A stretch of DNA of 33,892 nucleotides from Paracoccaceae bacterium (GTDB lineage Bacteria; Pseudomonadota; Alphaproteobacteria; Rhodobacterales; Rhodobacteraceae): NCBI GenBank assembly GCA_024226455.1, contig JAAELR010000364.1:1-33892 (forward strand). Reading direction: 5' to 3'. The notes below the pieces were generated by a model. The model searched no databases, was not told where the DNA came from, and saw only the letters and a program-made list of their open reading frames with translations. Both the position numbers and the translations under genes were made by a program. Shown piece after piece: positions 1 to 33,892 of this stretch (the stretch's first letter is position 1; the number at the start of each line of letters is the position of its first letter).

Positions 1-142
1 GATCACCCTCAACCCGAAAACCCCAGCAATCGCCTAGACCAAACCCCAAACGCCCTATGCCCGCTGAAAAGGCAGCGGGGTAAGCGGGATGGGCAGAACC
101 GAGCCGGAAGAAAAATTCAGCCCATCACGCAGAGGTCTTTGT
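1..142. other. Intergenic sequence, no gene seen
   Basis: I see no convincing reading frame or RNA gene here. A 12-bp direct repeat, AACCGAGCCGGA, occurs at 97-108 and again at 285-296. An 11-bp repeat, GCAGAGGTCTT, occurs at 129-139 and again at 462-472. Both pairs bracket the IS-like remnant that follows, which suggests rearranged, decaying sequence. Confidence 0.5.
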
Positions 143-256
143 GATTTTATTCTCCCCGAAAATGAGCCGACCCGCAGGGTTTAAAGGCTCATTTTCGGGG
201 AGGATTAAATCATGCAATATGACACCGGCAAACACAGCGTTTTCTACCATCGGTAC
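143..256 (+). mobile_element. Probable IS200/IS605-type left-end remnant: hairpin plus first ~15 codons of tnpA
   Basis: Arms 143-168 and 186-211 form a long near-perfect inverted repeat (one mismatch, one G-T pair) with a 17-nt loop. The right arm contains the SD-like GGGGAGGA (197-204), and the ATG follows directly at 212. The first residues, MQYDTGKHSVFYHRY, resemble the N-terminus of IS200-group TnpA (Y1 HUH transposase), which normally continues into a beta-strand bearing the HUH histidines. Here homology stops at about 256 and the frame continues as unrelated sequence to a stop near 424. Known IS200 elements hide the tnpA start in such a 5' hairpin. No catalytic motif is left, so this is a dead fragment. 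The match rests on about 15 residues plus the hairpin. Confidence 0.5.
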
Positions 257-547
257 CCCTGCGGGCCAATACCCGAACGCCCCAAACCGAGCCGGAGGAT
301 CGGAATGAACGATGGCCACTCGAGCAGCGCATCTCTTTTCGAGAGCACATCGTCATCCCCGATCCGACGCGCCGTTTCTTGCGAAAACAGATCCATCCGA
401 GCACCCAAATCCGGTTGCCTGTAGATACCAAAACGCAAACCCCATAGGAATCCCGAACTATGCAGAGGTCTTCGAAATCTTCGACGACCCGTCCAGCGGC
501 CCAACTGTCGGTGCGGGCAAAACAAATCGTTCAGCACGCCCCGGTCC
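257..547. other. Sequence downstream of the IS remnant, no gene seen
   Basis: Several short frames are open on both strands, but none has an SD, a recognisable domain or a sensible start. It lies downstream of the nar operon and no clear rho-independent terminator was found. Confidence 0.4.
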
Positions 548-1027
548 TCAGACAGCGCCCTGCTGCGGTGCCATATCGACCCCTTCAATGTCTGCCTCGG
601 CCACCAGATCGGCAACCAGATCGCGGGCCGCACGAGTCCAGGCGGCGCGTTCGAGGCTCTCGAACAACGCCTTGACAACGTCGTCATAGCTCATGTCGGC
701 GGCCTCGGGCGGGCGCTCCTCATAGGCGGCACGGCAATCGGCCTCGGTGACCGGATCAGGCTCGATACGCTGGTCGATATAGCTGCGGATCAGAGCCTCT
801 TCCGGGCTTTCCTCGCGGCCTTCGCCCAAATTCCTGGGCTCTGGCGTCAGACAGGCCATGGTCGCGGCCTGCAACAGCAGCGCGCGCACTGCCAGCGCCC
901 GCGCCGCCGCCCGCCAAGCCAGGCCCGGCTTGTCTTTGGGCGCCCGATGCATCTGGGCCTCGGCGGCAATTTCTGCCGCCGGGACCACCTGGCCATTGAC
1001 CACAACCTCGGGGAACAGAGGTTTCAT
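548..1027 (-). CDS. nar-operon SurA/parvulin-like accessory protein lacking its PPIase domain
   Basis: This 159-residue protein is the last gene of the nar operon, 11 nt after narI. The ATG at 1027 is chosen because AGGAAG lies just upstream; the open frame extends further but into narI. In many denitrifiers narI is followed by a PpiC/SurA-like peptidyl-prolyl isomerase of about 250-290 residues. The N-terminal helical region (about 1-110, ending TEADCRAAYEE) and the C-terminal helix (about 132-155, ERAAWTRAARDLVADLV) look like that family. The roughly 100-residue parvulin domain expected between them is absent, and only a short linker joins the ends. If expressed, it could act only as a holdase-like chaperone, not an isomerase. 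The role in nitrate reductase assembly is inferred from position. Family assignment is moderate. Confidence 0.7.
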   Translation of the reverse strand: MKPLFPEVVVNGQVVPAAEIAAEAQMHRAPKDKPGLAWRAAARALAVRALLLQAATMACLTPEPRNLGEGREESPEEALIRSYIDQRIEPDPVTEADCRAAYEERPPEAADMSYDDVVKALFESLERAAWTRAARDLVADLVAEADIEGVDMAPQQGAV

Positions 1028-1038
1028 CGCCGGGCTTC

Positions 1039-1722
1039 CTACGCGCGGCCCTTGCGGGTGCGTACGACCTGGTAACCGGGACGCCACATGTAGCGCACCG
1101 GAGCCGACAGCATGTGCACCAGCCGGGTGAATGGGAACAGGATGAAGATGATCAAGCCCAGCACGATATGCGCCTTGAAGACCATCGCCGTATGCTCGAT
1201 TTGGCTGGCCGCTTCACCGTCGAAGGTGATGATGCCGTTGGCCCAGTTCATCAGGTTGACCATCTCGTGCCCGTCCATATGGGCCAGTGACAGTGGCACC
1301 GTGGCCAGACCCAGACCCAGTTGCGCGATCAGGATCAGAATGATCGCATTGTCGGCACCGGATGAAGTGGCACGCACCCGCGGGTCGGAAAACCGGCGAT
1401 GCGCCAGCATCACCCCGCCGACTATGGCCATCACGCCGGCAACGCCGCCGCCGATGGCCGCAAGCCCCTGTTTCAGCCCGTGCCCGACGCCCAGTGCATC
1501 ATAGAGCGACACCGGCAACAGCAGGCCGAAGAGATGGCCGAAGAATATGATCAACACACCCAGGTGAAACAGCACCGAGCCCAGGATCAACTGCTTGCGA
1601 CGCAGAAGCTGGGACGAAGAGCTTTTCCAAGTGTAGGGATCGCGTTCGTAGCGCGCCACTGATCCAATCAGCAGGATGCTCAGCGCGATATAGGGAAGGG
1701 TTCCGAATAGAAACTGATGCAT
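1039..1722 (-). CDS. narI: Respiratory nitrate reductase gamma subunit (cytochrome b)
   Basis: NarI anchors NarGH to the cytoplasmic membrane, oxidises quinol on the periplasmic side and passes electrons through two b hemes to NarH. The 227 residues match the usual length, with five hydrophobic segments. Histidines at 53, 63, 185 and 203 sit in the helix contexts of the four known heme ligands (FHLGVLIIFFGH near the N-terminus, KAHIVLGLI and TRLVHML near the C-terminus). It starts 9 nt after narJ and is followed closely by the PPIase-related gene, so it belongs to the same transcript. Assignment is secure. Confidence 0.97.
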   Translation of the reverse strand: MHQFLFGTLPYIALSILLIGSVARYERDPYTWKSSSSQLLRRKQLILGSVLFHLGVLIIFFGHLFGLLLPVSLYDALGVGHGLKQGLAAIGGGVAGVMAIVGGVMLAHRRFSDPRVRATSSGADNAIILILIAQLGLGLATVPLSLAHMDGHEMVNLMNWANGIITFDGEAASQIEHTAMVFKAHIVLGLIIFILFPFTRLVHMLSAPVRYMWRPGYQVVRTRKGRA

Positions 1723-1731
1723 GTCTGCCTC

Positions 1732-2448
1732 CTAGATCATGCCGCCGGCCGCGTCGGCCGCTTGGGGTTTCGGCGGGACCGGGTCCATCCGGGCCAGCAT
1801 GTCGCGCGTCACGGGGCATCCCGCGTTGGGATCGGGGCCGAAGGTCACCTCAGCCTCTTGCCAGACCGCATCCAGAGCTTCGAGGTCTTCGGGGTCGTCG
1901 TCGGCGACGGTCAGCAACTCCTGCACCGCCTCCGAGGTCTTGGCGACCCCCCCCAGCTCTGCCAGCGCGGCCAGCACCGGGGCATAGACGCTCTCGCGCC
2001 GGGCCAGCCGTTCGGCCAGCGCCGCCAGGATATGCCCGGCGTCGGCCAGAAGCTCGCGCGCCTCGGCATCCGACCGGGTCGACAGGAACTCCAGCAGCAC
2101 TGGCAGGTGATCGGGCAGTTCTGTCGCTGCCAGATCGTAGCCACCGGCCCGATAAGTCTCCAGCAGGTCGACCATCGCCGGACCACGCTCGCGGCTTTCG
2201 CCATGGACGTGCTCGAAGAGATTGAGCGACAGGGTTCGCGACCGGTCGAAGAGCAGGACATAGCGTTCCTGCAGACCATAGAGATCACCCGTGGAGAGGT
2301 CCTGCAGCAGCGGACGCAGTGCCCGCTGTGTCTGCTCTGGCAGAATGGCCTCTTCGGCGAAGACCTCGGCGATCTCGCTCGACGCGGCGAGAAGATCGAC
2401 CGAAGGGTAGGTCAAAAGCGCCGACAGCGCCTTGTAGGTCCTGATCAT
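1732..2448 (-). CDS. narJ: Nitrate reductase maturation chaperone (TorD/NarJ family)
   Basis: NarJ is a cytoplasmic private chaperone that holds apo-NarGH until the molybdenum cofactor is inserted and then allows membrane attachment. The start at 2448 (MIRTYKALSALLTYP) gives 238 residues and overlaps the narH stop as ATGA, a typical translational coupling. The upstream in-frame extension lies inside narH and is not needed. The sequence is helical and acidic, with the family pattern LLTYPS near residue 13 and SLNLFEHVHGESRERG near 80-95, the most conserved NarJ segment. The proline-rich tail (PVPPKPQ) is variable in the family. Confidence 0.95.
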   Translation of the reverse strand: MIRTYKALSALLTYPSVDLLAASSEIAEVFAEEAILPEQTQRALRPLLQDLSTGDLYGLQERYVLLFDRSRTLSLNLFEHVHGESRERGPAMVDLLETYRAGGYDLAATELPDHLPVLLEFLSTRSDAEARELLADAGHILAALAERLARRESVYAPVLAALAELGGVAKTSEAVQELLTVADDDPEDLEALDAVWQEAEVTFGPDPNAGCPVTRDMLARMDPVPPKPQAADAAGGMI

Positions 2449-3965
2449 TTCATCGCCTCCCTGGGGGTCACCAGCCGGCGCGAGCCAAAGAGCTTGCCAC
2501 CGCCCGGCCCGGTTGAACAACCGTTGCCGTTGGTAAAGCCGCAGCCGCCGCGCAGGTCATAGGCATCTTCGACCTGTTCACGGTGGGTGGTGGGCACCAC
2601 GAACCGGTCCTCGTAGTTGGCCAGCGCCATGATCTTGTACATGTCCTCGATCTGCAGCGGGTCGAGCCCGACGCGTTTGGCGATCTCCAGATCCACGACG
2701 CCGTCCACGGTTTTCGACCGCATGTAGCCGCGCATGGCCAGCATCCGCTCCAGCGCGGTCACAACCGGCGCCTCGTCACCTGCCGTCAGCATGTTGGCAA
2801 GGTACCTGACCGGGATACGCAGGCTGGACACATCGGGCATGTCGCGGTCGATACCGATCTTTCCGGCCTCGGCGGCGTTCTTGATCGGGCTGAGCGGCGG
2901 GATGTACCAGACCATCGGCAGCGTGCGGTATTCCGGATGCAGCGGGAACGCCACTTTCCAGTCCATCGCCATCTTCCAGACCGGGCTGTTGCGTGCCGAT
3001 TTCAGCCATTCCTCGGGCACACCCTCTTTGCGGGCGGCTTCGATTACCTCGGTGTCGTTGGGATCGAGGAAGATACCAAGCTGCGCATCATAGAGGTCGG
3101 TTTTGCCCTCGACCGATGCCGCCTCGGCGATCTTGTCGGCGTCATAGAGCATGACACCCAGATACCGGATCCGGCCCACGCAGGTTTCCGAGCAGACCGT
3201 CGGCATGCCGCTTTCGATGCGCGGATAGCAGAAGGTGCATTTCTCGGATTTGCCGCTTTCCCAGTTGTAGTAGATCTTCTTGTAGGGGCAGCCACTGACG
3301 CACATCCGCCAGCCGCGGCATTTCTCCTGGTCGATCAGGACAATGCCGTCCTCTTCGCGCTTGTAGATCGCGCCCGACGGGCACGACGCGGCGCAGGCCG
3401 GGTTCAGGCAGTGTTCGCAAAGCCGGGGAAGATACATCATGAATGTATTCTCGTATTCCCCATAGATCTCTTTCTGCACGCCCTCGAAGTTGTAGTCCTT
3501 GGACCGTTTCGAGAACTCGCCACCCAGGATCTCTTCCCAGTTCGGACCCCATTCGATCTTTTCCATCCGCAGCCCGGAAACCTTGGATCGTGGCCGGGCG
3601 GTGGGGAACGCCGTCATCGTGGGCGCCGATTTCAGGTGGTCATAGTCGAAATCGAACGGTTCATAGAAATCGTCGATTTCGGGCAGGTCCGGGTTGCCGA
3701 AGATGTTGGACAGGATGCGCCATTTGGCGCCCTGCTTGGGCTGCAGCTTGCCCGACCGGGTCCGCTCCCAGCCGCCGTTCCAACGGTCCTGGTTTTCCCA
3801 GTCCTTCGGATAACCGATACCTGGCTTGGTTTCGACATTGTTGAACCATGCGTATTCAACGCCGTCGCGGCTGGTCCAGACATTCTTGCAGGTGACCGAG
3901 CAGGTATGACACCCGATACACTTGTCCAGGTTCAGCACCATTCCGATTTGTGCGCGTACCTTCAT
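2445..3965 (-). CDS. narH: Respiratory nitrate reductase beta subunit (Fe-S)
   Basis: NarH is the cytoplasmic electron-transfer subunit between NarI hemes and NarG. Its 506 residues match the family. Four cysteine groups are visible: C16-C19-C22-C26; CEHCLNPACAASCP near 180; CRGWRMCVSGCP near 213, where Trp replaces one cysteine as expected for the [3Fe-4S] cluster; and CTFCYPRIESGMPTVCSETC near 240-260. This gives three [4Fe-4S] and one [3Fe-4S]. It begins 3 nt after narG with a good SD (GAGGAGG) inside the end of narG. Confidence 0.98.
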   Translation of the reverse strand: MKVRAQIGMVLNLDKCIGCHTCSVTCKNVWTSRDGVEYAWFNNVETKPGIGYPKDWENQDRWNGGWERTRSGKLQPKQGAKWRILSNIFGNPDLPEIDDFYEPFDFDYDHLKSAPTMTAFPTARPRSKVSGLRMEKIEWGPNWEEILGGEFSKRSKDYNFEGVQKEIYGEYENTFMMYLPRLCEHCLNPACAASCPSGAIYKREEDGIVLIDQEKCRGWRMCVSGCPYKKIYYNWESGKSEKCTFCYPRIESGMPTVCSETCVGRIRYLGVMLYDADKIAEAASVEGKTDLYDAQLGIFLDPNDTEVIEAARKEGVPEEWLKSARNSPVWKMAMDWKVAFPLHPEYRTLPMVWYIPPLSPIKNAAEAGKIGIDRDMPDVSSLRIPVRYLANMLTAGDEAPVVTALERMLAMRGYMRSKTVDGVVDLEIAKRVGLDPLQIEDMYKIMALANYEDRFVVPTTHREQVEDAYDLRGGCGFTNGNGCSTGPGGGKLFGSRRLVTPREAMK

Positions 3966-3968
3966 CGC

Positions 3969-6900
3969 TCACGCCTCCTCTTTCGCGGGCCGGTCAAGCC
4001 AGTCCACATTTTTCATTTTGCGTATGACCACGAATTCGTCGCGGTTCGAACCGACCGTGCCATAGTAGTTGAAGCCATAGCTTTGCTGGGCGTAGGCGCC
4101 GATCATATGCGTGGGCTTGACCACTACGCGGGTCACCGAGTTGTGGATACCGCCGCGTTTGCCGGTCTTTTCAGAGCCGGGCGTGTTCACGATCTTCTCT
4201 TGCGCGTGATACATCAGCGTCATGCCGTCCTTGACCCGCTGCGACACCACCGCGCGCGCAGTCAGCGCACCGTTGGTGTTGAAGGCCTCGACCCAGTCGT
4301 TATCCACGATCCCCGCCGTCTTGGCGTCGTTTTCCGAGATCCAGATGCACGGCCCGCCCCTGTTCAGCGTAAGCATCAACAGGTTGTCGGAATAGGTCGA
4401 GTGGATACCCCATTTCTGGTGCGGCGTGATGAAGTTGAGCACGACATGCGGCTCTCCCTCGCCATTGACGTCTGCCGTGATGGTCTTGAGATCGACCGGC
4501 GGACGCCAGGTGCAAAAGCCCTCGCCGAAGGCGCGCATCCACAGGTGGTCCTGGTAAAGCTGCTGACGGCCCGAAAGCGTCCGCCACGGGATCAGCTCAT
4601 GCACGTTGGTGTAGCCTGCGTTATAGCACACATGCTCACTTTCGATGCCCGACCATGTGGGCGACGAGATAATCTTACGCGGCTGTGCTGCCACATCGCG
4701 AAAGCGGATCTTCTCGTCTTCCTTGGGTTTGGCCAGATGGGTGTGGTCTATGCCGGTGTTCTGGCTCAACGCTTCCCAGGCCTTGACCGCGACCTCGCCG
4801 TTGGTTTCCGGCGCCAGCATCAGGATCACCTCGGCAGCGTCGATGCCGGTGTCGATCTTCGCCAGCCCCTTAGTCGGTCCCTCTTCGGTCACCACACCGT
4901 TGAGGTCTTTCAGGTGCTGCACCTCGACCTCGGTGTTCCAGGAGATGCCCTTGCCACCGTTGCCGACCTTTTCCATCAGCGGACCAAGTGCCGTGAAGCG
5001 CTTGTAGAGGTTCGGGTAATCCCGCTGAACCGTCGCAAAGGCCGGCGCGGTCTTGCCCGGGATCAGCTCGCATTCACCCTTTTTCCAGTCCTTGACGTGG
5101 TCCTGGGCAATCTCTGCGGGGGTGTCATGCAAGATGGGCAGGTTGACGATATCCGTCTCGTCGCCCAGATAGCCCGGCACCACTTCGGAAAACTTCTTGG
5201 CGATGGCCTTGAAGATCTCCCAGTCCGACTTCGACTCGTAGGCCGGATCGACCGCTGCCTGCAGCGGGTGGATGAAGGGGTGCATGTCGGACGTGTTGAG
5301 GTCGTCCTTTTCGTACCAGCTGGCGGTCGGCAGCACGATGTCGGAATAGACCGCCGTCGTGGACATGCGGAAGTCGATGGTCACCAGCAGGTCGAGCTTG
5401 CCCTCGGGCGCCTCGTCATGCCAGGTCGCCTCGATCGGCTTTTGACGGCCTTCCTCGCCCAGATCCTTGCCCATCACGCCGTGATCTGTGCCCAGCAGGT
5501 GCTTGAGGAAGTACTCATGCCCCTTGCCCGACGACCCCAGGAGGTTGGAACGCCAGACGAACAGGTTGCGCGGCCAGTTTTCCGGCGCGTCCGGGTCCTC
5601 GCAGGACATCTCCAGCTTGCCAGAGGTCAGTTGCCCGGCGACATAGGCCGGGATCTCTTCGCCGGCGGCTTTCGCTGCCTTGGCAAGCTCCAACGGGTTG
5701 GTACGCAGGGACGGTGCCGAAGGCAGCCAACCCATCCGTTCAGCCCGGATATTGTAGTCGATCAGGCTGGCATCCTGCCAGTCGCCGTCCGGAGCCGTGG
5801 GCGACACGATCTCTTTGGACTGCAGCGTCTCGTAACGCCACTGGTCCGTATGAGCGTACCAGGCACTGGTCGAGTTCATGTGACGCGGCGGACGCGCCCA
5901 GTCGAGCGCGAAGGCCAGCGGCGCCCAGCCGGTTTGAGGGCGCAGTTTTTCCTGGCCCACATAGTGGCTCCAGCCACCACCCGATTGACCCACGCAGCCG
6001 CACATCACCAGCATGTTGATGACGCCACGATAGTTCATGTCCATGTGGTACCAGTGGTTCATCGCCGCGCCGATGATGATCATCGACTTGCCGTTGGTCT
6101 TCTCGGCATTGGTGGCGAATTCACGAGCCACGGTGATGATCTGGTCGCGCGGCACCCCGGTGATCTTCTCTGCCCATGCGGGCGTGAAGGGCACGTCGTC
6201 GTCAAAGCTCTTGGCCGTCCAGTCGCCATCGAGACCGCGGTCTAGGCTGTAGTTGGCGCAAAACAGGTCAAACACCGTCGCCACATAGGCGTCGCCGTCT
6301 TCCAGCTCCAGCTTGCGCACCGGGATGTTGCGGGTCAGCACATCCGGGTGCTCGCATTTGGTGAAGTTCTCGCTGGCTTCGCCACCGAAATACGGGAAGT
6401 CGACACCCACGACATCGTCGTGGTTCTCCTCCATGATCAGCGACAGGCGCAGGCTGGCGTCGTCCTTGCCGGCCTTTTCCTGCAGGTTCCACTTGCCCTT
6501 TTCGCCCCAGCGGAAGCCGACCGAACCGTTCGGCACCACAGGGTCGCCGGAGGTCCGGTCGAACCCGATGGTTTTCCATTCGGGGTTGTTCTTTTCCTTC
6601 AGCTTGCCTTTGAAATCGTCGGCGCGCAGCATCCGGCCCGGCACCAGCCGACCGTCCTTCTCGTCCAGACGCACCAGCATCGGCATGTCGGTATATTTGC
6701 GGGCGTATTCCTCGAAGTATTCGGCCTGGCGGTCCAGATGGTATTCGCGCAGGATCACATGGCCCATCGCCATGGCAAGCGCCGCGTCGGTGCCCTGCTT
6801 GGGCGCCAGCCAGATATCGCCGAACTTGCAGGCCTCGGAGTAATCCGGGCTGACAACGGCGGATTTGGTGCCTCTATAGCGCGCCTCGGTATAGAAATGC

Positions 6901-7694
6901 GCATCCGGCGTCCGGGTCTGCGGCACGTTCGAGCCCCAGATCATCAGGAAGCCGGAATTGTACCAGTCGGCACTTTCCGGCACGTCGGTCTGTTCGCCCC
7001 AGGTCATGGGCGAGGCCGGCGGCAGATCGCAATACCAGTCGTAAAAGCTCATGCAGGTGCCGCCCAGCAGGCTCAGATAGCGCGAACCGGCAGCATAGCT
7101 GACCATCGACATGGCCGGAATGGGTGAAAAGCCGAAGACCCGGTCAGGGCCGTAGGTCTTGGCGGTATAGGCGTTGGCGGCGGCGATGATCTCGGTGCTT
7201 TCGTCCCAGGACGCGCGCACGAAGCCGCCCATGCCGCGGGTCTTGACAAAGCTGGCGCGCAGGATCGGATCTGCCTGCAGCTTGGTCCATGCCTCGATCG
7301 GCGAATTGTCCTTGCGAAGCCCGCGATAGGCCTTCAGCATGCTCGACCGGATCAGCGGCGTCTTCACCCGGTTGGCAGAGTAGAGATACCAGCTGTAAGA
7401 GGCACCACGCTGGCAGCCGCGCGGTTCATGGTTGGGCAGATCGGTGCGGGTGCGCGGATAGTCGGTCTGCTGGGTTTCCCAGGTCACGATGCCCGACTTG
7501 ACGTAGATCTTCCACGAACAGGACCCGGTACAGTTCACCCCGTGGGTCGAGCGCACGATCTTGTCGTGGCGCCAGCGGTTCCGGTAGGCGTCTTCCCAGT
7601 CCCGGCTTTCGTTGGTGGTATGCCCGTGGCCGTCCGAGAACCGTCCCAAGCTGTTCGATTTCAGGAAGTTCAGGCGATCCAGTAGATGGCTCAT
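3969..7694 (-). CDS. narG: Respiratory nitrate reductase alpha subunit (Mo-bisMGD)
   Basis: NarG reduces nitrate to nitrite in the cytoplasm at a molybdenum bis-MGD site. The ATG at 7694 (MSHLLDRLNFLK) is chosen because GGAG lies 7 nt upstream; a longer frame to 7751 runs through the intercistronic hairpin. The protein has 1241 residues, as E. coli NarG does within a few residues. The FS0 cluster ligands are His51, Cys55, Cys59 and Cys94. The block QTDVPESADWYNS contains the Asp that coordinates Mo in this family. The C-terminal MopB-binding region (ISSPTWSGIE, NVHELIPWRTLSGRQQ, PHQKWGIHSTYSDN) is fully conserved. No Tat signal is seen, consistent with the cytoplasmic membrane-bound enzyme. 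Confidence 0.98.
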   Translation of the reverse strand: MSHLLDRLNFLKSNSLGRFSDGHGHTTNESRDWEDAYRNRWRHDKIVRSTHGVNCTGSCSWKIYVKSGIVTWETQQTDYPRTRTDLPNHEPRGCQRGASYSWYLYSANRVKTPLIRSSMLKAYRGLRKDNSPIEAWTKLQADPILRASFVKTRGMGGFVRASWDESTEIIAAANAYTAKTYGPDRVFGFSPIPAMSMVSYAAGSRYLSLLGGTCMSFYDWYCDLPPASPMTWGEQTDVPESADWYNSGFLMIWGSNVPQTRTPDAHFYTEARYRGTKSAVVSPDYSEACKFGDIWLAPKQGTDAALAMAMGHVILREYHLDRQAEYFEEYARKYTDMPMLVRLDEKDGRLVPGRMLRADDFKGKLKEKNNPEWKTIGFDRTSGDPVVPNGSVGFRWGEKGKWNLQEKAGKDDASLRLSLIMEENHDDVVGVDFPYFGGEASENFTKCEHPDVLTRNIPVRKLELEDGDAYVATVFDLFCANYSLDRGLDGDWTAKSFDDDVPFTPAWAEKITGVPRDQIITVAREFATNAEKTNGKSMIIIGAAMNHWYHMDMNYRGVINMLVMCGCVGQSGGGWSHYVGQEKLRPQTGWAPLAFALDWARPPRHMNSTSAWYAHTDQWRYETLQSKEIVSPTAPDGDWQDASLIDYNIRAERMGWLPSAPSLRTNPLELAKAAKAAGEEIPAYVAGQLTSGKLEMSCEDPDAPENWPRNLFVWRSNLLGSSGKGHEYFLKHLLGTDHGVMGKDLGEEGRQKPIEATWHDEAPEGKLDLLVTIDFRMSTTAVYSDIVLPTASWYEKDDLNTSDMHPFIHPLQAAVDPAYESKSDWEIFKAIAKKFSEVVPGYLGDETDIVNLPILHDTPAEIAQDHVKDWKKGECELIPGKTAPAFATVQRDYPNLYKRFTALGPLMEKVGNGGKGISWNTEVEVQHLKDLNGVVTEEGPTKGLAKIDTGIDAAEVILMLAPETNGEVAVKAWEALSQNTGIDHTHLAKPKEDEKIRFRDVAAQPRKIISSPTWSGIESEHVCYNAGYTNVHELIPWRTLSGRQQLYQDHLWMRAFGEGFCTWRPPVDLKTITADVNGEGEPHVVLNFITPHQKWGIHSTYSDNLLMLTLNRGGPCIWISENDAKTAGIVDNDWVEAFNTNGALTARAVVSQRVKDGMTLMYHAQEKIVNTPGSEKTGKRGGIHNSVTRVVVKPTHMIGAYAQQSYGFNYYGTVGSNRDEFVVIRKMKNVDWLDRPAKEEA

Positions 7695-7718
7695 ATGTCT
7701 TCTCCGGTTGGCGTAAGT

Positions 7719-7745
7719 CCCCGGCGCCGGCCAGCGGCACCGGGG
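7719..7745 (-). promoter_or_regulatory. Intercistronic hairpin between narK2 and narG
   Basis: An 11-bp GC-rich stem (7719-7729 with 7735-7745, one G-T pair) has a 5-nt loop and sits 15 nt after the narK2 stop and 24 nt before the narG ATG. No T-run follows on the minus strand, so it is more likely an mRNA processing, stability or partial attenuation site than a full terminator. Such a site could set different levels for transporter and enzyme mRNA. Confidence 0.55.
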
Positions 7746-7760
7746 TATCAATTCTTCAGA

Positions 7761-9368
7761 TCAGGGGTTTTTCACATAGGCGCCGGGGCGCATGTAGAAC
7801 CACCAGTTGATCGCGATGCAGACGGCATAGAAGATGGCAAAGCCGTAGAGCGCGTATTCCGGCGTTCCGGCTTTCAGTTGCTCGCCGAACACTTTCGGGA
7901 TGATGAAGGCGCCGTAGGCAGCGACCGCTGCAGTCCAGCCAAGCGCCGGGCCGGCCTGCTCTTTGTCGAACACCACCGCGATGGTACGGAAGGTGGAGCC
8001 ATTGCCGATGCCGGTGGCAGCAAAGAGGATCAGGAACAGGCCGAGGAACGGGTAGAAATACTGTTCCGGGGTGGCCGAGGCATAGGCCTGCTGGATGAAG
8101 TAGGCAACACCAAGCGCCGAAGCGACCATGACGATAGAGATCCACTGCGTCACGCGGGCGCCACCCAGACGGTCGGCCATCATGCCGCCGATCGGGCGAA
8201 TGAGCGCGCCGATGAACGGGCCCATCCAGGCGAACATCAGGGCCGAGGGGCCGTTGGCGTTCACCGTTTCGTGGGTCAGGATGCCGTCAACCTCGATATG
8301 GCTGAAGCCGAACACAACCTTGATGGTCAGCGCCAGAGCGGCCGAGTAGCCGATGAAGCTGCCGAAGGTCATGGTGTAGATCACGGTCATCGCCCAAGTG
8401 TGCTTGTTGCCGAAGATCCGGTACTGACGCGACAGGTTTTGTCCGACGGAGCCCGGGATCATTTTCAGCCCCAGAACGGTCAGCGCGATGACGATGGGCA
8501 GCACGATCCACTTCGACACCATGAAGCCTGAACCACCGACACCGGCCGGTAGCAGCAGCCACAGGCCGAAGGCGGCAGTGACGAAGCCGATGAACAGCAT
8601 GCCGGAAATGGTGGCGAAGGCACCCAGCGGGTTGGGGATGTCCGGCGAGACGTGCTCGTCACGGATGTTGTTCATGCCGAACCAGCCCAGGAAAGCCAGC
8701 GGCACGAGCGCCAGCAGCCAAACCAGGCCGGCGTTCTGGATATAGGTCTCGGTGCCGGCGGGGATCTTGCCGATCAGCGTACCGGAAGTGTTCACCAGCG
8801 TGCGGCTTTCACCACCGAAAAGACCGAAGGTCATGACCAGCGGAATGACGATCTGCATCGTCGTCACGCCGAAATTGCCAAGACCGGCGTTCATGCCCAG
8901 CGCGTAGCCCTGGATCTTTTTCGGGTAGAAGAAGCTGATATTGGACATCGAAGAGCTGAAGTTGCCGCCGCCGATGCCGCTAAGAAAGGCCAGGATCTGG
9001 AACTGCCAGAGCGGCGTGTCGGGGTTTTGCAGCGCGATACCGGCGCCAGCGGCCGGGATCATCAGCAAAGCGGTGGTGAAGAAGATGGTGTTCCGGCCAC
9101 CTGCGATACGGATAAAGAAGGTCGATGGAATTCGCAGCGTCGCCCCGGTCAGACCGGCGATGGCCGCAAGCGTGAACAGCTCGGATTTCTCAAAGGCGAA
9201 GCCCAGGTTGATCATCTGAACAGTGATGATGCCCCAGTAGAGCCAAACGGCAAAGCCGCAAAGCAGGCTGGGGATCGAAATCCACAGATTGCGCGTGGCA
9301 ATCGCCTTTCCGGTCGAGGCCCAATAGCTCTCGTCCTCGATGTTCCAGTTTCTCAGATCTTGTCCCAA
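7761..9368 (-). CDS. narK2: MFS nitrate/nitrite antiporter, type II NarK
   Basis: This is a 535-residue nitrate/nitrite porter of the major facilitator superfamily that is expected to export nitrite in exchange for nitrate. The N-terminus (NIEDESYWASTGKAIATRNLW) is characteristic of the E. coli NarK/NarK2 type, where a cytosolic segment precedes the first helix. A nitrate-signature glycine-rich helix (SGIGGGNFSSSMSNISFFYPK) is present near residue 145, and a second glycine-rich motif (FAATGIGNGSTFRTI) near 460. The start is a TTG at 9368 preceded by AAAGGAG with 7-nt spacing; no ATG fits, because the next methionines lie inside the first helices. It sits 60 nt after narK1 and 66 nt before narG. 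Confidence 0.94.
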   Translation of the reverse strand: MGQDLRNWNIEDESYWASTGKAIATRNLWISIPSLLCGFAVWLYWGIITVQMINLGFAFEKSELFTLAAIAGLTGATLRIPSTFFIRIAGGRNTIFFTTALLMIPAAGAGIALQNPDTPLWQFQILAFLSGIGGGNFSSSMSNISFFYPKKIQGYALGMNAGLGNFGVTTMQIVIPLVMTFGLFGGESRTLVNTSGTLIGKIPAGTETYIQNAGLVWLLALVPLAFLGWFGMNNIRDEHVSPDIPNPLGAFATISGMLFIGFVTAAFGLWLLLPAGVGGSGFMVSKWIVLPIVIALTVLGLKMIPGSVGQNLSRQYRIFGNKHTWAMTVIYTMTFGSFIGYSAALALTIKVVFGFSHIEVDGILTHETVNANGPSALMFAWMGPFIGALIRPIGGMMADRLGGARVTQWISIVMVASALGVAYFIQQAYASATPEQYFYPFLGLFLILFAATGIGNGSTFRTIAVVFDKEQAGPALGWTAAVAAYGAFIIPKVFGEQLKAGTPEYALYGFAIFYAVCIAINWWFYMRPGAYVKNP

Positions 9369-9428
9369 AGCTTTGCTCCTTTGGCGATTGGAAGAGGCGG
9401 GCCGTGGTCGGCCCGCCGCGCATTTCGG

Positions 9429-10769
9429 TTATTCAACAGGTCTGCTGACCGGCTCGTGTGGCACGTCTGAAAGGTACTTCTCGCCCTTCAGTTCCGGTAT
9501 CCGGGCACGCTCCATCCGGCGAATTGCCATGTGCATCCAGATCGTGCTGACGGCGACAATCAGGAACATCAGCATGAAGACCATCGACCAGACCTGAAAG
9601 AGGTCAAGCAGGATGCCAAAGGCGATCGGCAGCACGAACCCGCCAAGCCCGCCGATCATGCCGACAAGCCCGCCCACCGCGCCGACATGGTGCGGATAGT
9701 AAACCGGGATGTGCTTGTAGACCGCCGCTTTACCGAGGCTCATCACGAAGCCCAGGATCACGCTGAGGAACACGAAGAAGTAGAGCGGAATACCGAAGCT
9801 GAACGTGATCAGGTTCTCCGATCCGTCGGCATGCGGAATACCCTTCACGACATAGCTCGTTTCCGGGTAGCTCATGATGAACAGCACGACCAGCGAGATG
9901 ATGAAGGTCAGGTACATCACGAACCGCGCACCCCAGACATCCGACATCCAGCCGCCAAGCGCCCGGAAAACCGAGCCGGGCAGGCTGTAAAGCCCGGCAA
10001 AGACGCCGGCCGCCGCAAGCGACACATCATAGGCGCCTACATAGTAGCGCGGTAGAAACGAGGCAAAGGCGACAAACGCGCCGAAGACGAAAAAGTAATA
10101 GGTGGCGAAGCGCCAGACCTGGATATCCTTCAGCGGTTCAAGCTGCATTGCCGCCGAGACCGGTTTTTTGCCGGTCTCGCGCTGCTCCACAATGACAGGG
10201 TCGGGCTTGGCGAAGATGTAAAAAGCCACCGCCATGATCACCAGGCAAACCGCGTAGATGCGCGCGGTGTCTTCCCACCCAACGGCAATCACCAGGAAGG
10301 GTGCCGCAAAGTTGGTCACGGCAGCGCCCACGTTGCCGGCGCCGAAGATGCCCAGCGCGGTACCCTGGCGTTCCGCCTCGAACCAGCGAGAAACATACGC
10401 CACGCCGATGATGAAAGAACCGCCCGCAAGACCCAAGCCAAGCGCGATGACAAGGAAAACCGCATAGGTCTGAACGCTTGCCAACAGCCAGACCGACACC
10501 GCCGTAATCAGCATCTGCAAGGGCAGCATGATGCGGCCGCCGAACTGGTCGGTCCAGACACCCAGAAAGATCCGGCTGATCGAGCCGGTCAGAACCGGCG
10601 TCGCAACCAGCAGGCCGAACTGGGTTTCGCTCAGCCCCAGTTCCTGTTTGATCTTGACGCCGATGATCGAAAAGATCGTCCAGACGGCAAAACAAACCGT
10701 AAAGGCCAGTGTGCTCAATCCCAGTGCCCGGTATTGGTCCGGGCGCGAGACGCCTTCCAAAGTATGCAT
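9429..10769 (-). CDS. narK1: MFS nitrate transporter, type I NarK (nitrate/proton symporter)
   Basis: This is a 446-residue MFS porter with about 12 hydrophobic helices. The start at 10769 (MHTLEGVSRPDQYRALGLST) follows a strong GGAGGGA SD; the frame extends to 10820 but that stretch contains the SD. The nitrate-signature region appears near residue 110 (LGLAGGSFIIGVAYVSRWF) and again near 370 (GAVGGLVGMIGGLGGF). Sequence style matches the NarK1 half of the fused NarK1-NarK2 of Paracoccus. Here the two are separate genes in the same order. Type I porters are thought to start nitrate uptake with protons, after which type II exchanges nitrate for nitrite. As first gene of the operon it lies downstream of the FNR box. 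Confidence 0.93.
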   Translation of the reverse strand: MHTLEGVSRPDQYRALGLSTLAFTVCFAVWTIFSIIGVKIKQELGLSETQFGLLVATPVLTGSISRIFLGVWTDQFGGRIMLPLQMLITAVSVWLLASVQTYAVFLVIALGLGLAGGSFIIGVAYVSRWFEAERQGTALGIFGAGNVGAAVTNFAAPFLVIAVGWEDTARIYAVCLVIMAVAFYIFAKPDPVIVEQRETGKKPVSAAMQLEPLKDIQVWRFATYYFFVFGAFVAFASFLPRYYVGAYDVSLAAAGVFAGLYSLPGSVFRALGGWMSDVWGARFVMYLTFIISLVVLFIMSYPETSYVVKGIPHADGSENLITFSFGIPLYFFVFLSVILGFVMSLGKAAVYKHIPVYYPHHVGAVGGLVGMIGGLGGFVLPIAFGILLDLFQVWSMVFMLMFLIVAVSTIWMHMAIRRMERARIPELKGEKYLSDVPHEPVSRPVE

Positions 10770-10848
10770 GGGTCCCTCCAAGCAGAGTGTCCGCCACTTG
10801 CGCGGGGCGGTTTGGGTCACGGCATGAAGGAGCGGTCTTCGGATTCTC

Positions 10849-10862
10849 TTGATCTAGGTCAA
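10849..10862. promoter_or_regulatory. FNR/NarR-type box in the narK1-narR intergenic region
   Basis: TTGATCTAGGTCAA matches the TTGAT-N4-ATCAA consensus at 9 of 10 positions. Its centre is about 87 nt upstream of the narK1 start, which leaves room for a class II promoter. NarR, encoded next door, carries the E-x2-SR recognition pattern that reads TTGAT half-sites, and FnrL- or Nnr-type proteins could bind the same site. Confidence 0.85.
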
Positions 10863-10963
10863 AAAAGGCCGGAATCGCCTGCAAAACAAATGATTCGGTA
10901 CTGATTGTCGCGGCGGCGCGAGACAAAGGCCTTGCGTCTGGTCTAGATTGTCATAACACCACC

Positions 10964-10977
10964 TTGACACTCATCAG
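10964..10977. promoter_or_regulatory. Second, weaker FNR-like box upstream of narR
   Basis: TTGACACTCATCAG matches 8 of 10 FNR consensus positions, and its centre is about 53 nt upstream of the narR ATG at 11024. It may serve narR autoregulation. It also argues against translation starting at the in-frame TTG at 10964, which is the first base of this box. Confidence 0.35.
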
Positions 10978-10981
10978 AGCC

Positions 10982-11003
10982 CCGCTTGCCAAAAATCAAG
11001 CGG
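10982..11003 (+). promoter_or_regulatory. Small hairpin in the narR leader
   Basis: CCGCTTG (10982-10988) pairs with CAAGCGG (10997-11003) across an 8-nt A-rich loop, 20 nt before the narR ATG. It may shape the 5' leader or translation. No T-run follows, so it is not a terminator. Confidence 0.35.
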
Positions 11004-11023
11004 CCAAAAGTTCAGAGCACCCC

Positions 11024-11713
11024 ATGCGTTCCACCGACATTCCGGGAATCAGATCTCTGCCGCTGTTCAGCGATATTGGCGAGGACAGTTTCGAACGGTT
11101 GATCCGCGGCGCCTATGTCCAGAATTTCCCGCCGCATACCGAGCTGATCACCGAAGGCGAGAGCGCCGATTTTCTGCATATCGTGGTATCGGGCACGGTC
11201 GAACTTGGCAGTAGCTGGAACGAGCGCGAAACCTGCATGGCTCTGGTCGAACCCCACACCACCTTCATCCTCGCCGCCACGATCAGGGACCGGCCCTATT
11301 TGATGTCGGCACGTACCATTTCCAAGGCCCGGATCATCATGATCCCCAGTGAAGACATTCGCTCTGTGTTCGAGAACGACAGCGAATTCGCCAAGTCGAT
11401 CGTCGAGGAACTGGCCGGCTGCTACCGCGACGCAGTCAAGCACGCCAAGAATATCAAGCTTCGCTCTTCGGTCGAGCGGCTGGCAAACTACCTTGTGCGG
11501 CAGGCCTCGCAAAGCAGCGAAGGCGACAGGATCAGTCTCGATATCGAAAAGAAGAAACTCGCCTCTTTCCTCGGGATGACGCCGGAAAACCTGTCGCGGG
11601 CCTTCACAGCCCTGCGCAATCACGGGGTCGAGGTCAACGGCGAGCAGGTCAGGCTGAACCGGCCCGAAGACCTGACCAGATTTGCTCGCCCCGATCCTCT
11701 GATCGACGGATAA
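11024..11713 (+). CDS. narR: NarR-type Crp/Fnr-family transcriptional regulator
   Basis: This 229-residue regulator has a cyclic-nucleotide-binding-like sensor domain (about 15-125), a long dimer helix (about 125-155) and a C-terminal winged HTH. The HTH helix reads TPENLSRAFTAL; the E-x2-SR pattern is that of FNR, which reads TTGAT. The N-terminal cysteine cluster that holds the FNR [4Fe-4S] is missing; only two cysteines occur, in contexts unlike FNR. That is the known character of Paracoccus NarR, which responds to nitrate or nitrite rather than directly to oxygen. It is divergent from narK1 and shares its promoter region. The ATG at 11024 is preferred over an upstream TTG at 10964, although its SD is weak. 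Confidence 0.88.
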   Translation: MRSTDIPGIRSLPLFSDIGEDSFERLIRGAYVQNFPPHTELITEGESADFLHIVVSGTVELGSSWNERETCMALVEPHTTFILAATIRDRPYLMSARTISKARIIMIPSEDIRSVFENDSEFAKSIVEELAGCYRDAVKHAKNIKLRSSVERLANYLVRQASQSSEGDRISLDIEKKKLASFLGMTPENLSRAFTALRNHGVEVNGEQVRLNRPEDLTRFARPDPLIDG

Positions 11714-12217
11714 CAAAAGCCCCGCGATCTGGTTGAGGGCCGCGCGGCGCTGGATATCGACGTGCCAAAGAGCAGAATCCGGCAGCGCCGCGCGAGCGTC
11801 GACAGGCCCCAGAAACTTGGAGACGACAAAACGGACAGGCGCCGAAACGATCACCGGTTTGAATATCTCGTTACACAGCTACGATGTGGACGGCTCGGGC
11901 TATCTGTCCAATTCCAGTAGCTGGGAGGGGTTTTCGCGGCTCATGCCGCGGCGGTAGAGGATGCGACGCCGACGTCGGTACAATGGCAGGTTTTAGCCTT
12001 CATGCGCGACGACCTCGACGGCAACCGCATAGTGACGGGCGCGCGATTCGTACTGAAGTTTCTTGCCGCAAGGCTGGAGACCGACAAGCCCGGGGCGCGT
12101 AAGGCAATGTTCGGGTTTTCCCCCTACGGATACCTGCAAACAGGCCTGCAGGATTGCCGGAATGCCCCAGCCACGCGGTTGCAGCACCGGCTGATGGGCA
12201 ACGGTCCGACGCTGGGC
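11714..12217. other. 504-nt gap between narR and kdgK, no recognisable gene
   Basis: Open frames exist on both strands (for example 11921-12259 plus, read from the stop at 11918-11920, and 11993-12187 minus), but none has an SD plus start, known motifs or a plausible end. The longest plus frame runs into kdgK in antisense. The region may hold a decayed gene. No terminator with a T-run was found for narR. Confidence 0.5.
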
Positions 12218-13138
12218 TCAGAGCGGAATGATCGCGCCGCGTGCCTGGATCACCTTTGACGCCAGCAAATGCCCGGCCATCATCGCGTCGGCCCCGCTCC
12301 GCCCCCGGGCCACGGCGGCAAGGAACCCGGCGTTGAAACTGTCGCCGGCGGCAGTGGTGTCGACGATACGCTCTACCCGCGGAAACTCATGAGGCGCCTT
12401 GTCCCCCGCAAGGCCAACCGGCCCTGCAGCACCGCGTTTCAGCGCCCCGCGGCAAAGGTCCGCCCCGCGCAGCCGGGCCAGAACGGCGGCCCCGTCCGCG
12501 TCAGTGTGTATCTCCATCTCGTCATCGACCGAAGGAAGCGCTATATCGGTCTGGGCCCACATCGCATTGTTGACGGCACGCGCCACCTGCCCGCTTTCCC
12601 ACAGCTGCGGTCGGTGATTGCTGTCATAGGCCACCTGCCCGCCCCCGGCCCGGAACCTGCAGAGTGCCTGCATCAGTGCCGCACGCACCGGCGGCGGCAG
12701 AATGGCCAGTGTGATGCCCGACAGGAACACCAGGTCGAACTGGTCCAACACCTCCAGCCCGATTTCGGCCGGTGCCGAAAACATGGTCCGCGCCGCGCTG
12801 TCCGACCGCCAATAGGTGAAACTGCGTTCGCCGTCCGGATCGGTGTCGATGGCGTATAGCCCCGGCACCTTGCCTGACCGCCGCTCGACACGTCGGCCAC
12901 AAACGCCATGCGCCTGCATATGCGCCAGGATGCGGTCCGAGTATCGGTCTCGCCCCAGCGCGGTGACATAGGAAACGCAAACCCCTGCCCCCTGCAGCAG
13001 ACGCACCAGGTACACGGCGGTGTTGTAGGTGTCACCGGCGACGTTCATTCGTGCGATATCATCGCCCTCAGCGACCAGCTCTATCATCACTTCGCCGATA
13101 CAGGCGATGCGGGCGATGGGTCGCTGGCCGGGCGTCAT
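12218..13138 (-). CDS. kdgK: 2-dehydro-3-deoxygluconokinase, PfkB/ribokinase family
   Basis: KdgK phosphorylates 2-keto-3-deoxygluconate (KDG) with ATP to give KDPG, the entry to the lower Entner-Doudoroff route. The 306 residues match the family. The N-terminal beta-strand GEVMIELV and the sugar-binding loop near NVAGDTYNTAVYL are present. PfkB signature 2 is visible near 258-275 (DTTAAGDSFNAGFLAAV), with the catalytic base Asp266. The ATG at 13138 follows the TAG of the GntR gene with no gap and is preceded by GGAG, so both are one transcript. No KDPG aldolase is in this window, so the next step must be encoded elsewhere. Confidence 0.9.
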   Translation of the reverse strand: MTPGQRPIARIACIGEVMIELVAEGDDIARMNVAGDTYNTAVYLVRLLQGAGVCVSYVTALGRDRYSDRILAHMQAHGVCGRRVERRSGKVPGLYAIDTDPDGERSFTYWRSDSAARTMFSAPAEIGLEVLDQFDLVFLSGITLAILPPPVRAALMQALCRFRAGGGQVAYDSNHRPQLWESGQVARAVNNAMWAQTDIALPSVDDEMEIHTDADGAAVLARLRGADLCRGALKRGAAGPVGLAGDKAPHEFPRVERIVDTTAAGDSFNAGFLAAVARGRSGADAMMAGHLLASKVIQARGAIIPL

Positions 13139-13864
13139 CTAGAGATCTCCGAAGGTTTGCCGCACCTGTGCCCAGGCATTCGCCATATGGGTCCGCAACG
13201 CCGCCTCTGCCGCGTCGGGGTCACGCTCCAGCACCGCCTCATAGATCGTCTTGTGCGACTGGTAGTTGGTCCGGTTGCGGTCGGGCAGCCGGGGCATTCT
13301 CGACCACTGTGGTGCCAGCCAGGCCATATAGGCCTTTTGCACCGCCGGCAGCACCGGGTTGCGGGGCACCGCGTAGAACACCGCATGAAAGGCTACATCC
13401 GTTTCATAGAACTTTATGCTGTCCTTGATCGCCGCCTTGTTTGCAGCCAGGGCCGCCTTCATCGCGGCGATATCATCCTTGCGTGCCTCCAGCGCCGCCT
13501 GCCGTACCAGCGCGGCCTCGACCATGATGCGGGTGTCGAACAAGTTGCGCACCCCGCCCGGCTGAATCAGCAACTGCGCCACTACGTCATTGACGGTCTC
13601 GAAGGCGGTGTCATAGCTGGGCATGCGCACCACCGGCCGAAAACGCGGGCGCGCGGCCACCAGCCCCTTGTTCGCCAGCGCCAGAACCGCCTCACGAACC
13701 ACCGTGCGGCTGACCCCGTAGGTCTCGACGATCTCTCGCTCGGGCGGCAGCGGGTCGCCAACCTTCAACGTCCCGTTATTGATCATCCCAGCGAACCGGC
13801 GAAACAGATCGTCCGCAGCCCGACCGGCAGCCGTCGAAGACAGGGTCTCGCGCGATTTTTTCAT
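13139..13864 (-). CDS. GntR-family regulator, FadR subfamily (FCD domain)
   Basis: This 241-residue regulator has an N-terminal winged HTH (about 15-75; [25 protein letters not shown] is the recognition region) and a C-terminal all-helical FCD ligand domain. The Asp/His positions typical of FCD metal binding appear as [22 protein letters not shown] and LRTHMANA. The start at 13864 (MKKSRETL) is preferred; the frame upstream to 13945 passes through the operator. It is transcribed with kdgK and divergent from the dehydratase/cycloisomerase gene. FadR-type members usually repress and are released by a pathway sugar acid. The TNGTNNNACNA-type sites at 13902-13914 and 17762-17774 are its likely targets. 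Confidence 0.9.
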
Positions 13865-13900
13865 TGACAATCGTCTGGTGTTGCTATGTGTTCCGGGGCG

Positions 13901-13917
13901 TTTGGTCATACCAAAAC
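13901..13917. promoter_or_regulatory. Probable GntR operator (copy 1) in the gntR/enolase-superfamily divergent promoter
   Basis: TTTGGTCATACCAAAAC contains the perfect inverted repeat TTGGT-CAT-ACCAA and fits the FadR-subfamily consensus TNGTNNNACNA. It lies 37 nt upstream of the regulator start and 70 nt upstream of the divergent catabolic operon. A nearly identical 17-mer lies at 17761-17777, before the TRAP transporter. Confidence 0.8.
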
Positions 13918-13954
13918 AGGTTTGGACGCAGATCGCAAGCTGCATTGCGTTGCC

Positions 13955-13971
13955 CCGCCGGTCACCGGCGG
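13955..13971 (+). promoter_or_regulatory. Perfect palindrome in the leader of the cycloisomerase-type gene
   Basis: CCGCCGGT and ACCGGCGG are separated by one base. The palindrome ends 15 nt before the ATG at 13987, immediately before the G-rich SD (13977-13985). It may be a second operator or, as RNA, a hairpin close to the ribosome site. The function is unknown. Confidence 0.4.
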
Positions 13972-13986
13972 AATTCGGGGGGGGAC

Positions 13987-15096
13987 ATGGCGAACATCAC
14001 CAGGATCAAGACGCGCCGGTTCGCCGTTCCCTTGGCCGAGGTCCTGACCGATGCCAAACACGGCGACCATACGCATTTCGAGCTCGTGACCGCAACAGTG
14101 CACCTGTCGGACGGATCGCAGGGCACTGGCTATACCTATACAGGCGGCAAGGGCGGCCGTGCGATCAAGGCGATGGTCAAGCACGATCTGGCGCCGTTCC
14201 TGCTGGGCCGGGACGCGGGCGACGTCGAAACACTCTATGATGCAATGCAGTGGCATGTGCACTACGTGGCACGTGGCGGTATCGCGTCCTTCGCCATTTC
14301 CGCCGTCGATATCGCTCTGTGGGATCTGCGCTGCAAAGCGGCTGGCCAGCCGCTGTGGCGGATGGCCGGAGGCGCCGGCGACCGCTGCCGTGCCTATGCT
14401 GGCGGTATCGACCTGAATTTCCCGCTGCCCAGGCTGCTTGGCTCGATCCAGGCCTATCTCGATCGAGGCTTCAACTCGGTGAAGATCAAGATCGGCCAGC
14501 CGACCCTGGCCGAGGACATCGACCGCATCCGCGCGGTGAGACAGCTGATCGGCCCCGACACGATTTTCATGGTCGATGCCAACTACTCGATGAGCGTCGA
14601 TCAGGCCATCGCCGCGGCCGAGGCCTTCAAACCATACGACATCACTTGGTTCGAGGAGCCCACCATTCCCGACGACTACAGGGGTTATGGCCGCATCGCC
14701 GAGGCGACCGCCATGCCGCTGGCAATGGGAGAGAACCTACACACGATCCACGAGTTCGAATACGCCTTTGCTGACGCGCGGCTCAGCTTCATCCAACCGG
14801 ACGCCAGCAATTGCGGCGGCATCACCGGCTGGCTGCAGGTCGCCGAACTCAGCCGCACGCACGGCATCCCGGTCTGCAGCCACGGCATGCAGGAGCTGCA
14901 TGTCTCTCTGGTCTCGGCACAGCCGAATGGCGGCTGGCTGGAGATCCACTCTTTTCCCATCGACGAATACACCCTCCGCCCACTGGCGATAGAGGAGCAC
15001 ATGGCTGTCGCGCCGAACGCCCCGGGCATCGGGGTGACGTTCGATTGGGACAGGCTTCGCACCGCACATGCCGAACATAAAGGAACGCCGCGATGA
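13987..15096 (+). CDS. Enolase-superfamily (MR/MLE) sugar-acid enzyme, likely 3,6-anhydro-L-galactonate cycloisomerase
   Basis: This 369-residue protein has an N-terminal capping domain (1-125) and a beta/alpha barrel. The general bases are Lys166 and Lys168 in VKIKIG. Metal ligands are Asp197 (VDAN), Glu223 (WFEEP) and Glu249 (MGEN). The second acid/base is the His299-Asp272 dyad (SHGMQ and QPDASNCGG), with Glu319. This is an intact mandelate-racemase-type site. From memory, the blocks [33 protein letters not shown] and [12 protein letters not shown] resemble the Vibrio agar-pathway cycloisomerase that opens 3,6-anhydro-L-galactonate to 2-keto-3-deoxy-L-galactonate. The neighbours encode exactly the following steps. 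An aldonate or aldarate dehydratase of the same superfamily is the main alternative. The ATG at 13987 follows a G-rich SD. The MR/MLE family is certain; the substrate is inferred. Confidence 0.85.
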
Positions 15097-16133
15097 ATGA
15101 CCTGACGATCACCGCCGCCTACTACCGCGGCGACAAGAGCTTTGCAGTGGAGGAGACTACGGCGCAGCAGCCCGGCCCCGGAGAAGCCTCGGTCCGCATC
15201 GCCTATTGCGGCATCTGCGGCACCGACATGCATGTCTATCATGGCAACATGGACGCCCGCGTCGGGCTGAACCGGATCATCGGGCACGAGATGTCGGGCA
15301 TTGTCGAGGCGCTGGGCTACGGTGTCGACAGCGTGATGGTGGGCCAGAAAGTAGTGGTGCGCCCGCTGGATCATTGCGGCGACTGCCCGGCCTGCGATGC
15401 CGGTCACTTTCACATCTGCCACAAGCTGAAATTCCTCGGCCTCGACACCGACGGCGCGATGCAGAATATCTGGACGGTCCCGGCCCACACCCTGCATGTG
15501 CTGCCCGACGACCTGCGCATGGACCACGCCGCGCTGATCGAACCAGTGGCCGTAGCCTGCCACGACGTGCGGCTTTCCGGCCTGCGGGCGGGCGAGAACG
15601 TGGTGGTGATCGGCGGCGGACCGATCGGCATTCTGGTCGCCATGGTCGCCCGCGATGCCGGTGGCTCGGTCGTGGTATCAGAGGTCAACCCCAACCGCCT
15701 GGCCATTGCGCAAAAGCTTGGATTCGACACGGTGAACCCGGCAGCGGCGGACCTGCAGGCAGCGATCAACGCGCGCACCGGCAACAAGGGCGCGGACGTG
15801 GTGTTCGAAGTCTCGGGCACGCAAGCTGGCGTCGATGCGATGACCGCAGTCGCCGCCACCCGGGCTCGCATCGTCATGGTGGCGATCCACGCTCAGAAAC
15901 CGCAGATCGACCTGTTTCAGTTCTTCTGGCGTGAATTGCGGCTGATCGGCGCCCGGGTGTATGAGCCCGAGGACTATGAAAAGGCGATCTCGATCATCCT
16001 GTCGGGAGGGGTCGATGCGGATACGGTGATCACCGACGTGACCCCGCTGGCGGAAATACAGAAGGCCTTTGAGGAACTCGACAGCAGCCCGACAGCAATG
16101 AAAAGCCTGATCAAGGTAGGAGACGAGGCATGA
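15093..16133 (+). CDS. Zinc-dependent sugar-acid dehydrogenase (MDR family), probable C5 dehydrogenase
   Basis: This 346-residue medium-chain dehydrogenase has catalytic zinc ligands at Cys39 (YCGICGTD) and His65-Glu66 (GHEMSG) and the structural zinc set Cys95, Cys98, Cys101 and Cys109. A Rossmann motif ([12 protein letters not shown]) follows near residue 170. It starts inside the stop of the previous gene (ATGA) with AAGGA upstream, so the two are translationally coupled. In L-idonate, L-gulonate or L-galactonate routes such enzymes oxidise the C5 hydroxyl. In the scheme proposed here it would oxidise 2-keto-3-deoxy-L-galactonate to the 2,5-diketo acid, which the next gene reduces with inversion. 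The substrate cannot be read from sequence alone. Confidence 0.88.
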
Positions 16134-16897
16134 GCATCTTTCAGTCGTTCGATCTGACCGGCAAGACTGCGTTGGTCACCGGCGCCAAACGCGGCATCGG
16201 GCGCGGCATGGCAGAGGCGCTGGCCTCGGCGGGTGCCGATATCGTCGGGGTCAGCGCCACGCTGGCACCGGGCAGCGAGGTGGAACGGGCCGTCACTGCG
16301 ATGGGCCGCAAGTTCTCTGGCTACGCTTGCGATTTCGGCGACCGGGCGGCGCTGACCGCCTTCATCGCCCGGCTGAAAACCGATGGGGTGGCGCCGGATA
16401 TCCTGATCAACAACGCCGGCACCATCAAACGCAAGCCCGCCGCCGAGCACCCCGACGAATGGTGGGACGAGGTGATCGAGGTGAACCTCTCGGCCCAGTT
16501 CATCCTCAGCCGCGAGATCGGCCGCGGCATGGTTGAGCGCGGCGGCGGCAAGATTGTTTTCACCGCCTCACTGCTGACCTTCCAGGGCGGCATCACGGTG
16601 CCGGGCTATTCCGCCAGCAAGGGCGGTATCGGGCAGCTGACCAAGGCGCTGGCCAACGAATGGGCCGGCAAGGGCGTCAACGTCAACGCTATCGCGCCGG
16701 GTTATGTCGCCACCGACAACACCGAGGCGCTGCAGAATGATCCGGTCCGCTATAAGGCGATCCTGGAACGGATCCCGGCGGGGCGATGGGGAACGCCGCA
16801 GGATTTCGCCGGTCCGGCGCTGTTTCTGGCCTCATCCGCATCGGATTATGTGAACGGAGAGATCTTGGTGGTCGATGGCGGCTGGATGGGACGTTGA
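16130..16897 (+). CDS. kduD: KduD-like short-chain reductase (2-keto-3-deoxygluconate 5-dehydrogenase type)
   Basis: This 255-residue SDR has the cofactor motif VTGAKRGIG (17-25), NNAG (94-97) and the catalytic Ser147, Tyr160 and Lys164. The stretches FQGGI-VPGYSASKGG, NVNAIAPGYVATDNTEAL and SSASDYVNGEILVVDGGW are those of KduD, which interconverts 2,5-diketo-3-deoxygluconate and KDG. KdgK, encoded in the divergent operon, would take KDG on. The ATG overlaps the stop of the dehydrogenase (ATGA) and has AGGAG upstream. Gluconate 5-dehydrogenases are close relatives and remain possible. Confidence 0.85.
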   Translation: MSIFQSFDLTGKTALVTGAKRGIGRGMAEALASAGADIVGVSATLAPGSEVERAVTAMGRKFSGYACDFGDRAALTAFIARLKTDGVAPDILINNAGTIKRKPAAEHPDEWWDEVIEVNLSAQFILSREIGRGMVERGGGKIVFTASLLTFQGGITVPGYSASKGGIGQLTKALANEWAGKGVNVNAIAPGYVATDNTEALQNDPVRYKAILERIPAGRWGTPQDFAGPALFLASSASDYVNGEILVVDGGWMGR

Positions 16898-16904
16898 GGC
16901 AGAG

Positions 16905-16920
16905 TGTCCCCATGGGGACA
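16905..16920. repeat. 16-bp perfect palindrome between convergent genes
   Basis: TGTCCCCATGGGGACA fills much of the 34-nt gap between the ends of kduD (plus) and the second gntR (minus). There is no loop and no T-run, so it is not a normal terminator. A dimeric protein site or a roadblock between convergent transcripts is possible. Confidence 0.5.
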
Positions 16921-16931
16921 TATGCCTAACA

Positions 16932-17651
16932 TCATGAAATCATTACCGTTAGCGCTACCACAATGCCGAGGAAACTCAAGTGCATCCTAGCCCGTCTTCG
17001 CCAGGGTTCGGGCAGTGGCCGCAACAGATAGCGGGCCAGATGGCCTTGGATGCGTTCACGCACCAAAGCCTCGTCATGGGCCAGCGCGGCCTCTAATATG
17101 CCGCGATGCTGTTCGATGTTTTCGGGCACGAAATGGAACTGGCGGTCGCCGGTAATCAGCTGCTGCCGGAACCGCCAGTAGATCACCACATGGGTATCTT
17201 GCAGAACCGGCGACCCGCAGGCAGCGATCAGGGCCTGGTGAAACTCCAACTCGGCCCCGGACCACAGCGACAGCAAATCATGCGACACGCCGCCGGACCG
17301 GATATGCAATTCGATATGGCTGAGCTGGTGATGCGCCGCCGAAAGCCGCGCCTCCCACGCCACGCCGCCAAGCCGAATCGACAGGCAAGCGCCCTGGGAT
17401 TCCAGCATTACTCTGAACTGTGCCAGGTCGTGGCACAACTCGGCCGACTGCTGCGGCAGGCGAAATCCCTTTTGTTCCTGAAAGTTAACAAGCCCGACGG
17501 TCGACAGGCGAAACAGCGCCTCTCGCACTGTCGAGGCAGAGCAGGCGTGGTCTTTGCGCAGAGCCTCGGACCTAAGCCGTTGCCCCGGCAGGAATTCTCC
17601 GTTGACGACCCGGTCGCGCAGGGCGTCATATACTGTTTCGTTGGCCGCCAT
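16932..17651 (-). CDS. Second GntR-family regulator (FadR/FCD type)
   Basis: About 239 residues from the ATG at 17651; a GTG at 17672 in frame is the alternative, and neither has a strong SD. The winged HTH covers about 5-70 (GQRLRSEALRKDHACSASTVREALFRL) and the FCD helices about 80-220. FCD histidines are visible in ELEFHQALIAACGSP, IEQHRGILEAAL and IQGHLARYLL. A short hydrophobic C-terminal tail (LSFLGIVVALTVMIS) extends past the usual end. It is divergent from dctPQM, so it probably controls uptake alongside the first GntR protein. Its likely site is the palindrome at 17724-17737. Confidence 0.85.
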   Translation of the reverse strand: MAANETVYDALRDRVVNGEFLPGQRLRSEALRKDHACSASTVREALFRLSTVGLVNFQEQKGFRLPQQSAELCHDLAQFRVMLESQGACLSIRLGGVAWEARLSAAHHQLSHIELHIRSGGVSHDLLSLWSGAELEFHQALIAACGSPVLQDTHVVIYWRFRQQLITGDRQFHFVPENIEQHRGILEAALAHDEALVRERIQGHLARYLLRPLPEPWRRRARMHLSFLGIVVALTVMIS

Positions 17652-17723
17652 CTTACCCGCTGCCGGGGCCACATTGGCCCAATATTTCGAGATTGCACGC
17701 TAATCCCGAAAAAAGCAAAAATC

Positions 17724-17737
17724 CAACAAATTTGTTG
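17724..17737. promoter_or_regulatory. Palindromic operator candidate for the second GntR regulator
   Basis: CAACAAATTTGTTG is a perfect 14-bp palindrome in the divergent region, 73 nt upstream of the second gntR and 106 nt upstream of dctP. Divergent position and symmetry suggest autoregulation. It differs from the GTCATACCA motif located 23 nt further on. Confidence 0.6.
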
Positions 17738-17760
17738 CCGGGTGGTCTCTGCCTCGCTAG

Positions 17761-17777
17761 TTTAGTCATACCAAAAC
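17761..17777. promoter_or_regulatory. Probable GntR operator (copy 2) upstream of dctP
   Basis: TTTAGTCATACCAAAAC differs at one base from the copy at 13901-13917, and both continue as xGG. It keeps the TNGTNNNACNA pattern. Its position 66 nt before the dctP ATG suggests that the kdgK-linked GntR regulator also controls the transporter. Confidence 0.78.
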
Positions 17778-17842
17778 TGGGCATCGTGCTCAACTCGGGC
17801 GGCTATTGGCCGTGCAAAATGAATCTGGGAGGATCAGCAATC

Positions 17843-18868
17843 ATGGGTCTTATCAAGAAACTAACCGTCGCGGCTTCGGCTGCCGCCATCACGGTCGGTG
17901 CGGCGATTTCGGCATCGGCCGAAACCTCGGTACTGCGAATTCAAACGCACTATGCCCCTGACACGGTGTCGGGCAAGCTTGCCACGCAATACATCGAGGA
18001 CATCCAGGCGATGTCGGGCGGCGATATCCAGGTAGAGATGTTCTATGCCTCTTCGGTCGTGAAATCGGTCGAAACCTTTGACGCCGCAGCCACGGGCATT
18101 CTGGACTGTGACATGACCGGCGGTGGCTATCAGACCGGCAAAAACCCCGCGTTCCAGTTCGTGGGCGACATCATGGGCGGCTATTCCACCCCCTACCAAC
18201 AGCTTAGCTGGCTGTATTACGGCGGCGGTCTGGACGCTGCGGCCGAGCTTTACAACAAGTACGACATGGAGCTGATCGGCTGGTGGGTCTACGGTCAGGA
18301 ATCGCTGGCCTCGTCCAAGCCGATCCGCAATGCCGACGATTTCAAGGATTGGAAATTCCGTTCGCCCCCGGGCATGGAAACCAAGATCTTCGAAAAGCTG
18401 GGCGCCAAGCCGATCGTGATGGATTTCACCGAGATCTTCACCGCGCTTGAGACCGGCATCATCGACGGCGCCGACGCGTCAGGCCTGGCCAACAACGTGG
18501 GCCTTGGTCTTTACGACCTGGTCAAGCACGCCAACTATCCGGGCTTTCACTCGATGCCGTCCGACCACCTGGCCTGCAACAAGGCCGTGTTCGACGCCAT
18601 GCCCGCAGCGCACCAGCGCATCATGAAGGTTGCCATGGAAGCCCTGGCGCTGCGCACTGCGCTGACCTTTGAAAAGAAGAACGCCGAAGCCGCCGCGCAA
18701 CTGCGCTCCGAAGGCGTGACGCTTTATGCCTGGACCAACGAAGACCTGCAGTCGTTCCGCGACGCGGCACAGGCCACCTGGCCCGAGTTTGCGACCACTC
18801 CGGAAGCCAAGGCGCTGGTCGAAAGCCACATGAGCTATCTGCGTCAGCTTGGCCTGGTCAACGAGTAA
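17843..18868 (+). CDS. dctP: TRAP transporter substrate-binding protein (DctP family)
   Basis: This periplasmic binding protein has 341 residues, with a Sec signal peptide (KK, hydrophobic core, cleavage after AISASA near residue 27). The DctP family site contains the conserved arginine in DFKDWKFRSPPG, which binds the substrate carboxylate. The segment GIIDGADASGLANNVGLGLYDLVKHANYPGFH resembles the 2-keto acid/aldonate branch (TakP-like). The ATG at 17843 follows GGGAGGA; the frame upstream to 17693 crosses both operators and is untranslated. It is first in dctPQM and lies next to sugar-acid genes, so a sugar acid such as anhydrogalactonate or an aldonate is the expected ligand. Confidence 0.92.
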   Translation: MGLIKKLTVAASAAAITVGAAISASAETSVLRIQTHYAPDTVSGKLATQYIEDIQAMSGGDIQVEMFYASSVVKSVETFDAAATGILDCDMTGGGYQTGKNPAFQFVGDIMGGYSTPYQQLSWLYYGGGLDAAAELYNKYDMELIGWWVYGQESLASSKPIRNADDFKDWKFRSPPGMETKIFEKLGAKPIVMDFTEIFTALETGIIDGADASGLANNVGLGLYDLVKHANYPGFHSMPSDHLACNKAVFDAMPAAHQRIMKVAMEALALRTALTFEKKNAEAAAQLRSEGVTLYAWTNEDLQSFRDAAQATWPEFATTPEAKALVESHMSYLRQLGLVNE

Positions 18869-18888
18869 TCGTCTGACCTGACACTTGT

Positions 18889-18918
18889 CGGCGCCGGTCC
18901 CCCCCATGACCGGCGCCG
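18889..18918 (+). terminator. Strong intercistronic hairpin after dctP
   Basis: An 11-bp perfect stem, CGGCGCCGGTC (18889-18899) with its complement at 18908-18918, has an 8-nt loop and lies 20 nt after the dctP stop. Only a weak T-containing stretch follows, so it is probably a partial terminator or 3' stabiliser that gives more binding protein than membrane subunits. The remaining gap to dctQ (18919-19221) holds no convincing gene. Confidence 0.75.
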
Positions 18919-19221
18919 GATCTTCACTTTTCCGATAATCCGAAACCGAACCGATGCCCGGGTCTGCAAGCCCTTGGGGGAATAGCCCTGGGTGGCCGCC
19001 CTCGGGGTTGACCGGACGGGCGCGCGGCAGACCGATGCCATGGGATTCTCGATTTCCTGTCGTGCCGGGGCCGCGACGCTCTGGACATGCGGAACAAAGA
19101 CAGCGCTAATATTCACGCAAAGCCGCGCCTGTCAGTCCCACCCCAAGAGGGGACGACGCCGGCCCCCCCGGAGCTCTCGTCAGAAGGCGGCAGACCGGGG
19201 CGCGAGAAATGGGAGGACGGG

Positions 19222-20139
19222 ATGAGCGACGCGCATCAGGCCGAAGGCATCCACTGGACCGAAGTGGTAGTGCCGCTGGCATTCATCGTCTGCGCCGGCT
19301 GGCTGGTCTGGCATCTGCCGGCCTTTACGCTGGATCTGATCCCGCCATCGGACCAATCCTCTTTCGACCGGCTTAGCGCGCAGTTCCAGAGCAACGATGT
19401 GACCCCCAACCTGGGCGGGCTGTTTGGCGGATATGCCGATGTTTTCGACTGGCTGGCGCTGATCCTGCTGCCGGTGCTGCTGGTGATCGGGGTACGCACC
19501 GTGCGCCGCGCCCCGATGGAATTCGCCAGCTGGCGCGCCGCCGACCGGGTTTCAGTCTTTGTCGGCCGCGTCACCATGGGGCTGATCGCCGTGCTGACCA
19601 GCGTGATGCTGTACGAGGTGGTTATGCGCTATGTGTTCGAGGCAGCCACGCTTTGGGCCAATGAGTTGTCGATGTGGCTGGCGGGCTTCGTGTTTCTGTG
19701 CGCCGGCGTCTACGCCATGCAGCAACGCAGCCATATCCGCATCTTCCTGCTATATGACATCTGCCCGCGCTGGCTGCAGCGTATCTTTGACTGTATTTCG
19801 ACCTTTTTCATCCTGCTCTTTGCCGCGGCGCTGATCTATGGCGGATATGGCGAGGCATTTGCCAAGTTCTACCGGTGGGAAACCTTTGGCACCGCCTTTG
19901 ATCCACCGATCCCCGCGACCATCAAGCCCGCGGTTCTGATGGTCGTTTCGCTGGTCGCTGTTCAGGCGGTGATCAACCTGATCTCGGACTGGAATGCCAA
20001 GCCGGTGATCCACAGCGCCGCCGATGACATCGATCAGGAAGAGCTTGACCATCTGCGCGCGATTGTCGGCGACGAGGGCGTGGGCAAACTCGACGTCACC
20101 CGAGGCGCAATCCAGGGTAGCCAGGTGAGGAAAGACTGA
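19222..20139 (+). CDS. dctQ: TRAP transporter small membrane subunit (DctQ family), extended form
   Basis: This 305-residue membrane protein has the DctQ core of four helices (about 120-270; MLYEVVMRYVFEAATLWANELSMWL is the family signature). Two extra N-terminal hydrophobic segments lie at about 10-30 and 75-95, with a charged C-terminal tail. Typical DctQ proteins have 160-200 residues, so this is the large variant. The ATG at 19222 follows GGGAGGA. The open frame upstream to 19087 is proline- and charge-rich and unlikely to be translated. It overlaps dctM by one base (TGATG). DctQ joins DctM to form the sodium-coupled permease. Confidence 0.88.
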   Translation: MSDAHQAEGIHWTEVVVPLAFIVCAGWLVWHLPAFTLDLIPPSDQSSFDRLSAQFQSNDVTPNLGGLFGGYADVFDWLALILLPVLLVIGVRTVRRAPMEFASWRAADRVSVFVGRVTMGLIAVLTSVMLYEVVMRYVFEAATLWANELSMWLAGFVFLCAGVYAMQQRSHIRIFLLYDICPRWLQRIFDCISTFFILLFAAALIYGGYGEAFAKFYRWETFGTAFDPPIPATIKPAVLMVVSLVAVQAVINLISDWNAKPVIHSAADDIDQEELDHLRAIVGDEGVGKLDVTRGAIQGSQVRKD

Positions 20140-21767
20140 TGGATATCGGAACGATCTCTCTGGTCCTGATGCTGGGGCTTGTGGTGCTGCTGGCCATCGG
20201 CATGCCGCTGGGCATGGCTTCGGCCATTCTGGCGGTGCTGGTCCTGGTGATGAAATTCGAACCCGCCCTGCTGATGAACCCGCTGACATTCGGCGATGGC
20301 ATCCTGACGGGCAGGCCCGGGGCCGGGCCGCTGAATATCCTGGCGCAGAAGATATATGGGCTGTTGACGGATTATGTGCTGATATCGGTGCCGCTGTTCA
20401 TCTTCATGGCCGCCCTGCTGGAACGCTCTGGCATCGCCAAGGACATGTACAGTTCTCTCAATGTCTGGCTGAACCGTACCCGGGGCGGCATCGCCATCGT
20501 GACCTCGATCATGGCCGTCATCATGGCGGCGATGTCCGGCATCATCGGCGGCGAGGTGGTGCTGTTGGGCCTGATCGCGCTGCCGCAGATGCTGCGGCTG
20601 GGTTATGATCAGAACATGGCCGTCGGCACGATCTGCGCCAGCGGTTCGCTGGGCACCATGATCCCGCCCTCTATCGTACTGATCATCTACGGGCTGATCA
20701 CCGAGACCTCGATCAAGAATCTGTTTACCGCGGCCTTTCTGCCAGGCTTCATGCTGGCTTCGTTCATCATCATCTATATCATTGTGCGCACGCAGATGAA
20801 CCATTCGCTTGCGCCGCTGCCAGAGCCCAACCCCGACGACCCCGCCGGGGCTGAAAAGACCAAGCTGTTCGGCGCCTTCCTGTCGGTGCTTCTGGCGGGT
20901 TTCTCGGCCATCCTGTTTCTACGAACCCTCTTTTTCACCGTCACCGGCCAGAACGCCTTGGCCGAGGGCGTAGACCCCATCGCCTATGGCACCTCTGACT
21001 ATCTGATCTGGTTCGGCGGTGCCTTTGTGCTGGCGATGATCCTTATCTTCGTGGTTCTGGGGCGCCAGCGCACCGCCAAGGCCTGGGGCATGGGCAAGGG
21101 CCTGGTGCCGCCCATTGTCGTCGTCGGCGTCGTGCTTGGCTCTATCTACGGCGGCATCACCGGCATCACCGAGGCCGCGGCCATGGGCGCCATGGCCGTG
21201 CTGGTCATCGCCATCCTGCGCGGCGAGGCCTCTGTCGGGCTGGTCTGGGACAGCCTGATGCGCACGCTGAAATCCACCGGCACGATCATCTGGGTGACCA
21301 TCGGCGCCGCGGCGCTGGCGGGCGCCTATACCATTGCGGGCGGGCCGGTCTATGTCGCCAGCCTGATCGTCGGCAGCGAAATGCCCACCATGCTGGTGTT
21401 GCTGACCATGATGCTGATCTTGCTGTTCATGGGCGCCTTCATGGACTGGGTCGGCATCGTGCTGCTGATCATTCCGGTGTTCCTGCCCATCGTAAAGCGG
21501 TTGCCGATCGAAGAGATCGGTGTCTTCGGCCAGCTGGAGCCTAAATACGTCTCGGTCTGGTTCGGGGTTCTGTTCTGCATGAACATGCAGGTCAGCTTTC
21601 TGTCACCGCCCTTTGGCCCGGCGGCGTTCTACCTGAAATCGGTGGCGCCATCGCATATCTCGCTGACGGATATCTTCAAGGGCTTCCTGCCGTTCATCTG
21701 CATCCAGCTTGTGGCGTTGTCGGTGATGCTGATCTGGCCACCCATCATCGAGATCCTGCTGAAATAG
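20139..21767 (+). CDS. dctM: TRAP transporter large permease subunit (DctM family)
   Basis: This 542-residue membrane protein has about 13 hydrophobic segments and the DctM pattern: MGLVVLLAIGMPLGMA-like first helix, GGIAIVTSIMAVIMAAMSGIIGGEVVLLG near residue 120-150, and CASGSLGTMIPPSIVLIIYG near 165-185. It is over 100 residues longer than common DctM proteins because of added segments around 215-330 (charged loop NPDDPAGAEKTK and extra helices), again matching the large TRAP branch. It moves the sugar acid with sodium ions. Translation is coupled to dctQ, and a strong terminator follows 25 nt after the stop. Confidence 0.93.
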   Translation: MDIGTISLVLMLGLVVLLAIGMPLGMASAILAVLVLVMKFEPALLMNPLTFGDGILTGRPGAGPLNILAQKIYGLLTDYVLISVPLFIFMAALLERSGIAKDMYSSLNVWLNRTRGGIAIVTSIMAVIMAAMSGIIGGEVVLLGLIALPQMLRLGYDQNMAVGTICASGSLGTMIPPSIVLIIYGLITETSIKNLFTAAFLPGFMLASFIIIYIIVRTQMNHSLAPLPEPNPDDPAGAEKTKLFGAFLSVLLAGFSAILFLRTLFFTVTGQNALAEGVDPIAYGTSDYLIWFGGAFVLAMILIFVVLGRQRTAKAWGMGKGLVPPIVVVGVVLGSIYGGITGITEAAAMGAMAVLVIAILRGEASVGLVWDSLMRTLKSTGTIIWVTIGAAALAGAYTIAGGPVYVASLIVGSEMPTMLVLLTMMLILLFMGAFMDWVGIVLLIIPVFLPIVKRLPIEEIGVFGQLEPKYVSVWFGVLFCMNMQVSFLSPPFGPAAFYLKSVAPSHISLTDIFKGFLPFICIQLVALSVMLIWPPIIEILLK

Positions 21768-21790
21768 CACCCATCACGTTTCAAAAAGAA

Positions 21791-21820
21791 AAAAGGGCGC
21801 CCGCGGGGGGCGCCCTTTCT
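21791..21820. terminator. Rho-independent terminator between dctM and fhs (bidirectional)
   Basis: AAAGGGCGCCC (21792-21802) pairs perfectly with GGGCGCCCTTT (21808-21818) around a 5-nt loop. It is flanked by an A-run on the left and T-rich sequence on the right. It can end the plus-strand dct transcript and the minus-strand fds-fhs transcript, whose last gene stops at 21844. Confidence 0.93.
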
Positions 21821-21843
21821 CATTTCGCGGTCCTTGCGAAGGC

Positions 21844-23511
21844 TCAGAACAGTCCCTCGACCTCACCGTCGTCGTTGATATGGATCGACATGGCCGCCGG
21901 CTTGCGGGGCAGGCCCGGCATGGTCATGATCTCGCCGCAGATCGCCACGACAAAGCCGGCACCGGCGCTCAGCCGTACCTCGCGCACCGGCAGGCTGTGC
22001 CCGACCGGCGCGCCGCGGCGGTTGGGGTCGGTGGTAAAGCTGTACTGGGTCTTGGCCATGCAGACCGGCAGGTTGCCATAGCCCTGGGCTTCCCAGTCTT
22101 TCAGCTGGTTGCGGATTTTCTGGTCCGCCAGTACCTCGTCGGCGCGGTAAATGCGCTTGGCCACGGTCTCTATCTTTTCAAACAGCGACAACTCGTCGGC
22201 ATAGAGCGGGGCGAACTTGGCGTTGCCTGCGTCGCAGATCTCGACGATCCGTTCGGCCAGATCGGTGGCGCCGTCGCCGCCCAGTTCCCAGTGTCGGCTA
22301 AGCACCGCCTCGGACCCCAGGTTTTCCACATAGTCGCGGATCGCCTGGACCTCGGCATCGGTGTCGGTGACGAAGTGGTTGATCGCCACCACGGCCGGAA
22401 CGCCGAACTGCTTGATGTTCTCGATATGCCGCCCGAGGTTGGAACAGCCCGCCTCTACCGCCTCGACATTCTCGGGGCCCAGATCCGCCTTGGCCACACC
22501 GCCGTTCATCTTCATGGCGCGCACGGTGGCCACGATCACCACCGCATCGGGGGCCAGTTCCGCCTTGCGGCATTTGATGTTGAGGAACTTCTCAGCCCCC
22601 AGATCTGCGCCAAAGCCGGCCTCGGTGACCACGTAGTCGGCCAGTTTCAGCGCCGTCTTGGTGGCAACGACAGAGTTGCAGCCATGCGCGATGTTGGCGA
22701 ACGGGCCGCCATGCACGAAGGCAGGGTTGTTTTCCAGCGTCTGCACGATGTTTGGCTGCATGGCGTCCTTCAAGAGCACCGTCATCGCGCCGTCGGCCTT
22801 GATGTCGCGGGCATAGATCGGCGAACGGTCGCGGCGGTAGGCCACGATCATGTCGCCAAGGCGCTTTTGCAGATCCTCGATATCGTTGGACAGACAAAGG
22901 ATCGCCATGACCTCGGACGCCACGGTGATGTCGAACCCGGTCTGGCGCGGGAAGCCGTTCATCACGCCGCCCAGCGAGGTCACCGTGTCACGCAGCGCCC
23001 GGTCGTTCATGTCGAGCACCCGGCGCCAGCTGACGCGGCGCTCGTCGATCTCCAGCTCGTTACCCCAATAGATGTGGTTGTCGATCATGGCGCTGAGCAG
23101 GTTGTGCGCGCTGGTGATGGCGTGGAAGTCGCCGGTGAAATGCAGGTTCATGTCCTCCATCGGCACCACCTGGGCATAGCCGCCGCCCGCGGCGCCGCCC
23201 TTCATGCCGAAGTTCGGGCCAAGCGAGGCCTCGCGGATACAGATCATCGCCTTCTTGCCGATCTTGTTCAGACCGTCGCCAAGGCCCACCGTTGTGGTGG
23301 TCTTGCCCTCGCCCGCGGGCGTCGGGTTGATCGCGGTCACCAGGATCAGCTTGCCGTCTTTCTTGCCTTTCTGGGCCTTGATGAATTCGGCGCTGACCTT
23401 GGCCTTGTCGTGGCCGAAGGGCAGCAGGTGCTCTGTGGGGATATCCAGCATGGCACCGATTTCTTGGATCGGTTTTTTCTTGGCCGCGCGGGCAATCTCG
23501 ATGTCTGACAT
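21844..23511 (-). CDS. fhs: Formate-tetrahydrofolate ligase
   Basis: Fhs makes 10-formyl-THF from formate, THF and ATP. The 555 residues match the usual 555-560. The ATP-binding loop ([19 protein letters not shown]) is near residue 66, the second signature ([24 protein letters not shown]) near 110, and [16 protein letters not shown] near 250. The start at 23511 has AAGGA upstream. It is 24 nt downstream of fdsA on the same strand, so formate oxidation and formate assimilation are probably co-expressed. In roseobacters this fits C1 supply from DMSP, methylamines or serine/glycine breakdown. Confidence 0.97.
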
Positions 23512-23535
23512 TGGGTTGGTTCCTTGGTTTGGGCG

Positions 23536-26352
23536 TTATTGGGGCCGGGTCTGGTTGCATGGCGGGCGGGACGCGGCGGCAGTTTGATCCGCCGCCGCTA
23601 TGTGTCGTCGGATGCGGCAGGCAGAGTACTTGAACTCCGGGATCTTGCCATAAGGGTCAAGCTTTGGATTGGTCAGCGTGTTGGCCGCCGCCTCGACATA
23701 GGCAAAAGGCACGAACACCATTTCCTCGGCCACTGCGCGGTCGGCGCGGGCCATGATGGTGATGGTGCCGCGGCGGGTGGAGATATCTATCAGGTCACCT
23801 GGTTCGATCCCCTCGTTGCGCAGGGTTCTGGGGTGCAGCGAGGCATTGGCCTCTGGCTCTACCGCGTCCAGCACCGTGGCGCGGCGGGTCATCGAGCCGG
23901 TGTGCCAGTGTTCCAGTTGCCGGCCCGTGGTCATGACCATCGGATAGTCGGGGTTGGGCACCTCGGCGGGCGGAACGATCATCGCCGGGGTGAACCGGGC
24001 CCGGCCATCGGCGCGCGGGAACCCGTCGCCAAAGACGATCGGCTGGCCCGGGTCGGTCGGGGAAAGGCTGGGATAGGCCACCGTGCTCTCGGTCTCCAGC
24101 CGGTCCCATGTGATGTTGTTCAGCGATCGCATGGAAAGTTTCATCTCGGCGAAGATCTCACTTGGGTGGCTGTAGGTCCAGCCCAGCCCGCAATGTTTCG
24201 CCAGATCGGTGGTGATCGCCCAGTCCTGGCGCGTCTCGCCCGGGGGCGCCACGGCGGGGCGGCCCATCTGGACCTGCCGGTTGGTGTTGGTCACGGTACC
24301 GGTCTTTTCGGCCCAGGCGCTGGCGGGCAGGATCACATCGGCGAAGTTCGCGGTTTCGGTCAGAAAGATATCCTGCACCACCAGATGGTCGAGCTTCGCC
24401 AACGCGGCGCGGGCATGTTCCACATCCGGGTCGGACATGGCGGGGTTTTCACCCATGACATACATCGCCCTGATGTCGCCGCCATGGATCGCGTCGATGA
24501 TTTCCACCACCGTCAGCCCCATATGCGCGTTCTGATAGCTGTCGTCGCCCCAGATCTCGTGAAAGGTACTGCGCACATGGTCGTCTCTGACCGACTGGTA
24601 GTCGGGCAGGAACATCGGTATCAGCCCGGCGTCGCTGGCGCCCTGCACGTTGTTCTGACCGCGCAAGGGGTGCAGGCCGGCGCCGGGGCGGCCGATATGG
24701 CCGGTCATCAGGGCAAGCGAGATCAGGCAGCGGGCATTGTCGGTGCCGTGGATATGCTGGCTGACCCCCATGCCCCAAAAGATCATGCCCGCCTTTGCAT
24801 TGGCAAAATCCCGGGCGACGGCGCGCAGTGTTTCGGCATCGACGCCGCAAACCCAGGCCATGGCCTCGGGGGTGTAGTGCGCCAGATGCTCTTTCATCGC
24901 CTGCCAGTTGTCGGTGAAGGTATCGATATAGCTTTCGTCGTAAAGCTTCTCGGCGACGATGGTATGCATGATTGCATTCAACATGCTGACATCGGCGCCG
25001 GGGCGAAACTGCATCATGTGGGTGGCGTGGCGTTTCAGCCCGTGGCCGCGAGGATCCATGACGATCAGTTTGCCGCCACGCTTGGCGAACTGCTTGAAAT
25101 AGCTGGCGGCGACGGGATGATTCTCGACCGGGTTGCAGCCGATGACGATGGCGGCATCTGCGTTTTCTATCTCGTTGAAGGCCGCGGTGACGGCGCCCGA
25201 GCCGACGTTTTCCAGCAAAGCCGAAACGCTGGAGGCATGGCAGAGCCTTGTGCAGTGGTCGACATTGTTGTGGCCAAAGCCCTGGCGGATGAACTTCTGA
25301 AAAAGATAGGCCTCTTCGTTGGAACATTTGGCGCTGCCCAACCCGGCAACCTCACGGCCCCGGCCTTTAAGCCCGCCGGCGGCCACGTCCAGCGCCTCTT
25401 CCCAGCTTGCCTCTCGGAAATGGGTCTGCCAGTTGGCCGGATCGACGTTCAGCCCCTTTGCGGGGGCATCGTCGCGCCGGATCAGCGGTTTGGTCAGCCG
25501 GTGCGGGTGGTCGATATAGTCGAACCCGAAGCGGCCCTTGACGCAAAGCCGGTTCTCGTTTGCGGCACCATCGGCGCCCTCGACATATCTGATCCTGCCG
25601 TCCTTGATCTTGAACGACATCTGGCAACCGACACCGCAGAACGGGCAGACCGACTGCACCTCGCGGTCATAATCCGCACTGTCACCGGCATGCGCATCAT
25701 CCAGCACCGATGCGGGCATCAGAGCGCCGGTGGGGCAGGCCTGCACGCATTCGCCGCAGGCCACGCAGCTGCTGGCACCCATCGGGTCATCGAAGTCAAA
25801 AACAATCTTCGCACCATGGCCCCGCCCGGCCAAACCGATCACGTCGTTGACCTGCACCTCGCGGCAGGCGCGAACGCAGAGGTTGCAGTGGATGCAGGCG
25901 TCGAGATTGACGCGCATGGCCACATGGCTGTCATCGAGCAACGGTACATGGTCGGGGACTTTCGGAGGGAACCGGCTTTCGCCGACCCCGTTCAAAGCGG
26001 CCATGGCGTTGAAATGGCTGGACGCGTCATGCGCCGCCTCGGGCTGGTCGGCGGCCAGCAATTCCACCACCAGCTTGCGCGATTTCCCGGCCCGTTCGCT
26101 GTCGGTGGTCACAACCATGCCCTCGGCCACCGGCCGGATGCAGGACGCCACCAGCGTGCGCTCTCCCTTTACCTCGACCATGCAGGCGCGGCAGTTGCCG
26201 TCGCTGCGAAACCCCGGCGCGGGCTTGTGGCACAGATGCGGGATCACCAGCCCCTGCCCGTTCGCGGCCTCCCATATGGTCCGGCCCTCGGGCACGGTCA
26301 CGTCCTTGCCGTTGAGGCTGAAGGTCACCTGATTGTGCGCATTGCCGGCCAT
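23536..26352 (-). CDS. fdsA: NAD-dependent formate dehydrogenase, molybdenum subunit (cysteine type)
   Basis: This 938-residue cytoplasmic catalytic subunit oxidises formate to CO2. Domains in order: a [2Fe-2S] plant-type domain (Cys41, Cys54, Cys57, Cys71); two ferredoxin-type [4Fe-4S] sites (CIHCNLCVRAC near 153-163 and CVACGECVQAC near 196-206); the MopB [4Fe-4S] (Cys236, Cys239, Cys243, Cys270); and the bis-MGD domains. The Mo ligand is Cys371 in HCTRLCHASS, encoded by TGC, so this is not a selenoenzyme. The His-Cys3 cluster motif found in complex I NuoG after residue 100 is not seen. The ATG at 26352 has GAGGAG upstream and lies 3 nt after the flavoprotein gene. No fdsC/fdhD or fdsD is nearby. 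Confidence 0.95.
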   Translation of the reverse strand: MAGNAHNQVTFSLNGKDVTVPEGRTIWEAANGQGLVIPHLCHKPAPGFRSDGNCRACMVEVKGERTLVASCIRPVAEGMVVTTDSERAGKSRKLVVELLAADQPEAAHDASSHFNAMAALNGVGESRFPPKVPDHVPLLDDSHVAMRVNLDACIHCNLCVRACREVQVNDVIGLAGRGHGAKIVFDFDDPMGASSCVACGECVQACPTGALMPASVLDDAHAGDSADYDREVQSVCPFCGVGCQMSFKIKDGRIRYVEGADGAANENRLCVKGRFGFDYIDHPHRLTKPLIRRDDAPAKGLNVDPANWQTHFREASWEEALDVAAGGLKGRGREVAGLGSAKCSNEEAYLFQKFIRQGFGHNNVDHCTRLCHASSVSALLENVGSGAVTAAFNEIENADAAIVIGCNPVENHPVAASYFKQFAKRGGKLIVMDPRGHGLKRHATHMMQFRPGADVSMLNAIMHTIVAEKLYDESYIDTFTDNWQAMKEHLAHYTPEAMAWVCGVDAETLRAVARDFANAKAGMIFWGMGVSQHIHGTDNARCLISLALMTGHIGRPGAGLHPLRGQNNVQGASDAGLIPMFLPDYQSVRDDHVRSTFHEIWGDDSYQNAHMGLTVVEIIDAIHGGDIRAMYVMGENPAMSDPDVEHARAALAKLDHLVVQDIFLTETANFADVILPASAWAEKTGTVTNTNRQVQMGRPAVAPPGETRQDWAITTDLAKHCGLGWTYSHPSEIFAEMKLSMRSLNNITWDRLETESTVAYPSLSPTDPGQPIVFGDGFPRADGRARFTPAMIVPPAEVPNPDYPMVMTTGRQLEHWHTGSMTRRATVLDAVEPEANASLHPRTLRNEGIEPGDLIDISTRRGTITIMARADRAVAEEMVFVPFAYVEAAANTLTNPKLDPYGKIPEFKYSACRIRRHIAAADQTAAASRPPCNQTRPQ

Positions 26353-26355
26353 GGT

Positions 26356-28044
26356 TCAAATCTCCTCTGCGAAATGCTTCATGGTCAGCCGGATCGGGTT
26401 CGGTGCCGCCTGTCCCAGCCCGCAGATGCTGGCGTCGGCCATCACCTGGCAGAGATCCTCCAGCAGCGCCTGATCCCAGCTTTGCGCCTGCATCAGCGTG
26501 ACCGCCTTTTGACAACCGGTCCGGCAGGGCGTGCACTGGCCACAGCTTTCATCCTCGAAGAACCGCAGCATGTTGAGCGCCGCGTCCCGGGCGCTGTCGT
26601 GATCCGACAGCACCACAATGGCCGCCGATCCGATGAATGTCCCGTGTTCCTGCAGCACGTCGAAATCCATCGCGATAGCGCCCATCGAGGCGGGCAGCAG
26701 GCCCGCCGATGGCCCGCCGGGCTGAAACGCCTTGAAGACATGACCATCGGCCATGCCGCCACACGCCTCGATGATATCGTGCATGGTCGACCCGGCGGGC
26801 AGCAGGCGCACGCCCGGGGTCTTCACCCGCCCCGAAACCGAATAGCTGCGCAGCCCCCGGCGCCCGTTCTTCTCGACGCTGTTCAATACCCCGGGCCCCT
26901 CGCGGCAGACCCGTGCCACCCAAAGCAGCGTTTCGACATTATGCACCAGCGTCGGGCGGCCAAAGACACCGACCTGTGCCACGAAAGGCGGACGGTGGCG
27001 CGGCAGGCCGCGCTTGCCCTCGATCGACGCGATCATGGCGCTCTCTTCGCCGCAGATATAGGCGCCCGCGCCGCGGCGCAGATCGATGTAGCCGGGGGCG
27101 ACGATGCCGGCCTGTTCCAGGGCGGCGATCTCTCGGCCAAGGATCTGGCGCACCGCGGGGTATTCGTCGCGAATGTAGATGAAACAGGTCTCGGCCTCGA
27201 CCGCCCAGGCGGCGATCAGCATACCCTCAAGCATCAGGTGCGGGCTGCGTTCCAGATAGTGGCGATCCTTGAAGGTGCCCGGTTCGCCCTCATCCCCATT
27301 CACCGCCAGATAGCGCGGGCCCTCGTTGGCGCGCACAAAGCCCCACTTGCGGCCCGACGGGAACCCCGCGCCTCCCAGCCCGCGCAGCCCGCTGGCCAGC
27401 ACGGTCTCCTGCACCGCCTGCCAGTCGCCGTCTGCACGCAGCGCGGCAAGAGTTTCGTACCCGCCGCCGCCGCGATAGGTTTCCAGCGTCTCATGGCCGG
27501 GCACATGCGCATGGGTGTCACCGGCGGCAACCGCCGCCTCGGCCCTGGCGGCTGTGGCATGGCCGATATGGTTGTGCCCCAGTTCCAGAACCGGCGCGCT
27601 GTCGCAGCGGCCCATGCAAGGCGCGCGCAGCACGCGGACCTCTGCCGGGTCCATCCCCTCTTGCAAGTCCCGGGCCAGCGCCTGCGCCCCGGCCATCTCG
27701 CAAGAGAGCGATTCGCAAACCCGGATGGTCAGCGACGGCGGCGGCGCCTCGCCTTCCCGGACGACGTCGAAATGGGCATAAAAGGTGGCGACCTCATAGA
27801 TCTCGGCCTGCGCCAGGCGCATCTCATCGGCCAGCGCGGCCAGGTGAGCGGCACCAAGGTGCCCGCAAGCATCTTGAATCAGGTGCAGAAATTCGATCAG
27901 CAGGTCGCGGCGACGGGGCCGGTCGCCCAACAGATCCCGGACCTGACGCAGCGCGGCATCCTGCACCTGACGGCCTTTCGGCGTCCTGCGGCCCTTGCCG
28001 CGGCCCTGTTTCCAGACCCCTTTGCGGTCGTCCAACGGCACCAT
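26356..28044 (-). CDS. fdsB: Fused formate dehydrogenase diaphorase subunit (FdsG-FdsB, NuoE-NuoF type)
   Basis: This 562-residue protein joins two subunits that are separate in Rhodobacter capsulatus. Residues about 25-165 are NuoE/FdsG-like with a [2Fe-2S] site (Cys110, Cys115, Cys143, Cys147). Residues about 190-560 are NuoF/FdsB-like, with an FMN/NAD region (GLRGLGGAGFPSGRKW near 219 and GAGAYICGEESAMIASIEGKRG near 330) and a [4Fe-4S] motif (CGQCTPCRTGC plus a later SICGLG). It passes electrons from FdsA to NAD+. The ATG at 28044 follows GGGAGGG; the frame upstream to 28095 has no SD. Confidence 0.94.
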   Translation of the reverse strand: MVPLDDRKGVWKQGRGKGRRTPKGRQVQDAALRQVRDLLGDRPRRRDLLIEFLHLIQDACGHLGAAHLAALADEMRLAQAEIYEVATFYAHFDVVREGEAPPPSLTIRVCESLSCEMAGAQALARDLQEGMDPAEVRVLRAPCMGRCDSAPVLELGHNHIGHATAARAEAAVAAGDTHAHVPGHETLETYRGGGGYETLAALRADGDWQAVQETVLASGLRGLGGAGFPSGRKWGFVRANEGPRYLAVNGDEGEPGTFKDRHYLERSPHLMLEGMLIAAWAVEAETCFIYIRDEYPAVRQILGREIAALEQAGIVAPGYIDLRRGAGAYICGEESAMIASIEGKRGLPRHRPPFVAQVGVFGRPTLVHNVETLLWVARVCREGPGVLNSVEKNGRRGLRSYSVSGRVKTPGVRLLPAGSTMHDIIEACGGMADGHVFKAFQPGGPSAGLLPASMGAIAMDFDVLQEHGTFIGSAAIVVLSDHDSARDAALNMLRFFEDESCGQCTPCRTGCQKAVTLMQAQSWDQALLEDLCQVMADASICGLGQAAPNPIRLTMKHFAEEI

Positions 28045-28096
28045 GCAACCCTCCCTGAACATGGGCTGCCTTTCATTTGAGCAGCCTATCGTCAAT

Positions 28097-29014
28097 TCAC
28101 TGTTTGATATGGTGCGATTTGTTTTTCTTATCGCGCGTCCTCCCGATCGTGCGCCTCAACGCCTCTACCGTGGGCAGTCCGGGCATGCGCGACGCTGTCA
28201 CCAGGCTGATCGTCTTGCGCAGAACCGGCTTGACCAGCGGCAGCGTCACGGTCTGCCGCAGCGGCCCCAGCGCGTTAAGCAGCACCCGCGGCAGCACGGT
28301 GGCGCAGGCGCCTTCGCAGGCCATGACCACAGACGTGGTCAGCGCGTTGGTCTCGGAAATGACCTGCGGGCGGGCGCCGGCCTCTTCGAACACCCGGTCG
28401 ACGATGCGGCGGTTCTGCATGCCCGGCTCCAGCAGGCTCAGCGGCAGTTCGGCGGCCTCGGCCCAGGTGGCGGTGCCGCGCAGCCGCGGCGCCAACAGCA
28501 CCGGCGCCAGCAGCACGTAATGTTCCTCTTAAAGCGGCTCGTGTGTCATCATGTCGCCCGAAACCGCATCGTCATAGGTCAGCCCGGCGTCGAACGTGCC
28601 GTCGTCTATACCCTGCTGGATGGCCAGCGAGGTAGCGGTCTCGATCCGTGCCACGATACCGGGATAGGCGGCGTGCAGCCGGATCGCCAGCCTTGCGGCA
28701 TAGGCCGCCGCCGTGGGCACCACGCCCAGAGACAGCCCGCCGGCGATCTGACCCCTTGCGGCCAGCAGGTCCTGTTCGAGAAACCGCACGTCGTCGAGAA
28801 TGCGCCGGGCATGGCGCAGGATCGCCTCTCCCTCGGCGATCAGCCCCTGATAGCGGTTGCCGCGCCTGACGATGGTGACGCCCAGCCGGTCCTCCATGCC
28901 CCGGATGCGCAGCGAAAAGGCCGGCTGCGACACGCCGCATTCCTGCGCCGCCTTGGCAAAATGCTTCATCCGCGCCAGGGCGGACAGGTATTGCAGGTCG
29001 CGGATTTCCAGCAT
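28097..29014 (-). pseudogene. LysR-family regulator gene interrupted by one in-frame TAA
   Basis: Read through the stop, the frame gives about 305 residues, the normal LysR length. The HTH is at 1-62 (FAKAAQECGVSQPAFSLRIRGMEDRLG) and an effector domain follows. The stop at 28529-28531 falls in EPL-stop-EEHYVLLAP, where LysR proteins commonly have EPLYEE, so a Tyr codon probably became TAA. Both halves remain in the same frame and look unchanged otherwise, so decay is recent or the base is a sequencing error. It lies just upstream of the fds operon on the same strand, where a formate dehydrogenase regulator would be expected. The N-terminal half (161 residues) would still contain the DNA-binding domain. 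Confidence 0.85.
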
Positions 29015-29318
29015 GAAGAGAACGTCTTTGGCGGTGATCGGTCAGCCGCGGTCATGGACGCGGGCGCATGTCGGCTGCAAGAGCCGAACCAGGTATTGCG
29101 ATTTTCGTACACCCGGTCCGGCGGGTCCCGGTGCCGAAGGACCGGGGTTCCCGTTCATCTGGCCGAGGGCATTGCCGCCGGTGGCAAAAAATCCTGGCAA
29201 GCATCGCCTCCGACCGCAGCGCCGGAACCCGGGGCACAAGCGGGCCCGAGGCGTCAGCCGAGGGCCCGCCGCCCTGGCGACGCGCGCCAGCGCGGCGCAA
29301 ATCCTGCCCGATATCGGC
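29015..29318. other. 304-nt gap with one GC-rich hairpin, no gene seen
   Basis: No frame here has a start with an SD or a recognisable product. GCGGGCCC (29240-29247) pairs with GGGCCCGC (29262-29269) across 14 nt and lies 50 nt after the stop of the minus-strand SDR gene. It could end that transcript, but no T-run follows. Confidence 0.45.
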
Positions 29319-30059
29319 CTAGTAGGTCGCGCGTCCGCCCGAAAGGTCGAACACACCGCCGGTGGTGAAAGAATTCCCGCGCGAGCACAGCCATTCGATC
29401 ATCGCCGCCGCCTCGCCCAGCTCCAGGAACCGGCCGCGCGGGATCTTGGACAGCATGTAGTCGATATGCTCCTGGCTCATCTGGTCGAATATCCGGGTTC
29501 GCGCCGCCGCCGGGGTAACGCAGTTGACCGCGATATCCTCGCCCGCCAGTTCCTTGCCCAGCGACTTGGTTAGTCCGATCACACCCGCCTTCGAGGCGGA
29601 ATAGGCGCTGGCATTGGGGTTGCCCTCCTTGCCCGCCACCGACGCGATATTGACGATCCGCCCGTAACCCTGCGCGCGCATTGCCGGCACCACCGCCTTG
29701 TTGGTGTGGAATGTGCCGATCAAGTTGACCGCAACCGTGTCGGCGAAGACATCCACCGGGTAATCCTCGACCGTGGCGTTGCCGCCCGCGACACCGGCAG
29801 AATTCACCAGTATGTCGATGCGGCCGGTGCGGCGAAGCGTGGCGTCGCGGGCCGCGGCGACACTGGCCCAGTCGGACACATCCGCCTGCAGCCCCATCGC
29901 ATTGCCGCCAAACGCCCGGGCTGCATCGGCGGCCAGATCGCCATCGATATCCCACAGCACGGCCCACGCGCCCCCCACCCGCAACCGCTCTGCCACCGCA
30001 TGACCGATGCCCTGCGCCCCGCCCGTCACCACTGCGACCTGCCCCTGAAACTCGGCCAT
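29319..30059 (-). CDS. Short-chain dehydrogenase/reductase, probable sugar or keto-sugar-acid dehydrogenase
   Basis: This 246-residue classical SDR has the cofactor loop TGGAQGIG (12-19), an acidic residue after the second strand (WDIDG, Asp37) that favours NAD, NSAG (86-89), and catalytic Ser140, Tyr153 and Lys157. The block NIASVAGKEGNPNASAYSASKAG and the C-terminus FTTGGVFDLSGGRATY are typical of SDRs found with sugar-acid pathways (2-keto-3-deoxy-fuconate or -rhamnonate type). Fatty-acid-type ketoreductase is less likely. The ATG at 30059 has GGAGGAAAG upstream; the longer frame to 30167 is rejected. The gene follows an MFS permease by 129 nt. Confidence 0.85.
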   Translation of the reverse strand: MAEFQGQVAVVTGGAQGIGHAVAERLRVGGAWAVLWDIDGDLAADAARAFGGNAMGLQADVSDWASVAAARDATLRRTGRIDILVNSAGVAGGNATVEDYPVDVFADTVAVNLIGTFHTNKAVVPAMRAQGYGRIVNIASVAGKEGNPNASAYSASKAGVIGLTKSLGKELAGEDIAVNCVTPAAARTRIFDQMSQEHIDYMLSKIPRGRFLELGEAAAMIEWLCSRGNSFTTGGVFDLSGGRATY

Positions 30060-30165
30060 TGTGTCTTTCCTCCATTTCGACCGCCCTGAATTGGCTGATA
30101 TGAGAGCCTCGGTGATTCTGCAAAGGACACCGGATGCCGGGCAGAGACCCGGGCAGGCGCTCATC

Positions 30166-30186
30166 AAGCCCTTGCCGGGCTTTTTT
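30166..30186 (+). terminator. Terminator-like hairpin with T-run, plus orientation
   Basis: AAGCCC and GGGCTT pair around a 5-nt loop and run into six T residues on the plus strand. Both flanking genes are on the minus strand, where the hairpin falls 2 nt after the MFS stop with the A-run first. It would therefore stop a plus-strand transcript, or act as a weak processing site for the MFS mRNA. Confidence 0.45.
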
Positions 30187-30188
30187 CG

Positions 30189-31361
30189 CTACCGCCGCGC
30201 GAACCGGTCTGCCAGCGTGTAGAATACCGCGCCGAGCACAGCCAGACCGGTGAGAAGCGACAGCATCAGCGTATAGCCTCCCACGCTCCAGATCAGGGCG
30301 CCGAACCAGGCGGCACCCGACGCGGCGGTTAGAAAGATCAGCGCCAGGCTGCCGGACTTGGCCCCGAAATTCTCTTCGCCGAGGATGTCGCGGGCCAGCA
30401 CCGGGCGCAGGATGCTGACGGTGCCCCAGGCGCTGCCGAAAAGCAGCACGAAGGCGCCGACCAGGGCGATGTTCGAGCCTGCCATGTTGAGCAGCAGCAC
30501 CGCCCCGCCGAGCATGGCAAAGGCGATGAGCGCAAAAGCGTGGTGGCCGAGATGTCTTTGCGTGGCGACCATGGCGATGCGCCCGGCGACCTGCGTCGGG
30601 CCGATGCCGCTGGCGGCCAACACCGCCGTGGCCGGCGCAATGTCGCGCTCGGCCAGGATCGACAGCAGGTGGTGCAGCGTGGCGCCGTGCACCAGCGCCA
30701 GCATCGCCCAGCCGAGCCCCAGCAGCCAGAAGACCGGGCGGCGCAGAAAGGCGTGGCCGGGCTCTGGCGCGCCGTGGCGCGGCGGCGGCGGGATGCGGCC
30801 TCGCTGCAGGGCGCGGGCGCCCAGATACTGCATCGGCGCCACCAGGCCGATGACTGTGACCCCCATGATCGCGGTGGCCATACGCCAGCCCATTGCCTGG
30901 GACAGCACGTGCACGGTGGGGAATGACACGGTTCCGGCGAAACCGGCCACCAGGGTGATCACGACGATACCCTGCTTGGCCCCTGCCCCGCGGGTATGAG
31001 TAACCAGTGCGAAACAGGCGTCATAGAGACTGCCCGACAGCATGCATCCAACAAGAAACCAGATCGTGTAGAACTGCCAAAGCTGGCTGACCTGGCTGAG
31101 CAGGACAATGCCAAGCCCGCCCAGCGCCGTGCAGAGCCCCATCAGAACCGGGCCGCGACCGGCGTCGATGATCCGGCCCGCCAGCGGCGACCCGGCGGCA
31201 GCGGCCAGCGTGGCGATGGTGATGGCAAGCGTCAGGTCCAGCTTGGACCAGCCCAGCGCCGTCTCCCAGCGCAAAAGCGAGGCGGGGAAGATGTAAAACA
31301 GACCTGCCCAGACCAGGGTCTGGGAAACGGCGAGTGTGAGGATGGGTCGATCGGTCTGCAT
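30189..31361 (-). CDS. MFS permease, substrate unknown
   Basis: This 390-residue major facilitator protein has about 12 hydrophobic segments and the short basic loop SPLAGRIIDAGRGPV after helix 2 (motif A-like). A cytosolic linker with prolines and arginines (GRIPPPPRHGAPEPGH) sits in the middle. The ATG at 31361 has no clear SD. Substrate cannot be read from sequence. The nearby SDR and the Tat beta-propeller protein may share a pathway, but the hairpins between the genes leave operon membership uncertain. Confidence 0.85.
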   Translation of the reverse strand: MQTDRPILTLAVSQTLVWAGLFYIFPASLLRWETALGWSKLDLTLAITIATLAAAAGSPLAGRIIDAGRGPVLMGLCTALGGLGIVLLSQVSQLWQFYTIWFLVGCMLSGSLYDACFALVTHTRGAGAKQGIVVITLVAGFAGTVSFPTVHVLSQAMGWRMATAIMGVTVIGLVAPMQYLGARALQRGRIPPPPRHGAPEPGHAFLRRPVFWLLGLGWAMLALVHGATLHHLLSILAERDIAPATAVLAASGIGPTQVAGRIAMVATQRHLGHHAFALIAFAMLGGAVLLLNMAGSNIALVGAFVLLFGSAWGTVSILRPVLARDILGEENFGAKSGSLALIFLTAASGAAWFGALIWSVGGYTLMLSLLTGLAVLGAVFYTLADRFARR

Positions 31362-31627
31362 TTCGTGGCAGTTTGCTTTTACCGGGACCGGAAATTCAAC
31401 CCGGCTTCGTATGTGATTTCAACGTTTTGCCCGGGCACGGGCGGCGGGTTTGTGTTCACCTTCGTTGACAGCCCCTTGACGACCCGCGAGGGCAAGGTGA
31501 CCGGGTCCTGGCCTTGTCGCTCTACAACCCATCTTCGAAGCCTCTGCGCGAAAGCGCATATCAGACGATCCCGGCCCGCAGGCCACAGGCTTCCTTTGCC
31601 CGTAGTTCGACCAAGGCTCAATGCGCC
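31362..31627. other. Intergenic region downstream of the beta-propeller gene, no gene accepted
   Basis: A minus-strand frame (31379-31621) is open for 80 codons from a TTG without an SD. Its last 30 residues (VPGQNVEITYEAGLNFRSR) faintly suggest an HU-like tail, but there is no HU body. I do not call it a gene. The region must also hold the MFS promoter, which I could not place. Confidence 0.4.
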
Positions 31628-32887
31628 CTACTGCCCAAAGCAATAGAACGTGCCCGTCGCCGTGCCTACCCAGATATAACCGTCCACGACACAAGGGCTG
31701 GAGATGATCCGCCCGGCCACCTTGTGGCGCCAGATCTGCCGCCCGCTCTGCGCGTCGACCATGTAGAGATGCGCATCGCGCGAGCCGAAAATCACCTTGC
31801 CGTCGACCACCGCCGGGCTGCTCCAGACCGCGCCTCCGGTCTTGAAGGTCCAGATCGACCGCCCGGACCGCGCGTCCACGCAATGCAGCCGGTTGTCGTC
31901 ACCGCCGATATAGATCCGCCCACCGGCCACCGCAGGCGTCGACCAGTAGCCGCGCGTATTCTTGGAGTAGCGCCAGATCTCTTTGCCCTTGCTGCGTTCG
32001 AAAGCGAATAGGTGCGAGGCTTTCTCTTCCGCCGCCGCATAGACGAAATCGCCTGCCACGACAGGCGAGGCGTCGGTGTCGTCATGCGTCCTGGTCTTCC
32101 ATTTGACTGCGCCGCTGCCGGTGTCCAGGCAAAAGAGATCGCCGTCATAGGTGGCGGCGTAAAACTCTCCATCAGCAATCGCGGGCGAGGTTTCCGAACC
32201 GTTCGATCCGGGCTTGGTGCCGGGGCCGACGCCACCCAGAAACGTTCGCCAGATTTCCCTGCCATCCTGAGGGTCGATGCAGCGCGCGTGGCCGTTCTCG
32301 CCCGCGATATAAAGTCGGCCGTTGACGACGCAAGGGCTGCTGTCCAGGTCGCGACCGGTGTCGAAGCGCCAGAGCGTCTTGGACGTCTCGGCGTCGATGC
32401 AACGCAGAAGGTTGTCGACATTGCCGATATAGATCTTGTTGTCGTAGATGCACAGCGAACCCTTGAACATGCGCGCGCCGCTCTGCTGGTATTGCCAGGC
32501 GACCTTGCCGGTATAGGCCTCGTAGGCATAGACCGCGCCGCCGGCGGACCCCACGAAGACATAATCGCCCAGTTTCGAGGCAGAGCCGGTCCAGCCGGTG
32601 CCGGCCCAGACGACGCCGCTTCTGGTGCGCACCACGGCGGGCATCTTGTGCGACCAGTGCAGCCGCGGCGCGTCCGGTACCGGGCCGGTGCCATAGAAAG
32701 TATGCGAGGGGTTGCCGCGGAACATCAGCACCGTGTCGTCGGCATAGCTGCCCTTGCCATAGCGCCAGCGCGGCAGCGTCAGTTTGGTCTTGGCCTCGGC
32801 GGGGGTTGCGGTGGCAAGGTTCAGGCCGGGCAGCGCTGCGGCAGTGCCGGCGGCCGATGTCAGAAAACGTCTGCGTGTATATTCCAT
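31628..32887 (-). CDS. Tat-exported PQQ-repeat beta-propeller protein
   Basis: This 419-residue protein starts at 32887 (MEYTRRRFLTSAAG) with a twin-arginine signal: RRRFLT, a hydrophobic stretch and a likely cleavage after TPAEA near residue 32. An ATG at 32905 in frame is an alternative. The mature part has about eight blade repeats of the form YIGxxDxxLxCxDAxSGxxxW (for example IYIGNVDNLLRCIDAETSKTLWRF and IYIGGDDNRLHCVDARSGRSIWTF). It resembles the BamB/PQQ-like propeller superfamily. The catalytic residues of PQQ alcohol dehydrogenases are not apparent, so a periplasmic scaffold or binding role is more likely than an enzyme. Confidence 0.88.
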   Translation of the reverse strand: MEYTRRRFLTSAAGTAAALPGLNLATATPAEAKTKLTLPRWRYGKGSYADDTVLMFRGNPSHTFYGTGPVPDAPRLHWSHKMPAVVRTRSGVVWAGTGWTGSASKLGDYVFVGSAGGAVYAYEAYTGKVAWQYQQSGARMFKGSLCIYDNKIYIGNVDNLLRCIDAETSKTLWRFDTGRDLDSSPCVVNGRLYIAGENGHARCIDPQDGREIWRTFLGGVGPGTKPGSNGSETSPAIADGEFYAATYDGDLFCLDTGSGAVKWKTRTHDDTDASPVVAGDFVYAAAEEKASHLFAFERSKGKEIWRYSKNTRGYWSTPAVAGGRIYIGGDDNRLHCVDARSGRSIWTFKTGGAVWSSPAVVDGKVIFGSRDAHLYMVDAQSGRQIWRHKVAGRIISSPCVVDGYIWVGTATGTFYCFGQ

Positions 32888-33178
32888 GAGCCTATCAGAA
32901 TGCATCGCGGCGGGATTGCCAAGGGGGTTGTCAGGCGTGAGGGCGCAGGGATGCCGAAGGTTGCTCCCAAGTCCCCTGACAATTCTCAAACAATCAATCG
33001 GTTGGCGGCGAATGGCGTTTTTTCTTGTCGAGGGGGGTTGTCAAAATCTGACGGACCATCAAGCAAATCACCGGGTCGAAGCTCAATTGACCAGTCACAC
33101 ATTTCTCCTCAACGTAATTACTCACCCCCCCTTGCGCGCGCCCTTGTGGTCGCTCGGGATCTCTGAATCTATGGGGCC
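32888..33178. other. Region before the IS66-type gene with repeated GGGGGTTGTCA
   Basis: GGGGGTTGTCA occurs at 32923-32933 and 33033-33043. An inverted partner, CCTGACAA (32975-32982), can pair with TTGTCAGG at 32928-32935. The second copy lies 136 nt before the transposase start, a reasonable place for the left end of an IS66-type element, but the right end is outside the window so the end cannot be confirmed. Confidence 0.35.
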
Positions 33179-33892
33179 ATGGATCGAAATACCCTTGAGA
33201 AGCTTAGCAAGCCGGAATTGGTTGAACTCATTCTGAGTTTACAACGCCCTTCGAAGACGTCCCGCACGTCCTCAAAGCCGCCATCGACAGATAAGAAAGC
33301 CCAACGTGCGCAGTCCAAGCCGGGCGGAGCCAAGCCCGGCCGCCAGGGTCACAGCCGTTCTCTTCACGCCACTCCCGACGAGATTGTCGATCATCGGCCC
33401 GACAGATGTTCTGAGTGCGCCACCGAGTTGCCGCCGGATTTGCAGGCCGAAATCATCGGCGAATACGACGAGATCGAACTGCCGCCGATTGCGCCTTTGG
33501 TGTTCCGCCACCGCAGATTGCGCGTGTGTTGCCCGCATTACCGCGCCCGGGTCAAGGGGGACCTCCCAGACGCTGCGACCGGAACCCCGTTCGGCCCTCG
33601 CCTGCACGCACTTGCCCTCTATCTGAAGACCTACCAGTCGGTTTCCTTTGCCCGGCTGCCCGTAGCCCGGCAGTCGATACGCAGTATCGATGAGAGGGGG
33701 TATGTTCCCTCTCGTGGTTTGCTAGCAAACCACTGCCGGGCAGTGGATGAGGTGTTCGGTGTGAAGGTGAGCCAGGGCACTCTGGCCAATATGCTCAAAC
33801 GCAGTCATCGGTCATTTGAGGCCGCCCGGCAGGAGATTATCAACGAGTTGCGCCAGGCGGACGTTGTAGCCAGCGATGAAACCGGGGTGCGC
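33179..33892 (+). CDS. tnpC: IS66-family transposase (TnpC), partial, with in-frame insert
   Basis: The 238 codons run to the window edge without a stop. The N-terminus has the IS66 leader (LEKLSKPELVELIL, then RTSSKPPSTDKK near 29-40), a zinc-knuckle region (CSEC at 77-80, CCPHY at 117-121), the conserved block GTPFGPRLHALALYLKTYQSVSFARL (135-160), then VFGVKVSQGTL (192-202). The first catalytic aspartate is in ASDETGVR (Asp232). Between Leu160 and about Arg187 lie roughly 25 residues that the family lacks, encoded by the palindromic insert at 33659-33741. The second knuckle reads CPHY instead of CPHC. Both changes suggest a non-functional or altered transposase, though the frame is open. 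The rest of the DDE domain is outside the window. Confidence 0.88.
   Translation, partial: MDRNTLEKLSKPELVELILSLQRPSKTSRTSSKPPSTDKKAQRAQSKPGGAKPGRQGHSRSLHATPDEIVDHRPDRCSECATELPPDLQAEIIGEYDEIELPPIAPLVFRHRRLRVCCPHYRARVKGDLPDAATGTPFGPRLHALALYLKTYQSVSFARLPVARQSIRSIDERGYVPSRGLLANHCRAVDEVFGVKVSQGTLANMLKRSHRSFEAARQEIINELRQADVVASDETGVR
33659..33741 (+). repeat. Palindrome-packed in-frame insert able to fold as a cloverleaf
   Basis: A closing stem of 10 perfect pairs, GCCCGGCAGT (33665-33674) with ACTGCCGGGC (33732-33741), encloses three hairpins. They are TCGATAC-GCA-GTATCGA (33674-33690), GAGAGGG with CCCTCTC (33692-33713, 8-nt loop), and the perfect 20-mer GTGGTTTGCTAGCAAACCAC (33714-33733). An alternative stem, CCACTGCC-G-GGCAGTGG (33730-33746), overlaps the right end. 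Relative to IS66 TnpC the net addition is about 75-81 nt and keeps the frame open. A 5-bp repeat, CTGCC, at 33656-33660 and 33733-33737 could be a target duplication, though it implies a 77-nt period. It is not a tRNA by arm lengths. Exact ends are uncertain. Confidence 0.75.

Follow-up and report, generated by a model that had tools for sequence, protein, structure and literature searches.

Two facing copies of a probable palindromic mini-element in an IS66-type transposase gene of a Paracoccaceae bacterium

REPs and REPINs are palindromes of 20-50 nt that are present in many copies, with stems that vary between families; they can form facing dimers, some are intragenic, and they make no target duplication, according to the available part of PMC3733652. 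In the same portion of that paper the CGTC-tagged REPs are common in Alphaproteobacteria and lack a known transposase, the CGTC repeats being unlinked to tyrosine transposase genes and only fortuitously associated with other transposase genes. The TnpA-REP work describes bulged hairpins with a GTAG tag, as far as the accessible text of PMC8266576 extends. The RPEs of Rickettsia are palindromes lying inside reading frames, and they keep the frames of their host genes open (PMC3733652, available part). MITEs are short, non-autonomous and dispersed, with a target duplication and the terminal inverted repeats of a parent insertion sequence (IS). The ends of IS200/IS605-type elements and of their MITE-like derivatives comprise a hairpin with an unpaired base, with a one-sided tetranucleotide target and no duplication. 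Lastly, the mobile bypass elements (byps) of yeast mitochondria are mobile hairpins inside reading frames, with a length similar to that of the unit described here.

We have analyzed a stretch of 33,892 nt from a Paracoccaceae bacterium (the window), which ends within an IS66-type transposase gene, tnpC. The family to which it belongs, the Rhodobacteraceae, consists mostly of marine bacteria. This gene probably carries two copies of a non-autonomous palindromic mini-element, whose family has spread through the Rhodobacteraceae mostly in transposase genes. The unit family is real and widespread; we read it as REP- or MITE-like with a new sequence and habitat, and it is apparently undescribed. 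A literature search, with most subscription papers and preprints outside its reach, found no published description of it.

A sequence-only reading of the window had proposed a structured, in-frame and stop-free palindrome at 33656-33746, adding about 25 codons to an IS66 transposase. That description is correct. The surrounding frame matches the IS66 transposase domain and stays open across the stretch, and the region 33650-33755 folds with an energy of -54.2 kcal/mol (z -4.67), which was equalled by none of 200 shuffled sequences. Exactly 25 codons are absent at this site in an alignment with five uninterrupted IS66 relatives, from Microvirga, Methylobacterium nodulans (ISMno2), Agrobacterium vitis, Pseudomonas K-62 and Aureimonas, which are 58-60% identical to the window tnpC over the aligned part. 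The open frame is what would be expected of a normal coding segment of the transposase, yet the five relatives lack these codons and the same DNA recurs in unrelated genes, so that we give this explanation virtually no weight.

The same reading had taken a cloverleaf of three hairpins to be the moving element, and in this it has to be revised. Removal of both units at the coordinates in the table leaves a tnpC that reads ...SFARLPGMFDEVFG..., co-linear with SYERLQSAFADLFG in the relatives, and each of three other choices of boundary broke the frame. Since exactly two excised stretches restore co-linearity, two units have been inserted 10 bp apart. A single cloverleaf insert is ruled out, as the middle 10 bp are tnpC sequence. 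Without two inverted copies of one unit the cloverleaf would have neither its closing stem nor its middle hairpin, and the strong fold energy arises because the two units fold together. Thus the palindromic insert is real, and it comprises two insertions of a single mobile hairpin.

Table. Positions of the tnpC frame and its two hairpin units in the window.
Feature	Coordinates	Strand	Basis
Frame of the IS66-type tnpC, still open where the window ends, containing both units	33179..33892	+	PF03050 DDE_Tnp_IS66, E 5e-07; uninterrupted relatives
Hairpin unit 1 (37 bp), antisense to tnpC, CCTCTC...ACG on the minus strand	33661..33697	-	Comparison with uninterrupted relatives and boundary trials
tnpC DNA between the units, 10 bp, part of neither	33698..33707	+	Comparison with uninterrupted relatives and boundary trials
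Hairpin unit 2 (38 bp), in the sense of tnpC, CCTCTC...GTG, with GATG after it as the target	33708..33745	+	Comparison with uninterrupted relatives and boundary trials

The unit is about 36-45 bp in length, with a left end CCCTCTCR, a covarying stem-loop and a right end CTGCCGGGCA-RYG. The ends hardly vary among 131 sites in transposase clusters, being CCCTCTC followed by G or A on the left, and CTGCCGGGCA followed by R, Y and G on the right. Nine stem pairs were scored in 69 distinct units of 41 nt; 93.9% were standard pairs compared with a mean of 70.9% and a maximum of 75.4% when partners were shuffled as a control, a comparison that ignores kinship between the rows and in which the shuffle does not give a probability. 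Most of the nine pairs occur as several pair types. An unpaired A at position 11, in the 5' arm, is found in 59 of the 69 units. Folded singly as DNA, four example units were modestly better than their shuffles (z -0.2 to -1.8). Remnants that partly keep the end sequences and have no hairpin were seen at L103 and on the minus strand of L113 near 5035, which suggests deletion inside the palindrome. When the fetched loci were searched for larger elements with the ends of the unit, they showed just five orphan right ends and no parent IS; we read these five as decayed units.

The boundaries of the insert could be defined by comparison with an uninterrupted homologue in the data at hand at 68 of 132 sites. 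The insert ran from CCCTCTC to RYG at 49 of these, was one base shorter at 11 and took another form at 8; both window units fall in the class that is one base shorter, starting CCTCTC. No target duplication is visible at the compared sites, including the window and a locus in genome G007, where the same IS position occurs with and without the unit and the two versions otherwise differ by point changes. Insertion is usually precise at the target Y|GA(T/C)G, with GA(T/C)G following the unit in most cases. At 131 sites the bases to the right of the unit are G (78%), A (64%), T or C (85%) and G (59%), and the base to the left is C (73%), with no consensus on the left beyond this one base. On the bottom strand the target is C(A/G)TC, lying on the 5' side; together with the lack of duplication this resembles the layout of HUH/Y1-type transposition. 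A wider set of 250 sites forms 170 groups by position and orientation. The largest has 12 sites, all at the same IS5 position and between them of several stem types, and thus favored positions have been hit, or their units replaced, repeatedly.

Exact copies of the unit were found in 48 of 149 sampled genomes of the Rhodobacteraceae, with a maximum of 29 per genome, and a reversed control pattern was found in none of the 149. The genome from which the window derives has 17 exact copies by a stricter pattern. When that genome was searched with 33656-33746 there were nine matches, all of which except the window's own match covered the query partially. It was from these partial matches that the shorter repeating unit was recognized, present twice in the window in opposite orientations. 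Several contigs of this draft genome (including C120, C145 and C364) end at or near units or the ISs that carry them, and copy numbers are therefore probably underestimated. In a sample across the class, 5 of 385 genomes matched, four from the family of the window and one from the other 380. A scan of GTDB contigs gave at least 119 stretches with the unit pattern; among the 80 matches listed, 63 bear names that we place in Rhodobacterales and 17 lie outside, several of the latter being chance matches with no hairpin. Good units in transposase-type frames were found in Cohaesibacter, Labrenzia and the gammaproteobacterium Vreelandella neptunia. The units thus cross the borders of classes, probably carried by their IS. 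Two unit queries matched 101 and 10 plasmid records, including plasmids of Dinoroseobacter shibae, Leisingera, Phaeobacter and Sulfitobacter. The suggestion that the palindrome is a mobile passenger, for which the sequence-only reading had looked to dispersed copies with conserved ends and covarying stems, is borne out, all three being found.

Of 321 pattern matches, 55 were discarded by a hairpin filter. For the analysis of host genes, sets of 188 and 250 distinct sites were made with stricter filters for ends and hairpin, excluding sites too near the end of a contig; at least seven of the 250 rows resemble chance matches (L036, L050, L093, L123, L144, L148 and L149). Transposase homology was scored against the Pfam-labelled cluster representatives of flanking frames; a Pfam scan covered 126 and 130 of the 132 flank frames. 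By this measure 163 of the 250 sites lie in transposase homology or within 30 bp of it, a further 25 lie within 600 bp, and 62 are without a match. The labels include rve/HTH_21 (IS3 type), DDE_Tnp_1 and DUF4096 (IS5 type), Transposase_mut (IS256), Transposase_20 (IS110), TnpB_IS66 and zf-IS66, IstB (IS21) and Y2_Tnp (IS91). A dehydrogenase cluster and a topoisomerase cluster were also labelled, and these came from chance matches or from an intergenic form. Among the 62 unmatched sites are the two units of the window and other IS copies that the reference does not contain, together with chance matches and members of an intergenic subfamily. We read 32 sites by eye (31 of the 62 and one other), of which 19 were transposase-like, two like a relE/higB-type toxin of a toxin-antitoxin pair and one rhs-like, with 10 left unassigned; the transposase types presumably include IS1182, IS630, IS21 istA and IS30 among others, judged from their motifs.

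Four annotated plasmid stretches contain 165 CDS, 10 of which are transposases, and 16 units. Two of these units lie in transposases, 14 in gaps in the gene table with no CDS, and none in the 155 non-transposase CDS. The gene table omits pseudogenes, and those CDS-free gaps with units that were examined read as IS remnants. Four weak matches in or overlapping other annotated genes (L184 3395, L185 6456, L185 9442 and L187 7402) were not counted, as each has at least three mismatches to the end rule, nor was L186 30352, which overlaps a counted unit.

Some units are found in other settings. Intergenic-looking units at L189, L190, L192, L193, L194 and L176 (all in genome G123), L054 (Leisingera ANG1), L069 and L104 have an extended 3' context, ...RYGGGnCGnGAGTTTATTTnGCAAGATGAA or similar, that is conserved outside ISs. 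Such units may represent the source of the unit family or a form of it that has been domesticated. A pattern search for it in 100 genomes of the family, a set without the genome G123 in which it was seen, returned none. In the IMG/VR contigs L302, L310 and L313 units occupy one position in what appears by eye to be a phage DNA cytosine methyltransferase-like gene; their stems differ, and the frame continues across the unit in L313 but not in L310. At L068, L219 and L305 the units share a position in a relE/higB-type toxin gene or next to it, and at L088 a unit at 3826 adjoins an apparent tRNA gene, both as judged by eye.

ISs that carry units have multiplied. Genome G013 contains six copies, with differing flanks, of a 1385-bp IS3-type element with four units (38, 40, 38 and 38 bp), and 3-bp duplications can be seen by eye at three of the six. 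With the units left out the element has an open frame of 308 residues. In the two contigs of this genome we found no close full-length copy free of units; other relatives are fragments, either 74% identical over 62 residues with two stops or 78-81% identical over about 30 residues, the rest being either at most 39% identical or short pieces at 53-59%. Among the six copies we counted 3 synonymous and 14 non-synonymous changes in the two frames, and selection is not visible since they spread. Genome G071 (one contig) has four unit-bearing IS5-type copies, all with a common stop codon, and their next relative is 70% identical. Plasmid pDSHI04 of D. shibae has three copies of an IS with two units. 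In genome G007 one IS5-type gene contains units of 40, 38 and 39 bp, and a second copy, 88% identical, has all three; dN/dS for the pair is 0.43. Over 16 pairs of interrupted genes dN/dS ranges from 0.13 to 1.54. Values below 1 in some of them run against the expectation for dead genes, and the evidence on selection is mixed. Purifying selection on the interrupted genes was set aside, the signal being mixed over the 16 pairs and invisible in G013. The simplest reading is that the broken ISs were moved in trans by enzymes that are no longer present.

The units have no general fit to reading frame or transcript. Relative to the gene, 65 are sense and 66 antisense (131 sites), or 84:79 in the wider set, and counted from CCCTCTC the length is not a multiple of three at 152 of 188 distinct sites and divisible at 36. 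Keeping frames open is therefore not a general property of the element. Nor is a structured RNA supported, given the parity of orientation; no Rfam covariance model matched at its gathering score in the 12 loci searched, which gave just two sub-threshold matches (isrB, E 0.53, and BASRCI153, E 0.36). If the unit were removed from the gene product by translational bypass or RNA splicing, interrupted transposases could still function. Leaving the units out does restore long frames in some cases, interrupted ISs have multiplied with no close full-length unit-free copy present, and some interrupted genes have dN/dS below 1. The parity of orientation and the frame-breaking lengths nevertheless make such removal unlikely, the left flank offers no consensus beyond one base, the changes among the G013 copies look neutral and the G071 copies multiplied despite their common stop codon. 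We consider it highly improbable. The length of spanning frames proved of little use as a test of excision: over 188 sites, frames of at least 300 aa numbered 43 with the unit excised and 41 unexcised, and in an earlier test the unexcised sequence scored best. There is little signal because GC-rich DNA gives long chance frames on both strands. A classical REP system, with a dedicated RAYT/Y1 transposase that has since been lost in many hosts, would explain a bulged hairpin of REP size with a CRTC-like flank and no target duplication. Y1_Tnp is somewhat commoner in unit-bearing genomes (8 of 40) than in genomes without the exact pattern (3 of 40), and in one of eight Y1 loci scanned, L292, there are units on both sides of the Y1 gene (1411-1890), one at 898-939 (+), 472 bp upstream, and a decayed inverted one at 2016-2049 (-), 126 bp downstream. 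Against this, Y1_Tnp is absent from the unit-rich genomes G082, G013, G090 and G002, the seven other loci have no unit, and the L292 units lie away from the ends of the gene in frames that we read as IS remnants, so that we think a REP system rather unlikely, with L292 remaining a lead. Y1/RAYT is not supported as the partner, being present in a minority of carriers and neither universal nor clearly linked, and no mobilizing enzyme could be tied to the element in the genomes and loci examined.

The habitat itself might be a matter of survivorship. An untargeted element could insert at any Y|GAYG, with insertions outside ISs purged or remaining single while those in dispensable, self-copying ISs survive and spread. 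The target motif is short, the non-IS sites are also in accessory or mobile genes (toxin-like, rhs-like and phage methyltransferase-like by eye), and unit-bearing IS copies do multiply, all of which would fit. Many intergenic units would then be expected, and yet all 16 on the plasmid stretches are in transposases or in table gaps; moreover with 170 groups among the 250 sites, copying alone falls short of the excess. We regard survivorship as a tenable if tentative account. That a dedicated system recognizing mobile DNA places hairpins in transposase genes, as a heritable insertional silencing of ISs or anti-transposon mutagenesis, strikes us as improbable. Our preferred reading, that of a non-autonomous mini-element spread mostly in transposase genes, has its own difficulties in the dN/dS values below 1 in some genes, the intergenic subfamily, the 62 of 250 sites without a transposase match and the presence of Y1_Tnp in few carriers.

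The nearest described kind of element is apparently the CGTC-tagged REP, those described in the available parts of PMC3733652 and PMC8266576 being without these arms or this habitat. The unit resembles REPs and REPINs in its palindromic stem with covarying pairs, its dispersed and numerous copies, its size and variable stems, its facing pairs and intragenic sites, and the lack of target duplication (PMC3733652, available part). It differs in having no GTAG or CGTC tag at the foot of the hairpin, the CRTC-like motif being in the target flank only, and in its long constant arms CCCTCTC and CTGCCGGGCA-RYG. Y1 genes are found in the minority of carriers given above and, in the eight loci scanned, are not flanked at their ends by units, and the sites are concentrated in transposase homology where REPs are mainly extragenic. 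We have not filed the unit as a REP because tag, RAYT link and extragenic habitat were each looked for and not found. It is short, non-autonomous and dispersed like a MITE, and unlike MITEs shows no target duplication; in the fetched loci no terminal inverted repeats of a parent IS were seen. Like the RPEs it lies inside reading frames, and in contrast to them it mostly breaks the frame, in hosts that are mostly transposases (PMC3733652, available part). Comparison of layout alone gives a likeness to IS200/IS605-type ends in the unpaired base, one-sided target and lack of duplication, with the difference that there is one hairpin in place of two ends and no linked Y1 gene. Parity of orientation and the lack of a take-off consensus distinguish the unit from byps.

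On our reading the units probably inactivate the transposase, and the broken ISs would then be moved in trans. Movement of the hairpin by a single-strand recombinase is possible. The unit itself might move in folded, single-stranded form, with an enzyme provided in trans making the cuts, which we put forward tentatively. Carriage by ISs would bring the unit between replicons and species. As a working guess, and a doubtful one, the units may concentrate in ISs because they prefer mobile DNA in which single strands are exposed.

If the main habitat of the unit is the transposase genes of other elements, it would act widely as a hyperparasite of insertion sequences, or as a brake on them. The units may explain a part of the broken transposases in Rhodobacterales. 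Cultured strains with units, including Dinoroseobacter shibae and those with Leisingera, Phaeobacter and Sulfitobacter plasmids, offer test cases for the question that is now posed, of what agent brings a hairpin of 40 bases into ISs that belong to many unrelated families.
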